Under the pieces are notes generated by a model. That model saw only the letters and a list, made by a program, of their open reading frames with translations, did no database searches and was not told where the DNA came from. Below are positions 1 through 64,000 of a DNA stretch of 64,000 nt, piece by piece (positions within the stretch are counted from its first letter, which is position 1; each line of letters begins with the position of its first letter). The position numbers were made by a program, and so were the translations under genes. This stretch comes from Bacteroidales bacterium (GTDB lineage Bacteria > Bacteroidota > Bacteroidia > Bacteroidales > UBA932). The stretch is taken from contig JAFYYM010000084.1 in the NCBI GenBank assembly GCA_017557535.1, forward strand, positions 35,263 to 99,262. The letters run 5' to 3'.

Positions 1-821
1 GTGAAGGAAGGCATCCCGGCCGCATAGCTGGCTATCTCATATTGCTGGTAAACGAATACAAGTCCTTTCTCTGAAGGGTACGGTTCCCATTGCGGAAGAG
101 GTATAAGATCTCCGTCAAGCGAGAGGTAATCCCGAACCTTGTCCTCCTCAACCGGAAAACCGGCATCCGCGAAGTAACTAATTATCCCCTTAACCAGAAG
201 TGGCTGGATGTCAGCGACTTTACTTCGATCCACTATATGCTCGACCTGTGATCCGTCCTTCTTGTCAAAAGTGATGGCGCCTTTTCCGACCACTCCCCCG
301 TGGGCACCTCCCATATTGATGTAATCCTCAGACTGGAAGACCACATAATTATCATCCTCACTGACCTTTTTCAGCGAGAAATCATAAACCCATGTCGGGG
401 TGTGCGCCAGCAAGTCCGCCTTCTCACCTTCCGGGATGTTCTCATTCTCCATGATTGACTCAGCCCTCTCCTTCACATCCTCGTCAGACTGTTTCCCGAT
501 CACACCGGAGGCTTGTTTCAGGTAATAGCCCAGGAACGCCTCAATGTCTTTCTTGTCTCCGTCAAAAGGAGGGAAAAACCTTTCACCCTCATAAGATGAA
601 ATCCTGCTCAAGACATCATCTGTCACTTCGAGAAGCTTTCCGGTAATCCTGGTCTCAGCCGGGCCGGAGGCGGCTGGAAGATCCACATCCATCGAGACAC
701 GTGAATATGCGGTAGAGTCAGCATAGGTGTAATTACGGGTCTGAACAATCTTGGGGGCCTCCGAACAGGAAGCTGTCACAAGGGCGGCTGACACCGCCGC
801 GATTAAAACGCAGTTTCTCAT
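1..821 (-). CDS. DUF3298-like lipoprotein, C-terminus cut off by window edge
   Basis: Uninterrupted minus-strand frame from an ATG at 821 running off position 1. The protein starts with a lipoprotein signal peptide ending in a lipobox (LVTASC, Cys at about residue 19). A mixed alpha/beta region follows, and near the window edge the sequence ASYAAGMPSF, which resembles the end of DUF3298/RsiV-like domains found in Bacteroidota envelope lipoproteins. About 273 residues are visible; only a short C-terminal part should be missing. An in-frame ATG at 833 is an alternative start, but 821 gives the cleaner signal peptide. The family has no settled role; in sigma-factor settings related domains bind lysozyme, and nothing here shows that function. 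Confident as a gene, moderate on family. Confidence 0.75.
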   Translation of the reverse strand, partial: MRNCVLIAAVSAALVTASCSEAPKIVQTRNYTYADSTAYSRVSMDVDLPAASGPAETRITGKLLEVTDDVLSRISSYEGERFFPPFDGDKKDIEAFLGYYLKQASGVIGKQSDEDVKERAESIMENENIPEGEKADLLAHTPTWVYDFSLKKVSEDDNYVVFQSEDYINMGGAHGGVVGKGAITFDKKDGSQVEHIVDRSKVADIQPLLVKGIISYFADAGFPVEEDKVRDYLSLDGDLIPLPQWEPYPSEKGLVFVYQQYEIASYAAGMPSF

Positions 822-908
822 CGCCAAATGCATTCAATTCAATCGATTCACAAAGTTAAATAATAATTGTCAACTTAGGATTGACGGCCACGAAATAGGC
901 ATAATAAA

Positions 909-943
909 GCTGCCGACTCACCTGTTTATGGCGGGTCGGCAGC
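909..943 (-). terminator. Rho-independent terminator of the beta-barrel protein gene
   Basis: Inverted repeat GCTGCCGAC (909-917) and GTCGGCAGC (935-943). On the minus strand it is followed by TTTATTAT (901-908). It lies directly after the stop of the gene ending at 971. Confidence 0.75.
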
Positions 944-970
944 AATTATACTATTCAAACCTGAATCGCT

Positions 971-1606
971 CTAGAACAAGAAGCCTAAACCGATTTTGAG
1001 GTTGGAGCGGTGGGACTTGGTGGCATTCTCACCCTTGTAAAGGTTCATCAAGCCATAGTCATAGCCCACGGTAATCTGGATTGCGGATACCTGGAAACCG
1101 ACACCGCCGCCAAGATACACATTGAAACGGTTGTAGTTCCCGTCGTCATAGTTATCGTACGTCTGGTCAGAGCTGCTTTCACCGACACCGCCGGCAATCT
1201 TCGTTGTGGAAGCAAGGCCGTACTGGGCTGTAGGTCCCGCGAAGATGAAGACGTTGGAGTCACTGGCGAGGTTGAAGCTGTAGTTCAGATACAGGGGAAC
1301 ATTCACCGCATGCTCCATAAAGGTGGCGGAAACGGATACCGGGACACCCAAGAATGTACCGGAGCTGCCATTCTTATTGGTAATCAGGGAATAGTACAAA
1401 CCGGGAGCGATACCGAAACCTCCGGCGAGCGGGATGTTGAGGGAAACTCCGGCGAAGGCGCCATTGGAGTTGATGGCTTTCGTGCTGGACTCATTGAAGC
1501 TCTGACTAGAGCTCAAATAACCCGCGTTAACGGAAATCTGGGCGAAAGCCTGGGTGCCGAGCAGCATCAAGGACGCGGCCAAAAGAGTTGAGATAATCTT
1601 TTTCAT
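971..1606 (-). CDS. Outer-membrane beta-barrel protein (OMP_b-brl type)
   Basis: A 211-residue protein with a Sec signal peptide (MKKIISTLLAASLMLLGTQA, cleaved before QIS) and then alternating glycine- and aromatic-rich strands typical of small porin-fold barrels such as PF13568. The C-terminus ends in Phe (GLGFLF), as expected for BAM substrates. The frame stays open upstream to 1723, but that extension runs through the tRNA-Leu gene, so the ATG at 1606, which gives a signal peptide, is the real start. It lies 29 nt after the tRNA terminator hairpin and before its own terminator. Substrate or function is unknown; structural or adhesin-like roles are equally possible. Confidence 0.8.
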   Translation of the reverse strand: MKKIISTLLAASLMLLGTQAFAQISVNAGYLSSSQSFNESSTKAINSNGAFAGVSLNIPLAGGFGIAPGLYYSLITNKNGSSGTFLGVPVSVSATFMEHAVNVPLYLNYSFNLASDSNVFIFAGPTAQYGLASTTKIAGGVGESSSDQTYDNYDDGNYNRFNVYLGGGVGFQVSAIQITVGYDYGLMNLYKGENATKSHRSNLKIGLGFLF

Positions 1607-1634
1607 ACGCTCATCTATTAAGTTTTGAAAGAAA

Positions 1635-1676
1635 AGACCTTGCAAAATGCCTGAGAATAAGCAACTTACAAGGTCT
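1635..1676 (-). terminator. Terminator after tRNA-Leu
   Basis: On the minus strand, AGACCTTG (1676-1669) and CAAGGTCT (1642-1635) form an 8-bp stem followed by TTTTCTTTC. It begins 3 nt after the tRNA CCA end and separates the tRNA from the downstream beta-barrel gene. Confidence 0.65.
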
Positions 1677-1678
1677 GT

Positions 1679-1766
1679 TGGTGCCCAAAGCCGGGCTCGA
1701 ACCGGCACGTCTTTAAAGGACATTGGATTTTGAGTCCAACGCGTCTACCAATTCCGCCATTCGGGC
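1679..1766 (-). tRNA. tRNA-Leu (anticodon CAA)
   Basis: Full cloverleaf on the minus strand. The acceptor stem GCCCGAA pairs with TTTGGGC. The anticodon stem TTGGA/TCCAA encloses the loop CTCAAAA (1734-1728), giving anticodon CAA at 1732-1730. It has the long variable arm of a class II tRNA, a T arm with GGTTCGAGCC, and an encoded CCA at 1681-1679. It decodes UUG. Confidence 0.96.
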
Positions 1767-1783
1767 AGTAAACGGATGGACTG

Positions 1784-1814
1784 CAAATATATCTATTTTA
1801 TCTTAAATCACAAA
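1784..1814 (-). promoter_or_regulatory. Promoter of tRNA-Leu
   Basis: Minus-strand TTTG (1814-1811), 19 nt, then TATATTTG (1791-1784). This matches the Bacteroidota -33/-7 consensus TTTG-N19-TAnnTTTG exactly. Transcription would start near 1777, about 11 nt before the mature tRNA 5' end. Confidence 0.8.
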
Positions 1815-1867
1815 ATGTCGAAACAAAAGTTGTTTGTATCGCAAAAGGAGTGGAAACAGTGTTCCTA

Positions 1868-1892
1868 TTGACGCGAAAACTACTTATATTTG
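1868..1892 (+). promoter_or_regulatory. Promoter of the YpfJ-type peptidase gene
   Basis: TATATTTG (1885-1892) fits the TAnnTTTG -7 element. A TTG at 1868-1870 is a plausible but slightly close -33 element. The predicted start site, near 1899, falls at the first of two palindromes. Confidence 0.6.
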
Positions 1893-1897
1893 TAGGA

Positions 1898-1920
1898 TGA
1901 TATATCATGATGATATATCA
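1898..1920 (+). promoter_or_regulatory. Tandem palindromes at the predicted transcription start (possible operator)
   Basis: The 10-bp perfect palindrome TGATATATCA occurs twice (1898-1907 and 1911-1920), separated by TGA. It sits immediately downstream of the -7 element and about 30 nt before the start codon. The placement suits a repressor operator; no cognate regulator is visible nearby. Confidence 0.45.
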
Positions 1921-1951
1921 CTAGGCTAGTAACCCTTAAGATTTAAAGAAT

Positions 1952-2809
1952 ATGAGACTCGAAGGAAGACGCGAAAGCACTAACGTCGAAGACCGCCGCG
2001 GAGTGAGTGGCGGAGCCATAGCAGGAGGCCTCGGAGGAGGCGCCCTCATCATCGCCCTTATCGTCATGCTACTAGGTGGAGATCCCACATCGGTTCTCCA
2101 GCAGGCGGGTAGCGTTCAGCAAACCGAGCAGACGGGAGAAGTCACTTTCTCTGAGGAGGAACAGGAACTCGCGTCATTCGCGAAGAAGATCCTGGCCGGC
2201 ACGGAGGACATCTGGACCGCCCAGTTCGCGAAATACGGCTATCAGTATCAGGCTCCAAAGATGGTCCTCTACACAGGAACCACATCTTCAGGCTGCGGTA
2301 CGGCCAATTCACAAGTGGGACCTTTCTACTGCTCCGCCGACCAGACTGTCTACCTCGACCTGAGCTTCCTCTCGACTATGAGGCAGCAGATTGGGGCTGA
2401 CGGTGATTTGGCTTACGCCTATGTAATCGCCCATGAGGTCGGTCACCATGTCGAGTACCTGCTCGGAACCCTTTCAAAGGCCCATCAGAAAATGAACCAA
2501 TCCAGCAAGACTGTCGCCAACCAGTGGAGTGTGAGGCTTGAGCTTCTCGCTGACTATTACGCAGGTGTCTGGGCTAACAACGACAACGCGAGATTCCGTT
2601 CAATCGAGCCCGGAGACATCGAAAGGGCTCTCGATTGCGCTTCAAAGATCGGTGACGACTATCTCCAGAAGAAAGCCCAGGGCTATGTGGTCTCGGAGTC
2701 ATTCACCCACGGAACGGCCCAACAGAGGTACAACTGGCTCAAGAAAGGCTTGACTTATGGAGACCTTGAGCACGGCAACACATTTGAGATTGACTACAAC
2801 AAACTGTAG
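1952..2809 (+). CDS. ypfJ: Neutral zinc metallopeptidase, YpfJ/KPN_02809 family
   Basis: The 285-residue protein has the usual length and layout of the PF04228 family. A charged N-terminus (MRLEGRRES) precedes one transmembrane segment (about residues 25-45, Gly/Ala-rich then IIALIVMLL). A linker leads to a domain with the HEVGHH zinc motif and the downstream ELLADYYAG acidic ligand. Family members are membrane-anchored proteases whose catalytic domain is thought to face the periplasm; their substrate is not established. Transcribed alone, with its own promoter and an operator-like repeat upstream; a 62-nt gap separates it from the amino-sugar genes. Confidence 0.92.
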   Translation: MRLEGRRESTNVEDRRGVSGGAIAGGLGGGALIIALIVMLLGGDPTSVLQQAGSVQQTEQTGEVTFSEEEQELASFAKKILAGTEDIWTAQFAKYGYQYQAPKMVLYTGTTSSGCGTANSQVGPFYCSADQTVYLDLSFLSTMRQQIGADGDLAYAYVIAHEVGHHVEYLLGTLSKAHQKMNQSSKTVANQWSVRLELLADYYAGVWANNDNARFRSIEPGDIERALDCASKIGDDYLQKKAQGYVVSESFTHGTAQQRYNWLKKGLTYGDLEHGNTFEIDYNKL

Positions 2810-2871
2810 AGCTTAATCCCTTTGGGGAATACGAAATTTATCATAATAACAAAACGAAACACAAGCTCAAT

Positions 2872-4806
2872 ATGAAACATTTCTCGTTACCAAAAGACGG
2901 CGGACTGATTGAGGAGAACCTCCCTAAAGGCATCCTCCATTCCCACGAGAACATCACCGCCGAGATTTTCGATGACGCCACAATCGGGAGTGAGCGTATC
3001 GCCCAATTAATCATCAAGGCTATCTCAGACCACGAGAAAGCTTCTCTGCCCAGAGCATTCAAACTCGGGCTCACCACCGGTGTGACCCCGTTGATTCTCT
3101 ACAGGAGACTCGCCGAGATGTACAGAGCTGGCGAGGTCTCTTTCTCCAATGTCGAGGTCTATTCTATCGACGAGTACTATCCTTGCGGAAAAGACTCAGC
3201 CCAAAGCCGTAACAACAGGCTGCACAAGGAGTTCCTCGACTTGGTGGACATAAAACCCGAGAACATTCATATTCCCGACGGCACCATCCCTGAGGATTGT
3301 GTCTCGGATTACTGTGTCGAGTTCGACAAGACCGCCCGCGGATTGGACCTTCTGGTGATCGGTGTCGGAGAAGGTGGCCAGGTTGGTTTCAACGAAGCTG
3401 GGGCTTCGGAGAAGAGCCGTACCAGAGTTGTGCCGCTATCCTACCAGTCAAGGAAGACACAGGCCCGTAATTTCAATGGTGACATGTCTGTCACCCCCAA
3501 GTCCGCCATCACCATGGGCATAGGAACCATGATGAGTTCCCGAAGGATCATACTCATGGCTTGGGGAGAGGACAAGGCAGAGGTTGTCCGCGACATCGTC
3601 GAGGGAAGCATTGAGCCCACATGTCCGGCCACATATCTCCAGAAGCACGATAACATCAGCTTCTACACCGACGAGATGTCCGCCTCTCTTCTCACCAGGA
3701 TTGTCGCCCCTTGGACCGTCGGACCTTGCGACTGGACCCCGAAACTCATCCGCAAAGCCGTCGTGTGGCTTTGCGAGAAGGTTCACAAGCCTATACTGAA
3801 ACTCTCTCAGAAGGATTATCTCGAGAACTCTCTTGGAGAGCTTCTCGAACTCTACGGCCCGTTCGATAAAATCAACATAGATGTGTTCAACGAGTTGCAG
3901 CACACCATCACCGGATGGCCAGGCGGTAAGCCTAATGCTGATGACTCGACAAGACCTGTCAAATCGACTCCGTTCCCCAAGACGGTGCTGATCTTCTCTC
4001 CTCACCCGGACGATGATGTCATCTCGATGGGAGGAACTTTCATCCGCCTTGTCCATCAGGGACATGACGTCCATGTGGCATATGAGACCTCAGGAGACCT
4101 CGCGGTCCACGATGACGTGGTTCTTCAGCATATGGACGCCGCTCGCCAGCTTGGCTTCGGGGACAGGTTCGATGAGGTCAAGGCCATCATCGCCTCAAAG
4201 AGGCCCGGGGAGCCCGAGCCCAAGGAGTTGTTGGCCTTCAAAGCCGCCATCAGGCGCAGCGAGGCTAGAGGAGCGGACAGAAGCTTCGGTCTGAATGACA
4301 ACACCAACGTACATTTCCTGAACCTCCCGTTCTATGAGTCGGGTGGTGTCACGAAACTTCCACGTACGCAAGTGGATCTCGACATCATCAAGGCTCTCAT
4401 CCTAAAGCTCAAGCCGGATCAGATTTATATGGCCGGAGACCTCGCTGACCCTCACGGAACCCACAGGGTCTGCACAGAGGCCGCCCTGGAAGCTATTGAA
4501 CAGCTGATAGAGGAAGGTAATGACTGGCTTGACAACACCACGATCTGGCTTTACAGGGGCGCATGGATGGAATGGGAGCTTTGGAGGGTCGATATGGCCG
4601 TGCCGCTCAGCCCCGACGAGGTAGTCGAGAAACGCCATGCGATATTCCGTCACCTCTCCCAGAAAGACATAGTGCCATTCCCGGGCGATGACCCCAGGGA
4701 GTTCTGGCAGAGGGCCGAGGAGCGCACCCAGAACACCGCGAAGCACTATGACGAGCTCGGTATGGCGGAGTATCAAGCCATTGAAGTATTTTTAAGATTG
4801 AAATAA
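2872..4806 (+). CDS. NagB-like (degenerate) and PIG-L deacetylase fusion protein
   Basis: A 644-residue cytoplasmic protein. Residues ~30-275 resemble glucosamine-6-phosphate deaminase; residues ~370-640 form a PIG-L/LmbE-type zinc deacetylase with HPDD (378-381) and an H528-x2-H531 motif. In the NagB half the catalytic stretch reads GEGGQVGFNE (166-175). The Asp and His that perform ring opening in NagB (GEDGH in the neighbouring true NagB) are replaced by Gly168 and Gln170, so deaminase activity is unlikely. The NagB-like half may bind sugar phosphate for sensing or targeting. Bacteroides encodes the same architecture (the BT_0258 type). The gene lies 15 nt upstream of nagB, implying joint control of amino-sugar use; deacetylation of a GlcNAc derivative is inference. 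Confidence 0.9.
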   Translation: MKHFSLPKDGGLIEENLPKGILHSHENITAEIFDDATIGSERIAQLIIKAISDHEKASLPRAFKLGLTTGVTPLILYRRLAEMYRAGEVSFSNVEVYSIDEYYPCGKDSAQSRNNRLHKEFLDLVDIKPENIHIPDGTIPEDCVSDYCVEFDKTARGLDLLVIGVGEGGQVGFNEAGASEKSRTRVVPLSYQSRKTQARNFNGDMSVTPKSAITMGIGTMMSSRRIILMAWGEDKAEVVRDIVEGSIEPTCPATYLQKHDNISFYTDEMSASLLTRIVAPWTVGPCDWTPKLIRKAVVWLCEKVHKPILKLSQKDYLENSLGELLELYGPFDKINIDVFNELQHTITGWPGGKPNADDSTRPVKSTPFPKTVLIFSPHPDDDVISMGGTFIRLVHQGHDVHVAYETSGDLAVHDDVVLQHMDAARQLGFGDRFDEVKAIIASKRPGEPEPKELLAFKAAIRRSEARGADRSFGLNDNTNVHFLNLPFYESGGVTKLPRTQVDLDIIKALILKLKPDQIYMAGDLADPHGTHRVCTEAALEAIEQLIEEGNDWLDNTTIWLYRGAWMEWELWRVDMAVPLSPDEVVEKRHAIFRHLSQKDIVPFPGDDPREFWQRAEERTQNTAKHYDELGMAEYQAIEVFLRLK

Positions 4807-4821
4807 CACTAAAATATAGAC

Positions 4822-5616
4822 ATGAAAGTAATTATCAGAGACACCAAGAAAGAGGCCTCCATCTGGGCGGCCCATCACATCGCCGAAGCCATCAAAGCGA
4901 AGGCTGAGCGCACCGATGATCCTTTTGTCCTCGGGCTTCCCACCGGATCGACCCCTTTGGACACTTACGCTGAGCTCGCTCGCATGTGCGAGGCCGGTGA
5001 GGTATCATTCAAGAATGTGATCACTTTTAATATGGACGAGTATGTGGGGCTTCCCGAGAAACATCCCGAGAGCTATCACAGCTTCATGTACAGGAACCTT
5101 TTCGACAAGATAGATATTCCCGCGGGCAACATCCACATTCTCAACGGTAACGCCCCGGATCTCGCCAAGGAGTGCGAGGATTACGAGAAAGCCATCGTCG
5201 CCGCCGGAGGTATCGACCTCTTTCTTGGAGGCGTCGGAGAGGACGGTCATCTCGCTTTCAACGAGCCTTTCTCCTCCATCAATTCCAGGACCAGGGTGGT
5301 CACCCTCACACAGGACACTATCGAGGTCAACTCCCGCTTCTTCGGAGGAGACACGAGCCTGGTTCCGAAACAGGCGATGTCTGTCGGTGTGGCCACTGTT
5401 TGTGACGCCGCGGAGGTGCTTATCCTCGCTTTCGGCAGCAAGAAGGCAAGAGTGGTCGCTCAGGCTGTGGAGGGATCTGTCAGCCACTATGTCACTCTCT
5501 CCGCCCTCCAGCTCCATGAGGATGGGATTGTCGTGCTTGACGAGCCTGCGGCCGGTGAACTGAAGGTTAACTCATACAAATATTTCAAAGCTGTGGAAGC
5601 AGCTGAGAACAAATAA
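4822..5616 (+). CDS. nagB: Glucosamine-6-phosphate deaminase
   Basis: The 264-residue NagB converts glucosamine-6-phosphate to fructose-6-phosphate and ammonia, feeding amino sugars into glycolysis. The active-site set is intact: LPTGSTPL phosphate loop, FNMDEYVGL (base Asp), and GEDGHLAFNEP with the Asp-His-Glu triad. The length matches the family (260-270). It begins 15 nt after the NagB-like/PIG-L fusion and is followed 19 nt later by a secreted-protein gene, so all are probably on one transcript. No separate promoter is evident. Confidence 0.96.
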   Translation: MKVIIRDTKKEASIWAAHHIAEAIKAKAERTDDPFVLGLPTGSTPLDTYAELARMCEAGEVSFKNVITFNMDEYVGLPEKHPESYHSFMYRNLFDKIDIPAGNIHILNGNAPDLAKECEDYEKAIVAAGGIDLFLGGVGEDGHLAFNEPFSSINSRTRVVTLTQDTIEVNSRFFGGDTSLVPKQAMSVGVATVCDAAEVLILAFGSKKARVVAQAVEGSVSHYVTLSALQLHEDGIVVLDEPAAGELKVNSYKYFKAVEAAENK

Positions 5617-5635
5617 TTTAAATAGAACAATAAAC

Positions 5636-6232
5636 ATGAAAAACAAGTTTTTGATCGCCAGCCTTCTGATGCTGGTTTCCGTTGGAATGTTCGCCCAGGA
5701 GAATACTTCCGCAAAAAAGTATGGATTCAAATCCGCTATCGTCAAGATCAATACCGTGATGCTTGGCAGGACTATTGAGTCAACCGCCTATGTGGATAAT
5801 TACGGCGCTCAGACCAGCCAGGTGGTTGAGATGAATGTTCCCCTTAAAGGAGAAGTGAAGAGCGCCACCATCGTGAGAGACGGCAAATCCTACACTGTAA
5901 ACTACACATCGAAGAAGATTGAGGTCGCGGATGCCATCGAGCAGCCGAATTTCCTTAATCCCACTGATGCGGATAAAGAGAAATACAACATTAAAGAATT
6001 GGCCGAAGATATGGTTCTCGGAAAGAAATGTGTTGTGTATGCTCTTGATACAGACTATAATGGAACACCTGCCACGATGACTGTATGGTGCTATAAAGGT
6101 TATCCGATGAAGAGCGAGACCGATACTGGTATCTTCAAAGTCACTACCGAGGTAACCTCTTTTGAGGAAAACGCTGATGTCCCCGGCGATGTTCTTGAGA
6201 TTCCTGATTACAAAACCAAGAAAAAGAAATAA
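5636..6232 (+). CDS. Secreted protein of unknown function, tandem paralog 1
   Basis: A 198-residue protein with a Sec signal peptide (MKNKFLIASLLMLVSVGMFA, cleaved before QEN) and a predicted beta-rich body. The motif TMTVWCYKGYPMKSET and the general pattern suggest a LolA-like or DUF4412-like fold, but I cannot name the family securely. The next gene (6255-6839) is a clear paralog sharing the signal peptide, KKYGFKSAIVK near the N-terminus and the VWCYKG motif. Two conserved Cys (in GKKCVVY and VWCYKG) could form a disulfide. Periplasmic. The Lys-rich C-terminus (KTKKKK) is absent from the paralog. Confidence 0.8.
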   Translation: MKNKFLIASLLMLVSVGMFAQENTSAKKYGFKSAIVKINTVMLGRTIESTAYVDNYGAQTSQVVEMNVPLKGEVKSATIVRDGKSYTVNYTSKKIEVADAIEQPNFLNPTDADKEKYNIKELAEDMVLGKKCVVYALDTDYNGTPATMTVWCYKGYPMKSETDTGIFKVTTEVTSFEENADVPGDVLEIPDYKTKKKK

Positions 6233-6254
6233 AACAACTTAACAGATAAGACAG

Positions 6255-6839
6255 ATGAAAACCAAGTTTTTGTTCGCCAGCCTATTGATGCTGGTATCTC
6301 TTGGACTCTTCGCACAAGAGAACGCCCCCGTGAAGAAATACGGGTTCAAATCCGCCATTGTCAAGGTTTCCACCGACATGATGGGACAGACTGTACAATC
6401 CACCGCTTACATTGACGAGTACGGTGCCAAGGAGTGCCAGAAAGTCAAGATGAGTGTCCCTGGAATGGGAGAGCTGGAGAGTGGCTCAATCATGAAAGAC
6501 GGCAAGGCCTGGTCTATCAACTACACCATGAAGCAGGTTCAGGAGGTCGACCTTGGAGCCACGAAACAGCCGAACTTCCTTGAACTAACTGATGAGATGA
6601 AGAAAGAGTTCAAGATCCAGGAAGTCGGAACTGGTAAGGTACTTGACAAGGATTGCGTCATCTACACCATGGAGACTGAGACCCAAGGTATGACCGCCAC
6701 GCTTAAAGTCTGGTGCTACAAAGGTTTCGCCCTCAAGTCCGTCACGGAAATAAGCGGTATGACTATCACTGCCACCGCCACGGATTTCCAGGAGGATGCT
6801 ATGGTTCTCCCCCAGGTATTTGACGTTCCTAAATACTAG
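6255..6839 (+). CDS. Secreted protein of unknown function, tandem paralog 2
   Basis: A 194-residue paralog of the preceding gene, 22 nt downstream. It has the same signal peptide type (MKTKFLFASLLMLVSLGLFA), the shared KKYGFKSAIVK block, and both Cys positions (DKDCVIY and VWCYKG). The middle part differs enough to suggest an old duplication. The stop lies 9 nt before the purL start. Periplasmic; function unknown. Possible LolA-like fold, low certainty. Confidence 0.8.
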   Translation: MKTKFLFASLLMLVSLGLFAQENAPVKKYGFKSAIVKVSTDMMGQTVQSTAYIDEYGAKECQKVKMSVPGMGELESGSIMKDGKAWSINYTMKQVQEVDLGATKQPNFLELTDEMKKEFKIQEVGTGKVLDKDCVIYTMETETQGMTATLKVWCYKGFALKSVTEISGMTITATATDFQEDAMVLPQVFDVPKY

Positions 6840-6848
6840 TCCTTATAG

Positions 6849-9800
6849 ATGAGCGATTTCCGTATTTTCGTAGAGAAGTATCCCGAATTCCAAGTTGAGG
6901 CTCGAAGCCTTTTGTCCGAGTTTAATGAGAACCTTCAGCTCAAGCTGAAGACCCTCAGGTTGATTAATGTCTACGATCTTTTCGGATTCACACCGGAATT
7001 GCTCGAGAAGAGCCGTTACAGCGTGTTCGGAGAGATAGTCACTGATTCGGTGACAGACATTATGCCTGACGCGGCCAAGTATATCGCCGTGGAGTACCTC
7101 CCTGGTCAGTTCGACCAGAGGGCTGCCTCGGCAGTGGACTGTGTCCACCTTATTGACCCGAAGGCTAAGATCAACATCAAGAGCTCTAAACTCATAATAG
7201 TCGACGACGACGCCTCGAAGGAGACTCTGGAGAAGATCCGCCATTACGTGATCAATCCCGTGGAATCGAGAGAGAAAGATCTAGGGAAACTATCTGACAC
7301 TGAGCATGCCGCAGTCAAGGATGTACCAGTGCTTGAAGGATTTCGCTCGATGGAAGGTGCTGATCTCAAGGCATATTGCAAAAAGATGGGGCTCGCGATG
7401 AATGAGGATGACCTCGCCGAAGTCGTCAGGTATTTCACCGCGGAGGGAAGGGATCCCAATGAGACCGAACTCAGGATCCTGGACACCTATTGGAGCGACC
7501 ATTGCCGCCACACTACATTCACGACAGAGCTCGAGGACATCACTGTCGAGGAATCTTTCATAAAGGAAGACATCGAGGGCACCATGAGGCTGTACCTCAA
7601 AATGCGCTCGGATCTCGGCCGGGAAAACAAAGGGCTGAACCTCATGGATATGGCCACGATAGGTGCCAAATACCTCAGGAAAGCCGGCAAACTGGACGAC
7701 ATGGAGGTGAGTGAGGAGAACAACGCCTGTAGCATATTCATCGACGTTGATGTTGACGGCCAGTCCGAGCGTTGGCTCCTCATGTTCAAGAATGAGACTC
7801 ACAACCACCCTACGGAAATCGAACCTTTCGGCGGCGCCGCGACTTGCCTTGGAGGAGCCATCAGGGATCCTCTTTCCGGACGTGCTTACGTCTATCAGGC
7901 CATGCGCGTCACTGGTGCCGGGGATATTTACAAACCTGTCTCTGAGACGATTCCTGGCAAGCTGCCCCAGAAGGTTATCACCCGCAAGGCCGCCCATGGA
8001 TATTCCAGCTATGGCAACCAGATCGGACTCGCCACAACCCACGTCAGGGAAATTTTCCATGACGGTTACACGGCGAAGAGGATGGAGGTCGGAGCGGTGG
8101 TTGGTGCCGTTAAGGCGGCTAATGTCAGGCGGGAAAGTCCAGCTCCTGGCGACGTGGTGATGATGCTTGGAGGCCGCACCGGCAGGGATGGTATTGGTGG
8201 AGCCACAGGCTCATCCAAAGAGCACACCGAGGAATCCCTTGAGACTTGCGGCAGCGAGGTGCAAAAAGGTAATCCGCCTGAGGAAAGGAAGCTCGAGAGA
8301 CTGTTCCGCAGGCCTGAGGTGACCTCTTTGATCAAGAAATCCAACGATTTCGGAGCCGGAGGTGTCAGCGTCGCTATCGGTGAGCTGACCGCCGGACTGG
8401 ACATCTACCTCGACAGGGTCCCCGTCAAATACAGCGGAATGAATTCCACGGAACTGGCTATCAGTGAATCGCAAGAGAGGATGGCAGTCGTTATCGAGGC
8501 CGCGAGCGAGGAGCGGTTCAAGGAGTATTGCCACTCCGAAAACATCGAAGTGACCCATGTCGCTGATGTGACGGATACGGAGAGGATGAGGATGTTCAAC
8601 AAGGGCGAGCTGGTCGTTGATCTCCGCAGGGACTTCATTGACAGCGCCGGAGCGAAGCATTTTTCCAAGTCTACCGTCGGAGCCGTGGATGACTCAGATC
8701 CGTTTTCTCGTGATGTCCCCGGGAAGAACTTGAAAGAGAGGATGTTCGCCAATCTTCAGGATCCAAATGTCACAAGCCAGAAGGGCCTGATCGAGATGTT
8801 TGACTCAACAATCGGGCGGTCCACAGTCTTGATGCCCTTTGGAGGCGAGCTTCAGACCACCGAGACCCAGGTCTCCGTCCAGAAACTCCCTGTTGACGGA
8901 TTCACCGACACGGCCAGCATGATGGCATTCGGATTCAATCCCGACCTCTGTGACTGGAGCCCTTACCACGGAGCCGCCTACTCGTTCGTGGAAGCCTGCT
9001 CGAAGATTGTCGCCGCGGGAGGCGACTGGAAAACGATGAGATTCTCCTGCCAGGAGTATTTCGAGAGAATGACTTCAGACCCTCACACCTGGGGTAAGCC
9101 TACAGCGGCACTTCTCGGAGCCCTGAAAATGCAGGAAGCTCTTGGACTGCCTTCAATAGGTGGCAAAGACTCCATGAGTGGCTCATTTGAGACAGAGCAC
9201 GGACCTATACATGTTCCACCAACCCTCATCGCGTTCGGTATAACTCCTGTGAAGGTCGGTCATGTCATCTCGCCCGAGTTCAAGTGGGAAGGCGACAGGT
9301 TGTATCTGGTGAGGCACACGCCTCTCTCCAACAAGATGCCTGATGTGGAGCAACTCAAGAGGAACTGGGATAACATCCTCGCGAAGATCAAGGACGGCAC
9401 CATCGTGGCCGCCTGGTCTGTCGGGTTCGGAGGAGTCGCCGAGGGTCTCTGCAAGATGAGTTTCGGCAATGCCTTCGGCTTCGATGTGAGACTGAGCGAA
9501 GACGACCTGTTCAATCTCTCCTACGGATCGATCGTGATCGAGACCGACGGGGAAGTGGATTTCGAGAATGCCGAACTGATCGGAGATGTCACCTCTGGAG
9601 AAGACGGGAATGTCCGGGTCAACGGTACATCAATCTCCATTTTCGAGTTGATGGATTTCAATGGTTCCCTATTCGAGAAAGTATACCCGGCTGTCAGCGA
9701 ATCCTCCCACAAGAGGCTTCTGCCTCGTGGAATGGAAGGGATCAAGCCGTTCAAGGCCAAAAAGACAGATCTCGAATATAAAGGCCCGAAGGTGGATAAG

Positions 9801-10601
9801 GTCATCGCTTACCTTCCCGTATTCCCTGGAACGAACTGCGACTATGACTCCGCCAAGGCTTTCCGCAAAGCGGGAGCCGAGGTCCGCACGACCGTTTTCC
9901 GCAACCTCTCCGACAAGGATGTCTTCGACTCGATTGATGAGATGGCCGCCGGTATCCGTAGCTGCCAGATACTCATGCTCTCAGGAGGGTTCTCAGCGGG
10001 TGATGAGCCTGACGGTAGCGGCAAGTTCATAGCCAATGTGCTGAACAACGGGGAGATAGCCTCAGCAATCGAGGATTTGCTGTCCCGGGGAGGTCTTATC
10101 CTCGGAATATGCAATGGCTTCCAGGCTCTTGTCAAATCCGGTCTTCTTCCTTACGGGGAGCTCGGAAAGGTCACCAAAGACTCCCCCACGCTGTTCCGCA
10201 ATAACATCAACCGTCACATCTCCCAGATGGTGACCACAAGAGTCGCCACCACCAACTCACCATGGCTGCGAGGTATGACAATAGGTGACGAATATACCAT
10301 CCCGGTCAGCCATGGAGAGGGTAAATTTGTCGTGAATGAGGAACTCGCTAAGGAGTTATTCGCAAACGGACAGGTGGCTTTCCAGTATGTTGATCCGCTC
10401 ACGGACGAGCCCACGATGGAGTCACCTTACAACCCGAATGGCTCATATTACGCCATTGAGGGTATCATCGGCCGCAACGGCCAGATACTTGGCAAGATGG
10501 GCCATAGCGAGCGCTATGAGAATGGATTGTTCAAGAATATTGAAGCTGATCTTGAGCAGCCCCTCTTTGAGAATGCCGTAAGATATTTCGGAGTTAAATA
10601 A
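6849..10601 (+). CDS. purL: Phosphoribosylformylglycinamidine synthase (single-chain)
   Basis: The 1250-residue FGAM synthase makes FGAM from FGAR, glutamine and ATP in purine synthesis (cytoplasm). The layout is that of the large PurL: an N-terminal PurS-like region, two AIRS-type halves (TYWSDHCRHTTF and NETHNHPTEIEPFGGAAT in the first), and a C-terminal glutamine amidotransferase with FPGTNCDYD, GICNGFQAL (nucleophile Cys) and SHGEGKF (His). The length fits the single-chain form. Its stop codon overlaps the ATG of the following methyltransferase by 1 nt (TAATG), so the corrinoid cassette is probably translated with it. Confidence 0.97.
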   Translation: MSDFRIFVEKYPEFQVEARSLLSEFNENLQLKLKTLRLINVYDLFGFTPELLEKSRYSVFGEIVTDSVTDIMPDAAKYIAVEYLPGQFDQRAASAVDCVHLIDPKAKINIKSSKLIIVDDDASKETLEKIRHYVINPVESREKDLGKLSDTEHAAVKDVPVLEGFRSMEGADLKAYCKKMGLAMNEDDLAEVVRYFTAEGRDPNETELRILDTYWSDHCRHTTFTTELEDITVEESFIKEDIEGTMRLYLKMRSDLGRENKGLNLMDMATIGAKYLRKAGKLDDMEVSEENNACSIFIDVDVDGQSERWLLMFKNETHNHPTEIEPFGGAATCLGGAIRDPLSGRAYVYQAMRVTGAGDIYKPVSETIPGKLPQKVITRKAAHGYSSYGNQIGLATTHVREIFHDGYTAKRMEVGAVVGAVKAANVRRESPAPGDVVMMLGGRTGRDGIGGATGSSKEHTEESLETCGSEVQKGNPPEERKLERLFRRPEVTSLIKKSNDFGAGGVSVAIGELTAGLDIYLDRVPVKYSGMNSTELAISESQERMAVVIEAASEERFKEYCHSENIEVTHVADVTDTERMRMFNKGELVVDLRRDFIDSAGAKHFSKSTVGAVDDSDPFSRDVPGKNLKERMFANLQDPNVTSQKGLIEMFDSTIGRSTVLMPFGGELQTTETQVSVQKLPVDGFTDTASMMAFGFNPDLCDWSPYHGAAYSFVEACSKIVAAGGDWKTMRFSCQEYFERMTSDPHTWGKPTAALLGALKMQEALGLPSIGGKDSMSGSFETEHGPIHVPPTLIAFGITPVKVGHVISPEFKWEGDRLYLVRHTPLSNKMPDVEQLKRNWDNILAKIKDGTIVAAWSVGFGGVAEGLCKMSFGNAFGFDVRLSEDDLFNLSYGSIVIETDGEVDFENAELIGDVTSGEDGNVRVNGTSISIFELMDFNGSLFEKVYPAVSESSHKRLLPRGMEGIKPFKAKKTDLEYKGPKVDKVIAYLPVFPGTNCDYDSAKAFRKAGAEVRTTVFRNLSDKDVFDSIDEMAAGIRSCQILMLSGGFSAGDEPDGSGKFIANVLNNGEIASAIEDLLSRGGLILGICNGFQALVKSGLLPYGELGKVTKDSPTLFRNNINRHISQMVTTRVATTNSPWLRGMTIGDEYTIPVSHGEGKFVVNEELAKELFANGQVAFQYVDPLTDEPTMESPYNPNGSYYAIEGIIGRNGQILGKMGHSERYENGLFKNIEADLEQPLFENAVRYFGVK

Positions 10602-11860
10602 TGACAGGTAAAGAACGAATCAGGACTGTCCTGGAGCACCATGAGGCGGACAGGATCGCGGTAGATTTCGGAACGACCCCCGTCACCGGAATCCACTGCA
10701 AGGTTGTAGAGGCGTTGCGTAAGCACTATGGCCTGGACGATCACCCGGTCTATGTCCATGAACCCGGACAAATGCTGGGATATATCGAAGACGACCTTGC
10801 TGAAGCTCTCGGTACTGACACCGCCGGTTGTTTCTCACCAAAGAATTCGATAGGGGTCTGGAACAAAGACTGGAAGAAGTACCGGATGCCATGGGGGCAG
10901 GAGGTGATGCTTCCTGCCAGGATGGTCGATTCTTTCACCGAGAAAGATGGAGGTCTCTATTCATATCCCGAGGGTGACAAATCCCTGCCTCCTTCCTGCC
11001 ATATGCCTGAACGCTGCTATTTCTTCGATTCGATAGAACGTCAACAAGGTGAGATTGATGACGACAATCTCAATGTCGAGGATAATCTCCAGGAATATGG
11101 AGAAATTGACGACGAGACCCTGTCCTATTGGAAGACTGTCACCGACAGGGCCGCCAAGACAGGACGGGCTGTTGTGGCCGGATTCGGGGGAATGGCCCTT
11201 GGGGATGTCGCCAGGATAATCTCTCCAGCGATTCGCGAGCCACGGGGTATCAGGAGCGTAGCGGAGTGGTATATGTCCACAGTCTGCCGGCCTGACTACA
11301 TAAAGGAACTGTTCGACCGCATCTCGACCCTGGCAGTCAAGAACCTCGAAAAAATCTATTCAGTAGTAGGTGATAACGTTGACGTGGTTTACGTTTGCGG
11401 AGCTGATTTCGGCACGCAGACCAGTCAATTCATGTCAGTTGATACTCTCAACGACCTGTATGTCCCCTACTACAAACGGATGAACGACTGGATTCACCAG
11501 AACACAACCTGGAATACTTTCAAGCATTGCTGCGGGGCCATCTATCCCTTAATGGACAGCTTGATCAATGCGGGTTTCGACATCATCAATCCCGTGCAGA
11601 TAGCGGCAAAGGACATGGATCCGCAAAGGCTAAAAGACGAATTCGGAGACCGTGTCACTTTCTGGGGCGGAGGAGTCGACACCCAGAAGACGCTGCCGTT
11701 CGGAACCCCTGCCCAAGTTCGGGATGAGGTTCTCAAGCTATGTGAGATATTCAGTAAAGACGGAGGATTCGTATATAACACCGTCCACAACATCCAGGCT
11801 AATGTCCCTGTTGAGAATGTGGTCGCGCTCATGGATACTTTAAAAGAAATTCGCTCATAA
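10601..11860 (+). CDS. Uroporphyrinogen decarboxylase-like (MtaA/CmuA-type) methyltransferase 1
   Basis: A 419-residue protein of the UROD/MetE-like barrel superfamily, not heme UroD. It lacks the UroD N-terminal arginine signature, and its partner genes are a corrinoid protein and a B12 activation domain. Features include FKHCCGAIYPLMDSL (metal-type His-x-Cys), FWGGGVDTQKTLPFG and VHNIQANVPVEN near the C-terminus. Members of this branch transfer methyl groups to or from corrinoid proteins. The start ATG overlaps the purL stop; the corrinoid protein gene begins 1 nt after its stop. The probable role is demethylation of an unknown substrate onto Co(I)-corrinoid. Confidence 0.85.
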   Translation: MTGKERIRTVLEHHEADRIAVDFGTTPVTGIHCKVVEALRKHYGLDDHPVYVHEPGQMLGYIEDDLAEALGTDTAGCFSPKNSIGVWNKDWKKYRMPWGQEVMLPARMVDSFTEKDGGLYSYPEGDKSLPPSCHMPERCYFFDSIERQQGEIDDDNLNVEDNLQEYGEIDDETLSYWKTVTDRAAKTGRAVVAGFGGMALGDVARIISPAIREPRGIRSVAEWYMSTVCRPDYIKELFDRISTLAVKNLEKIYSVVGDNVDVVYVCGADFGTQTSQFMSVDTLNDLYVPYYKRMNDWIHQNTTWNTFKHCCGAIYPLMDSLINAGFDIINPVQIAAKDMDPQRLKDEFGDRVTFWGGGVDTQKTLPFGTPAQVRDEVLKLCEIFSKDGGFVYNTVHNIQANVPVENVVALMDTLKEIRS

Positions 11861-11861
11861 T

Positions 11862-12479
11862 ATGGATAAACTCTACGATGCCATTTTCAAGGGGATGGCT
11901 CCTTTGGCAAAAACCGCTGTCCTTGAAGCATTGGACAACGACAAATCACCACAGGACATCATCGACGAATCCATGATTCCGGCGATGGAAGCTATTGGAC
12001 AGGAATTCGAGGCCGGCAATGTCTTCGTGCCAAACCTTCTTCTCAGCGCGAGGGCCATGAAATCAGCCCTGGAAATCCTGAAGCCGCTCATGATGGCTGG
12101 ACTGACCACCACTCTTGGGACAGTTGTCATCGGAACGGTGAAGGGAGATCTCCACGACATTGGCAAGAATCTGGTGGCATCGATGCTTGAAGGGCGCGGA
12201 TTCAAGGTGATCAACCTTGGGACCGATGTGTCCAAAGAACGCTTCATCGAGGCGGCTAAGGAGAACAATGCGGATATAATCTGCCTGTCAGCCCTCCTGA
12301 CAACAACGATGGATTATATGAAAGAGATTGTGGATGCGGTCAGGGCGGATGGCTTGGACATAAAGATTATGGTAGGTGGTGCCCCGCTTACCCAGGATTT
12401 CGCCACCAGTATCGGTGCCGACGGCTATAGCTCAAATGCGAACGAAGCTGTTGTGGTGGCAAAAAAACTATTGTCCTGA
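11862..12479 (+). CDS. Corrinoid methyl-carrier protein (MtbC/MtaC type)
   Basis: The 205-residue two-domain protein begins with a helical cap (residues ~5-85, PF02607-like, with VPNLLLSARAM). A cobalamin-binding Rossmann domain follows, with the signature GDLHDIGKN (the DxHxxG lower-ligand His), CLSALLTTT and MVGGAPL. It carries the methyl group between methyltransferases as methyl-Co(III). Its last base overlaps the next start (TGATG), so the activator is translationally coupled. The length is normal for MtbC, MtaC and MttC proteins. Confidence 0.93.
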   Translation: MDKLYDAIFKGMAPLAKTAVLEALDNDKSPQDIIDESMIPAMEAIGQEFEAGNVFVPNLLLSARAMKSALEILKPLMMAGLTTTLGTVVIGTVKGDLHDIGKNLVASMLEGRGFKVINLGTDVSKERFIEAAKENNADIICLSALLTTTMDYMKEIVDAVRADGLDIKIMVGGAPLTQDFATSIGADGYSSNANEAVVVAKKLLS

Positions 12480-13141
12480 TGATTGAGAGGGCTTTCCAGA
12501 TAAGCCCGGAAGAACTGCCCGAGAAAGAAGTGTGGTTCGCTATGGGATACAGGGATTCCGTACCAGATCAAAGGATACGGGACATGGTCCGTGACATCAG
12601 GAACGAACTCGTTCCCAAGGCGACACCCCGTTATATTTACCAGGTTGTCGAGGCTGAGAGGCTATCCTCCAGGCAGGTCCGCTTCGCAGGCAAGACCTTT
12701 AATCCTGAGGGAATCATCTGTTCATACCTCAAGGGCATGACCCATGCCCTCCTTTTCATAGGCACAGCGGGATGGGAATACGAAAAAGCCAAGGAAGAGT
12801 TGAAGGAAAGTGAGGACATTGTCGCTGACTTCATAGCTGATTCGATCGGGACTGTCCTCGCCGAGATGACGGTCAGCCGGATTGAGCAGGATTACGATGG
12901 GCCCGGAACCATTTCCATGCCCTACAGCCCTGGTTATTGCAACTGGGACATCAGGGAACAGCATCTCTTGTTCTCCCTCTTCCCTGAAAAACCTTGTGGG
13001 GTTATTCTTTCCGAGTCTTCGCTAATGATGCCGGAGAAATCCGTCAGTGGTTTCTTCGCCTTGGGAGAGACCCTTCAAAGACAACCTTATCATTGTCAAA
13101 TCTGCAAGAACAACAAATGCTACAAAAGAAGAAACGCCTAG
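12479..13141 (+). CDS. Stand-alone MetH-like B12 reactivation domain with C-terminal Cys motif
   Basis: A 220-residue protein resembling the AdoMet-binding activation domain of cobalamin-dependent methionine synthase (PF02965). The hallmark is YSPGYCNWDIREQ around residues 145-157, matching the RxxPGY-type AdoMet loop, followed by a GVILSESSLMMPEKSVSG region. In MetH this domain remethylates inactive Co(II)-B12 using AdoMet and an electron. Here it is a separate gene next to a corrinoid protein, so it most likely reactivates that protein. The C-terminus ends with CQICKNNKC, a Cys cluster that could hold a metal or Fe-S centre (inference). It differs from RamA/ACE-type activators, which are much larger ferredoxin-like proteins. 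Confidence 0.82.
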   Translation: MIERAFQISPEELPEKEVWFAMGYRDSVPDQRIRDMVRDIRNELVPKATPRYIYQVVEAERLSSRQVRFAGKTFNPEGIICSYLKGMTHALLFIGTAGWEYEKAKEELKESEDIVADFIADSIGTVLAEMTVSRIEQDYDGPGTISMPYSPGYCNWDIREQHLLFSLFPEKPCGVILSESSLMMPEKSVSGFFALGETLQRQPYHCQICKNNKCYKRRNA

Positions 13142-14094
13142 TAATCCCCATTATGACTCATCCGGGGATTGAGCTTTGTGGCAGCACTGTCTTTAAAGCG
13201 GTGACTGAAGGCCAGGCGCATGCGGACGCTATTCTCGCGTTGAATGACAAGTTCCCCGCCGATGCGGTGACAGCGATAATGGACCTCACTGTTGAAGCGG
13301 AAGCGTTCGGTGCGGAAATCAGGTTTTCCGAGAATGACATCCCGAACGTAATCGGCCGACTTGTATCTGATTCGGATGAAGTCGACACTCTTGAGGTTCC
13401 TTCACTCGACAGAGGGAGGATTCGGGAATACCTGAAAGCCAACAGCATAGTTGCCTCAAACATCAAGGACAAGAGGATATTCGGGGGGTGTATCGGTCCG
13501 TTCTCCCTTGCCGGCAGACTCTTTGACCTCTCCGAGTTGATGATGGCCATGTACATCGAGCCAGAGACCGTGACAATGCTCCTGGACAAGTGCACCGCCT
13601 TCATCACTGAATATCTGAAGGCGATGAAGGAGACTGGTATCAACGGCGTGATCCTTGCCGAACCAGCCGCTGGACTGGTGTCCAACGACGATTGCCTTCA
13701 GTATTCCTCAGCTTATGTCCGGAAGATCGTTGAGGCCGTACAAGATGACAGTTTCTCAATTGTTTTGCATAACTGCGGCAATACAGGTCATTGCACAAAG
13801 GCGATGCTCAGCTCGGGAGCTTCCGCCCTGCATTTCGGCAACAAGGCTGACATGGTGAACGCACTGGAGACTTGCCCCTCAGACCTTCCGGTGATGGGTA
13901 ACATCGATCCTGTGGGTATCATGCGGCAAGGTTCTCCCGAAAAAGTCTATGCCTCCGTGAGCGAACTGCTGGAAAAAACCTCCGGATACGACAACTTCAT
14001 CCTATCCACAGGATGTGATGTGCCGCCTCGTACCCCCTTCGAGAATATTCAAGCATTCTATCAAGCCCTTAAGGACTACAATGAGAAAGATTGA
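13117..14094 (+). CDS. Uroporphyrinogen decarboxylase-like methyltransferase 2 (MtaA/MtbA type)
   Basis: A 325-residue UROD-family protein, closer than its neighbour at 10601 to MtaA/MtbA corrinoid:thiol methyltransferases. Metal-ligand motifs are visible: LHNCGNTG (His-x-Cys) and, about 75 residues later, STGCDVPPRTP (third ligand Cys), the zinc set that activates an acceptor thiol. In methanogens the acceptor is coenzyme M; here it is unknown, homocysteine being one possibility. The frame is open from 12994, but an upstream start would overlap the activator by about 150 nt; ATG 13117 overlaps by 25 nt and starts at MLQKKKRLVIPIMTHPG. ATG 13153 is an alternative. Confidence 0.85.
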   Translation: MLQKKKRLVIPIMTHPGIELCGSTVFKAVTEGQAHADAILALNDKFPADAVTAIMDLTVEAEAFGAEIRFSENDIPNVIGRLVSDSDEVDTLEVPSLDRGRIREYLKANSIVASNIKDKRIFGGCIGPFSLAGRLFDLSELMMAMYIEPETVTMLLDKCTAFITEYLKAMKETGINGVILAEPAAGLVSNDDCLQYSSAYVRKIVEAVQDDSFSIVLHNCGNTGHCTKAMLSSGASALHFGNKADMVNALETCPSDLPVMGNIDPVGIMRQGSPEKVYASVSELLEKTSGYDNFILSTGCDVPPRTPFENIQAFYQALKDYNEKD

Positions 14095-15538
14095 TTACTC
14101 TTCCTCAATGACCTCGTTCCGTTGGTGGATGTGCGCGCTGTTATTCTTCGCCACGACCGTCAACTACCTCGACCGTCAGGTACTTTCCCTCACTTACGAG
14201 GAATTCATCAAGCCCGAGTTTCATTGGACAGATGCCGAGTACGGCACCGTAACGGGATTCTTCAGCATCTTCTATGCGATTTGCTGCCTGTTCGCGGGAA
14301 AGTTCATTGACTGGATCGGAGTTAAACGGGGATATATCATCTCGATCTGCGTATGGTCCCTTGGAGCAGTACTCCATGCGACCACCGGAATGTTGACAGC
14401 ATCCATGACCGGAGTCGAGTCCGCAGCTGCCTTGAAGGCCGTTAAAGCCGGAAGCGACATAGCTTTGGCGATCTCGACAACCTCCGTCTATCTTTTCATG
14501 CTATGGCGAGGCGTGCTGGCGCTGGGTGAAGCCGGCAACTTCCCCTCAGCCATCAAGGTCACCGCTGAATATTTCCCGAAAAAGGACCGTGCCTTCGCGA
14601 CCGCCATATTCAACGCCGGCTCCTCGATAGGAGCCCTGGCCGCTCCCCTATGCATCCCTCCACTCGCCAAGCACATGGGATGGGAGATGGCGTTCATCAT
14701 CATCGGTGCCTTGGGATTCATCTGGGTGTTTTTCTGGGCTTTCATGTACGACAAGCCGGAATCCCATCCGAAGGTCAATGAAGCTGAGCTTGAGTATTTA
14801 CACCAGGATGACGCTGAAGAGGCTGCCGAAAAAGCGGCCATCGCCGCGGAAAGGAGCATGTCTATCCGTGAATGTCTCAGATACCGTCAGGCGTGGGCGG
14901 CCATCCTGAATAAGTTCATCTCCGACTGCGTGTGGTGGTTCTTCCTTTTCTGGGCCCCGTCATATTTCGACACGGAATTCGGAGCAAAGGCAACCACGAT
15001 GAAGGGGAAACTCCTGCTGATCACGCTCTACGCCATCTGCACGGTTCTTTCCATCTTCGGAGGATATGTTCCGAAACACTTCGTTGAGAAGAAGGGCATG
15101 CACCCTTTTGACGCCCGCATGAAGTCAATGCTGATTTTCGCCATGTTCCCGCTGATGGCCATCTTAGCCCAGCCCATGGGAGCCTGGTTCCACACCCCCT
15201 GGTGGCCCGCCATCTTGATCGGCCTCGCCGCCGCCGGACATTCAGCCTGGGCGGCCAACACCTACAGTCTGATCTCTGACCTCTTCCCTAAGGGGACTAT
15301 CGGCACACTGACCGGGATGTGCTCCCTCGCTGGAGGAATCTCGACTATGGCCTTGCAGAAAATAGCTGGCAACCTTTTCACATTCGCTGAGAAAGCCGGG
15401 GCATCTTTTCGCTTCCTGGGATTCGAGGGGAAGCCTGCCGGGTATTTCATCATCTTCTGCTACTGCGGACTCGCCTACCTTATTTCCTGGATAGTAATGA
15501 AATCATTGGTCCCGAAATACAAACCTGTCAGGCAATAG
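14081..15538 (+). CDS. MFS transporter, hexuronate/anion:cation symporter type (ExuT-like)
   Basis: A 485-residue inner-membrane transporter with about twelve hydrophobic segments. It shows ACS-family signs: NYLDRQVLS in TM1, GLGEAGNFPSAIK-like text (ALGEAGNFPSAIKVTAEYFP) in TM4, and a large central loop (residues ~230-275) rich in Glu and Ala. This family carries hexuronates and related organic anions by proton symport. Start ATG 14081 overlaps the preceding methyltransferase by 14 nt, so the transporter is translationally coupled to the corrinoid cassette and probably imports its substrate. Exact substrate unknown. Confidence 0.9.
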   Translation: MRKIDYSSSMTSFRWWMCALLFFATTVNYLDRQVLSLTYEEFIKPEFHWTDAEYGTVTGFFSIFYAICCLFAGKFIDWIGVKRGYIISICVWSLGAVLHATTGMLTASMTGVESAAALKAVKAGSDIALAISTTSVYLFMLWRGVLALGEAGNFPSAIKVTAEYFPKKDRAFATAIFNAGSSIGALAAPLCIPPLAKHMGWEMAFIIIGALGFIWVFFWAFMYDKPESHPKVNEAELEYLHQDDAEEAAEKAAIAAERSMSIRECLRYRQAWAAILNKFISDCVWWFFLFWAPSYFDTEFGAKATTMKGKLLLITLYAICTVLSIFGGYVPKHFVEKKGMHPFDARMKSMLIFAMFPLMAILAQPMGAWFHTPWWPAILIGLAAAGHSAWAANTYSLISDLFPKGTIGTLTGMCSLAGGISTMALQKIAGNLFTFAEKAGASFRFLGFEGKPAGYFIIFCYCGLAYLISWIVMKSLVPKYKPVRQ

Positions 15539-15567
15539 ACACGGGGATTAATCACACGAATATTTCT

Positions 15568-15575
15568 TATATTTG
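15568..15575 (+). promoter_or_regulatory. Possible rubredoxin promoter -7 element
   Basis: TATATTTG matches TAnnTTTG and lies 28 nt upstream of the rubredoxin start. No good TTTG is found 19 nt further upstream, so the promoter call is moderate. Confidence 0.5.
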
Positions 15576-15602
15576 AAAAAAATATACTAAAAACACACTG
15601 AG

Positions 15603-15764
15603 ATGAAAAAATACACTTGCGACATCTGCGGTTACGAGTATGATCCCGCCGTCGGCGATCCTGACAACGGAATAGCGCCCGGAACAGCTTTCGAGGATCT
15701 TCCCGAGGATTGGGTATGCCCTCTCTGCGGCGTAGGTAAGGAGGACTTCTCCGAAACGGAATAA
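15603..15764 (+). CDS. Rubredoxin
   Basis: A short 53-residue gene. The iron centre has two CxxCG knuckles: C6-x2-C9-G and C39-x2-C42-G, with the conserved aromatic and Gly/Pro positions ([18 protein letters not shown]) of the family. It carries single electrons in the cytoplasm, typically for oxygen or peroxide defence. It lies 64 nt downstream of the transporter ending the corrinoid cassette, so it could supply reducing equivalents for corrinoid reactivation (inference). It is followed by cysS 32 nt later. Confidence 0.96.
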
Positions 15765-15796
15765 GTATTTGGATCGGTAAACAGAACCATTTGAAA

Positions 15797-17344
15797 ATGA
15801 GGAATCTATATCTGACAAACACCCTGACCAAGACCAAGGAGCTTTTCAAGCCTGTCCATGAAGGCCATGTTGGGATGTATGTCTGCGGACCTACCGTGTA
15901 CGGCGATGCCCACTTGGGCCACGCCCGTCCGGGAGTGACTTATGACGTGCTTTTCAAGTTGCTCAGGCATCTGGGATACAAAGTGCGTTACGTACGTAAC
16001 ATCACAGATGTGGGGCACCTTGAGCACGACGCTGATGAGGGTGAGGATAAAATCAGCAAAAAAGCCCGTCTTGAGCAATTGGAACCCATGGAGGTGGTGC
16101 AGAATTACACTTTCCGTTACCATGAGGCGATGCGGCTTCTGAACGTGGCTCCACCTTCCATCGAGCCGAGGGCATCGGGACATATCATTGAGCAGATAGA
16201 GACGATCAAGAAGATTCTTGAAGCCGGATATGCTTATATCTCAAATGGTTCCGTGTACTTCGACGTTGAGAAGTACAACGAGAGGCATCATTACGGCGTG
16301 CTGTCCGGCCGCAATCTTGACGATACCTTGGAAGGAACCCGCACTTTGGACGGGCAGAGCGATAAGAAGGCACCATATGATTTCGCGCTATGGAAGAAGG
16401 CAGAGCCTGAGCACATCATGCACTGGCCAAGTCCATGGAGTGAGGGTTTCCCAGGTTGGCACCTGGAGTGCTCAGTGATGGGAGAGAAATACCTCGGTGA
16501 GGAGTTCGACATCCATGGAGGTGGAATGGACCTGATGTTTCCCCACCACGAGTGTGAGATAGCGCAGAATGTGGCTTGGAGAGGCACCAGAGGTGTACGC
16601 TACTGGGTTCACAACAATATGATCACCATCAATGGCCAGAAGATGGGCAAGTCACTGGGGAACTTCATCACCCTTCCTGAGCTGTTCTCTGGAAGCCATC
16701 CTAAATTGGATCAGGCGTATTCCCCGATGACGGTTCGCTTCTTCATCCTTCAGGCACATTACCGCGGCACGCTCGACTTCAGCAATGAGGCACTTCAAGC
16801 CGCCGAGAAAGCCATGAAGAGGGTTCTTCAGGCTTACAAAGACCTGACCGCTATAGCAAAAGCCAATGGTGTAATCCAAAGCGAAGCGAAGGATCTTCCT
16901 TACGGCGAGTTTTCTTCCGCTGTCGCTCCGGACACCTGCCCCGCGGACTCGTCGGAAATCAAAGCTATTTTCGACGGTGTCTACGACGCCCTTTGTGATG
17001 ACCTCAACACACCGGTGGCTCTTTCACATATCTTTGAGGCAGTCAGGATAATCAACTCCGCGAAGTCAGGAGCCGTCAAACTCAGCGATGGTGACCTCAA
17101 GACCCTATTGCAGATATTCGATGACATCGTCTTAGGTGTCCTCGGACTCAGGGACGAGAGCGCGGGAGAAGGAGGCAAGAGTCAGGAGGTTGTATCCGGT
17201 CTCATGGATATGGTTCTCGAGGAGAGGGCTAAAGCTAAAGCCGCCAAAGACTGGGCCTTGAGTGACGCTATACGCGACCATCTCAAAGCCTTGGGAATCA
17301 CCGTCAAAGACACCAAGGACGGAGCCGAATGGACTATTGAATAA
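15797..17344 (+). CDS. cysS: Cysteine--tRNA ligase
   Basis: The 515-residue class I synthetase charges tRNA-Cys. Visible motifs: [17 protein letters not shown] (zinc Cys and the HIGH variant HLGH), ECSVMG and HHECEIAQN (remaining zinc ligands), and KMGKSLGNF (the KMSKS variant). The C-terminal helical region includes an insertion-like stretch near residues 350-380. I chose ATG 15797 over an in-frame TTG at 15791. The stop abuts, without a gap, the stop of the convergent GH51 gene. Confidence 0.97.
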
Positions 17345-18859
17345 TCAGTCTATCGAAATGAAAGTGACGGAATGGGCCGGAATGGTTACCGTTCCGTTCT
17401 TTATTTGCAGGGTCCTGCTCTCAGGCTTCACTCTCTCTACACCGATATCATTGTAATCATCGGGAGAATTCCCGGACAGGACAGTCGCCTGGACCTTCTT
17501 GGGAGCTTTGACACCAAGACCCTGAAAATCAAGGGTTAGAGGCTGGTCATTATCAGGATCCTTGTTGGCGACCGCATAAACAAAGCGCTTTCCTTCCTTG
17601 TCGGAGGTAAGGATCACGTCCAGTACTCCGATAGACCTGTCGCCATGAACCAAATCCGCCACCTTCTCCTCTGTCGGCACCATGTACGGCAACAGAAGGT
17701 TCGAATACATGTACAAGGCGTAATAGATGCAGCGTTTCACAATGCCCTCCGGATAAACGAATATCGCTCCCCTGGTGTTGACAATAGTCGAGAAACAAGC
17801 GAAATCCACCACGTCACTGTGACGCAAGCAAGCGTTAAGGAAGCAAGAGGCGTAGAGAGCGTCTCCGACGGAATATGTGGAAGCCACGTCATTGAGACGC
17901 CTTGCCTCAAAATCAAAACCTTGTCTCGGATTCCCCATCCCGGGATGGATCCAGCCCCTGAGTTGCCACTCATCGATAGCTAATTTCATCTTACCCGCAT
18001 AGCCTGAGGCCTCAAGATGTCCCATCATATTCTTTATATCTCCTTCCGGAATACCTGTCATCATCATGATGTCTTTAAAAGAGGCTCCGGTACCGTCCCA
18101 ACCACTATGAAACGCCACATAATCCAGGAACTGTCCAGCATTCTGAAGAAGGATCTGAACCGGCTCGCGAATATTCAGGCAGGCTGCGCCAAGTTTAAGG
18201 TCCTTATCAACTACCAACATCATTTTCGCCGTCTCACGCACGAGAGGTCCCCACTCCTGAGGTGTCTTTGTACCCATCTCCCAGGGAGCCAGGGTTTCGT
18301 TACCTATGCACCAGTATTTCACGTTATACGGTTCTGGGAAGCCATTGGCTATCCTCTTCCGACCGAACTCGCCTATAGAAAGGTTGCAATATTCAACCCA
18401 GTCACTCATTTCCTCCCTCGTACCGATACCAGCATTCGCGACAATATAAGGTTCGCAACCGATCTTCCCGCACCATCTCACGAACTCATCGGTGCCGAAT
18501 GTGTTCGGATCTTCAACACCCCAAGTCTTATCGAATACCGGAGTACGTTCCGGCCCGACGCCTTTGTACCAATGATAAGTGGAAGCGAAACAGCCGCCAG
18601 GCCAGCGGACAATCGGAACCTTAAGTTCCTTCATGGCTTCGATCACGTCCGTCCTGAAGCCATCCTCATCAGACAGAGGGTTGCCAGGATCGAGTATTCC
18701 TCCATAGATCTGGTTATCGAAATGCTCGATGAAATATCCGAACAGCTTAGGGTTGTACTCGACCTTTTCAGCTCCGGCTTTCACACATGTGGTGTTTTGA
18801 GCGGGAAGGATCCCTCCCACCGATAACAGGATGCATAGAATGACGTGTCTCTTGATCAT
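17345..18859 (-). CDS. Alpha-L-arabinofuranosidase, GH51
   Basis: A 504-residue secreted enzyme releasing alpha-L-arabinofuranose from arabinans or arabinoxylans. A Sec signal peptide (MIKRHVILCILLSVGG...AQN) precedes a TIM barrel with the acid/base motif WCIGNETLAP and the nucleophile region AIDEWQLRG, then a C-terminal beta domain. ATG 18859 was preferred to an upstream GTG at 18865. The gene lies 11 nt downstream of the GH92 fusion gene, so both are co-transcribed. Periplasmic; the exact polymer is not identified by sequence. Confidence 0.93.
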   Translation of the reverse strand: MIKRHVILCILLSVGGILPAQNTTCVKAGAEKVEYNPKLFGYFIEHFDNQIYGGILDPGNPLSDEDGFRTDVIEAMKELKVPIVRWPGGCFASTYHWYKGVGPERTPVFDKTWGVEDPNTFGTDEFVRWCGKIGCEPYIVANAGIGTREEMSDWVEYCNLSIGEFGRKRIANGFPEPYNVKYWCIGNETLAPWEMGTKTPQEWGPLVRETAKMMLVVDKDLKLGAACLNIREPVQILLQNAGQFLDYVAFHSGWDGTGASFKDIMMMTGIPEGDIKNMMGHLEASGYAGKMKLAIDEWQLRGWIHPGMGNPRQGFDFEARRLNDVASTYSVGDALYASCFLNACLRHSDVVDFACFSTIVNTRGAIFVYPEGIVKRCIYYALYMYSNLLLPYMVPTEEKVADLVHGDRSIGVLDVILTSDKEGKRFVYAVANKDPDNDQPLTLDFQGLGVKAPKKVQATVLSGNSPDDYNDIGVERVKPESRTLQIKNGTVTIPAHSVTFISID

Positions 18860-18870
18860 AATCACAAATA

Positions 18871-21810
18871 CTACTTGACTATCACGATATTAGGAACCTT
18901 ACGGGCCCCGGCATGGTCGAACTTCCGGTTGTCGTAAGGGAAGTTAATTATTCCGGTCTCGTCTGTCCAAAGGGTCGATGAACCACCTCCGTCAAGGTTC
19001 AGCGCATCTTTGAGACCGAGAAGACGGGCGACGGTGGCCAGCTCAGGAATGCTCATGCCATCGGCCTGACCGGGGAACCTACCGTCCACCACAACCATAT
19101 AGACCATTCCTTTGTCGTCCCAGCCAATGAATGTCCTGGGATGACGCATATAATTGAAGGAAGATTTCATATCAATAACCGGCACCTTCCCCTCTTTCAT
19201 AAGAACCGGACCCGAGGCTAAGGCTGAATAATACTCCGTCCTGTAGGTTTCCACTTTAGTGGAGTCGTACTGAAGTATTTCCAACTTATGACCTTCCTTG
19301 TCTTTTATGGCAAGGACACCGTTGGAACGCTCTTCCCCTGACGACGGAGTCCGTCCTAGAACCTCCCCATCTATGGAGAAGAAGGTGTGGGGAATAAGCC
19401 TTCTCATATTGAAATAGCTCCCGTTCAGCGCTATACGGGCTCCCTCACGGATCGCAATCGAGTCGGTGGTGGCAGCCATTTCCCCGGGAGCGTGAACTAA
19501 GGCCGTCTCCCTTCCTGAGGCAGGATACCTCGCGATGCTGATACTCTGCGTAGAGTTTCTGAAAGGGAATTGAACATATGTCCATTCAGCGCCATCTCCG
19601 GCGTCCTTCCATTCCCAACCCGCGGCATTCCACTCCTCACGGTCTTTTGGGATGACGGCTCCCCACTCCCTGTTCGGGATCGGGCCCATCTCAAGGGTAA
19701 GTTCCCCACCAGCCATGATGTCCTCATGGGTGATCCATGGACCATCAAGAGGCTTCCCATTCAAAGCGGCGCTCTGAATATATTTATTCTCGTCGGAGAC
19801 TCCTTTTGCCTTGATTCTAAACACTTTCCCATTAGAAAGACGCATTTCCGACTCTTCGAACACCGGACTCCCAATGGTGTAAACAGCCTCACCTGGAGTG
19901 ACGGGATAAAAACCTAAGGAGGAGAAAACCACGAAGGAGGTCATACCGCCACCATCCTCATCACCCGGCACGCCCATCAGATCATCCCTGAACCAAGTGT
20001 CAAGCATCTGCCGAATCCTCTTCTGTGTCTTCCATGGCGCCCCGGCATAATTGTATAGATAGGGAATATGCAAAGACGGCTCATTGGCCATCGAGAATTG
20101 GCCCACGTTGCCGGTATGATCCGGAAACTTGGCGTAGAAAAAGAACTTGGCCCTTCCCAATGGGGTGGCGAACATATTGTCAAGCTCCATCACGAACCTA
20201 TCGGGACCGCCCATCAGCGACACCAGATCCGGTATGTTGTGCTGAACATCCCAACGATACACCCAGGCGTTGTTCTCATCGTAGTATTGACGACCGCCTA
20301 TCCCTCCTCCGAAATTGTAGTCAACGTCAGGAAGGAATTCTCCATCCTTGTCCTTTGGATGGAAGAATAATGTCTCAGGATTGAACAACTTTCGGTAGTT
20401 GCCGGACCAATCGCGGTAATACTCAGCGGCTTCCTTATCCCCCGCAGCATCAGCGAGTTTTGACAAGGCCCAAGAGTCGTATGCCGTACCGAGACTCACA
20501 GCCACTGGCTGGCGTTGCTCCCATCCATCCACATTCGGATCGGTCTCAGGCTCTCCATCCTTGAGAGCGGGGAACCAGCCGTTATTCCAATAAAACTCAT
20601 CCAGAGCCCCGGCAGGATTTCCGCTCCATGGAACCAAAGTCTTCTCCCTCAACGCTTTCTGACCAGCCAAGAAGGCTGCCTTGACATCGATGTCCAAACC
20701 CTTGGCTAAAGCGTCGGCGAAGGTCGGAATCCCGTGGTTGGAGTTCATCCTACGAGAGTCTCCCGTCACCTCAGGGAAGGTGGGCATCCAACCTGTCCCC
20801 ATCTGATCAGCCATCCTTAAATATGACGCCAGGATATTCTCCTCAATAGGACGGTCCATAAGGATGCGGAGAGGATGCGCCGCCCTGTAAGTGTCCCAAA
20901 TCCAGTCATCCGTGTAGAACGGCACTCCCCCATCCTCATGGACAGAGTTGTCGAAGGCGCTCCAATACCGCCCGTCCTCGCTCATAAGGATAGGCCTCTC
21001 GAAAGTCCGGTAATATGAGGTGTAAAAGACTCTCTTACGTTTCTCCGGGCCTTTTACGGATATCCTTCCCAAGGTCTCATTCCATATCTTCCTGCCTGCG
21101 GCCGCAAGTGCATCGATATCATAATCCGTTAATTCAGCCCTAAGGTTGGCCTTGGCTTGGGCAATGTCGATGAATGATATTCCGTAGCGAAGCCTGACGG
21201 ATCCGGTTTCAAATCCAAGGGTTGTCCATCCACTTTCCTCCTCTTCGGAAACAACTGTGGACAAGGGTTTTACTTCTGGCTCGAGATACACATAAACCTT
21301 TGTCTCCCCATCCACAATCTGCCAACCTTCCAGAGCCTCGCCATTCCAGGAGACTTTACCTTTCCCGCTGTAAAGGATAACTTTAAACGGAGAGTCCGCC
21401 TTAAGTTCATATATGGCCGAATGATTAGACAGCGCATATCGGGCTTTGACTTCCCCTTCGGAAAGGGTAACCTCGAAGGAATATGGCGTGATGGACTCGT
21501 TATCATAAGAAACGGGTATAACCGGCCCCTTCTCGCCTCTTGTCGTGACCGAGAGCTTGAAGGCAGAGCGCTCCCTGTGGTTAGTGACTATCACCGGCAA
21601 GCCATTCAGGTATTCCGAAGTGTAATCAGATCGCTCCGGATAGATCCTGAGCATCGAGTTGGGCAGTTGGACCGTCGGATAGGTCGGGACAAGAAGGTGG
21701 CTGATATTCCCGGCGTAAGGGTTGACGTAATCTACTGGTTCGAGTTTCGGATCGACACAAGCGACCACGAATAAAGCAGCCAGTAATGCGGGAAAAACAT
21801 GATTTTTCAT
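18871..21810 (-). CDS. GH92 alpha-mannosidase fused to a phosphodiester glycosidase (NAGPA) domain
   Basis: A 979-residue lipoprotein (lipobox FVVAC). Residues ~25-720 form a GH92 exo-alpha-mannosidase: start motif VDYVNPYAG, WDTYRAAHPL, ANEPSLHIPYLYN (acid Glu) and GDEDGGGMTSF (catalytic Asp pair). These enzymes are Ca2+-dependent and inverting. Residues ~735-979 match the PF09992 phosphodiester glycosidase family (mammalian uncovering enzyme), with MRHPRTFIGWDDKG and the signature NLDGGGSSTLW. The pairing suggests removal of both a phosphodiester-linked cap and terminal mannose from a phosphomannan or N-glycan (inference). ATG 21810 gives the lipoprotein signal; the longer frame to 21891 runs into the upstream terminator. 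Separate from the upstream receptor genes by that terminator. Confidence 0.9.
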   Translation of the reverse strand: MKNHVFPALLAALFVVACVDPKLEPVDYVNPYAGNISHLLVPTYPTVQLPNSMLRIYPERSDYTSEYLNGLPVIVTNHRERSAFKLSVTTRGEKGPVIPVSYDNESITPYSFEVTLSEGEVKARYALSNHSAIYELKADSPFKVILYSGKGKVSWNGEALEGWQIVDGETKVYVYLEPEVKPLSTVVSEEEESGWTTLGFETGSVRLRYGISFIDIAQAKANLRAELTDYDIDALAAAGRKIWNETLGRISVKGPEKRKRVFYTSYYRTFERPILMSEDGRYWSAFDNSVHEDGGVPFYTDDWIWDTYRAAHPLRILMDRPIEENILASYLRMADQMGTGWMPTFPEVTGDSRRMNSNHGIPTFADALAKGLDIDVKAAFLAGQKALREKTLVPWSGNPAGALDEFYWNNGWFPALKDGEPETDPNVDGWEQRQPVAVSLGTAYDSWALSKLADAAGDKEAAEYYRDWSGNYRKLFNPETLFFHPKDKDGEFLPDVDYNFGGGIGGRQYYDENNAWVYRWDVQHNIPDLVSLMGGPDRFVMELDNMFATPLGRAKFFFYAKFPDHTGNVGQFSMANEPSLHIPYLYNYAGAPWKTQKRIRQMLDTWFRDDLMGVPGDEDGGGMTSFVVFSSLGFYPVTPGEAVYTIGSPVFEESEMRLSNGKVFRIKAKGVSDENKYIQSAALNGKPLDGPWITHEDIMAGGELTLEMGPIPNREWGAVIPKDREEWNAAGWEWKDAGDGAEWTYVQFPFRNSTQSISIARYPASGRETALVHAPGEMAATTDSIAIREGARIALNGSYFNMRRLIPHTFFSIDGEVLGRTPSSGEERSNGVLAIKDKEGHKLEILQYDSTKVETYRTEYYSALASGPVLMKEGKVPVIDMKSSFNYMRHPRTFIGWDDKGMVYMVVVDGRFPGQADGMSIPELATVARLLGLKDALNLDGGGSSTLWTDETGIINFPYDNRKFDHAGARKVPNIVIVK

Positions 21811-21854
21811 CTTGAACGGGGATGAATGGTTCTCTTTGTAAAGATACAAAAAAA

Positions 21855-21888
21855 CAAGGAGAGACCGCAATATGTCAGTCTCTCCTTG
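21855..21888 (-). terminator. Strong rho-independent terminator
   Basis: 11-bp inverted repeat CAAGGAGAGAC (21855-21865) and GTCTCTCCTTG (21878-21888). On the minus strand it is followed by TTTTTTTG. It closes the receptor/lipoprotein operon and indicates separate transcription, or read-through control, of the GH92-GH51 pair. Confidence 0.85.
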
Positions 21889-21906
21889 CATAAGGGATAG
21901 ATAAGC

Positions 21907-24240
21907 CTACTCAGTGGCTCCATTCAAGGAATATAGGGACGCTTTCTTGGATAAGGTCTCATATACCTTGTTCTTGGCATAGTAAGTAAGCTGGCCCTTG
22001 ACAACGACATCGTCTCCGACCTCAACCTGCTTGTCACCCTCCTTCCAGGACTGGCCGCCGAAGTACCAGAGACTGTAAGCCTCGAAATCCTTCAGGCTGT
22101 CATTCTTGAACTCTCCGTCATCGGACATCCAGAATATAGCGGTGCCGAATTCAACGGAATAGGCAGACTGGATCTTGGAAATCTTGCCTTTCACGCAGAC
22201 ATCAGGGAACGTCGGAGTGGGCTGATCGGCAGCCTTGGCAGCCTCTGTCGCGGCAGTGCAGGCGTCGATGAAGGAAACCGCACCAGCGATGTTGAAAGGA
22301 GCCACGGCGTTGCCGAGACCATTCTCATCGGTGGTGGCGCCATTGACGCTGTAAAGCCATGCACCCTTCTTGCTGTCAGTCTCGGCTACACCTTTGTAAA
22401 GGGTGGTCTTGCCGCAAACCACAACCTCATCACCAACCTGGACCTGGGCCTTGCCCTCAGTCCAAGCCTCGTTCCCGAGCCATTTGACACCGTAGCACTC
22501 GAAGTCGTGGGTGAAGTCGGTAGTGGACTTCTTATCCTCGCTACCATTGAAGACACCGTCATCAGAGAGCCAGAAAGTACCGGTTCCGTAAGAAGCGCTG
22601 AAGTCATAAAGAATGGCAGAGACGGTTCCCTTGATATAGACATCCTCGTCGAAGGTTGTACCTGAAGTGAGGAGTGTGGCGATCTCAGAAGCGGTATACG
22701 GGTTTGTGACCGTGCCCTTAGGATTGTCCACGTATTCGTCGATCTTGGTGGCGATGATGTTGACGTACTTGCCCTTACCGGAAATACCGTTGAAGTAACC
22801 CGTTACGGTGATCTTCTTGCCGTCGAACGCCTTGGCGTTCAGGCTCTCGGCAGGAGAAGAGATGCTCCCCTGCTTGGTGTCCGGATCGACACCGTCGATC
22901 TCCATGTTGTAGTACTTGCCGTCAGAAGAGACAGTAAGTGTACCGCTCAACTTGATGTATTCGGCGACGGTAGCGGTATATTCGGCTATGTTTGCGGTAA
23001 TGTCGGTAGCGGTAGGATGCTCGACAGTGTTGCCCTCGCTGTCCACGAAGATATCGGTGATGTCCTTTATCTCGGGAACACCGTTGTAGGTCGTCTTGGT
23101 ACCGGCCAACTTGACGCCATCACCTATCTTGAGTGCGGCGGCATTCTCTCCATAGGCGTAGATGGCGTTGTCTCCGTCGGAAAGGACGGCACCGGCCGAT
23201 GTTAGGGCCACGACAACAGTTGTAGGCAATGTCTGGACCTGATCCTTGTCAGCGGCCTCGATGATCTCAGAGACTGAAGCTCCGGTTGAAGGTGCACCAG
23301 CCTGGGTGATGCCGATTATCTTGAGAGCTGTGGGGCCCTTGATAGTGATATTGGCGGTACGTTTGGCAGTGCGGCTATTCTCGTCAGCATGGAGCTTGTA
23401 GCTACCGTCCTTATTCACATCCGTGATCTGGAGCCAGTCAGCGTCGCAGCTGACAAGCAGCGGGCTCTCCTTGGCTGTGACAACCATGTTGAATGTGGTG
23501 TCGATACAAGGCAACTGATCGAAGCTGAACGCATCAACGCTGATGAGGGACTTGACATGAGAGACCACAATGGCGGTCTTCTCCTTGGTCTCGGGAGTAC
23601 CCTTGTAGTTCATGAGAGAGCCCTCGATTGTAAGCTCGTCACCAACTGAGAACTCGTCACCTTTGGTGATCGAGGCGCCGTTGAGCCAAAGGCCACGGTA
23701 AACCTCGAGCCAGCCGCCAGCTGTAAATGACCCGTCGTCAGACAGATAATACGTGGCGTTGCCGTATTGCGGGCTGATCTCGTCGATCTTGCAGACAATA
23801 CCCTTCACACGATAAGTTCCACCAGCGACTTCCTGGTCGGCAAGAGGAGCGATAACAGCCAAAGCCTGCTTGACAGTCATTGTGACAGGCTCCGATTTCT
23901 GGGTGACCTGGAGGAGATTGATGTTCTGGGTTTTGCCTCCACACTCAATCTTGGCGGTAGCCTCTCTCGAATCGGTAGCGGCGGAAGCCGTAAATGACAA
24001 GGTGGTATTGCCGGCTCCGCCGGAGGAAGGATTCACGGTAACCCAGTCTGGGAGAGAAGTGATTGTCCAAGCGCCAGTGGCGGTGAGATCCGTGGGAACG
24101 GTACCACCGTTAGCAGGGAATGCGAGATATGATGAGGAGACTTTGACTTCGTCAAGGAAGTGGTCAGCCTCTTCCACGCAACCGGTCATAAGGAGACCGA
24201 GAGCGGCAATCAGGGAAACAATGATATATTTGGTTTTCAT
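21907..24240 (-). CDS. BACON-domain lipoprotein with repeated OB-like (DUF6359-like) modules
   Basis: A 777-residue lipoprotein (lipobox LMTGC). After the signal peptide comes a BACON domain (about residues 30-115, ending LLQVTQ), one OB-like module, a second BACON-like domain (about 230-310), then three more modules. Each module opens with a helix and a YxxGTV/KGIV strand (KGIVCKIDEI, KGTVSAILYD, KGKISKIQSA). Three continue through a YLSDDGxF-like motif (YYLSDDGSF, FWLSDDGVF, FWMSDDGEF) and end near VGDxxxxxGxLxxYKG. The modules resemble the OB-fold, nucleic-acid-binding-like family seen in Bacteroidota. It is coupled to the Oar-like receptor 17 nt upstream, as a surface ligand-binding partner. 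Ligand unknown. Confidence 0.8.
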   Translation of the reverse strand: MKTKYIIVSLIAALGLLMTGCVEEADHFLDEVKVSSSYLAFPANGGTVPTDLTATGAWTITSLPDWVTVNPSSGGAGNTTLSFTASAATDSREATAKIECGGKTQNINLLQVTQKSEPVTMTVKQALAVIAPLADQEVAGGTYRVKGIVCKIDEISPQYGNATYYLSDDGSFTAGGWLEVYRGLWLNGASITKGDEFSVGDELTIEGSLMNYKGTPETKEKTAIVVSHVKSLISVDAFSFDQLPCIDTTFNMVVTAKESPLLVSCDADWLQITDVNKDGSYKLHADENSRTAKRTANITIKGPTALKIIGITQAGAPSTGASVSEIIEAADKDQVQTLPTTVVVALTSAGAVLSDGDNAIYAYGENAAALKIGDGVKLAGTKTTYNGVPEIKDITDIFVDSEGNTVEHPTATDITANIAEYTATVAEYIKLSGTLTVSSDGKYYNMEIDGVDPDTKQGSISSPAESLNAKAFDGKKITVTGYFNGISGKGKYVNIIATKIDEYVDNPKGTVTNPYTASEIATLLTSGTTFDEDVYIKGTVSAILYDFSASYGTGTFWLSDDGVFNGSEDKKSTTDFTHDFECYGVKWLGNEAWTEGKAQVQVGDEVVVCGKTTLYKGVAETDSKKGAWLYSVNGATTDENGLGNAVAPFNIAGAVSFIDACTAATEAAKAADQPTPTFPDVCVKGKISKIQSAYSVEFGTAIFWMSDDGEFKNDSLKDFEAYSLWYFGGQSWKEGDKQVEVGDDVVVKGQLTYYAKNKVYETLSKKASLYSLNGATE

Positions 24241-24257
24241 AATACTCTCCCTATTAA

Positions 24258-27200
24258 TTAGTTAAACATATACTTGAGACCAATGGAAGCGTACCAGCAC
24301 TGACCGAGGTTATGATAAGGCACGAAGGTCTGAGTGCTGCCGCTGATGGAGGCAGGAGTTGAGAAGGTGGCGAAGCCGTCAGCATCCACTCCTTCATATT
24401 TAAGTATACGGGCCTCAGTACCGATCTCCGGATTGAGGTATTTGCTCACGCCCCAGCTGGAGTTGAACAGGTTGAGGACGTTCTTGAGGTCGAAACTGAG
24501 CTGCAGGGTGTTCTTGGTGTTACCCGCCTTCACAGTGAAGTCGTGCTTGTAGCTGAAATCAACCCTGTGAACCCAAGGAGAGTACACGGTGTAAGGCTCG
24601 GCATATTGACCTTGGTGCTTGCTCATATATTTGTCCTTATGGACATAATCCATGAAACGGTCTCGGCTGTCGGCGTTCACGAAACGGAACTTATTGGAAG
24701 CTACGTCCTCGTCAGTAGGAATGTAGATCGTGTCATAGGCGTAACCATCACCATTCATATCGTTGGTGAGCATATAGGATTCCTTGTATCCACCCTTCCA
24801 AGTCTCATAGATGAAATCGAAGTGGTTTCCACTCTTGTCGCTAAGGTCGAGAGCAGCCACAACGCGGTCAGGAGTCACGTACTGTGAGTTGTGAAGCTTG
24901 ATGTAGTTGGGACCCTCGGAAGTAGGAACATATGTGAAAGCGGACTCCGCGGCGGAACCGGGCATACCGGTGATTTCCTTGGAGACTGTGTGGGTGTAGG
25001 CGGCCATAAAGCTTACACCCTCGGTAGGACGCATATTGAATGTCACGTTACCGGTCCAACCATAACCCTTGCTGGTGTTCTCAAGGACGAAAGCCTTGGT
25101 GGCATTGCGGAAACCTGAAGGATAGATCGGACGGTTGTCGACACCGTTGAACCTGGCGAAACCACCGACATTGTTCATACTCCAGTCGGAAATGGACACA
25201 CCGTTGATGGTCTTGTTGAATATTCCTTCAGCGGTAACGCTCATCGGGAACACTGTAGGGAATGAATAGTCGACAGCGAGGGAAGTCTTCCAGATCTGCG
25301 GCATCTTGAAGTCGGGATCGACAGCGCTGATGGAAGAAGGAACCGTACCATCCTTAGGACTTACGGTGCTAGGATAACCAAGAGAGATCAACTTGTTGTA
25401 GAGGGCGTCGATAGTGGCTTTGCCGTTGGAATCGGTCACAAGACCTCCGGCGAATGTGTCCATCGAGAATCCCTTGGCAGCGGCGCTCTTGGCGTTGATT
25501 TGAGCCTGGTACTGCACGAGACCACCGTTGGTAGGCATATTCGTGAAGAACACGAGAGGGAGACGACCGGAGAAGAATCCGGATCCTCCACGAACCTTAA
25601 GGCTCTTGTCTCCAAGGACATCCCAGGAGAAACCAAGACGAGGAGAGATTGTGACAGTTCCATTGGGCCACTGGCCGGTGTCAATATGTGTCTCCTCATA
25701 GTTTTTGGCCTTCGGGTAGTAAGTCAAGGCCTTGATAGCCTCGTTTGTCATAAGGTCACCGTCATCGAAGAACAGACCGTCTACACGAGCGCCAAAAGTA
25801 AGTTTGAACTTGTCCGTAGCGTTCCACTCGTCCTGCACATAAACACCCAGTTTATGGAAACGGACGCGGGCCGCAGGCTTCTTCTCACCGTCATAACCGT
25901 AGGTGAGGCAGACAATCTCAGGGGTGGCACCGGCCAAGAAATCGCTGACACTATTATAGCGATAGTAACCCGAACCGTTACGCATGTACTGGTTGTCAGC
26001 CATCTGATACTCATAGTTGACACCACCCATGATCTTGTGGGCACCCGCATAATAGGTCAAGTCATCCTTGATGTTGTAGTTGATCTCGTTGACAGCGTTG
26101 TTCCAGGTGAAAAGCTCATAACCAAGAGACATGTAGTTGTTCTCCTGGGTGTCATCGAGGATGTCGATGAACGGGAACTCCTCGGATGTGCTGCTACGGA
26201 TAGGGTTCTGAACCTTGGAATATGTCGCCAGGAACTGGTTGGAGAGATTCTCCGAGAGACGGCTGTTGAGGTCGAATGACCAAGTGCTTACCATGTTTCT
26301 CGCGGCATACATCGAATTGGCGTAAGACATCGAGTACTGGGACATACGGGCTCCGGACATACGGGTACCACCGTCCATGGAGGTGGCGTTGGGAGTGTTC
26401 CAGGCGTTGTTCAAAGTGTAGTTGTACCTGACCGCGAGATGATGATTGTTGGAGATGTTCCAGTCAATACGGGCAAGGAGCTTGGTGTTGTCCTCGTCGG
26501 CAGGGAAATCGGTCCAGGAACCTGTGTCGTAGCCGTATTTGTTCTTGACGAAATCAGAGACAGTCTTCAAGTCAGACAGCTTGGTACGGGAGACATAGTC
26601 TTTGGCGTTCGCTTTTCCATCCTCGGATCCTCTCCAACGATTGACAATCGTAGGGGTCTTTGACTGCTCGGCGTTGACAAAGAAGAACAACTTGTTCTTG
26701 ATGATAGGGCCTCCGAAGGTGAGTCCATAAGTGGTGTTGCGATCCTTTTCGCGCGCACCGCTGATCTGCTCGCCCTCGATTGAGTCACCGCGCAGGTTCT
26801 CGTTGCGATGATAAATATAGGCCGAACCCTTGAAGGTATTGGTACCTGACTTGGTAATGGCGTTGATTCCACCACCGATGAAGTTGGTCTGACGTACATC
26901 GTAAGGGGAGATAACAACCTGAAGCTCCTCGATAGCGTCGATGGAGATAGGATTGCCGCCTCCAGGAAGACCGGAGCTCAAACCAAAGTTGTTGTTGAAG
27001 TTAGCTCCGTCAACGGTGAAGTTAGATGAACGGCCATCCATACCCGCGAACGTGGTTCCGTTACCGCCATAAGGAGAAAGCCTTGTGACATCAGTGATGC
27101 TCCTGCTGACAGTCGGCAGGTTGGCGATCTGCTGGTTGTTGATGTTGGTGGCGGCTCCTGTCTTCTCGACAGCCAACTTGGAGGCGGGAGAAGCGATAAC

Positions 27201-27563
27201 AACCGAAGATTCCAGCATCTCGTTGTCAGCTTTCAGCTGAGCGTTGAGATTGAAAGTCTCAGCGAGCTGGAGAGTGACATCGGTGTACTCGATGGTCTGG
27301 TAGCCCAGGAAGGAAATGGTCACCTTGTAGGGACCACCGACACGCATACCATTGATGGTGTAGTTACCATCAATGTTGGCAACGGCGGCGTACTGGGTGC
27401 CGGAAGGTGTGTGCACAGCCACGACGGCAGCACCGGTTAAAGGCTCTCCGGCGTCATCCTTGATGTTACCGGCGAGGCTGGAAGTAGTGACCTGAGCAAA
27501 GGCCGCCACTCCGGCGAAGATTGCCACCAAGGTGGCTAATCCTTTTTTAACAGATTGAACCAT
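24258..27563 (-). CDS. Oar-like TonB-dependent outer-membrane receptor
   Basis: A 1101-residue outer-membrane receptor. A signal peptide (...GVAAFAQ) leads to a carboxypeptidase-regulatory-like beta-sandwich (~residues 30-110), a TonB plug (TGAATNINNQQIANLPTV through GGGINAITKSGTNTFKGSAY) and a 22-strand barrel ending in LKYMFN. It lacks the SusC plug signature seen in the receptor at 57693-60692, and matches Oar-type transporters linked to protease and adhesin export or surface ligand uptake. It pairs with the BACON/OB-like lipoprotein downstream as a SusD-free two-component system. A weak promoter candidate lies upstream around 27605-27635. Confidence 0.88.
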   Translation of the reverse strand: MVQSVKKGLATLVAIFAGVAAFAQVTTSSLAGNIKDDAGEPLTGAAVVAVHTPSGTQYAAVANIDGNYTINGMRVGGPYKVTISFLGYQTIEYTDVTLQLAETFNLNAQLKADNEMLESSVVIASPASKLAVEKTGAATNINNQQIANLPTVSRSITDVTRLSPYGGNGTTFAGMDGRSSNFTVDGANFNNNFGLSSGLPGGGNPISIDAIEELQVVISPYDVRQTNFIGGGINAITKSGTNTFKGSAYIYHRNENLRGDSIEGEQISGAREKDRNTTYGLTFGGPIIKNKLFFFVNAEQSKTPTIVNRWRGSEDGKANAKDYVSRTKLSDLKTVSDFVKNKYGYDTGSWTDFPADEDNTKLLARIDWNISNNHHLAVRYNYTLNNAWNTPNATSMDGGTRMSGARMSQYSMSYANSMYAARNMVSTWSFDLNSRLSENLSNQFLATYSKVQNPIRSSTSEEFPFIDILDDTQENNYMSLGYELFTWNNAVNEINYNIKDDLTYYAGAHKIMGGVNYEYQMADNQYMRNGSGYYRYNSVSDFLAGATPEIVCLTYGYDGEKKPAARVRFHKLGVYVQDEWNATDKFKLTFGARVDGLFFDDGDLMTNEAIKALTYYPKAKNYEETHIDTGQWPNGTVTISPRLGFSWDVLGDKSLKVRGGSGFFSGRLPLVFFTNMPTNGGLVQYQAQINAKSAAAKGFSMDTFAGGLVTDSNGKATIDALYNKLISLGYPSTVSPKDGTVPSSISAVDPDFKMPQIWKTSLAVDYSFPTVFPMSVTAEGIFNKTINGVSISDWSMNNVGGFARFNGVDNRPIYPSGFRNATKAFVLENTSKGYGWTGNVTFNMRPTEGVSFMAAYTHTVSKEITGMPGSAAESAFTYVPTSEGPNYIKLHNSQYVTPDRVVAALDLSDKSGNHFDFIYETWKGGYKESYMLTNDMNGDGYAYDTIYIPTDEDVASNKFRFVNADSRDRFMDYVHKDKYMSKHQGQYAEPYTVYSPWVHRVDFSYKHDFTVKAGNTKNTLQLSFDLKNVLNLFNSSWGVSKYLNPEIGTEARILKYEGVDADGFATFSTPASISGSTQTFVPYHNLGQCWYASIGLKYMFN

Positions 27564-27698
27564 AATTTGATATAAATAGTATTAAGATTATAATCCTTTC
27601 TTCCTACATAATATAACTTGCGAAATTAACACAAAATATCGGGTTGCTAAAATTTATTTCATTCATATACGGAATTATCTTATCTTCGCGGCAGAAAA

Positions 27699-27753
27699 CT
27701 TCCGGGGAAGGATTTGCGCCGCTTGCAACCCCGGTCAAAAAAATGCTAAAGAA
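27699..27753 (+). ncRNA. SAM-II-type riboswitch in the metK leader
   Basis: The segment shows the SAM-II consensus in order. The P1 stem is CCGGGG (27702-27707) with CCCCGG (27729-27734). It encloses GATTT (27711-27715) and CTTGCAA (27722-27728), and GCTAAAG (27745-27751) lies 10 nt after the stem, ending 2 nt before the metK ATG. In this class AdoMet binding forms a pseudoknot that masks the ribosome site, so high AdoMet would reduce metK translation. Confidence 0.82.
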
Positions 27754-28995
27754 ATGAATTACCTTTTCACTTCGGAGTCAGTCTCCGAGGGCCATCCTGA
27801 TAAGGTGGCCGACCAAATTTCAGACGCTATTCTTGACGAGTTCCTACGCCGTGACCCCGAGTCCAGGGTCGCGTGCGAGACATTCTGCTCCACCGGTCTG
27901 GTGATTGTGGGCGGAGAGGTACGCTCAGACGCCTATGTCGACATCCAAGGAACTGTACGGGACGTGATTAACCGGATCGGCTACAACAAGGCCGATTACA
28001 TGTTTGACGGCAACTCCTGCGGAGTGCTTTCGCAAATCCACGAGCAGAGTCAGGACATCAACCGGGGTGTGTCCCGGGAGAATCCTGAGGATCAAGGAGC
28101 TGGAGACCAGGGTATGATGTTCGGTTACGCCTGCAAGGCGACTGAGAACTACATGCCCCTAGCCTTGTATCTATCCCATATCACACTCAAGGAACTTGCT
28201 GATATCAGACACAATGAGCTCGATTTGATGCCTTATCTGAGACCTGACTCAAAGGCCCAGTACACAATCGAGTTTGACTCTTCAGACAAGCCGGTAAGAG
28301 TCCACACTATAGTCCTCTCGACCCAACACGACGAGTTCGGTACCGACGAGGAAATGCACTCCAAGATTGAGAGCGATGTACGGAATATCCTGCTTCCCAG
28401 AGTGATAGCGAAGCTGAACCCCTCGACAGCCGCATTGTTCAAGGGAGACTTCATTCTCCATGTCAACCCGACAGGCAAGTTCGTGATCGGAGGGCCCGCC
28501 GGAGACACCGGTCTGACCGGCAGAAAGATAATCGTGGACACCTACGGAGGCCGCTCAGCCCATGGCGGCGGAGCTTTCTCAGGCAAAGACCCTTCCAAGG
28601 TCGACCGCAGTGCGGCATATGCCGCCAGGTATATCGCCAAGAATATGGTCGCCGCCGGAGTGGCTGAGGAGATGATGGTGCAGATCGCCTACGCCATTGG
28701 CGTGGCCAAGCCGGTCAGCGTGTATGTCAACACGAAGGGAACGGGGATAATCCCGGACGCCGAGATCGCTGACAAGATCGGGAAGATGTTCGATTTGCGT
28801 CCTGCGGCCATTATCCGCAAGTTCGGATTGAAGAACCCCATATACGGGCCTACGGCAGCATACGGCCATTTCGGAAGGGATCCTTACGTAAAGAAGGTCA
28901 CCCTGATCCGCAACGGAATCGAAATAGAAGAAGAAGTCCAGTTCTTCGGTTGGGAAAAACTGGACTCCGTCGATCTTATACGCTCCAGGTTTTAA
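27754..28995 (+). CDS. metK: S-adenosylmethionine synthetase
   Basis: The 413-residue enzyme makes AdoMet from methionine and ATP. It carries the family signatures: SVSEGHPDK near the start, [12 protein letters not shown] (methionine and ATP site) and [16 protein letters not shown] (P-loop-like). A SAM-II riboswitch lies directly upstream, consistent with feedback at translation. A weak -7-like element TATCTTCG (27681-27688) could drive the transcript. The gene is divergent from the Oar-like receptor and convergent with the RAYT gene; a hairpin at 29039-29064 follows the stop. Confidence 0.97.
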
Positions 28996-29038
28996 AGCCT
29001 GTTATATAAACGGTTGATAATTAGTACTTTAAGTTATC

Positions 29039-29064
29039 TAACGGTTCCGATTTCGGAACCGTTA
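29039..29064. repeat. REP-like hairpin, left of RAYT gene
   Basis: A 12-bp perfect stem with a 2-nt loop (TAACGGTTCCGA at 29039-29050, TCGGAACCGTTA at 29053-29064). Its core matches, in inverted orientation, the larger palindrome at 30099-30146, differing by one compensatory pair (T-A here, C-G there). It sits between the convergent metK and RAYT genes and may also act as a two-way terminator. Confidence 0.7.
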
Positions 29065-29085
29065 AAGTATTTATAATACTGTTAC

Positions 29086-29988
29086 TCAATCGCTTCCATA
29101 ACAGGACTGATTGATATGGAGGAATTTGTTGATGTTGGCCGCTTTGGCGCCGGTCTGGTTCCTGAGCACCCAGAAGATACTGTCTCTGGCATCAGGAGAA
29201 AGTCTCTCAAAATTGAGGAGTATTCCTTTGTAACCAAGAGTATTGACCACCCTCAGCATTTCCCTGTAACATGAGTGGTCTCCGTATTCGTCTTCCAGGT
29301 CGAATTCCGAGCCGGCGTTGGATTCAAGTGCGGTAGTCATCTTCTCAAAACTCCCGTATAATTCGATCAAGTCGTCATATGCCAGGAAGTTATACTTGTT
29401 GATGATATAATCCGTTATCTGCCGGCCCTCTTCTTTGTCCAGACCTTCGAATATGCTATGTAATGCGCCATATGACAGATATTTCCCTTTAGAAAAGAAA
29501 TAATCGACTTTCCTTAAAGCGGTTCTCATCACATTCCGGCAATGGTCTTTCCGGAGCTTCTTCGAAAATGGATGCGGATTTTTATAGTAAGCCAGAAGGT
29601 TCCATCTATAATCCATTGCCGTTTTGTGCATCTTCCCGGCGACAGGATTGTTGAAGATGTATGCCACGCAACCCAAGATGACCTTTATCCCCTTCTTGAT
29701 CGATTTCCCGAACGGACTGTTGAACACAGGCCCGGTTCTCTCATAATCCTGGTTGTATTCTTTGACGAACAAGAACGTCACTCGTTGGATGAACGAGCGT
29801 AACACCATGACCGATATTCCTTTTATCAGGAAATGGATGTGGTTGAACATCGGGCAGAACCCCAGAATCTTCAAGCCCATTTCGCGGACTGTCACACTGA
29901 CAATTGTGAAGAATACAAGAAAGTCCTCGAGGCGGTAAAAGATGCCGTTGCCTCTGGCACCTTTGATAAACGCATGTGTAGCTTCCAT
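29086..29988 (-). CDS. REP-associated tyrosine transposase (RAYT; Y1/IS200-like)
   Basis: The 300-residue single-strand nuclease-type protein (PF01797 Y1 superfamily) shows the HUH metal motif NHIHFLI near residue 55 (after CPMF) and the downstream KEYNQDYERTGPVF region carrying candidate catalytic Tyr. These enzymes nick DNA at hairpin repeats and spread REP elements; they are usually domesticated single-copy genes. Inverted REP-like hairpins flank it at both ends. ATG 29988 begins MEATHAFIKGARG; the frame is open to 30057, but that extension has no domain content. The C-terminal 130 residues carry an acidic, helical region (ending INQSCYGSD) typical of the Bacteroidota branch. Confidence 0.85.
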   Translation of the reverse strand: MEATHAFIKGARGNGIFYRLEDFLVFFTIVSVTVREMGLKILGFCPMFNHIHFLIKGISVMVLRSFIQRVTFLFVKEYNQDYERTGPVFNSPFGKSIKKGIKVILGCVAYIFNNPVAGKMHKTAMDYRWNLLAYYKNPHPFSKKLRKDHCRNVMRTALRKVDYFFSKGKYLSYGALHSIFEGLDKEEGRQITDYIINKYNFLAYDDLIELYGSFEKMTTALESNAGSEFDLEDEYGDHSCYREMLRVVNTLGYKGILLNFERLSPDARDSIFWVLRNQTGAKAANINKFLHINQSCYGSD

Positions 29989-30098
29989 TTTTAAGTTTAA
30001 GTTTATGACGATGATCGTCGCCTTCGTAAAGATAGTGATAACAGGCCTCCAAAACAAAACATTTTTACCCTGTTACGCAAATCAGTAATAATCAACCA

Positions 30099-30146
30099 GA
30101 TAATAGTTCTGACGGTCCCGAAATCGGGACCGTCAGAACTATTATC
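30099..30146. repeat. REP-like 48-bp perfect palindrome, right of RAYT gene
   Basis: A 22-bp perfect stem (30099-30120 with 30125-30146) around AAAT, which itself can pair at its ends. Core GGTCCCGA/TCGGGACC. The central 22 nt read in the inverted orientation match the left hairpin except for one compensatory base pair. It lies 110 nt upstream of the RAYT start and 38 nt downstream of the lipoprotein stop at 30184, so it may terminate that transcript too. Confidence 0.75.
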
Positions 30147-30183
30147 ATGTTATTAATCAGCTATTTCTGCAACAGAACCACCT

Positions 30184-32934
30184 CTAGGGTGTTACTACCG
30201 GCGGGGCGTCGGGCTCCCATTTTGCGGCGGAACGAGTCCTGGGGGCGGAGGATTGTTTCTTGCCCCGGTTCACCGCATCGTATTCAAGGAAATTGTCGAA
30301 GCTCGCTGTCTCGCCGCTCAATTCCATGATCCTCTTGTAGATGGCCCAACGGGAAGGAGCGTTGTAATACTCCATCTCCTGATGCATCATGCTGTTCTCA
30401 GAAGGCCTGTAAACACCCTTGTAATATCGGCCTCCTCCTTCATAGATGCCTACCTCGTCCTTGTAACGCTCGTCGGAGAGGAACATGTTCCATTTCACCT
30501 TCTTCGGGTCGTCGGTGAAATCAATGTTCGAATACCAGCCATATTGTTCATACACCCTGTTGAACTCATCGATATCATCCTTGGATGGAGAGCCGCTCTC
30601 GACACTGTACTCGTCAGCCAGGAAGGCGAAAGCGTGGCCTCCGGCCTCATGACGTAGAGTTGAACCGAACAATTCCGAGTTGTTGGCACAAGACGAATAG
30701 AACGCGACTCCTGACTGAAGCGATTCACTCATGACGGTTATGCCTCGGGAATAACTCGAATTCACCAGCACACCGATCATGAGATTGTCCTTGCCCTTGA
30801 TACCCGGAACCTTGAGAGCATATTCGTAACACTTGTCAATTTTGCCGGAAGTTATTGAATTACTTGTCACCAGCGTTCCAAACGCTGTATTGTGTCCGGA
30901 ATCGGGCCTGCCATGCTCAGAGACCGCTTTGACGGCGTACACATTGAATCGGTTACGGAACGTCTTGTACGGCTCGATAGCGAAGAACTCTTCCATGGAT
31001 CTGTTCATCATCTTCTCAAACAGGCCGTTCTTGTCCATATCCTTGTCGGTATAAGCATCGCCCAGGAACACGACATTGATTCCCTTCCCGACGGTGGCTT
31101 TCTGGAGAGTCATCACTTCCCCGTCCTTGGAGAAATCTGTCGAGGAATAGTCATCATCTCCTTCAAGAGGACCGAACAGTTCCTCCAACACCGGGATAAG
31201 CCTGGTAGCTGCAGGGTAACCGAACCTGTTCCGTGAAGGATCGCTGAGATGCTCTGACTCCAAACAACTGAACATGATATTACCCTTGTTGTCAACCACA
31301 ACCATGGAAGGTGTCATGCCATCTCCGGTGAAATACTCAAAATGAGTCATCGCAAGAGGCCTTGTATCGTGATACGAGATGTTGTACCATTTATCATATC
31401 CTCTTTCCAGAACGAATTCCTCATACGGCTTGCCTGAAGTCCTTTCCTCCACACTAAGTTCTTGGGTCGCGATTATCTCAAGACCATCATCATGGTACTT
31501 GTCATACATCCTTTCAAGCAGCGGAAGCAGTTGTTTCGAGAAAGGACACCATGTTGCCCAATTTATAATGACAGTAGCTTTGTTTTTTGAGACGATACTC
31601 TTGAAAGGTATTTCCTGCCCGGTAACCAAGTCATTGAAGCCGTTCTTGGGCCAAAAGGCGGGAATATCATAGTCGCCTAAAACACAAGGATTGTCAGAGA
31701 ACCTGGAGTTCAGAGCATACATGTATATGAAATAACCTCTCTCCTCCGCGGTTAGATAGGATTCAGGAATAATCTCGGATATATGTGGTTCAAGCCTGAC
31801 TCTCAAGTGCAGACCAAGCCGCGCCCATGAATCCGGTAAGGAACCGGTGAACGCGTTGCCATCTATATCCAACTGCGGGTAGCGAATACCATCTATGCTT
31901 TCTTCTCCCATAAGATCATCACTTTCACCGAGGGACTCGGGAAGAGGACCGGACATCGATTCATTGCCACCGATGCCAACATACCAAAGGGGCATGCCTC
32001 CAAACAGATCAGGGAGACTTGTCATGGAAGTTCTTCCAATGACAAGTAAACCAAGGCGGTTGAGTTTGCTGAAGCTGGGAGGCAGGGTTCCGGTGACCCC
32101 CGGTTCATTCTGAACCCAGAAACGGACACAGGAAGTCAATTCATCGAAACAGTCGGGGAATTCCCCCTTGAGGCCGAAATCGCCATTGAAGGTCAGCTTC
32201 AGCTCATGGGTGGTTTTATTCCATGTGACTCCTTGCCAGGAATTCAGTTCATTCGAAGTATCCCATTTCTGGGTTATTACCCAGTTCTGGCCGTCCATCG
32301 CGTCATAGATCTTCATCAGGGCGGTTTTGATCCGGTCCTCCTCATTAGGTTTTACAGTCACCTGGCACACGACTGTCTTTCCCCCGGCTTTGGCTGTGAT
32401 GTTCGCCACACCTTCCTTCACCGCCAAGACTTTGCCGCTGCCGTCAACGGTAGCTATTCCGGGATTATCAGATTCCCATGTCACATTCTGATCAGTGGCA
32501 TCAGAGGGCTTCACGGTGGCCTTGAGGTTAATCGAGCTTCCTGCCTCCACCTCAGCCTGGGATTTGTCCAGTTCGACCGACTCCACTCCGATAACCTTTT
32601 TATTCACACTCACGTTGCAGGTCGCGGTCTTGCCTCCGGCCGTCGCCGTGATCGTGGCAGAGCCGGCTCCCACGGCGGTGACGGTGCCGTTGTTAACGGT
32701 AGCCACAGACTGGTTCGAGCTGGACCAGGTCACGGTCTTATTGGTCGCGTTAGAGGGACTGACCGTAGCCGTGAGGTTGACGCTCCCGCCCGGATCGAGA
32801 GCGACGGAACTTTGGCTCAATGAGACACTCGCGACTGCCACCTCAGGATCCTCCTTCGGCCCGCAGGATGCCGTCAGGCCAGCCATCAGCAGAACAGCGG
32901 AAAAGGTGATCACGATATTGAATAACTTTCCCAT
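30184..32934 (-). CDS. Multidomain lipoprotein: BIG2 x2, LRR-like, thioredoxin-like, M64-type metallopeptidase
   Basis: A 916-residue lipoprotein (lipobox LTASC then GPKEDPE). BIG2 Ig-like domains lie at about 35-112 and 115-193, with the repeated WSSSNQSVATV / WESDNPGIATV motif. An LRR-like region (about 200-400: LPPSFSKLNRLGLL, PLPESLG) follows, then a TlpA-like thioredoxin fold with WATWCPFSK at about residue 461 (CxxS, second Cys lost). An IgA-peptidase-like M64 domain comes last, with HEAGGHAFAFLADEY at about residue 760. The M64 domain is a zinc protease; substrate unknown, possibly host or plant protein. The next gene upstream is a closely related copy, 46 nt away. Secreted or surface-displayed. 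Confidence 0.85.
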   Translation of the reverse strand: MGKLFNIVITFSAVLLMAGLTASCGPKEDPEVAVASVSLSQSSVALDPGGSVNLTATVSPSNATNKTVTWSSSNQSVATVNNGTVTAVGAGSATITATAGGKTATCNVSVNKKVIGVESVELDKSQAEVEAGSSINLKATVKPSDATDQNVTWESDNPGIATVDGSGKVLAVKEGVANITAKAGGKTVVCQVTVKPNEEDRIKTALMKIYDAMDGQNWVITQKWDTSNELNSWQGVTWNKTTHELKLTFNGDFGLKGEFPDCFDELTSCVRFWVQNEPGVTGTLPPSFSKLNRLGLLVIGRTSMTSLPDLFGGMPLWYVGIGGNESMSGPLPESLGESDDLMGEESIDGIRYPQLDIDGNAFTGSLPDSWARLGLHLRVRLEPHISEIIPESYLTAEERGYFIYMYALNSRFSDNPCVLGDYDIPAFWPKNGFNDLVTGQEIPFKSIVSKNKATVIINWATWCPFSKQLLPLLERMYDKYHDDGLEIIATQELSVEERTSGKPYEEFVLERGYDKWYNISYHDTRPLAMTHFEYFTGDGMTPSMVVVDNKGNIMFSCLESEHLSDPSRNRFGYPAATRLIPVLEELFGPLEGDDDYSSTDFSKDGEVMTLQKATVGKGINVVFLGDAYTDKDMDKNGLFEKMMNRSMEEFFAIEPYKTFRNRFNVYAVKAVSEHGRPDSGHNTAFGTLVTSNSITSGKIDKCYEYALKVPGIKGKDNLMIGVLVNSSYSRGITVMSESLQSGVAFYSSCANNSELFGSTLRHEAGGHAFAFLADEYSVESGSPSKDDIDEFNRVYEQYGWYSNIDFTDDPKKVKWNMFLSDERYKDEVGIYEGGGRYYKGVYRPSENSMMHQEMEYYNAPSRWAIYKRIMELSGETASFDNFLEYDAVNRGKKQSSAPRTRSAAKWEPDAPPVVTP

Positions 32935-32980
32935 ATTGAAACCCGTTTATAATGTACAACTTATCCTTCGTCTGAACACA

Positions 32981-35917
32981 TCATGGGACGACTATCGGCG
33001 GGGCGTCCGGTTCCCATTCGACGGAACGAGTCCGAGGTGCGGATGACTGTTGCTTCCCGCGATTGATCGCATCATATTCCAAGAACTTCTCGAAACTGGC
33101 CTCCTCGCCGCTGAGCTCCATGATCCGCTTGTAGATCGCCCAGCGGGAAGGAGCGTTGAAATACTCAAGATTCGCGTTCATCATACTGTTCTTGGACGGA
33201 CGGTAAACCCCCTTTTCATATGTGGAACCACCCTCGAAGATTCCGAGCTCATCCTTGTAGCGCTCGTCAGAGAGGAAGACGCTCCACTTGACAGCCGTGG
33301 GATCGTCGGTGAAATCAACGTTGGCGTACCAGCCGTACTTCTGGTACTTGTCATTGCGGTCATCTATATAGGCTTTGGAAGGGGCGGTATTCGAGACAGA
33401 ATACTCATCGTCCAGGAACGCGAAACCATGTCCTCCGGCTTCGTGGCGCAAGATCGATCCGAAGAACGAACGGTCATTGCCCATGCTGGAGGCAAATGCC
33501 ACACTGGACTGCGTGGACTCGGACATCGCGTTGACTCCGGACTGGCGAAGGGAATTGAACAGGACCGCGACCAGCAGATTGTTCCTGTCGGTAATCCCAG
33601 GAACTTTCAGGGCATATTCATAACATTTATCCAGATTTCCGCTTGCAAACGTTCTGGAACCGAAATATGTCCCGAGAGCAGTCGTATATCCTTCTCCGAC
33701 CCGTCCGTTCTTCGAGACAACCTTCACCGCATAGACATTGAACCTGTTCCTGAAGGTCTTGTAAGGCTCGATAGCGAAGAACTCTTCCATCGCATCTTTC
33801 ATAAGCTTCTCGTAAAGCCCTCCGGAAGACATGTCCTTGTCCGTATAGCCATCGCCCAGGAATACGATATTGATTCCCTTGCCGACCGACGCTTTCTGCA
33901 AGGTCATGACCTTGCCGTCCTTTGAGTAGTCAGTCGAAGAATATGTGTCAGGATCCTCGGCGGGGCCCAGGACGGACTCCAGGAACTCTATCAGTTGTGA
34001 GGATGGAGTCTTGCCGAAACGGTTGCGGGAATCGGTATAACTCTGGAAGCTGCTGAAAACGATATTTCCGTTTTCGTCATATACCTCCGCTGCCGGAGTA
34101 CCCATCGCGTAAGACCTGTGTTCTGAACCCTCTCCCCAATAGTAGAAGTTGTACCAATCGCCGTATCCCTTATCCATGATTTCCTGCTTCTGCTCCTGAG
34201 GCTTTTTCCACAAGGCATCATCCTGATCGAACATTACGGTCGCGATAACCTCAAGACCGTCCTGACGGTACTTATTGTAATAATCCCTCAACTGGGGCAT
34301 CAGGCCTTTTGAGAAGGGGCACCATGGAGCCCAGTTTATGTACACGGTGTACTTGCTCTTCTTCACGACGTCTTCAAAAGAGAAAACATTACCGTCAAGA
34401 TCCTCCACAGGCCCTTCCACCCAGTATTGCCAACCATGGATCTCAACATCGGAGACATCGAGACCATAGCCTGTCTGTTGAGGGAAACAATTGATGAAGA
34501 AGTAATTACGATACTCAGAGTCAAGGAATGACTGTGGCATCTTTCCAGTAAGACGATTGCCGCCAGTATTAAGTATATCTCCCAGGCTTGCCCAGGATGC
34601 AGGCAAGTCTCCGGTAAAGCAGTTACCCTTCAAATACAGTCTTTGCAATTTCGGTGAATCACCCAAACTTGGCGGAAGCGGACAGGTCAGGTCGTTGTTT
34701 TCGGAAATAAGCACCGTAAGCAGCGATGTCATCCCCGAGAACGCATCCGGAATCGATTGGAGGCCGGTGTTCTTGATTTCCAAATATTTGAGTTTGGTCA
34801 AATTGGCGAAAGACTGCGGAAGACTACCTGTAACGCCAGGCTCGTCACTGATGGAGAATGACTCTAAGGTCGTAAGGTTACCAATAGACTCAGGGAACTC
34901 ACCTTTCAGGCCACAACCCCTGAAATGAAGGGATACAAGTCCAAATAATGACGAATAATCGACCCCTTCCCATGAACTAAGGTCCTCATCGGTTCCCCAA
35001 TTCTCCTGAAGCTTCCAATTAGGGCCGTCCATGGCGTTGTAGAGTTCCATCAGAATCTCCTTGATGGGTTGCTGGGCAGGGGCCACGACTACCCCACAGA
35101 TGTCATGCTTGCCACCGACAGTCGCCGAGATTATAGTCTTGCCCGGCTTATTACCAGTCACATTCCCCTGATCGTCAATAGAAGCCACATCCGGATTTTC
35201 CGACTCCCAGGTCACTGTCTGATCAGTCGCGTCGGAAGGATTCACCGTGATTGTAAGGGCAATCGTTTTTCCTTCCTCCAGCGTGACATTTTTCTGTTCA
35301 AAGGTGACCGAAGACACACTGATCACTTTATTCTTCACTATCACCTCGCAAGTCGCGGTCTTCCCGCCAGCCTTCGCTGTAATGTTTGCCGTTCCTTCCT
35401 TCAGCGCGGTTATTTTGCCGTTGGCGTCAACCGTGGCGACATCCTTGTTGTCCGAATCCCAGGTAACGGTCGGGTCTGTCGCATCCGAAGGACTCACCTC
35501 GGCTGTCATTGGATAGGTATCCTCAACAATAATGGTAATACTTGGCCAACTCAAAGTGACAGAAGACACCTCTATCACTTTCTTCTTGACTGTCACCTGG
35601 CAGGTCGCGTTCTTTCCGCCGGCAGTGGCCGTGATGGTTGCGGTACCTTCTCCAACCGCCGTCACCTTTCCACCGGATACGGTGGCCACAGACTGGTTCG
35701 AGCTGGACCATATCGCATTTTTAACAGTAGCATTTGATGGGTTGATAGTCGCGGTCAGGTCGGCCGTTCCGCCAACCTCGATAGCGACGGAACTTTGACT
35801 CAATGAGACGCTCGCTACTGCAACCTCGGGATCTTCCTGAGGCCCGCAGGACACCAGGGAAAAGACGCTCAGGACAGCAACGACTGCCGCCAAGGATGTG
35901 GTTAATAGTCTTCTCAT
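32981..35917 (-). CDS. Multidomain lipoprotein paralog: BIG2 x3, LRR-like, thioredoxin-like, M64-type metallopeptidase
   Basis: A 978-residue lipoprotein (lipobox LVSC, GPQEDPE) with the same layout as its downstream neighbour but three BIG2 domains. The LRR-like section (LPQSFANLTKLKYL, SLGDSPKLQRLYL) leads to a thioredoxin-like fold (WAPWCPFSK near residue 533, again CxxS) and an M64 domain (HEAGGHGFAFLDDEY near residue 826). Nucleotide stretches in the BIG2 parts of the two genes are identical for more than 20 nt (around 32705-32730 and 35685-35711), indicating recent duplication or gene conversion. Probably co-transcribed with the M16 peptidase gene upstream (39-nt gap). Confidence 0.85.
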   Translation of the reverse strand: MRRLLTTSLAAVVAVLSVFSLVSCGPQEDPEVAVASVSLSQSSVAIEVGGTADLTATINPSNATVKNAIWSSSNQSVATVSGGKVTAVGEGTATITATAGGKNATCQVTVKKKVIEVSSVTLSWPSITIIVEDTYPMTAEVSPSDATDPTVTWDSDNKDVATVDANGKITALKEGTANITAKAGGKTATCEVIVKNKVISVSSVTFEQKNVTLEEGKTIALTITVNPSDATDQTVTWESENPDVASIDDQGNVTGNKPGKTIISATVGGKHDICGVVVAPAQQPIKEILMELYNAMDGPNWKLQENWGTDEDLSSWEGVDYSSLFGLVSLHFRGCGLKGEFPESIGNLTTLESFSISDEPGVTGSLPQSFANLTKLKYLEIKNTGLQSIPDAFSGMTSLLTVLISENNDLTCPLPPSLGDSPKLQRLYLKGNCFTGDLPASWASLGDILNTGGNRLTGKMPQSFLDSEYRNYFFINCFPQQTGYGLDVSDVEIHGWQYWVEGPVEDLDGNVFSFEDVVKKSKYTVYINWAPWCPFSKGLMPQLRDYYNKYRQDGLEVIATVMFDQDDALWKKPQEQKQEIMDKGYGDWYNFYYWGEGSEHRSYAMGTPAAEVYDENGNIVFSSFQSYTDSRNRFGKTPSSQLIEFLESVLGPAEDPDTYSSTDYSKDGKVMTLQKASVGKGINIVFLGDGYTDKDMSSGGLYEKLMKDAMEEFFAIEPYKTFRNRFNVYAVKVVSKNGRVGEGYTTALGTYFGSRTFASGNLDKCYEYALKVPGITDRNNLLVAVLFNSLRQSGVNAMSESTQSSVAFASSMGNDRSFFGSILRHEAGGHGFAFLDDEYSVSNTAPSKAYIDDRNDKYQKYGWYANVDFTDDPTAVKWSVFLSDERYKDELGIFEGGSTYEKGVYRPSKNSMMNANLEYFNAPSRWAIYKRIMELSGEEASFEKFLEYDAINRGKQQSSAPRTRSVEWEPDAPPIVVP

Positions 35918-35956
35918 GTCGTGTAGATTAATTATATCGTGTGGATTAACAATCCT

Positions 35957-38863
35957 CTAGTATCCGAATATCTCCTCGAGGGTGAGGCTCGTGACGGGGC
36001 CGAGGGAACGGACGAATGACATGTCGAAGTCAGATTCACGGCCGAGGATAGCATAGGCGTAGCTACGGTCCTTGATCCACTTCTCCTGGAAAGCCTTGAC
36101 ATCGGCCAGTGTCATGCCCTGTATCTTCTCGAAGATAGCCTTGTCGCGGTCCTCAGTCAGACCGAGGTCCCTGAGAGACACGTATTTGTTCAGAACGCCC
36201 ATTCCGGTCGTACGGCTTGTGCGAAGCCTGGAAATGATGGATGTCTTCGCTACCTCGAAGGCCTCTTCGGACTCGGGCATGTTGTTGATTATCTCGTCGA
36301 AAGCCTCAACGGCATCCTTCAGCTTGTCGTTCTGGGAAGCGATAAAGGCGTAGAACATGTAGTCATCGTCGGCATAGGGCGGAGAAGACAGGAAGGCACT
36401 GGCTGAATACGCCAGCCCCCTGGCCTCACGCATCTCCTGGAAGACGATGGCGTTCATTCCGCTGCCGAAGTAGCTGTTGTACATCGAGATGGCCGGATCA
36501 TTGGCCACGGAATACTTTTCTCCCCTGTTGGAATACTGCAGATAGTAGAACTGGTTGGCATCGTAAGGTGCGATGAACACCTCGCCTTGGGCGACCTGCC
36601 GGCGGGCGGGACGCTCCTTCACCAGCGGCTGGGGATTGTCGGCGATCTTGTGATGGTCAGCAAGCATCTTCCTGGTAGCGTCTTCGTCAGAAGGACCGTA
36701 GTAGAGAACCTCATGCTTCTTGGAGAAGAGATCCTTGACGGCCCCGAGGAGTTCGTCGGAAGTAAGGGCCAGCACCTGCTCGTTGGTAAGGGTGGATTTC
36801 TTTATGAACTCGGGTCCGTAGAACAGGTAATCCTGAAGTGCGGAGAAGCAGGCACTCTGGTTGAGTTTGCTGTCGGCACGGTCCTTAAGGATGTCTGCTT
36901 TGAGTTCCGCAAGGATGGAAGTGTCGGGAACAGCGTTGAAAACAAGGTCCTCTACAATATCTATGGTTGCTCCGATATTCTCGTCGAGTCCTTGCAGGTA
37001 AATGGTCGATTGGGTTGCTCCTGAAATGAAATTGTAGCTGCACGCCAACGAATACATCTCTTTCTTGATATCCTCCACCTTCTTGTCAGGGGTGCCCAGG
37101 TAATCAAGATAACGGAACGCGACAGAAAGCCTCGGGTCGGCATTCGTACCGCGGTCGAAGACTAAACGGACATCAGATATGTCATTCAGTTCGTTCTTCT
37201 TGTAGAGAAGGTCGACTCCACCCTTAAGATCGGACTTGGACATGTCCTTGGAGAAATCCACGAACACCGGCTCGATAGGAGCGACCTCGGTCTGCTGGAT
37301 CTCGGTAAGGAATGCGCTCTGGTTCCCGCGGTTGGTCTCTATCGGGGTGATGGCGGGAGCGGCGATCTTGTCGATGCTCTGGTCAACACCGATCTTCTTG
37401 AAGGCGGCAGCGTAACTGTTCGCTCCGAGATATTCATTGGCCCAGTCGACGATCTGCTGCTTGGTGACTTTCTCAAGACGGCGCAACTGGAGGGCATCTT
37501 CCTTCCATTCATGGGTGTTGATGAAAGAGTTGACATATTGCATAGCCCTACCGTTGTTGCTCTGCAACTGGGCCATCTGGCTCAACTTGAAGTTGTTGAT
37601 GGTGGACTTGATGAGACTTTCATCGAAGTCTCCCACGCGCAATTTGCCGACTTCCTCGAGCATGAGGTCACGTACCTCCTCCAAGGTCTGTCCCTCACGG
37701 GGATATCCGATCAGAAGGAACTCTCCATAATCAGGACGGGAGTAGTTGAAGCCATAAACAGCTCCTACCTTCTGGGCTTGGATGAGGTCCAGGTCAGCTA
37801 AACCGGCCTTGCCGTTATAGAAGATGGAACTCACTAAATCACCAACCTCACTCCTGCGTATCTCCTTTTCTCCCGGAGTCCTCCAGCCAACCATAACAAA
37901 CTCCGCATCAAGGCCATAGACCGTCTTCTCAACCGGTGTGGTTATAGGCTGCTCTGGCTCATACCGCAGGGTCTTGATATCCGGGTTGGGTTCCCAGTCG
38001 CCGAAGTATTTCTCCACGATCCCGACGAAATTGTCAGGATCGAAATCACCGGACACGCAGATGGCGATGTTATTCGGGACATAGAAGTTGTTCCTATGGT
38101 TTTCGATGTTGATGATGGAAGGATTCTTCAGGTGTTCCTGGGTGCCGAGAGTGGTCTGAAGGCCGTAAGGATGATTAGCGAAGAGAACGGAGTCAATGGC
38201 CTCCATGGCCTTGGAATCATCCTCGGTAAGGCTCATGTTCTTCTCCTCGTACACTGTCTCCAATTCGGTGTGGAAACCGCGGATCACAGGATGCCTGAAC
38301 CTGTCTGCCTGAATCTTGGCCCAATTATCGATCTCGTTGGAAGGAATGTCCTCCTGATAGACCGTCATGTCATTGGAAGTAAAGGCATTGGTGCCTTTAG
38401 CGCCGATGACGGACATCAGTTTGTCATATTCATTGGGGATGGCGATCTTGGAAGCCTCGTAGCTGACAGAGTCGATCTTGTGATAGATAGCTATCCTCTC
38501 GGCCGGATCTGTCTTGGTCCTGTACACCTCGAACAGGTCCCTGATCTCGTCCAGGAGGGGTTTCTCAGCCTCGTAGTCTGAGGTTCCGAAACTCTCTGTG
38601 CCCTTGAACATAAGGTGCTCAAGATAATGGGACAGACCTGTTGTCTCATGCGGGTCGTCTTTACTACCGACACGAACAGCTATGTAGGTCTGGAGCCGGG
38701 GTGTCTCCTTGTTGACTGTCATGTAAACCTTGAGGCCGTTGTCGAGGGTGTATATCTTGGTCTTGAGGGGATCACCCTTGACTGTCTCGTACTTGTACTT
38801 CGCGCATGAACCGGAAAGGAGAAGCGCCGCGGCGAGAGAGGCCGCTAATATGAACTTTCTCAT
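35957..38863 (-). CDS. M16-family zinc peptidase (insulinase type), lipoprotein
   Basis: A 968-residue lipoprotein (lipobox LSGSC). The first of two M16 halves holds the inverted zinc motif H79-Y-L-E-H83 (HYLEHLMFKG), with a distal Glu (ETVYEEKNM) about 75 residues later; the second half is the inactive type. Members degrade oligopeptides in the periplasm or process secreted proteins. The operon partners downstream are two M64-type proteases, so this is a protease cluster. The start ATG lies 24 nt from the promoter pair at 38887-38917. Confidence 0.92.
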   Translation of the reverse strand: MRKFILAASLAAALLLSGSCAKYKYETVKGDPLKTKIYTLDNGLKVYMTVNKETPRLQTYIAVRVGSKDDPHETTGLSHYLEHLMFKGTESFGTSDYEAEKPLLDEIRDLFEVYRTKTDPAERIAIYHKIDSVSYEASKIAIPNEYDKLMSVIGAKGTNAFTSNDMTVYQEDIPSNEIDNWAKIQADRFRHPVIRGFHTELETVYEEKNMSLTEDDSKAMEAIDSVLFANHPYGLQTTLGTQEHLKNPSIINIENHRNNFYVPNNIAICVSGDFDPDNFVGIVEKYFGDWEPNPDIKTLRYEPEQPITTPVEKTVYGLDAEFVMVGWRTPGEKEIRRSEVGDLVSSIFYNGKAGLADLDLIQAQKVGAVYGFNYSRPDYGEFLLIGYPREGQTLEEVRDLMLEEVGKLRVGDFDESLIKSTINNFKLSQMAQLQSNNGRAMQYVNSFINTHEWKEDALQLRRLEKVTKQQIVDWANEYLGANSYAAAFKKIGVDQSIDKIAAPAITPIETNRGNQSAFLTEIQQTEVAPIEPVFVDFSKDMSKSDLKGGVDLLYKKNELNDISDVRLVFDRGTNADPRLSVAFRYLDYLGTPDKKVEDIKKEMYSLACSYNFISGATQSTIYLQGLDENIGATIDIVEDLVFNAVPDTSILAELKADILKDRADSKLNQSACFSALQDYLFYGPEFIKKSTLTNEQVLALTSDELLGAVKDLFSKKHEVLYYGPSDEDATRKMLADHHKIADNPQPLVKERPARRQVAQGEVFIAPYDANQFYYLQYSNRGEKYSVANDPAISMYNSYFGSGMNAIVFQEMREARGLAYSASAFLSSPPYADDDYMFYAFIASQNDKLKDAVEAFDEIINNMPESEEAFEVAKTSIISRLRTSRTTGMGVLNKYVSLRDLGLTEDRDKAIFEKIQGMTLADVKAFQEKWIKDRSYAYAILGRESDFDMSFVRSLGPVTSLTLEEIFGY

Positions 38864-38886
38864 CTTCTTAACTTATATTGTATTCA

Positions 38887-38917
38887 CAAACATAATCAAT
38901 TTTCAGCGCTTCACAAA
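38887..38917 (-). promoter_or_regulatory. Promoter of the M16 peptidase gene
   Basis: Minus-strand TTTG (38917-38914), 19 nt, then TATGTTTG (38894-38887), an exact fit to the Bacteroidota consensus. It interlocks with the divergent smpB promoter. Confidence 0.78.
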
Positions 38918-38932
38918 AAAGTGGTATATTTG
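38902..38932 (+). promoter_or_regulatory. Promoter of smpB
   Basis: TATATTTG at 38925-38932 is a good -7 element; a weak TTTC/TTCA -33 lies about 19-20 nt upstream. Predicted start near 38940, giving a leader of about 11 nt. Confidence 0.6.
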
Positions 38933-38950
38933 TGATTAACGTGTTGAGAT

Positions 38951-39406
38951 ATGGCGGCAAAGAAAGAGCATAGGATAGAGATCAAGAACAAGAAGGCATC
39001 GTTCGACTACGAGTTTCTCGAGACCTACGAGGCTGGTATTGTGCTGGTGGGGACGGAGATCAAGTCCATCAGGATGGGCAAGGTGTCCTTGGTGGACTCA
39101 TTCTGCTATTTCGTGGGGAACGAGCTGTTTGTCAAGGGAATGAATGTCGCTAAGTATTTCTGGGGATCCTGGGGGCAGCATGAGCCTCTCAGGGACCGGA
39201 AGCTACTCCTCACCAAAAAGGAGCTCCGACATCTCCATCAGGCTGTAAAGGAAAAAGGTCTCACCATAGTCGCCGTCAAACTGTTCATCAACGATGAGGG
39301 TTATGCCAAACTCGTGATCGCTTTGGCGCGAGGCAAGAAGGTGTTTGACAAGAGGGCGACTATCAAAGAGAAAGATATCCGGCGGGAGATGGAAAGGGTT
39401 GATTGA
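38951..39406 (+). CDS. smpB: SsrA-binding protein
   Basis: The 151-residue SmpB binds tmRNA and delivers it to stalled ribosomes. Visible family text: N-terminal [28 protein letters not shown], and the C-terminal basic tail ([33 protein letters not shown]). Length fits. miaA starts 1 nt after its stop codon, so the two are likely translated together. Confidence 0.97.
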
Positions 39407-39407
39407 C

Positions 39408-40562
39408 ATGGCCAGGAACCGTCAGAACAAATTACGGGAAGCGATCCCGATTCCTCCCCCGGCGCTTCTTCCGGAACCGGAAGTCATTGATGTGCAAGCA
39501 CTTCTCAATGATTATCTATCCGGCACCATCGATCTCATCGTTGTCCTAGGTCCCACCGCCTCAGGAAAAACCCGCTACGCCGTCGAGCTAGCACACCGTA
39601 TAACCTCCCTTGCATTTGGGGACAGCCGGCTTCAGCCGGCGCGCCGAAGTAAGGAGCGATGCGACGAACGGGAGGCGCAGGGCCCCGAAGCCGAAGGCTT
39701 TGGGAACATTCCCCCCCACCGGGGGGCCAGGGGGGGTGAATCGCATAGCGCCGAGCGAAGCGAGGCGTTGTCGGAGGGCACTATACCTCCGAGCTGCGAG
39801 ATATTATCTGCGGATAGCAGACAGGTATATCGCAACATGGACGTCGGGACGGGGAAAGATTTGGAGGAATATGGTGACGTGCCATATCATCTGATTGACA
39901 TCGTCCCGGCTGGGAGCCGGTTTGACCTGTACCAATGGCAGGAAGCATTCGAGAAAGCTTACAAAGACATCAGGGACAGGGGACGTATACCAATCCTGTG
40001 CGGCGGGACCGGACTATACATCGAGGCGGCCACTTGCGGATATTCCCTTCCACAGGTTCCGCCAAATGAGGAGCTTCGGGCGGAACTGGAACAATATGAC
40101 ATTGAGGAACTTATAGCAAGGCTGGCCGAGCTGGGTCCCCTTCCCGGTGAGGGAGTCCTCCAAAGCAAGAGAAGGGTGATCCGAGCCTTGGAAGTAGCTA
40201 TGTACGAAAAAGATCACCCCGTCCAGAAGAGTTGTTTCCTGCCTAAGAAGCCATATTACATAGGCACCTTGGTCAGCCGTGAAGAGAGGAACGAGAGGAT
40301 AGACAAAAGGCTTGATGTCAGGCTGCAGGGTGGCCTGATTGAGGAAGTCAGAGGTCTCCTGGAGAGCGGGATACGCCCCGAGGACCTCATGTATTACGGC
40401 CTCGAGTACAAATTCGTCACCCAGCATGTCCTGGGTATCCTGACTTATGACGAGATGAGATCACTGCTCTCCAATGCCATCCATCAGTTCGCCAAGCGGC
40501 AGATGACCTGGTTCAGAGGCATGGAGAAAGACGGCATAACTATCCATTGGACAAATGTTTAA
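39408..40562 (+). CDS. miaA: tRNA dimethylallyltransferase with an in-frame insertion
   Basis: The 384-residue MiaA adds dimethylallyl to A37 of tRNAs reading UNN codons. The core is present: Walker A GPTASGKT (residues 48-55), SADSRQVYRNMDVGTG (from about 134), GGTGLYIEA, and SKRRVIRALEV. Two oddities: a Pro-rich N-terminal extension (residues ~1-40, PIPPPALLPEPE), and an in-frame insertion between I65 and E131 where the family normally has only a few residues. The inserted DNA is G+C-rich and hairpin-prone. Fold is probably kept because the insertion falls in a loop, but activity is not assured. Confidence 0.88.
   Translation: MARNRQNKLREAIPIPPPALLPEPEVIDVQALLNDYLSGTIDLIVVLGPTASGKTRYAVELAHRITSLAFGDSRLQPARRSKERCDEREAQGPEAEGFGNIPPHRGARGGESHSAERSEALSEGTIPPSCEILSADSRQVYRNMDVGTGKDLEEYGDVPYHLIDIVPAGSRFDLYQWQEAFEKAYKDIRDRGRIPILCGGTGLYIEAATCGYSLPQVPPNEELRAELEQYDIEELIARLAELGPLPGEGVLQSKRRVIRALEVAMYEKDHPVQKSCFLPKKPYYIGTLVSREERNERIDKRLDVRLQGGLIEEVRGLLESGIRPEDLMYYGLEYKFVTQHVLGILTYDEMRSLLSNAIHQFAKRQMTWFRGMEKDGITIHWTNV
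39602..39797 (+). repeat. In-frame G+C-rich palindromic element inside miaA
   Basis: About 196 nt without a stop in the miaA frame. It contains several hairpins: GCCGGC-ttca-GCCGGC (39625-39640), CCCGAAGCC-gaa-GGCTTTGGG (39684-39704) and a C-run/G-run pair (39711-39726). Near the ends lie similar sequences ATAACCTCC (39600-39608) and TATACCTCC (39783-39791), which may be a target-site duplication. Composition differs sharply from the flanking gene. It resembles protein-coding palindromic repeats such as the Rickettsia RPE. Confidence 0.6.
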
Positions 40563-40575
40563 ATATTCATAGATC

Positions 40576-41043
40576 ATGAAAGTCGCCATCATTATGGGGT
40601 CCACAAGCGACCTCGAGGTTATGAGCGGAGCCTTCGGGATACTGGAGGATTTCGGAATTGAATACGAGAAGAGGGTCATCAGCGCCCACAGGACTCCCGA
40701 ACTCATGTTCGAATATACCAAGGCTTTGAAAGACAGAGGCTTCGGAGTTGTCATCGCTGGAGCTGGCGGAGCCGCCCATCTGGCCGGAGTCGCCGCTGGA
40801 CTTACCACCCTGCCGGTTATAGCCGTGCCGATGGCCACCAGGAACCTCGGAGGACTGGACTCCCTGCTTTCAATGGTGCAGATGCCCACTGGAATACCCG
40901 TGGCCACTGTTGCCATCGGAGGAGCCAAGAATGCCGCCATTCTTGCGGCTGAGATCCTCGCCCTTGGTGATAAGGCTGTCTCTGATAAACTGGACGCCTA
41001 TCGTGAAACGCAGGCTGAAAAGATCAGAAACACAGTTATTTAG
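40576..41043 (+). CDS. purE: N5-carboxyaminoimidazole ribonucleotide mutase
   Basis: The 155-residue PurE, class I, moves the carboxyl group of N5-CAIR to give CAIR in purine synthesis. Motifs: IMGSTSDLEVM (mononucleotide loop), ISAHRTPE (catalytic His), AGAGGAAHLAGV, TTLPVIAVPM and GIPVATVAI. Length is typical. It sits 13 nt after miaA and 2 nt before the next gene. Confidence 0.97.
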   Translation: MKVAIIMGSTSDLEVMSGAFGILEDFGIEYEKRVISAHRTPELMFEYTKALKDRGFGVVIAGAGGAAHLAGVAAGLTTLPVIAVPMATRNLGGLDSLLSMVQMPTGIPVATVAIGGAKNAAILAAEILALGDKAVSDKLDAYRETQAEKIRNTVI

Positions 41044-41045
41044 TC

Positions 41046-42053
41046 ATGAAAGCCTTATCGCTGGCCTCCACTCTCGGGGCATTCATTCTGGCGGTATCGT
41101 CCCTTAACGCGCAGAGCGTCGTGACTCTACAGCCGGCAGGAGAAGACGGCAAATACACTATTGAGACATCTGTCAACGGAGTCGGCGTACGAACCTACTA
41201 CACAGAGGAGAACTGGTTCGTGAGCATGTCCACGACCACATACCTGTTCCTTTATGAGAATGGGTACATCCACGACGAGGATGTGAAGGGAATCACCACA
41301 TTGAAATTACCGGACGGATCAAGCTCAAAGGGAGCCGCCTTCGTCATCAGGAAGCTTAAGATCGGTGACCATATCCTTGTGACAGACATCCCGGCTTTCG
41401 TGGTCAGCAAGCAGAACGTGCCCCTGATCATCGGCAGCTCAGCTTTTGAGAGCCTCGGGGATGTCACAAGGGAAGGTGACAGGATCGTGATAGGAGATCT
41501 CGATAACGTTGAGTCTTTAGCGGAAGTTGTTGATCCTGTGGACAGTCTGAGAGCCGCTGCCCAAGGCTATCTCGAAGCCGAGAACTATGCTGAGGCTGTC
41601 GCGTGCTTCGCCTCTTTGAAGGATAAGGGTGCCTTGAATATGCTCTCAGAATACCAGTATGCGGTGCTTCTGAACTTGCTTGGGAGGGATAAAGAGAATA
41701 TCGCGGTCTCACTTGACTGGCTATCAGAGAATGAGGGAAAGTCCATCACCATGGACTATTGGATCCACAACGGGCTGGGTGCCTCATATGCCAGGCTCGG
41801 AGACAACGCCAATGCCATCGCCAGTCTGGAGAAAGCGGCACAGGCATATTACAAATTGTTCAACACTTCGGAGAAAGGGATCAAGGCTGGGAACTTCAAA
41901 GACGACAACCTTGGATCGACCCTCTACAGGCTCGGAAGGGTGTACGCCTCTGAGGGCAAGGTTCGTATGACCGAGTCCTATTGCTCACTTGCCGCCAAAT
42001 GCGGATACCAACCCGCCATTGACTTCTGCAAACAGTACAAGATCAAGTACTAG
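41046..42053 (+). CDS. Secreted degenerate retropepsin-like and TPR protein
   Basis: A 335-residue protein with signal peptide (AVSSLNAQ cleaved). Residues ~30-155 follow the pattern of clan AA single-domain aspartic proteases: NGVGVRTYYTEENWFVSMS where active members have NG..V.FxxDTGAS, and LIIGSSAFESLG where they have the LLGxxFL motif. The catalytic Asp-Thr-Gly triplet is replaced by TEEN, so protease activity is unlikely; a peptide-binding role is possible. The C-terminal half has TPR-like repeats (YLEAENYAEAVACFASLKDKG, ASYARLGDNANAIASLEKAA). Probably periplasmic. It lies between purE and a CDF transporter; functional link unknown. Confidence 0.75.
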   Translation: MKALSLASTLGAFILAVSSLNAQSVVTLQPAGEDGKYTIETSVNGVGVRTYYTEENWFVSMSTTTYLFLYENGYIHDEDVKGITTLKLPDGSSSKGAAFVIRKLKIGDHILVTDIPAFVVSKQNVPLIIGSSAFESLGDVTREGDRIVIGDLDNVESLAEVVDPVDSLRAAAQGYLEAENYAEAVACFASLKDKGALNMLSEYQYAVLLNLLGRDKENIAVSLDWLSENEGKSITMDYWIHNGLGASYARLGDNANAIASLEKAAQAYYKLFNTSEKGIKAGNFKDDNLGSTLYRLGRVYASEGKVRMTESYCSLAAKCGYQPAIDFCKQYKIKY

Positions 42054-42066
42054 ATCAGGATAACTG

Positions 42067-42960
42067 ATGGAGACTAAGGATAGGGAGAAAAAAATATTCA
42101 AAGTCACTTTGGCAGGTAGCGTCGGGAACGCTATCCTGGTGGTGCTGAAACTCGTCGCCGGAGTTGTCTCTCACAGCTCCGCGATGATAGCTGACGCTAT
42201 CCATTCCCTATCCGACTTCATAACTGACATAATCGTTCTGATCTTCGTCGGCATAAGTGCGAGACCCCAGGACAGGTCCCACGATTATGGACATGGGAAG
42301 TTTGAGACCTTGGCCTCAATGTTCATCAGCCTGGCCCTTCTGGCCGCCGCTATCGGAATCATTGTCTCCGGTGCTTTGAAGTTCACATCCTGGCTGAATG
42401 GAGAGGACCTGAGCGCTCCTGGTTCACTTGCTTTGTGGGTCGCCATTATGTCCATCATCATCAAGGAATTGATGTTCCAGTACACCGCCAGGAAAGGCAA
42501 GGAACTGAGTTCACCGGCTTTGACGGCTAATGCCTGGCATCATAGGAGTGATGCGCTTTCGTCAATCGCAGCGGCCATCGGAATCGGCGGAGCAGTGATT
42601 ATCGGAGGCCGTTGGACTGTTCTGGATCCTCTGGCTTCAATAGTGGTGGGAGCGATGCTGGTTAAGGTTGCATTGAAAATAATGAAACCCAGTTTGGGTG
42701 AATTGACAGACGAATCGCTCTCCGAGGAGACAGAAGAAGAGATTATGGAGACAATAAGCTCATTCAAAGATGTTTCCGAGCCACACAACTTGAGGACGAG
42801 AAGGATTGGCAACCGGATAGCGATAGAAGCGCACATCAGGATGGACGGGAATATGAGCCTGCTTCAAGCGCACGAGATTACCTCAGAGATAGAGAAGAAG
42901 CTTAAAGACAGGTTCGGCTCTCAGACTATAGTCACTCTACATATGGAACCGACCCGCTGA
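42067..42960 (+). CDS. Cation diffusion facilitator transporter
   Basis: The 297-residue inner-membrane protein has about six TM segments, and carries the CDF metal-site pairs: DAIHSLSDF in TM2 and HHRSDALSS in TM5 (H/D residues), then a cytoplasmic C-terminal ferredoxin-like domain (HNLRTRRIGNRIAIEAHI). It exports divalent cations such as zinc, iron or manganese by proton antiport. The end overlaps a convergent terminator hairpin. Specific metal not readable from sequence. Confidence 0.94.
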   Translation: METKDREKKIFKVTLAGSVGNAILVVLKLVAGVVSHSSAMIADAIHSLSDFITDIIVLIFVGISARPQDRSHDYGHGKFETLASMFISLALLAAAIGIIVSGALKFTSWLNGEDLSAPGSLALWVAIMSIIIKELMFQYTARKGKELSSPALTANAWHHRSDALSSIAAAIGIGGAVIIGGRWTVLDPLASIVVGAMLVKVALKIMKPSLGELTDESLSEETEEEIMETISSFKDVSEPHNLRTRRIGNRIAIEAHIRMDGNMSLLQAHEITSEIEKKLKDRFGSQTIVTLHMEPTR

Positions 42961-42980
42961 TAGCAGGTCGGTTTCCATAT
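42941..42980. terminator. Bidirectional terminator between CDF and winged-helix genes
   Basis: ATATGGAACCGACC (42941-42954) pairs with GGTCGG(T)TTCCATAT (42966-42980), one bulged T, around a loop containing the CDF stop codon. It serves the convergent gene at 42993 as well. Confidence 0.65.
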
Positions 42981-42992
42981 AAAAGATAATCA

Positions 42993-43274
42993 TCAGGAAA
43001 TATATTCCTTAAGGGCGGCCACGTATTGCCGGAAGGCCTCTAGGCCGGCATCTGTGATACGGCAAGTAGTGCAAGGCATCTTGCCCTTAAAACCCTTCTC
43101 GACCGTGATATAACCTGCCGTCGAGAGCTTCTCAATCTGGACGCTGAGGTTCCCTGCGGTGGCTCCTGTCTGCTTCTTAATGTACGTGAAATCAGCTGAT
43201 TCCACCCCAGCAAGAAGAGACACCACAGCCAGCCTCAACTCAGAATGAAGTATGGGATCCAGTTTCGGAAACAT
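42993..43274 (-). CDS. Winged-helix transcriptional regulator (HTH_34/MarR-like)
   Basis: A 93-residue single-domain DNA-binding protein. Helix-turn-helix: FTYIKKQTGATAGNLSVQIEKL (about residues 28-49); wing KGFKGKMPCTTCRIT. The CTTC pair may be structural or redox-sensitive (inference). It is translated just after the membrane protein gene upstream (stop-to-start gap of 6 nt) and shares the operon promoter at 43961-43992. In Bacteroidota such small regulators often sit with a membrane protein and control the operon itself. Confidence 0.85.
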   Translation of the reverse strand: MFPKLDPILHSELRLAVVSLLAGVESADFTYIKKQTGATAGNLSVQIEKLSTAGYITVEKGFKGKMPCTTCRITDAGLEAFRQYVAALKEYIS

Positions 43275-43280
43275 CACTCA

Positions 43281-43895
43281 CTAATTCTGGCGTTTGACAA
43301 TAAGTCCTGTAGCCACGAGCACAAGGCCGGCCAATGTGAAAATGAACATCTGCTCCTCGTTAGCCCCCGTGATAAAGTACAAGACCACACTGCCGATACC
43401 TGTGATAAACCCCGCTATCTTGATAACCCAGTTTCTCAAAGCGACTCCGCTGATAGTCTCTGCCAGGCCGAAGAGAAGCACGATGTTTGCCGTAAGGGTG
43501 GCACCCACAACGATGGCGGCAAGCGGGTGATCACCCACTGAGGTGAAAATCACAGTGAAAGCGGCAAGGGAGCAGGCGAACACCCCAAAAGAAGTCCATA
43601 TTCCGGAGACGATACGGCTAACAACATTTCTCGCTCCCATCGGTTCCTCCTTGGAACGGATTATCTTGGCCAACGGATAGCCCACAAGCGGCAACGCGAA
43701 CCAAAGGTTATTCCAGTATCCGTGTCCGGTAAACTTCCAAAGAGCATAAACAAGCAAAGAGAAAAAAGTGAGGAGAATTCCCCAAAGGATGAAGTACTTT
43801 CCTCCCCTGCGGGTGATTTCCTTGCGGTTGTTATTCAAGGTCTCGGTGATGAGAGCGAGGCTCTCATTAGCCGTCATTTCTTTGTTTTGTTCCAT
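43281..43895 (-). CDS. Integral membrane protein paired with the winged-helix regulator
   Basis: A 204-residue protein with an N-terminal soluble helix (MEQNKEMTANESLALITETL, about residues 1-30) and about six TM segments (ILWGILLTFFSLLVY... through FIFTLAGLVLVATGLIV). No enzyme motif is visible. The neighbour regulator and shared promoter suggest a stress or signalling role. Family name not recognised. Confidence 0.8.
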   Translation of the reverse strand: MEQNKEMTANESLALITETLNNNRKEITRRGGKYFILWGILLTFFSLLVYALWKFTGHGYWNNLWFALPLVGYPLAKIIRSKEEPMGARNVVSRIVSGIWTSFGVFACSLAAFTVIFTSVGDHPLAAIVVGATLTANIVLLFGLAETISGVALRNWVIKIAGFITGIGSVVLYFITGANEEQMFIFTLAGLVLVATGLIVKRQN

Positions 43896-43960
43896 AATAT
43901 CAATTATTTACATTGTTTCTTGAGCCAAGCGAAGCTGCGCATACCTCCTCAACTCTGCTG

Positions 43961-43992
43961 CAAATGTAAATAAGTTTATGTTATAAACCAAA
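43961..43992 (-). promoter_or_regulatory. Promoter with internal dyad, winged-helix operon
   Basis: Minus-strand TTTG (43992-43989), 20 nt, TACATTTG (43968-43961), a near-exact consensus. Inside the spacer lie the inverted arms GTTTAT and ATAAAC (43974-43979 and 43983-43988), a likely operator, perhaps for the winged-helix protein of the same operon. Confidence 0.7.
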
Positions 43993-44049
43993 TTATTTTG
44001 TAAATATTTTTCAGATTTTTAGAATCCTTGCCTCATCAAAATGACTTTA

Positions 44050-45102
44050 TCAGAAAGTAGCTTCAGTTGGCGGAACTCCGAAACGGCCTCCCAGAACTAA
44101 TTTCGCCTTAAGAGTAACTGTCTTCTCATCATCCGGGACATTTCCATCTACCATCTTCTGGAGAAGGGCAAATGACTTCTCAGCTATCTCCGCGAGAGGC
44201 TGGACGACATGCGGGATGACAGGCTTCTTGAGATCATAAATATCGCTTTCGTCAAAACAGACAAAAGAGAAATTTTTGGGAAGATTAAGACCTAACACGT
44301 TGAGGGCGTTGAAACTGTACATGGCCAGTTTCTTGGTGGGCAGGATGAAAGCCTCGGTTCCGCGCTTGACCGCGTCGCGGAAAACCTCGATGACTCCCCT
44401 CTTGGCCGCATCGGCATCGTAATCGATCCTGTGAAGCTTAATCTCATTCTTGAGACCCGCATCTTCCATGGCCTTTGTGTAACCGAATTCCCTATCCGTG
44501 AGACTGGTGACTCCCAACTTATAGGAAAGCATCTCAATCTTTCCGAAACCTTGATGGAAAAGATACTTAGTGGCAATGACGCCGGCATCAACATTATCAA
44601 CCATCACCCTTCCGAACCCGTCACCAGGGACATCCCTATCGATCAAGACAGTCGGAATGCCTATGTTGGTGGCCCTCTCAAGAGCTTTCTCACCTCCAAG
44701 GCAAGGAGCCACGATCAAACCCTCAACATTGTAGCCTACCATAGTCTCGACAAGATGCGCGAGCTTTTCAGGATTCTCCTCCGAAGATGCGAAAATCACG
44801 GTGTAACCATCTTTGTAGGCGATATTCTCGATATGCCTGCATATCTCGGCGAAAAAGGGATTCGCCAAGTCAGAGACTATCACAGCCACGGAGTGCGACT
44901 TGCCGCTTCGAAGGGAAGCGGCGGCGTTGTTTCGCCTGTAACCTAATCTTTTGGCCACCTCGAGAACCCTGGCTGCCGTATTGGGATTGACAGGACAGTC
45001 CAGACGTCCATCCTTGCCCATCTTAGCGTTCATCACGAACGATACGAGGGTCACTGATACACCCGCTTCACGGGCGACATCCCTGATTGTTACTTTCTTC
45101 AT
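44050..45102 (-). CDS. LacI-family transcriptional regulator
   Basis: The 350-residue regulator begins with the LacI helix-turn-helix (VTIRDVAREAGVSVTLVSFVM) but has an extended loop before the hinge helix (KMGKDGRLDCPVNPNT), a form known from Bacteroidota. The hinge is AASLRSGKSHSVAVIV. A sugar-binding periplasmic-type domain follows (ANPFFAEICRHIE, VIFASSEENPEK, VCFDESDIYDL). It lies 37 nt downstream of hppA and 3.3 kb from the start of an arabinofuranosidase locus, which it might control (inference). Confidence 0.93.
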   Translation of the reverse strand: MKKVTIRDVAREAGVSVTLVSFVMNAKMGKDGRLDCPVNPNTAARVLEVAKRLGYRRNNAAASLRSGKSHSVAVIVSDLANPFFAEICRHIENIAYKDGYTVIFASSEENPEKLAHLVETMVGYNVEGLIVAPCLGGEKALERATNIGIPTVLIDRDVPGDGFGRVMVDNVDAGVIATKYLFHQGFGKIEMLSYKLGVTSLTDREFGYTKAMEDAGLKNEIKLHRIDYDADAAKRGVIEVFRDAVKRGTEAFILPTKKLAMYSFNALNVLGLNLPKNFSFVCFDESDIYDLKKPVIPHVVQPLAEIAEKSFALLQKMVDGNVPDDEKTVTLKAKLVLGGRFGVPPTEATF

Positions 45103-45139
45103 CTTGTTGATCTATTTATTTGTCCGTTTATTATCGATA

Positions 45140-47332
45140 TTATCCGTGGATCATGACGATGAGTCCAGCCATCACAATGGAGACCATGCTCATCAGCTTG
45201 ATGAGAATATTAAGCGAAGGACCGGAGGTGTCCTTGAAAGGATCTCCGACAGTGTCTCCAACGACGGTAGCGTGGTGATTCACAGAATTCTTGCCTCCAA
45301 AATGGCCGTCCTCGACATATTTCTTGGCGTTATCCCAAGCACCTCCAGAGTTGGCGAGGAAGATGGCGAGAATGAATCCGGCCCCGAGGCCTCCGATGAG
45401 GAGACCCATCACGCCGGCCTCTCCCAGAACAACACCGACCACGATGGGGACGATAATCGCGGTTAGGGCAGGGGTAATCATCTCATGCTGCGCCGCTTTG
45501 GTCGATATCTCGACACAACGTTTGTAATCAGGGCGTTTCTTCCCTTCAAGGATGCCGGCTATCTCACGGAATTGGCGACGGACCTCGACAACCATCTTCT
45601 CAGCGGCGCGTCCAACGGCATTCATTGTCATACCGCAGAACAGGAACGCCATCATCGCCCCAAGGAATACTCCCGTGAGGACACGGGGGTTCATCAGGTT
45701 GACCTGGTAATATTGGACAAGGTCAGGAATAGTCGCCTGGGCCACCTGAACGACACGGTCGCCAATGGTCAGAGCGGTTGTCCCGACATGCTGGAGTCCT
45801 ATCTTGATCTCCTCAATGTAAGAGGCCAGCAAGGCCAAGGCGGTGAGGGCTGCTGATCCGATAGCGAAACCTTTACCTGTGGCGGCGGTGGTGTTGCCGA
45901 GGGCGTCCAAAGTGTCGGTGCGGTGACGAACCTCCGGATCCAGCTCGCTCATCTGGGCATTACCTCCCGCATTGTCGGCGATCGGGCCGTAAGCGTCTGT
46001 GGCCAAAGTGATTCCGAGAGTCGAGAGCATACCCACAGCGGCTATGCTGATTCCATAAAGGCCGAAACTTATCTTGGCCGGATCAAAAGTGAACCCAGTC
46101 GCGAAAAGATAGGAAAGCAAGATCGCCACGACTATCGTCACAACAGGAATACAAGTGGAGATCATTCCCAGTCCTATTCCTTTGATGATGACTGTCGCCG
46201 GACCTGTCTGGGAACTCTCCGCCAGATCCTGGGTGGGCTTGTAGGAATGTGATGTGTAATACTCAGTGGCCTTTCCGATGATCACACCGGCAAGAAGACC
46301 AGAGATCACCGAAAGGCTGAGCTGCCACCAGTTAGGGAAACCGAGGATATAGAAAACTCCGAAAGTGACAGCCGCTATCAAAACCGCGGAAAGGTTGGTC
46401 CCAACGCTAAGGGACTTAAGAAGCTGTTGAAGGCCAGCGCCTTCCTTTGTACGGACAGCATATATTCCTATAATCGAAAGGACAACCCCGATGGCGGCTA
46501 TCATCATTGGAGCCAGGATAGCTTTCATCTGGCTCTCCACTCCCGCACTGAAGAAAGCGGAAGCGCCAAGGGCCATGGTCGCCAGGATGGAGCCGCAATA
46601 CGACTCATACAGGTCAGCTCCCATTCCAGCGACATCGCCTACATTGTCCCCTACGTTGTCGGCTATCGTGGCGGGATTGCGGGGATCGTCCTCAGGGATG
46701 TCCTGCTCCACCTTTCCTACTATATCAGCGCCCACATCAGCCGCCTTGGTGTAGATTCCACCTCCAACCCTGGCGAAAAGAGCCTGGGTGGAAGCTCCCA
46801 TCCCGAAGGTGAGCATGGTGGTTGTGATCACGACAAGCTTCTGGGAGACATCCGGATTGTCTATGCAAGCGTTCAAGACGACCCACCAGATCGAGATGTC
46901 AAGCAATCCGAGGCCGACCACAGTCAATCCCATGACGGCTCCTGAACGGAACGCCAGCTTAAGTCCGGAATTCAGGGACCGGCTCACAGCGTTAGCTGTC
47001 CTGGCGGATGCGAATGTCGCTGTCCGCATGCCGATATAGCCTGCCAGAGCGGAGAAGAAACCTCCCGTCAAAAAGGCGAAAGGAACCCAACCATTCTGGA
47101 CATGAAGCACATAAGCCATGAATGAGAACAGGACGGCAAGCACTATGAACACGATCAAGACCACCTTGTATTGCTGCTTGAGATACGCCATCGCGCCCTC
47201 ACGGACATATTGGGCGATCTCCTTCATCGTGGGAGTACCCTCGCTCTCCTTTTTCATCTGATTGTAGAAAAACCAAGCGAAAAACAGAGCCAACAATGAG
47301 GCGGCGGGAACCAGATAGAACAGGCTATTCAT
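45140..47332 (-). CDS. hppA: Membrane-bound ion-pumping pyrophosphatase
   Basis: The 730-residue pump couples pyrophosphate hydrolysis to export of H+ or Na+ across the inner membrane; about 16 TM segments. Substrate-site signatures are present: [38 protein letters not shown] region and [13 protein letters not shown] near residue 440. [10 protein letters not shown] has Ala at the position that marks the K+-dependent class (Lys in the independent class). Proton versus sodium selectivity cannot be decided here. A TATATTTG -7 element lies at 47401-47408 upstream. Confidence 0.96.
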
Positions 47333-47375
47333 AACCCCAGAAATTTAAACTTTTAATTCTTATTCAATAAAATAA

Positions 47376-47401
47376 GTCCTCTGGACCGTTGGTCAGAGGA
47401 C
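47376..47401 (-). terminator. Terminator-like hairpin between the MGH1-like gene and hppA
   Basis: GTCCTCT (47376-47382) pairs with AGAGGAC (47395-47401), extended by GAC/GTC after one bulge. On the minus strand it is followed by TTATTTTATT. It overlaps the G of a TATATTTG -7 element, so termination of the locus and start of hppA transcription are closely placed. Confidence 0.6.
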
Positions 47402-47408
47402 AAATATA
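47401..47408 (-). promoter_or_regulatory. Possible hppA promoter -7 element
   Basis: Minus-strand TATATTTG matches TAnnTTTG, about 69 nt upstream of the hppA start. No convincing TTTG is found at the -33 distance. Confidence 0.45.
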
Positions 47409-47427
47409 AGAAAAAACTATTAAAATT

Positions 47428-49008
47428 TTATATAACTGTTTTAATAGCGTAAGAATCAGACTCGAAGGCTTTTTTCCCGTCGACATAGACAAAGAAGCCT
47501 TTTCCCTTGCCGAAATGGTCCCCTTCCTTGTCATAAATGAGAGATAACTCTTTCCCGGCTACATAGATCTTTGAGAGAGAGAACCAATCCCACTCTCCTT
47601 CAGGAAGGAGGGGCTCAATCACTATGGTTCCATCCAGCTGGGGCTGGAGCCCCATAAGACCGCTGATAATGAGGTCGCAGAAGGAGGAGTGGTTGTAATC
47701 CTTTCCTCTCTCGTAGTATTTGGAACCCTTCTCCATGAGCATTTTCCTCGCTATCCACTCCCCTGTGAAAGGATCCTGGTTCTCGTCGATCCAGCAGACC
47801 TTCGTGCCATCAGGTTTGGTCAGGCGGTGGTTGTCGCTATAGGTTTTGAGTGTCTCGAAATAGTCTTTCTTTGTGACCGGGCCCTCACCTTGACGATGCA
47901 GATGACGCTCAAGTGCAGTCAGGGTCTGCGCGGTAGCGAAAGGCCATCCCGGGCCGTTCCACTGGCACTCATGACCTTCATACACCACCTTGAAGCCCTC
48001 TGCCCTCTGTTCCGCTGTAGTGGGGCCATAAGGGGCCTTGAAGCCTTCGGGATCCGTCAGTTGCTTCCATGCGTCAGCCCACTCCGGCTTAGGAATATCA
48101 TATAGCCAAGGTGTGTAGCCATGCTCTTCCCTCGCGGGAGAGAAGGATCCATCCCCATGACGAGGGATAACCTTGTAGAAACGAGCCGACTCATCCCACA
48201 ACTTAGTGTTTATCAATGTCTTGATATGCTCCGCTTTCTTGGCGTAAACCTCTGCCTCATCCGGCTTTCCAAGCATAGTAGCCATAGTGGAAAGAGCCAC
48301 GGCATCGGCGTACATATAGCTGTTGATGGTGGCCCTGTAGCCGGTCGCGTCGGGAGACATGCCGCCGGAAATCGAAACTTCCATACCGTCATGGCCGTCT
48401 CCCTGCCAGAAGAGGCCATCGGGATCATCCCTATGATCACCTTCCCATGCCGCATAGATCTGTTTCAGATCCTCATAAGAATCTTTAATCAAATCCATGT
48501 CAGGATGAACTTTATAGAACTGGAGGAAAGCCTGTGCCGCGGGGAAACTATATCTGCGGGCATCTTTCTTTTCCCTGCACCAGTATGCCGCATAATCCTT
48601 AAGATAGGTCGGATCCTTGATCCAACGGCCCTCGTTGAAATGATGGGCGGCAGGACAACAGATAGCGTTGTATTTCCCGGCCCAGGACACATCGGGAAGG
48701 AACTCGGTGATAATGAATCCTTCAGGGGTTGATTTGACATGCTTCCGGAAAGTCCACCAGCGGAAATACCAAGTCTTCTCAAGTTCCTTGTCAGGGCACT
48801 CGAAGACCGGGATATTCTCTTTCAGGAACTCCGCCGCTTTGGTATTGGGAAATTGCTGGATGTAAACCTCCTCGTCAGTGGCATTGAACCCGGCCACGTA
48901 CTCTGATATCAAAGAATCACCCTCTTCGTCAATCTTCTGCGCCAGATTACCATGACAGCCGGCGACAACTAGACCGACGCCACATAAAAACAATAACAAC
49001 TTTCTCAT
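47428..49008 (-). CDS. MGH1-like glycoside hydrolase, lipoprotein
   Basis: A 526-residue lipoprotein (MRKLLLFLCGVG...AGC) with an (alpha/alpha)6-type body. Conserved text includes ICCPAAHHFNEGRW, DGLFWQGDGHDGMEVSISGG, YKVIPRHG and NGPGWPFATAQTLTAL. It resembles the MGH1-like (mannosylglycerate hydrolase-related, GH63-like) group used on diverse glucosides and mannosides; acid/base residues cannot be named confidently. ATG 49008 was chosen over TTG 49014. It is the last gene of the arabinofuranosidase locus, 15 nt after a GH127 gene, followed by a terminator. Confidence 0.78.
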   Translation of the reverse strand: MRKLLLFLCGVGLVVAGCHGNLAQKIDEEGDSLISEYVAGFNATDEEVYIQQFPNTKAAEFLKENIPVFECPDKELEKTWYFRWWTFRKHVKSTPEGFIITEFLPDVSWAGKYNAICCPAAHHFNEGRWIKDPTYLKDYAAYWCREKKDARRYSFPAAQAFLQFYKVHPDMDLIKDSYEDLKQIYAAWEGDHRDDPDGLFWQGDGHDGMEVSISGGMSPDATGYRATINSYMYADAVALSTMATMLGKPDEAEVYAKKAEHIKTLINTKLWDESARFYKVIPRHGDGSFSPAREEHGYTPWLYDIPKPEWADAWKQLTDPEGFKAPYGPTTAEQRAEGFKVVYEGHECQWNGPGWPFATAQTLTALERHLHRQGEGPVTKKDYFETLKTYSDNHRLTKPDGTKVCWIDENQDPFTGEWIARKMLMEKGSKYYERGKDYNHSSFCDLIISGLMGLQPQLDGTIVIEPLLPEGEWDWFSLSKIYVAGKELSLIYDKEGDHFGKGKGFFVYVDGKKAFESDSYAIKTVI

Positions 49009-49023
49009 ATTCAATTGATTCTA

Positions 49024-50889
49024 TTATTCCTCACCAACCAATGGCACCCACACTTTCATCTTCCCGGCCTCGCGGTTATCCCAAGAATAGTAAGGGATGT
49101 AGTCGAGTACCTGGTCTCCGACATGGGCTGTGATGTCAACAATACCTCCAAGTTTGCCGGCGTCAAAAGTCGTGTCGAACTCAGCGTCTTCGGCGATCCG
49201 CAAAGCATCGAAGCCATCCTTGTTATCAGCCTCCTCTATGCAGTACACCAGAGGACCCCTCTGGATGGCGCGCTTGCCGACATCCTCCTTCACCCTCGGG
49301 TCAGCGGCCACGACCTTGACAGGCATGTCCAAATTCAACCCGATGATATCTCCATCCTTCCATTTGCGGTCAATCACTACGTAACCTTTCTCAACCTGGG
49401 GAGCCACGGTTTCACCATTGACTGCCACGGTGTACTCATCGCACCAACCAGGGACACGGAGACGTATCTGGGTCTTGAGGGAACCCTTAACCCCGACCTT
49501 CAATGAGACGGCACCTTCCCATGGATACTTAGTCTCCTGAGTCATAGTGACTTCCTTGTTTCCGACCTTTATTTTAGCTGAGTTTCCCATATAGAGGTTA
49601 ACCCAGATGGCGTTGTCGGAAACTCCGTAAATATAATTGCCGATGGAAGGGAGGAAGCGGCATATCTGGCTCGGGCAACAAGCGGTCCCATACCAAGGCT
49701 TCCTATGATGCCCGCCTAAAGACTCAAGAGGATTGACATAGAAGAACACGCTGCCATCCAACGATATCCCCGCCAAAGCGCCATTGTACATCGAACGTTC
49801 CATGACATCAGCGAACTTGCTGTCTCCTGTGAACTGATTCATCCTCCAGTTCCAGTAAACCATGCCCACAGAAGCGCAGGTCTCGCAATAAGCGGTCAAG
49901 TTCGGCAAATCATAATCCTCTGTGAAACCCTCATTGCTGCGGCTCTGGCCTATTCCTCCAGTCAAATACATATTCCTCAACACGACGTCATCCCACAGAC
50001 GGTTCAACGCCTCGATGTATCCTTGGTCATGAGTGTAGGCGGCGACATCAGCCATTCCACAATAAAGATACATGGCGCGGACGGCATGGCCGGCGATCTC
50101 ACTCATCTCCCGGACCGGTTTGTCGTCCTGGTGATACTCGTCGTTCCAACGCTTGAGAGGTACTCCGTTGCCTCCAAGGCCGCGTCCCCTCTCGTCCAAA
50201 AGCCATTCGGAGAAATCGAGATACTTCTTCTCGCCTGTCGCCTGATAAAGTTTCACCAGAGCGAGCTCAATCTCTTCATGGCCAGGTACCCAGTCACGCT
50301 TCCCAGGGCCGAACACTGTCATCATGTGATCAGCCATCTTGACACAGACATCAAGAAGCTTCCTCTTCCCTGTCACATTGTAATAAGCCACTCCTGCCTC
50401 AATCATGTGACCGGCGCAGTACATCTCGTGGGCGTCCATTCTTGTCCAGCGATCATCATTCTCCGCGAGGGTGAAAGCCGTGTTGAGATAGCCGTTCTCT
50501 TCCTGGGCGGCGGCAAACTTGTCTATCCACTCGTCGCATTTGGCCTCAAGGACAGGATCGGGGTTGTTCTGGAGAGAATAAGCCATGCCTTCAAGAGCCT
50601 TGTAGACATCGGAATCGTCATATACCTTTCCCTCGTGCTGTCCCACAAGCTTCTCGGCGGCTTTCTCAAAATTGCGGATACGTCCCGTCTGATTCTCTAT
50701 CTGGTCTATGCAGACATTGAGGGTCACATCTTTATGGCTTTTCAACCTGGGTGTCCAGAATGAATCATCAATCTTCACATCGGAAAAATTGACAGGTGTT
50801 ATCATCTTCGCAGTGGCGTCCTTCTCACGCTTCCCGCAGGAAGGGAGAATCAAGACGATCAGGGCGAGTATTGTGAAATATTTCCTCAT
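49024..50889 (-). CDS. GH127 (DUF1680) beta-L-arabinofuranosidase, lipoprotein, copy A
   Basis: A 621-residue lipoprotein (lipobox LPSC) removing beta-L-arabinofuranose. The metal/catalytic set of GH127 is present: CETC (Glu and Cys) in AYCETCASVGMVYWNWRM, and the Cys pair in YGTACCPSQICRF, of which one is the nucleophile and the others bind zinc. Length and layout fit. It is about 80 percent alike by eye to copy B (54124-55986), with the same block order throughout. It lies between the acyltransferase and the MGH1-like gene. Periplasmic. Confidence 0.92.
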   Translation of the reverse strand: MRKYFTILALIVLILPSCGKREKDATAKMITPVNFSDVKIDDSFWTPRLKSHKDVTLNVCIDQIENQTGRIRNFEKAAEKLVGQHEGKVYDDSDVYKALEGMAYSLQNNPDPVLEAKCDEWIDKFAAAQEENGYLNTAFTLAENDDRWTRMDAHEMYCAGHMIEAGVAYYNVTGKRKLLDVCVKMADHMMTVFGPGKRDWVPGHEEIELALVKLYQATGEKKYLDFSEWLLDERGRGLGGNGVPLKRWNDEYHQDDKPVREMSEIAGHAVRAMYLYCGMADVAAYTHDQGYIEALNRLWDDVVLRNMYLTGGIGQSRSNEGFTEDYDLPNLTAYCETCASVGMVYWNWRMNQFTGDSKFADVMERSMYNGALAGISLDGSVFFYVNPLESLGGHHRKPWYGTACCPSQICRFLPSIGNYIYGVSDNAIWVNLYMGNSAKIKVGNKEVTMTQETKYPWEGAVSLKVGVKGSLKTQIRLRVPGWCDEYTVAVNGETVAPQVEKGYVVIDRKWKDGDIIGLNLDMPVKVVAADPRVKEDVGKRAIQRGPLVYCIEEADNKDGFDALRIAEDAEFDTTFDAGKLGGIVDITAHVGDQVLDYIPYYSWDNREAGKMKVWVPLVGEE

Positions 50890-50904
50890 ATTATTGAATA
50901 TTAA

Positions 50905-52077
50905 TTATTTCAGCCAATGTTTCTTAAGCCAGGCCCGGACAGGCTCATCATAAAGCTTAAGCGCCCCGTAAGCCAGCATTATCGAGACCAGGTAAACTGA
51001 GATGAACATACCGATGTGCATCCACAGGGGAGCGTCAGGGTGGCGCCGCACCCATGGGAACTGCATCATCGCTATAGGATAATGGACAATGTACAAAGGA
51101 TATGAGATGTCCCCGAGGAACTTACAGAGTTTCTTTGTCTTAGAGCCTTTGAGAACGCTCCCCGCACCGATAATGACGATCAACGGGAAGAGAAACCACA
51201 CGACCCCGCATTGGTAGAGGCCATCGGCGACACCGACCTTCCCGCCAACACAAGGCATGGAGAGAATCACTATAATGGCAAGGGAGCACCACCAGAAAGC
51301 GTTATTCAAGTGAAGCGGACTGCCACTGGGATTACTCTCAGTCGCCCTGCCCGGCAATATCCTGGCGATCAGCAATCCGCAAAGATAAGGGTACAAGAGA
51401 CGGACGAAGCCAGTGTACATGTGAGGACCGTTCAAAATCCATCCTCCGATAAGATTATACTTCTCGTCCGGGAATATTCCGAAGACATCCCAGCCTAATG
51501 CCAGATCCATCGTGAAGAACATGGAACATACGCAAAGAGCCGCAAGGATAGCCTTCGGAAGCCTTCGGAAAAGGAAAGCATAAAGGATATTGCCCCAATA
51601 TTCGAACATCAGGGACCAGCTGGGGCCGTTGAAACTGGTGATCTCGCCCCATCCCCTGACATCAATCCCCTTTCCGGTAGGAATCATAAGGAGATCCGTA
51701 ATAACACAGAGAAGGAAGAATATCCATCCATTGGACTGGCGAGCCAAAGGGGAAGAGTATCCCTGGAAAAAATAGAAGGCCGCTCCTATGATCACTGAGA
51801 ACACGACCATAGGATGCAGCCTGGTCAAACGTCTTTTAAAAAACTCCCACGTGCTCATTTTGCCCCAACGGTCATCATAGGCGTAACCTGTGACGAAACC
51901 GCTGAGGACAAAGAAGAAATCCACAGCCAGGTAACCGTGGTTGATCGCCTGGGTGGCGAAACTTGTCCTGTAGGTCTCCATCAAATGGTAGCCGACCACC
52001 ATCAAAGCCGCCACGCCACGAAGTCCGTCGAGGATCTCGTAGCGTGGCTTTGCCTTGAAAATGGACTGCTCCGCCAT
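50905..52077 (-). CDS. Acyltransferase family 3 membrane protein (OafA/YrhL-type)
   Basis: A 390-residue protein with about ten TM segments and the family start ILDGLRGVAALMVVGYH, then HGYLAVDFFFVLSGFVTGY and RLTRLHPM. Members transfer acyl (often acetyl) groups to sugars or lipids at the membrane. It lies between a GH127 gene and the DUF1680 gene (52084), with gaps of 6-15 nt, an unusual place for a biosynthetic-type enzyme within a degradation locus. It may acylate the cell's own surface glycan to protect it from the locus enzymes, or remodel an imported product; both are inference. Confidence 0.9.
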   Translation of the reverse strand: MAEQSIFKAKPRYEILDGLRGVAALMVVGYHLMETYRTSFATQAINHGYLAVDFFFVLSGFVTGYAYDDRWGKMSTWEFFKRRLTRLHPMVVFSVIIGAAFYFFQGYSSPLARQSNGWIFFLLCVITDLLMIPTGKGIDVRGWGEITSFNGPSWSLMFEYWGNILYAFLFRRLPKAILAALCVCSMFFTMDLALGWDVFGIFPDEKYNLIGGWILNGPHMYTGFVRLLYPYLCGLLIARILPGRATESNPSGSPLHLNNAFWWCSLAIIVILSMPCVGGKVGVADGLYQCGVVWFLFPLIVIIGAGSVLKGSKTKKLCKFLGDISYPLYIVHYPIAMMQFPWVRRHPDAPLWMHIGMFISVYLVSIMLAYGALKLYDEPVRAWLKKHWLK

Positions 52078-52083
52078 AAGAGG

Positions 52084-54105
52084 CTATCTTACAGGGAACT
52101 CAGTGATTCTCAGCGTAGTGCAGCCGTAAGGAATGAGCTCAATCTCCTCTTCCTCCCCAACTCCGACCTTCCCTTGCTGAATAAAATACGGAATCTGGCC
52201 AGCAGATCCTCTATAGGCCGTCCAATCAAAAAGTTCCCGACCTTTGCATTTTATCACCAAAGGAGCGTTCTCGACATTCCAGGGATAGAGACTTCTGTCC
52301 GTATCCTTACGAACAAGGGAGAAGCGGTTCTTGAAGTTATCCCTAAACAGATCCTGACGGGAAAGGCAGTAGTTCCATTTGTCCGGAGTTGTCACCTCAT
52401 AGTACCACTCACCATACCTGACCCTCTCCTCCGGCTTGAACTCCTTCTTGGTCCACTGCTCTTTAAGTTTGAGAGCGTACACCAGAGGACCTCTCTCGAT
52501 CACGGTTGCCCTGTCATACCATTGGCCGTGGGTGATTTCCATAGGAAGCTCAACGGTCACGACATCACCCTTTGCCCAATTCCTTCTGACTGAGACGATT
52601 CCACCTGCGGCCACAGCCTGGTCGATCTGCTGGCCATTCACCTTCACAACAGGCTCGGCACACCAGGAAGGGATACGGAACTTGATCGGGAACCAAGCTC
52701 CCTTGACCTTCTTGTCAGGGAAATTGACCGTAAGCTTGATATTCTCATCAAATGGATAGAATGTCTCTTCCTTGACACTCACCTTGACTCCATTCGCGAC
52801 AACCGCCTCAACAGTTGAGGGAGCGAAGACCAGAGCGGCGAGGCCACCGTCATCAGTCGCATACCACAGATTCTGGGTGAACTTAGGCCAGCCTTGATGC
52901 ATGTTGGTGGTGCAACAAGGATAACCGTTCAGGACTCCGAAAACCTGATCCGTGTCATCGTGAGGAGTCGAGAAATTACGCATCGTATTGCGTGAACACT
53001 CGATCTGATTGGTCTGCTGGAAATACTGGCGCGCGGTGTAGTCATCATTGGCCTGTGTCGGAAGCGCATTATATGCGACTTTCTCAAGATAGTCAGCCCA
53101 ATGGGGGTCACCGGTAATCCTCAGCATTTCCTCCAAGGAGAACATCATCTCCACGGCGGTACATAACTCGGAGCCACGGACAGGATCGCCAAAATTGATC
53201 AGCTCATCTCCGGCCCAGAGCCCGGTCGGAAGGCCGAGATAGTCACGGATAGTCTTCTCTCCCCTGCTCATAGCCTCCAGAAGATATGGATCCTTGCTCT
53301 GCTGGTAATACACCACAGGCTCCTTGAAGCCTTGCCCCAGATTCACGCAATGCATGCTGTTCTGGGTGCGAAGCATGGTCCCATCATAGAATATCTCGCT
53401 CCAATTGGTGCTCTGCTTGTGGATCAGCTCGCCAAGTTCGAGAAGATATTTCTCTCCGGTGAGATTGTAGAGCCAAAGGACGACCTCGAGGTTGTCCCCT
53501 CCTCTCTGCGCTCCCCAGAACGTCCAATTGTCCAGCGGAAACTGCGGAAGCATCTTCAACTGGTAGCGGAAGTACTTGTCCAGGAACGGGATAACCCTCT
53601 CGTCCTTAGTGGCCATATAGTACTGCTTGATAATCTTCAAGGCCACCATCTTAGGCCACCAGTCATGGGAATTGTTCCTCTGGAGACCAGGCTCGGGACC
53701 ACGGTCGATATCCGGGCCGAAATAGCCGTCTTCTTTCTGTGAGCCGAGAATCGCCTCCACCCAGACTTGGGCCTTGGCTTTCAGGGTCTCGTCATCAAGG
53801 ATATAGGCCAACGGAAGAAGGCCGTCAATCCAGTAAGGTCCTCTCTCCCATGCGTCTCCGTCCCCACCTAGCCAAGCGTTACGCTTGCCTACCACGTTGG
53901 GATAAACCTCGTCCAGATGGCCGGTCAATCCTGTTACCTGAGCTTGCAACTGAAGTTTAAGCCATCCATCGGGCTTGATCGCCCCCAAAGGAAGCTCCAT
54001 GTAGCGGCTCTCAAGAAGAGGAGCCCTATTGGAGATATAATCCTGGGCTAAAGAGGCGGCGGAAGTCAACATAATCGCTCCCAATAGGATTAATAATCGT
54101 TTCAT
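52084..54105 (-). CDS. DUF1680 glycoside hydrolase (GH127/GH146-like)
   Basis: A 673-residue secreted enzyme (signal peptide MKRLLILLGAIMLTSAASLA). Divergent from the two other DUF1680 members here but with the ECxCC site: SELCTAVEMM (Glu, Cys) and NGYPCCTTNMHQGW (Cys pair), plus NRAPLLESRYMELPLGAIKPDGWL at the N-terminus. It probably releases a beta-L-arabinofuranosyl linkage of another type or position. The ATG at 54120 would add MTDKN; 54105 gives a better signal peptide. It starts 18 nt after the GH127 copy B stop. Confidence 0.88.
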   Translation of the reverse strand: MKRLLILLGAIMLTSAASLAQDYISNRAPLLESRYMELPLGAIKPDGWLKLQLQAQVTGLTGHLDEVYPNVVGKRNAWLGGDGDAWERGPYWIDGLLPLAYILDDETLKAKAQVWVEAILGSQKEDGYFGPDIDRGPEPGLQRNNSHDWWPKMVALKIIKQYYMATKDERVIPFLDKYFRYQLKMLPQFPLDNWTFWGAQRGGDNLEVVLWLYNLTGEKYLLELGELIHKQSTNWSEIFYDGTMLRTQNSMHCVNLGQGFKEPVVYYQQSKDPYLLEAMSRGEKTIRDYLGLPTGLWAGDELINFGDPVRGSELCTAVEMMFSLEEMLRITGDPHWADYLEKVAYNALPTQANDDYTARQYFQQTNQIECSRNTMRNFSTPHDDTDQVFGVLNGYPCCTTNMHQGWPKFTQNLWYATDDGGLAALVFAPSTVEAVVANGVKVSVKEETFYPFDENIKLTVNFPDKKVKGAWFPIKFRIPSWCAEPVVKVNGQQIDQAVAAGGIVSVRRNWAKGDVVTVELPMEITHGQWYDRATVIERGPLVYALKLKEQWTKKEFKPEERVRYGEWYYEVTTPDKWNYCLSRQDLFRDNFKNRFSLVRKDTDRSLYPWNVENAPLVIKCKGRELFDWTAYRGSAGQIPYFIQQGKVGVGEEEEIELIPYGCTTLRITEFPVR

Positions 54106-54123
54106 ATTCTTGTCGGTCATAAG

Positions 54124-55986
54124 TTAATCGGCAAGCGGCACCCAGACCTTCATCTTCCCGGCCTCGCGGTTATCCCAGGAGTAATAAGGAATGTAGTTAA
54201 GAGTCTGGTCACCCACATGGGCGGTGATCTCCACAATGCCGCGGAGTTTGTCAGCCTCAAAAGCAGTATCAAACTGGGCATTCTCGGCGATACGCAGAGC
54301 ATCGAAATCGACTTTATTGTCAGCCTCCTCAATGCAGTACACGAGAGGACCTCTCTGAACAGCCCTCATTCCTTCGTCTTCCTTGACTCTGGGATCGGCG
54401 GCAACGACCTCAACAGGCATGTCCATATTCAGGTCGATGAAGTCCCCTTCTTTCCACTTGCGGTCGATTACGGCATATCCATTCTCGACAGGAACCTCGA
54501 CAGCCTCGTCGTTCACAGCGATAGTGTAGTTCTTGCACCAGCCAGGGACGCGGAGACGGATCTGGGTCTTGACAGGAGCCTTCGCCCCAACCTCGAGTCT
54601 CATGTAGCCTTGCCAAGGATATTCTGTCTTCTGGGTCAAAGTGACGGTTTTCTTGTCGACTGTCACCTCTGCCGTATTACCGATATAGAGGTTGACCCAT
54701 ATCGCGTTATCAGACACGCCATAGATATAATTGCCTATGGAAGGAAGGAAGCGGCAGATCTGGCTTGGGCAGCAGGCGCATCCGTACCAGGCCTGGCGGT
54801 GATGGTTGCCAAGGGACTCGAGCGGATTGACATAGAAGAAGCGATCACCGGCGAGGGATATTCCAGCGAGGGCACCATTGTACATAGACCTCTCAAGGAC
54901 ATCGACATACTTGCTGTCCCCAGTGAACTGGTTCATCCTCCAGTTCCAGAGAACCATACCGACAGATGCGCAGGTCTCGCAATAAGCGGTCAGGTTAGGA
55001 AGGGAGTAATCATTCGTGAAACCCTCGTTTGTGGAAGACTGGCCGATACCGCCGGTGATGTACATATTCCTCAACACGACATCGTCCCAGAGGCGGTGCA
55101 ATGCGTCAATATAGCCCTGGTCACCCGTGTAGGCGGCGACATCGGACATTCCGCAATAGAGATACATAGCCCTGACAGCGTGACCTGCGATCTCGGACAT
55201 CTCCCTCACAGGCACATCGTCCTGGTAGTAAACCGGCGGCCAAGGCCTGTTTTTAAACTTGCCATAAGTGCCGTAACCGTGACCTCTCTGGTCGAGCAGC
55301 CACTCAGCGAAATCAAGATACTTCTTCTCACCAGTTGTCTGATAGAGCTTCACAAGAGCGAGCTCAATCTCTTCATGGCCAGGCACCCAGTGGCGTTTGT
55401 CGGGACCGAAGATGGTCATCATGTGGTCCGCCATCTTGATGCAGACATCCAGCAGCTTGCGCTTGCCGGTCACGTTGTAGTAAGCCACACCGGCCTCAAT
55501 CATATGACCGGCGCAGTACATCTCGTGCCTGTCCATGTTGTCCCAACGCTTGTCCAGACCGGTAAGGGTGTAAAAAGTGTTAATGTAGCCATCCTCCTGC
55601 TGCGCCGCCGCGAACTTGTCGATCCACTCGTCGCATTTGGCCTCAAGCACGGGATCGGAATTGTTCTGAAGAGAATACGCCATTCCCTCAAGAGCCTTGT
55701 ACACATCGGAATCATCGAAGAATATTCCCGAGTGCTCCCCCTCTCCCTTCGCGGCGTTCTCGAAGTTGCGGATACGGCCTGTCTGATTCTCAATCTGGTC
55801 AATGCAGACATTGAGGGTCACATCCTTATGGCTCTGCAACCTTGGAGTCCAGAAGCCATCATCAATCTTGACATCCGAGAACTTGACCGGAGTGATCATC
55901 TTCATTGTGGCCTCTTTCTTCTCCCCGCAAGAAGAAAGAACAAGGGCTACCACGGCGAGGATAAATACTGATCTTCTCATATTCAT
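54124..55986 (-). CDS. GH127 (DUF1680) beta-L-arabinofuranosidase, lipoprotein, copy B
   Basis: A 620-residue lipoprotein (lipobox VLSSC), paralog of copy A (49024-50889). Same sites: CETC (AYCETCASVGMVLWNWRM) and the Cys pair in YGCACCPSQICRF. The two copies differ mainly in a middle loop (here HGYGTYGKFKNRPWPPVYY) and at the termini. Two adjacent ATG codons (55986, 55980) are possible starts. It is the first enzyme gene after SusD, behind a strong hairpin (56002-56023) that may limit its expression relative to SusC/SusD. Confidence 0.92.
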   Translation of the reverse strand: MNMRRSVFILAVVALVLSSCGEKKEATMKMITPVKFSDVKIDDGFWTPRLQSHKDVTLNVCIDQIENQTGRIRNFENAAKGEGEHSGIFFDDSDVYKALEGMAYSLQNNSDPVLEAKCDEWIDKFAAAQQEDGYINTFYTLTGLDKRWDNMDRHEMYCAGHMIEAGVAYYNVTGKRKLLDVCIKMADHMMTIFGPDKRHWVPGHEEIELALVKLYQTTGEKKYLDFAEWLLDQRGHGYGTYGKFKNRPWPPVYYQDDVPVREMSEIAGHAVRAMYLYCGMSDVAAYTGDQGYIDALHRLWDDVVLRNMYITGGIGQSSTNEGFTNDYSLPNLTAYCETCASVGMVLWNWRMNQFTGDSKYVDVLERSMYNGALAGISLAGDRFFYVNPLESLGNHHRQAWYGCACCPSQICRFLPSIGNYIYGVSDNAIWVNLYIGNTAEVTVDKKTVTLTQKTEYPWQGYMRLEVGAKAPVKTQIRLRVPGWCKNYTIAVNDEAVEVPVENGYAVIDRKWKEGDFIDLNMDMPVEVVAADPRVKEDEGMRAVQRGPLVYCIEEADNKVDFDALRIAENAQFDTAFEADKLRGIVEITAHVGDQTLNYIPYYSWDNREAGKMKVWVPLAD

Positions 55987-56001
55987 TATTAATCGGTTAA
56001 A

Positions 56002-56023
56002 GGGTGCCGGACATCCGGCACCC
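56002..56023 (-). terminator. Hairpin between SusD and glycosidase genes
   Basis: 10-bp perfect stem GGGTGCCGGA (56002-56011) and TCCGGCACCC (56014-56023), loop of 2 nt; on the minus strand it is followed by TTTAACCG. It could act as a partial terminator or an RNA-processing stop, raising SusC/SusD levels over the enzymes. Confidence 0.6.
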
Positions 56024-56051
56024 TCGAAAGCCTGCTCAGAGGCTGGACATT

Positions 56052-57680
56052 CTATTTGTAGTTAGGGTTCTGAACGAGGTTCGGGTTAGGAGTAAGGGCG
56101 CTCTCAGGTATAGGATAGAGAGCCACTCCCTCGCCCTTGGCCTCATGCGAGAGCCAGTTCTTCTTTGTGAACACCCCGAAACGAATGCAACGGGTCCTGT
56201 TGCCGAACTCCCAGACGAACTCCCACTTGTACTCGTCGTACAAACGGCCGAACTGGATCGGGGAGGTGTCTCCTTCCTTGATGCTCTTACCGTAGTCCTC
56301 AAGATAATAGCCATACTTGTAAGAGGAGTTCTCCTTCAGCTGGTCATCGGTAACGACAGCTTTCTCAGGATTGTCCTTGAAGTCGCGTTGACGGACCTGA
56401 GTCACGAGGGCGCCGGCTCCGGACTGTCCCGAACGGAGCAGACTCTCTGCCTTCATCAGCAGTATCTCGGCATAACGGAAGTAAGGCTGGTCGTTATCCA
56501 AACTACCCGGGGTCTTCGGAAGCACCTCGAACTTGTTCATACGGTAACCTTCCCACTCCATATTGAAGTTACCACTCTGAATCTCCTTTGTGTAGGAGAG
56601 GTCAGGATAGGCTCCGTCAACCGCGTCATAGATACACTTGATAGGCTCGGTGGTGCCATACTTGTACTGCGGTCCATGAAGGAAACTGTCATCCAAACGG
56701 CTGTCATCGGGATCGAAGGTGTCAATGAACTGAGGGATAGCCATGGCCGATCCTGAACCCCAAGGAGTACCTGACAAATCGAATTTCTGCTTGATAGGAG
56801 CTCCCCAAGAGAATAGGTGGAGACTGAAACCAGTCGCGAAGCTCTGGTCGAACGGGATCGCGAAGATGATCTCCTTGTTGGCGGCGCATTTCGCCTGGTC
56901 AGCGAGGAAGTTGTCCCTGAAATTCTCGGAGAGCTGGAACTTGCCACTGTTGATGATGGCGTCGCAGGCGCTGATGCAATCCTGCCAGTGAGCGGTGCCT
57001 GAGAAGACTTCAGCATTGAGGTAAGTCCTGGCAAGGAGGGCGTAGGCGGCCCACTTGTTCATCAATCCGTAACGCTCACCACCCTGAACCTCGGAAAGGG
57101 CAGGGATAGCTGCCTGAAGCTCACTGACGATGAAGTTGTAAATCTCGGCCCTGGGGGTCTTCTCAGGAAGATCCTGAGTAGGCTCAGTAACGAGAGGAGC
57201 ATCACCCCAGTTGTCGCAGACAATATAGTAATAGAAGGCGCGGAGAGCCTTAAGCTCAGCTATAGCCGCAGCCTGGGCCGAGTTGTCAAGCTCAAGCTGG
57301 TTGTCTTCCATCTGCTTGAGGGCGTTGTTGCAAAGACCTATACCTCTCCATGTGGCGTTCCAGGCCGAGGCAATCTCGCCCTGCTCGGAGTTCCAGGAGT
57401 GGTAATGCATACGACGATAGCGGCCACCGTCATCCCAACCTGTAGAGTTCGGCGGCATGACCAGGACATCAGTGGTGGTGTTGTCCATTGCCCAGAGGCC
57501 GGTGTGGCTTTGATAACTCCTCAAAGGAGTATAGCAGGCTCCGATAACAGGCCTTAGGTCTGTCGGGGAATACTTGTAGGAACTCTGCGTCAGGGAGCTA
57601 TAGACCTGCTCAGTCAAATCAGTACAAGCCGTGAAGGCCAAGGCGCAGGCGATTGAGATAGCTAAAAATATCTTTTTCAT
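56052..57680 (-). CDS. SusD/RagB-family glycan-binding lipoprotein
   Basis: A 542-residue surface lipoprotein (lipobox LAFTAC). Family layout: N-terminal SusD-like helices (AWNATWRGIGLCNNALKQ), TPR-like region (DNWGDAPLVTEPTQDLPEKTP), and the common C-terminal RYAEILLMKAESLLRSG and NPNYK end. It binds the glycan and closes over the SusC channel. 12 nt downstream of the SusC gene. Ligand not determinable; the enzymes downstream point to beta-L-arabinofuranosides. Confidence 0.95.
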   Translation of the reverse strand: MKKIFLAISIACALAFTACTDLTEQVYSSLTQSSYKYSPTDLRPVIGACYTPLRSYQSHTGLWAMDNTTTDVLVMPPNSTGWDDGGRYRRMHYHSWNSEQGEIASAWNATWRGIGLCNNALKQMEDNQLELDNSAQAAAIAELKALRAFYYYIVCDNWGDAPLVTEPTQDLPEKTPRAEIYNFIVSELQAAIPALSEVQGGERYGLMNKWAAYALLARTYLNAEVFSGTAHWQDCISACDAIINSGKFQLSENFRDNFLADQAKCAANKEIIFAIPFDQSFATGFSLHLFSWGAPIKQKFDLSGTPWGSGSAMAIPQFIDTFDPDDSRLDDSFLHGPQYKYGTTEPIKCIYDAVDGAYPDLSYTKEIQSGNFNMEWEGYRMNKFEVLPKTPGSLDNDQPYFRYAEILLMKAESLLRSGQSGAGALVTQVRQRDFKDNPEKAVVTDDQLKENSSYKYGYYLEDYGKSIKEGDTSPIQFGRLYDEYKWEFVWEFGNRTRCIRFGVFTKKNWLSHEAKGEGVALYPIPESALTPNPNLVQNPNYK

Positions 57681-57692
57681 AACGCGGTCCGA

Positions 57693-60692
57693 TTAAAATT
57701 TGAACGTTACACCGAAGGTATATGACCTGGTGGCCGGGTAGCGATAGTAACTATCGGCTCCAGGGGTAAGACCGGTCACTGAAACCTCAGGATCGATTCC
57801 TGTATATCCAGTGAAGGTGGCGACATTACGTAGGGTCGTGAACAGGCGGATACTGCGGATGTTCTTGCTCTTGAACGGGATGGTGTATCCGAGAGTCATG
57901 TTGTCGATCTTCCAGTAGTCACCGTCCTCGACATAGTAGCTGACATACTGGCAAGGCTGGTCATCGGCGAGAACCGCCTTCCCGTAAACCTTGTCGAACG
58001 CGCTCTTAAGGACGTTACCACGGGTCAGCATTGTGGTGGTGGCCCACTTCATGGCGGTGAGGTTCAGGATCTGGAACCCGAAGGCGCCGCGCATGTTAAC
58101 CTGGAAATCAAGGTTCTTCCAACGGATGGTGTTGTTCCAGTTGAGGAAGTGGGAAGGAATACCATTACCGAGGATCTGCTTGTCGGTAGGCTGCTGGTCG
58201 TTAATGGACTTGGGCTGTCCGTCCTCACCTTCAATGATCCAGTGGCCAGTATTGTCGATATCCACGCTCTTGAAGCCCCAGAAGTTACCCAGAGGCTCTC
58301 CAACCTTCAGACGGTGGGTAGTCTGCTGCATAGGCTCACCTGTGCTACCCTGATCGGAATAATCGGAAGCAAGGAACTTGTCGTTCGAGAGGCTGAGCAG
58401 CTCATTGCGGTTGTGAGAGTAGTTCATGGAGGTGTTCCATGTGAAATCTTTCTCGCGGATCACATCCACGCTCACTCCGACCTCGATACCGGTGTTGAGA
58501 ATCGAACCGGCATTAGCGGTCATGGTGTTGTAGATGTAAGGAGGTGTGGCTACCGTATAATCCCAGAGAAGGTCGAGGGTCTTACGATTGTACCAGTCGA
58601 TGGTACCTGTCACGCGGTCGTCAACCAGACCGAAGTCCAAACCGACGTTCCACTCGTGCTTGCGCTCCCACTTGAGGTAAGGGTTAGCGTTCTTGTTCGG
58701 CATCAGAGTCTGGGCGAAACCGCCGTTGTAGTAGCCGTTCGTGCCGAATGAGAGGGTGTTGAGGGACATGTAACGGGATGAAGGCTCCGTACCGGTCTCT
58801 CCATAACCGACCCTCAGCTTGAGGGCGCTGATCACATCGCTATCCTTCAAGAAGGCTTCCTCCTTGACATTCCAAGCCGCGGATGCTGACCAGAAATTAC
58901 CCCACTTGTTGTTCTCTCCGAACTTGGTGGAACCCTCACGACGGAAAGATCCGGAAAGCATGTAGCGTCCCTTGAAGTTGTAGTTGACACGGCCGAAGAA
59001 ACCGATGAGGGAATCCTCGCCCTTGTCGGAGGACATGTTCATGTAGCCGCTCTTGTATCCCTTGTTAATCTGGGTACCGGCTCCCATGTTGTTGTACTCG
59101 TAGTCATCCACGGCGAAACCGGAGTTCTGCATCCAGTAGTTCTGGGACTCATTCCTCAGGTAGGAATAACCGGCGAGGACCGTATAGTGGTGATCCTGGG
59201 CGAATGTGCTCTGCCACTGGGCGGTGAGCTCCATCAGGTCCTGCTGGCCGCGGTATGTTCCCCTGGAAGCGAAACCGTTCTTCGGGGTACGCGCGTTGTA
59301 TGAGTGGGCATGGGTCTCATAATGGCCCTGGATCTGGTTGTAGACGTTGGATGAGACCATAGCCTTGAAATCAAGTCCGACGATAGGAGTGTAGGTGACA
59401 GCTCCCATCATCCTGAGCATCGTGGCCTCGGTGTTACCCTTGGTCTCCTCGAGCAAGGAAACGGGGTTGTAATAGTCGGTGATACCGGTATTCTCCGAAT
59501 AAGAGCCATCAGGCTGGCGGATCGGAGTCGTCGGGTTGTAGTTGATATTATTGTAGACAGAGGTATCGAAACTGCCGCCGTCGGAACCGTTGTGGTATTT
59601 CATGCGGAAACCATTGACAGAGGCGTTGATCTTCACCTTGTTGTCGAACATCCTGTGGTTGACCTCGATACGAGGGAACATCATGTTGTTGTTCGAGAGC
59701 TTTATGATACCCTGCATACCCCTGTACTCGAAGGATGCCATGTAGTTGGTCTGCTTCGTGCCACCCCTAAGGCTGATGTTGTAGATCTGGGAGATAGGGG
59801 TGCGGGTGATCTCGTCAAGCCAATTGACGGAGGCGCCATCATCGTGGTAACCAACGTGTCCCTGAGCGAGCTGGCGATACTCCGCTGCCGTCAAGTAAGG
59901 CAGGGAGCGGGTAATCTGCTGAGTTGAGACATAAGCGTTGACATCCACCGTCGTGGGCATCTCTCCCTGGGCGTTCTTGGTCGTGATGATTATAACTCCA
60001 TTGGTACCGCGGGTACCGTAGATAGCGGCGGCGGAACCATCCTTCAGCACGTCGATTGACTGGATGTCATCCGGAGAGACCTGGTCAAGGCTTCCGGGAA
60101 TACCATCGATAAGAACGAGCGGAGCGGTGCTGGCCTTGAGAGTCGTGGCACCACGAAGGGATATCTGGGTGCTTGAGACAGGGTTGCCATCCGGGTTATT
60201 GACGACCAGTCCGGGAACCTTACCTTTGATAAGGTCGGCGGCGTTGGCACCAGGGGTCTTCACGAAGTTCTCCTCCTTGACAGACGAGATAGCGCTGGCC
60301 ACCTCAGTTTTCTTCATGGTACCGTAACCGATAGCCACTGACTCCTGAAGCAGGGTTGTGTCCTCCTCCAAAGAGACGTTGTAAACACTTCCGGAACCTA
60401 AAGTGACTTGGACCGTCGCAAAACCAAGACTACCCACCTCCAGAACTTTCGTTCCGGCGGGAACATCAAGCGCATAACGTCCATCGACACCTGTGACAGT
60501 ACCGGTAGTCGTACCTGGAATCATCACGGACGCACCTGGAACAGGAGCTCCAGACTTGTCAGTCACGATTCCTGAAACATGTTTTTTGTTGTTCTGCTGT
60601 AAACTGGCAGAACCACCTGTCGCTGAGACGGCCGCTCCAGCCCAAGAGGTGGAGAGCAGGGCGACGAGCAACAATGTAAGGACTCGTTTCAT
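57693..60692 (-). CDS. SusC/RagA-family TonB-dependent glycan transporter
   Basis: The 999-residue outer-membrane transporter carries a signal peptide (LLSTSWAGAAVSA), a carboxypeptidase-D-regulatory-like domain (VSGIVTDKSGAPVPGASVMI), and a plug with the SusC signature (VLIDGIPGSLDQVSPDDIQS, then DGSAAAIYGTRGTNGVIIITT). A 22-strand barrel ends TFGVTFKF. It imports oligosaccharides with energy from TonB. It is the first gene of the locus; no clean -33/-7 promoter could be fixed in the 216-nt region before it, and no regulator gene is linked. Confidence 0.96.
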   Translation of the reverse strand: MKRVLTLLLVALLSTSWAGAAVSATGGSASLQQNNKKHVSGIVTDKSGAPVPGASVMIPGTTTGTVTGVDGRYALDVPAGTKVLEVGSLGFATVQVTLGSGSVYNVSLEEDTTLLQESVAIGYGTMKKTEVASAISSVKEENFVKTPGANAADLIKGKVPGLVVNNPDGNPVSSTQISLRGATTLKASTAPLVLIDGIPGSLDQVSPDDIQSIDVLKDGSAAAIYGTRGTNGVIIITTKNAQGEMPTTVDVNAYVSTQQITRSLPYLTAAEYRQLAQGHVGYHDDGASVNWLDEITRTPISQIYNISLRGGTKQTNYMASFEYRGMQGIIKLSNNNMMFPRIEVNHRMFDNKVKINASVNGFRMKYHNGSDGGSFDTSVYNNINYNPTTPIRQPDGSYSENTGITDYYNPVSLLEETKGNTEATMLRMMGAVTYTPIVGLDFKAMVSSNVYNQIQGHYETHAHSYNARTPKNGFASRGTYRGQQDLMELTAQWQSTFAQDHHYTVLAGYSYLRNESQNYWMQNSGFAVDDYEYNNMGAGTQINKGYKSGYMNMSSDKGEDSLIGFFGRVNYNFKGRYMLSGSFRREGSTKFGENNKWGNFWSASAAWNVKEEAFLKDSDVISALKLRVGYGETGTEPSSRYMSLNTLSFGTNGYYNGGFAQTLMPNKNANPYLKWERKHEWNVGLDFGLVDDRVTGTIDWYNRKTLDLLWDYTVATPPYIYNTMTANAGSILNTGIEVGVSVDVIREKDFTWNTSMNYSHNRNELLSLSNDKFLASDYSDQGSTGEPMQQTTHRLKVGEPLGNFWGFKSVDIDNTGHWIIEGEDGQPKSINDQQPTDKQILGNGIPSHFLNWNNTIRWKNLDFQVNMRGAFGFQILNLTAMKWATTTMLTRGNVLKSAFDKVYGKAVLADDQPCQYVSYYVEDGDYWKIDNMTLGYTIPFKSKNIRSIRLFTTLRNVATFTGYTGIDPEVSVTGLTPGADSYYRYPATRSYTFGVTFKF

Positions 60693-60852
60693 AAAATGGT
60701 TGATGATTAATAATGTGGTAATACTGAATATGTGGTTAGTATTATTCGCATTTTACCCAAAACTTTCGAAATTTAAGAACACTCCTCGGAAAAACCAAGT
60801 TTTAAATCGCTTTAAAGGGCATTTGGGCCGATAAACCACTGGTAATAAAACA

Positions 60853-60888
60853 ATTCCGGGATGGAAGTTTTTTCTTCCATCCCGGAAT
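60853..60888 (-). terminator. Terminator of the ribosomal protein operon
   Basis: 15-bp perfect stem ATTCCGGGATGGAAG (60853-60867) and CTTCCATCCCGGAAT (60874-60888), loop TTTTTT; on the minus strand followed by TGTTTTATT. It lies 21 nt downstream of rplQ. Confidence 0.85.
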
Positions 60889-60908
60889 CAAATAATCTCG
60901 CCGGGTGA

Positions 60909-61406
60909 TTACTCAGCCTTGGGCTCTTCAGCCGGAGTCTCGGCAGGAGCCTCAGCGGGAGCGGCCTCAGCCTTAGGCTCAGCCTTCTTCGCGCGGCTAC
61001 GACGAGTGGACTTCTTAGCCTCCTTCTTAGCGGAAGCGAGGGCAGCCTCATTGAAGTCGACGAGCTCGATGAGCGCCATGTCGGCACCGTCACCAAGACG
61101 GAAACCGGTATGAAGGACGCGGGTATATCCTCCCGGACGATCAGCGATCTTCGGGGCGATCACACCGAACAACTCCTTGATAGCCTCTTTGTTCTTGAGA
61201 TAGCTGAACACGGTACGGCGGGAGTGGGTTGTGTCCTCCTTGGACTTGGTGATAAGCGGCTCCACATATGTCTTCAGGGCCTTGGCCTTGGCGACGGTGG
61301 TCTTGATCCTCTTGTGCATGATCAGAGAGGTGGCCATATTCGCCAGCATAGCCTTGCGGTGGCCGCTCTTGCGACCAAGGTGATTGATTGCTTTATTGTG
61401 CCTCAT
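60909..61406 (-). CDS. rplQ: 50S ribosomal protein L17 with an acidic C-terminal tail
   Basis: The 165-residue L17 has its core at residues ~1-115 ([37 protein letters not shown]). The last ~35 residues are a low-complexity tail rich in Ala, Pro, Glu and Lys, longer than the usual family length of about 120-130. Such tails are common in Bacteroidota L17 and may be disordered. It follows rpoA with a 2-nt gap. Last gene of the operon before a strong terminator. Confidence 0.97.
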
Positions 61407-61408
61407 TT

Positions 61409-62419
61409 CTAAACAACAGTCTTTTTCTTGGGTTCGATATTATATTTTCTGACATCCATGCCGAACTGGAGCTTCATCCTCTCGACCAGGAGGTCAATCT
61501 CGTTAAGAGACTTCTTTCCGAAGTTCCTGAACTTCATGAGCTCGTTCCTGGAATAGGAGACAAGGTCGGCGAAGGTGTCGATCTCAGCGGCTTTCAGGCA
61601 GTTGTAGGCCCTCACTGACAGACCCATGTCGGAAAGCTTGGTGAGGAGCAGATGCCTCATCCTGAGGCTCTCCTCGTCAAGTTCCTTAGAGTCGGACTCC
61701 ACCGTGCTCTCGAGAGAGATCTTCTTGTCGTCTGTAAAGAGCTTGAAGTGGTAAATGAGGATATTGGCCGCTTCCTGAAGAGCCTGGTTAGGAGAGATCG
61801 ATCCATCCGTGATGATCTCAAGATTGAGCTTCTCGTAATCGGTCTTCTGCTCGACACGCCAGTTCTCGACTGTCCAATTGACCTTTCTGATAGGAGTGTA
61901 GACCGCATCCACGGGGATAGTCCCGATAGGAGTGTTCTCATCCCTCATCTCCTCGGCGGGGACGAAGCCACGGCCCTTGGTGATGGTCAATGTCATCTCG
62001 AGAGTGACAGACGGCTCGAGCGAGCAGATATGCTGCTCAGGATTCAACACCTTGAAAGAAGACAATCCTTTTGAGATATCCTCGGCCGTGAATTCATTCT
62101 TGCCGCTGACGACAATATTCGCGACCTCGGTGTCTACAGACTCCACCATCCTCTTGAATCTGACCTGCTTGAGGTTGAGGATAATGTCCTGCATCCCCTC
62201 GATCACACCAGTGATCGTCGCGAACTCTTGGTCCACGCCGGAGATCTTGATCTGACTGATAGCGAAACCCTCGAGTGAAGCGAGGAGGATACGCCTCAAG
62301 GCGTTGCCGATGGTCTGACCGTAGCCAGGCTCAAGAGGCCTGAACTCGAAACGGCCGACGGTGTCGGTTCCTTCAAGCATTATCACCTTATCAGGTTTCT
62401 GAAATGCCAAGATTGCCAT
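61409..62419 (-). CDS. rpoA: DNA-directed RNA polymerase subunit alpha
   Basis: The 336-residue alpha subunit. N-terminal dimer domain: [37 protein letters not shown]-terminal DNA/activator-binding domain: [31 protein letters not shown]. It nucleates RNA polymerase assembly. Usual place in the alpha operon between rpsD and rplQ. Confidence 0.98.
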
Positions 62420-62445
62420 GTTTGTTCTTTTTGGGTGTTAATACG

Positions 62446-63048
62446 TTACTTGGAGTACAGGTCAACTATGAGCTGCTCGTTAATAGGCTCAGGGATGTCA
62501 GTTCTGGCGGGCACATTCAGGAACTTGCCGGAAAGGGCCTTGGAGTCGAACTCAATCCATGAATACTTAGGAGCGGAAGCGACGCTCTTCTGGATGACCT
62601 CCAGACTCTTGGAACGCTCCCTGACAGCGACGACGTCACCAGGCTTCACCTGGGTGGAAGGAATGCTGCAGACCGCACCGTTAAGGGTGATGTGAGCGTG
62701 GCTCACGAGCTGCCTGGCGGCGGCCCTTGAAGGGGCTATTCCCATCCTGTAGACAACGTTGTCGATTCTGGACTCAAGGAGGAAGAGGAGGTTCTCACCC
62801 CTCTGGCCGCTCATGCGGGTAGCCTTGAGATAAGTGTTGTGGAACTGACGCTCGAGAAGACCGTACATGTAACGGACCTTCTGCTTTTCCTTCAGCTGCT
62901 GACCATACTCCTTCTGCTTTTTGCGCTTGGAGGCGAGGCCATGCTGTCCCGGAGGATAGTTCCTTTTCTCGAAATCCTTGTCGCTTCCGAAAATAGGCTC
63001 GCCGAACTTACGGGCGATCTTGGTGGTAGGACCAGTATATCTTGCCAT
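62446..63048 (-). CDS. rpsD: 30S ribosomal protein S4
   Basis: The 200-residue S4 initiates 30S assembly. Starts [16 protein letters not shown]; central S4 domain with [20 protein letters not shown] and [13 protein letters not shown]; ends [11 protein letters not shown]. It has no Cys zinc knuckle at the N-terminus. S4 also represses its operon in some bacteria by binding leader RNA; no such site can be shown here. Confidence 0.98.
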
Positions 63049-63067
63049 AATTAAATCTGATTAAAAA

Positions 63068-63454
63068 TTAAACTTTACGGCGGCCCTTCGGTCTGCAACC
63101 ATTGTGGGGCATGGGGGTCACATCGATGATCTCGGTGACGACGATCCCGGCGTTATTGATGGTCCTGATGGCGGACTCACGGCCGGCTCCAGGGCCCTTG
63201 ACATAAACTTTTACCTTGCGGAGACCAGCGTCGTAAGCGGTCTTGGAAGCATCCTCAGCGGCCATTTGGGCGGCGTAAGGAGTGTTCTTCTTGGACCCGC
63301 GGAAACCGCACTTACCAGCTGATGACCAGCTGATAACCTGTCCCTGGTTGTTGGTCAGGGAGACGATCACGTTGTTGAAGGTTGATGAAATATGGGCCTG
63401 GCCCGTAGCCTCAACCTTGACAACTCTCTTTGATGCTGTAGTTTTCTTTGCCAT
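63068..63454 (-). CDS. rpsK: 30S ribosomal protein S11
   Basis: The 128-residue S11 of the platform. Motifs: [36 protein letters not shown] and the C-terminal [16 protein letters not shown]. Length is normal. Between rpsM and rpsD in the standard order; gaps of 13 and 19 nt. Confidence 0.98.
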
Positions 63455-63467
63455 AATTCATCAATTT

Positions 63468-63845
63468 TTACTTGGTCGCCTTCTTCTTGTTAGCGACAGT
63501 CTTCTTCTTACCCTTCCTCGTACGGGCGTTGTTCTTGGTGCTCTGTCCACGGACAGGGAGGCCGATACGATGACGGATTCCGCGATAGCAACCGATGTCC
63601 ATCAGTCGCTTGATGTTCATCTGGACGGTTGAACGGAGCTCACCCTCGATCTTGTACTCCTCGTTGATGAGGTTACGGATCAAAGCGACCTGCTCATCGT
63701 TCCATTCACCGACCTTGATGTCGTAGTCGATACCGCACTTGTCGAGAATCTGCCTCGCGCTGCTGCGGCCGATACCGAAGATGTAGGTGAGACCGATCTC
63801 ACCCCTTTTGTTGTTAGGTAAATCAACACCGGCTATTCTTGCCAT
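63468..63845 (-). CDS. rpsM: 30S ribosomal protein S13
   Basis: The 125-residue S13 of the head, contacting P-site tRNA. Motifs: [31 protein letters not shown], and the basic C-terminus [16 protein letters not shown] ... TRKGKKKTV. Located 37 nt after rpmJ. Confidence 0.98.
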
Positions 63846-63882
63846 AATTTATCTTAGACTTTATTTGTTTTACAAAAAGCTG

Positions 63883-63999
63883 TTATCCCTGGCGCATCTT
63901 GAACTTGGGGTTCTTCTTGCAGATGACATAGAGACGGCCTTTGCGTCTGACGATCTTGCAATCATCGCTGCGCTTCTTGATGGATGTTTTGACTTTCAT
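63883..63999 (-). CDS. rpmJ: 50S ribosomal protein L36
   Basis: A short 38-residue gene. It begins [20 protein letters not shown] and ends [14 protein letters not shown]; the pattern and length match L36. Only two Cys are present, instead of the full zinc ribbon seen in zinc-binding L36, so it is the partial or zinc-free form. It starts 1 nt inside the window end; the operon continues beyond it. Confidence 0.96.
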
Positions 64000-64000
64000 A

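Follow-up and report, generated by a model that had tools for sequence, protein, structure and literature searches.

A five-gene corrinoid methyl-transfer cassette in a Bacteroidales bacterium and its possible role in the demethylation of O-methylated carbohydrates

A tightly packed run of five genes in a gut Bacteroidales bacterium encodes a corrinoid methyl-transfer cassette, and in our judgement it is fairly likely to be a member of a modular Bacteroidota corrinoid system for cleaving the methyl ethers of O-methylated carbohydrates without oxygen. O-methyl sugars are common in plant, algal and microbial glycans, for example 4-O-methyl-glucuronate in xylan and 2-O-methyl-fucose and 2-O-methyl-xylose in rhamnogalacturonan II. 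To our knowledge, little has been described of how anaerobic gut and rumen bacteria handle sugar methyl ethers, and the sugar demethylases that we know of all need oxygen. Our search of open-access literature returned no account of a corrinoid system acting on methylated sugars, nor one of such a cassette, in line with the original prediction that the set is little described in Bacteroidota.

Architecture and protein families of the cassette

All five genes lie on one strand of the window, i.e., the whole stretch of 64,000 nt that was analysed, in which their ORF coordinates were checked (Table 1). In gene order the junctions are a 1-nt gap followed by overlaps of 1, 25 and 14 nt, and the start of MT1 overlaps by 1 nt the stop codon of an upstream ORF (6849-10601). 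Coordinates, overlaps and Pfam families all agree with the packed five-gene corrinoid cassette that had been predicted. An NCBIfam scan of the five proteins gave sub-threshold matches only, which for both UroD proteins include MtaA/CmuA-type models; Rfam at gathering level showed no RNA switch at the cassette in the window, and a promoter scan of the window returned consensus matches only. Besides MT1 and MT2, the organism's own genome has one more URO-D match, a protein on contig C31.

Table 1. Genes of the cassette, with positions in the 64,000-nt window
Gene product	Position	Strand	Pfam match
MT1, UroD-superfamily methyltransferase	10601..11860	+	PF01208 1.1e-13
Corrinoid (B12) carrier protein	11862..12479	+	PF02607 1.2e-20; PF02310 3.3e-31
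Stand-alone MetH-type activation domain, C-terminal cysteine tail (activator)	12479..13141	+	PF02965 1.7e-7
MT2, MtaA-like methyltransferase	13117..14094	+	PF01208 1.5e-58
MFS permease	14081..15538	+	PF07690 3.7e-48

No sugar enzyme adjoins the window cassette on the cassette's own strand. GH92 genes lie near it, and near related loci L005-L008 and L010, on the opposite strand with other genes between, and were left out of the sugar-neighbour count given below. Other ORFs of the window are, judged from their sequences, probably PurL, CysS and MetK. PurL was rejected as a functional partner: it lies 5' of the cassette in several close relatives and is absent there in L009, L012 and L013. Rubredoxin, likewise rejected as an obligate partner, is found 3' of the MFS gene in the window, L004-L008 and L010, with a different arrangement at other loci (4 kb upstream on the other strand in L009; none seen in the stretches of L011, L012 and L013), and is probably a local neighbour of the cassette.

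The model of MT1 (mean pLDDT 92.9) matches the folds of UroD and MtaA (E 1.5e-11 and 2.9e-11), its best solved-structure matches being uroporphyrinogen decarboxylase and the coenzyme M methyltransferase 4ay7. In the family alignment H309 and C311 are kept in 37/37 relatives; an H-N-x-Q stretch stands where the last cysteine would be, and of the 36 rows long enough to cover it 35 have H396. The carrier has both B12-binding domains and the DxHxxG motif, in the form of an invariant DLHDIG; its best PDB match is 1y80 (5e-50), and it scores 202 bits against TIGR02370 (methyltransferase cognate corrinoid protein), just below the cut-off of 215.3.

MT2 aligns to 4ay7 (2.7e-21) with its H-x-C-G and later Cys in register, and the H-x-C ... 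C pattern is kept in all 43 rows of the MT2 family alignment. It thus has the fold family and this motif in common with the methylcobamide:coenzyme M methyltransferases MtaA and MtbA, while scoring far below the cut-offs of their curated models (130 of 400 bits and 139 of 600 bits, respectively). A thiol is the more likely methyl acceptor, because MT2 keeps the H-x-C ... C site of the MtaA structure 4ay7; the original prediction had likewise suggested a thiol, perhaps other than coenzyme M, and on general grounds the use of coenzyme M here is unlikely. Zinc-bound homocysteine takes the methyl from corrinoid proteins in related folds (PMC7857596), and homocysteine is therefore, by analogy, a first guess.

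The activator passes its Pfam cut-off (PF02965, 31.4 bits against 25), and its model (pLDDT 91.2) finds its best fold match in TM0269 of Thermotoga maritima (1j6r, 2.5e-10), followed by MetH activation domains, with which it also has the SPGY region in common. TM0269 is reportedly needed to reactivate the separate methionine synthase of T. maritima. The activator differs from it in the carrier served and in having C154, within a PGYC stretch, and a C-terminal C-x2-C-x4/5-C tail: the alignment places Gly of TM0269 at the position of C154 and ends two residues short of the TM0269 C terminus, with no room for the tail. C154, C206, C209 and C214 are invariant in 32/32 relatives, and the MetH of the organism's own genome is without C-x2-C. 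These cysteines may form a metal or Fe-S site; the model is at its weakest in the tail, where confidence is low (blocks at pLDDT 69 and 58). That the activator is not RamA-like, as predicted, is borne out by its fold match; a RamA/RACo activator elsewhere in the cassette genomes was also considered and rejected (PF14574 in 0/3). The full-length MetH lies on another contig, C97, and the activator is neither fused to nor beside a methionine synthase.

Among six E. coli paralogues ExuT is nearest to the MFS permease (26.6% identity, 139 bits), which upholds the likeness to ExuT in the original prediction as far as rank goes; the relationship is remote, and long branches in the MFS tree leave the place of the permease unfixed, so that an assignment of its substrate from phylogeny was given up. 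Against the D-galactonate transporter model TIGR00893 (NCBIfam) it reaches a sub-threshold 179 of 395 bits.

A recurring core and its distribution

The set is conserved in gut Bacteroidales. The same five-gene order recurs in loci L004-L012 (L006 and L011 being truncated at contig ends) with MT2 identities of 77-90%, and the order minus the MFS gene is found in four Bacteroides loci, in Bacteroides fragilis and relatives, with MT2 identities of 59-61%. The check proposed with the original prediction, a search for the five genes as conserved neighbours elsewhere, is answered by this recurrence, on account of which the gene order is more than chance. At E <= 1e-60, MT2 occurs in 22/393 genomes of the order, with one match each among the candidates scored (those from a first look were scored only in part for some genomes); strong matches within the genus are present in 3/37 genomes, the organism's own included, and 12/61 relatives have a match at E <= 0.001. 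A search of genome contigs located 22 loci, and a total of 64 MT2 loci, window included, collapsed to 43 once those at 97% identity had been merged. Of these 43, 29 have the carrier no more than 6.5 kb from MT2, 27 the activator and 26 an additional UroD protein; several of the loci that lack one of these are truncated at contig ends. The carrier, MT2 and the activator form a recurring core, and MT1, the transporter and the neighbours vary.

The activator belongs with MT2. In a profile search of 46 genomes, a stand-alone activator scoring above 150 bits was found in 23 of 24 genomes with MT2 and 2 of 22 without it (Fisher 1e-9, a value that overstates independence, as the genomes are related and the 150-bit line was set after the scores had been seen). 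Leaving out the eight genomes that had supplied rows to the activator profile gives 15/16 against 2/22. The exceptions are G266, an MT2 genome without the activator, and the MT2-free genomes G043 and G049; weaker matches of similar length occur in two more MT2-free genomes (G053 and G039). The link is not mere adjacency, since in 10 of the 23 genomes MT2 and the activator are on different contigs or separated by more than 7 kb.

MT1 has a wider distribution. MT1-like proteins occur in 54/392 genomes of the order, often several per genome, and among 20 loci retrieved for MT1 relatives in other parts of the order a carrier was nearby in 0/20 and an activator in 2/20. This speaks against the carbohydrate reading of the cassette, in that such relatives may work outside corrinoid systems or else in trans. 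Some of these MT1 genes adjoin a ROK kinase (L090, by Pfam), GH3 (L086), GH29 (L096) or a sulfatase (L102). The window type of MT1 is found in two full-cassette settings, i.e., close relatives with the MFS gene and Bacteroides species. In the MT2 tree the window clade is nearest, with moderate support (86/88), to a clade of sister cassettes linked to GH67, and the Bacteroides cassettes with the window MT1 type fall elsewhere; this topology is consistent with an exchange of MT1 between cores.

Sugar-gene neighbours of related cassettes

Sugar genes lie within 6.5 kb of MT2 in 18 of the 43 loci (Table 2), in genomes where glycosidase genes are common and with the test against chance confined to rhaM; the other 25 loci, the window among them, have no scanned sugar gene. 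Several of the family labels rest on phmmer matches to exemplars that were scanned with Pfam.

Table 2. Sugar-related genes near MT2 in related loci
Locus	Genes
L013	GH78 rhamnosidase, 13 nt after MFS; same five genes plus one insert; APH-like kinase in same run
L014, L016, L019	GH3, GH26, GH130
L017	rhaM, opposite strand
L020, L023, L024	GH67 directly before MT2
L025	GH42, GH2
L112, L151	GH31
L118	In a row: RhaT, rhamnose mutarotase, MT1, GH29, carrier, MT2, activator, GH106
L149	GH38
L150	rhaM and FucP-like permease (274.8 of 280.4 bits, just below cut-off)
L152	GH92
L153	Fucokinase/fucose-1-P guanylyltransferase (1411 bits, cut-off 721), 3 nt before MT2
L154	Fucokinase, recognised by resemblance to L153
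L155	rhaM, RhaT

The mutarotase gene rhaM, present in 12 of 21 MT2 genomes, could be located together with an MT1-like gene in 7 genomes and lies at most 3 kb from it in 5 of them, and one million random placements never gave more than four genomes with rhaM that close. The Bacteroides cassettes sit among GH26, GH3, GH130, a GPH transporter and a protein that resembles cellobiose epimerase but scores below the cut-off, and the Bacteroides fragilis-type locus looks like a beta-mannan locus. A 354-aa protein next to GH31 in L112 and L151 was rejected as an MT1, its profile comparison with MT1 giving 4.5% probability. A carbohydrate substrate is supported by these neighbours, and the sugar-type substrate class of the original prediction gains from the cassettes of relatives that adjoin carbohydrate genes; for the window, the substrate may be an O-methyl hexose, deoxyhexose, uronate or cyclitol.

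Known corrinoid systems, alternatives and a proposed scheme

Judged by known systems, four components make up an O-demethylase, namely a specificity-determining MT1, a carrier, an MT2 and an activator (PMC8630106, PMC13222342, PMC12915777), and MtvABC, Odm/Vdm and MtoABCD of acetogens and methoxydotrophic archaea are alike in combining a UroD MT1, a small corrinoid protein, an MT2 and an activator. By analogy all four roles would be filled in the cassette, where MT1 is likewise a UroD-superfamily protein encoded together with a small corrinoid protein. The cassette departs from these systems in two defining features, because its MT2 and activator are of other types: Mtv, Odm and Mto pass the methyl to a pterin and use an ATP-dependent activator, whereas here MT2 is an MtaA-like PF01208 protein rather than a pterin-dependent one of the MtrH/MtvA type, and the activator has the MetH activation fold with a cysteine tail rather than being of the ATP-dependent RACo/RamA type. 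The neighbours of related cassettes point to sugars, unlike those systems. An aerobic counterpart is the P450 with which marine Bacteroidota reportedly demethylate 6-O-methyl-galactose; it, too, removes a methyl ether in Bacteroidota, there from an algal sugar, but needs oxygen and releases formaldehyde, whereas the cassette would act anaerobically and retain the methyl group.

The cassette could instead be a classical aromatic O-demethylase moved into Bacteroidota, with MT1 demethylating the methoxy groups of ferulate-, vanillate- or flavonoid-type compounds that are released along with plant glycans. In favour of this alternative, methoxylated aglycones are among the products that rhamnosidases and glucosidases can free. 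The record of characterised enzymes counts for it as well: UroD-type MT1s act on aromatic ethers or haloalkanes, MtvB, OdmB, VdmB and MtoB use methoxy-aromatics, and the Mto operon has an MFS gene, as does the window cassette (PMC8630106, PMC13222342). We nevertheless regard it as unlikely, given the differing MT2 and activator and the RhaT, rhamnose mutarotase, FucP-like permease, fucokinase and GH67 of relatives, which have no obvious role for aromatics. Less probable still is that the cassette serves methionine supply, MT1 taking the methyl from a non-carbohydrate donor (e.g., methylthiol or betaine) and MT2 being a folate-independent methionine synthase; the acceptor is common to this and the carbohydrate reading, and the donor differs. 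The predicted thiol-activating site of MT2 would suit it, and the core methionine synthases described for MetE-like families probably use corrinoid proteins as methyl donors and activate homocysteine through zinc (PMC7857596). The variable neighbours of MT2 loci are sugar genes, however, and the separate full-length MetH means that the cassette is not the genome's only methionine synthase, for which reason that sole role, taken by default, was rejected. Characterised betaine and amine MT1s are not known to belong to this family.

A narrower substrate had been suggested for the window cassette, namely 4-O-methyl-glucuronate from xylan, and this we consider doubtful, slightly more so than an aromatic donor. 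The rank of ExuT among the paralogues of the permease, the GH67 abutting the sister cassette of the nearest MT2 clade and the presence of UxaC in 3/3 cassette genomes of the genus all speak for it (UxaC is also present in 3/5 hand-picked cassette-free genomes). Against it, the GH67-linked MT1 lacks the H-x-C motif and falls into another UroD subfamily, the orthologous MT1 in Bacteroides lies among mannan-type genes, and the cassette genomes of the genus have GH67 in 0/3 and GH115 in 1/3, as against 2/5 and 2/5 in the hand-picked cassette-free genomes. These GH67 and GH115 counts argue against methyl-glucuronate that the cell would release with xylan enzymes of its own, and for the window the suggestion is to that extent not supported; with no GH67 in the three cassette genomes examined, 4-O-methyl-glucuronate fits the sister GH67 cassette better than that of the window. 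Free methyl-glucuronate released by others may still be imported, all three genomes having UxaC.

For the preferred reading, demethylation of O-methylated carbohydrates, we infer the direction of transfer, the substrate class, the thiol and the redox chemistry as follows. The MFS permease, the proposed importer, would bring into the cell a sugar, sugar acid or cyclitol with an O-methyl group. MT1, a candidate demethylase, would move this methyl onto Co(I) of the carrier and free the ordinary sugar. MT2, which we propose to be a methylcobamide:thiol methyltransferase with a predicted zinc/thiol site, would transfer the Co(III)-bound methyl onto a thiol held by zinc; homocysteine, with methionine as the product, or a different thiol is most likely. 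The activator, as the proposed corrinoid reactivase, would rescue the Co(II) carrier with S-adenosylmethionine and an electron, perhaps via its cysteine cluster. MT1, the transporter and the glycosidases would be swapped to suit the sugar, and the carrier, MT2 and the activator would stay constant.

More tentatively, and somewhat short of what we would call probable, Bacteroidota may possess a hitherto undescribed class of modular B12 pathways in which MT1s that can replace one another (their substrates being O-methyl-glucuronate, -rhamnose, -fucose, -mannose/-glucose and others) work with one common MT2 and a new SAM-binding MetH-type reactivase, its cysteine metal or Fe-S site replacing ATP-driven activators. 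In the gut and the rumen, such a class would convert the methyl ethers of plant walls to methionine or to a methylated thiol. Bacteroides strains that carry the cassette make the carbohydrate reading testable. If true, it would provide a B12-dependent route for O-methyl sugars and a compact, ATP-free candidate activator for corrinoid enzymes, explain the presence of methyltransferases in some glycan loci and tie vitamin B12 supply to glycan use.

Methyltransferases and unassigned proteins

The genome that carries the cassette encodes a second protein resembling MT1, the first UroD-type methyltransferase, with 34% identity to MT1 across its own C-terminal part and H-x-D-G in place of H-x-C-G. 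No carrier gene was found near it in the fetched stretch, and the cassette's corrinoid carrier may be shared with this protein. Among the relatives, a 354-aa protein without Pfam matches occupies the slot where MT1 is expected in two cassettes containing the second methyltransferase, MT2; its assignment as MT1 was unsupported by profile comparison with MT1. L145 and L146 are cassettes related to each other, each with a pair of MT1-like genes; both encode a protein of about 895 aa, of which the copy scanned, that of L145, lacks a Pfam match.

Coordinates of features in the window and in other loci (L-numbers)
Feature	Location	Strand	Evidence or context
MT1-like UroD protein, second in own genome	L103:267-1331 (contig C31)		similarity to MT1
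354-aa protein	L112:4680-5741; L151:5351-6412		MT2 cassettes, flanked by GH31 and sodium:solute symporter
~895-aa protein	L145:10318-12999; L146:3971-6658		immediately 5' of carrier
Activator fused to CobW-type GTPase domain	L149:8274-9851
Cobalamin riboswitch	L013:11452-11642	-	85 bits
SAM-II riboswitch	window 27698-27759	+	54.5 bits (cut-off 44)
GH92 mannosidase and NAGPA phosphodiester-glycosidase domains, single long ORF	window 18871-21891	-
Rubredoxin, small gene	window 15603-15764	+	PF00301, 4e-26

Riboswitches and regulators

The cobalamin riboswitch, a few kb 3' of the horse-gut cassette, precedes a 601-aa minus-strand ORF and not the cassette itself. In the window, the SAM-II riboswitch stands immediately ahead of an ORF (27754-28995) that presumably encodes S-adenosylmethionine synthetase. 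MT2 genes in L156-L160, some accompanied by the carrier only or solitary, are divergent from a putative LacI-type regulator gene, so labeled by similarity.

Possible partners of the activator

The rubredoxin gene, located between the gene of the MFS permease and the next long ORF, conceivably supplies the electron donor for corrinoid reactivation; its adjacency to the cassette is not retained at other genomic sites. Because the activator is fused to a CobW-type domain in one relative and a CobW gene lies immediately upstream of the stand-alone activator in another (L085), the evidence suggests that a metal or cobalamin chaperone is connected to the activator.
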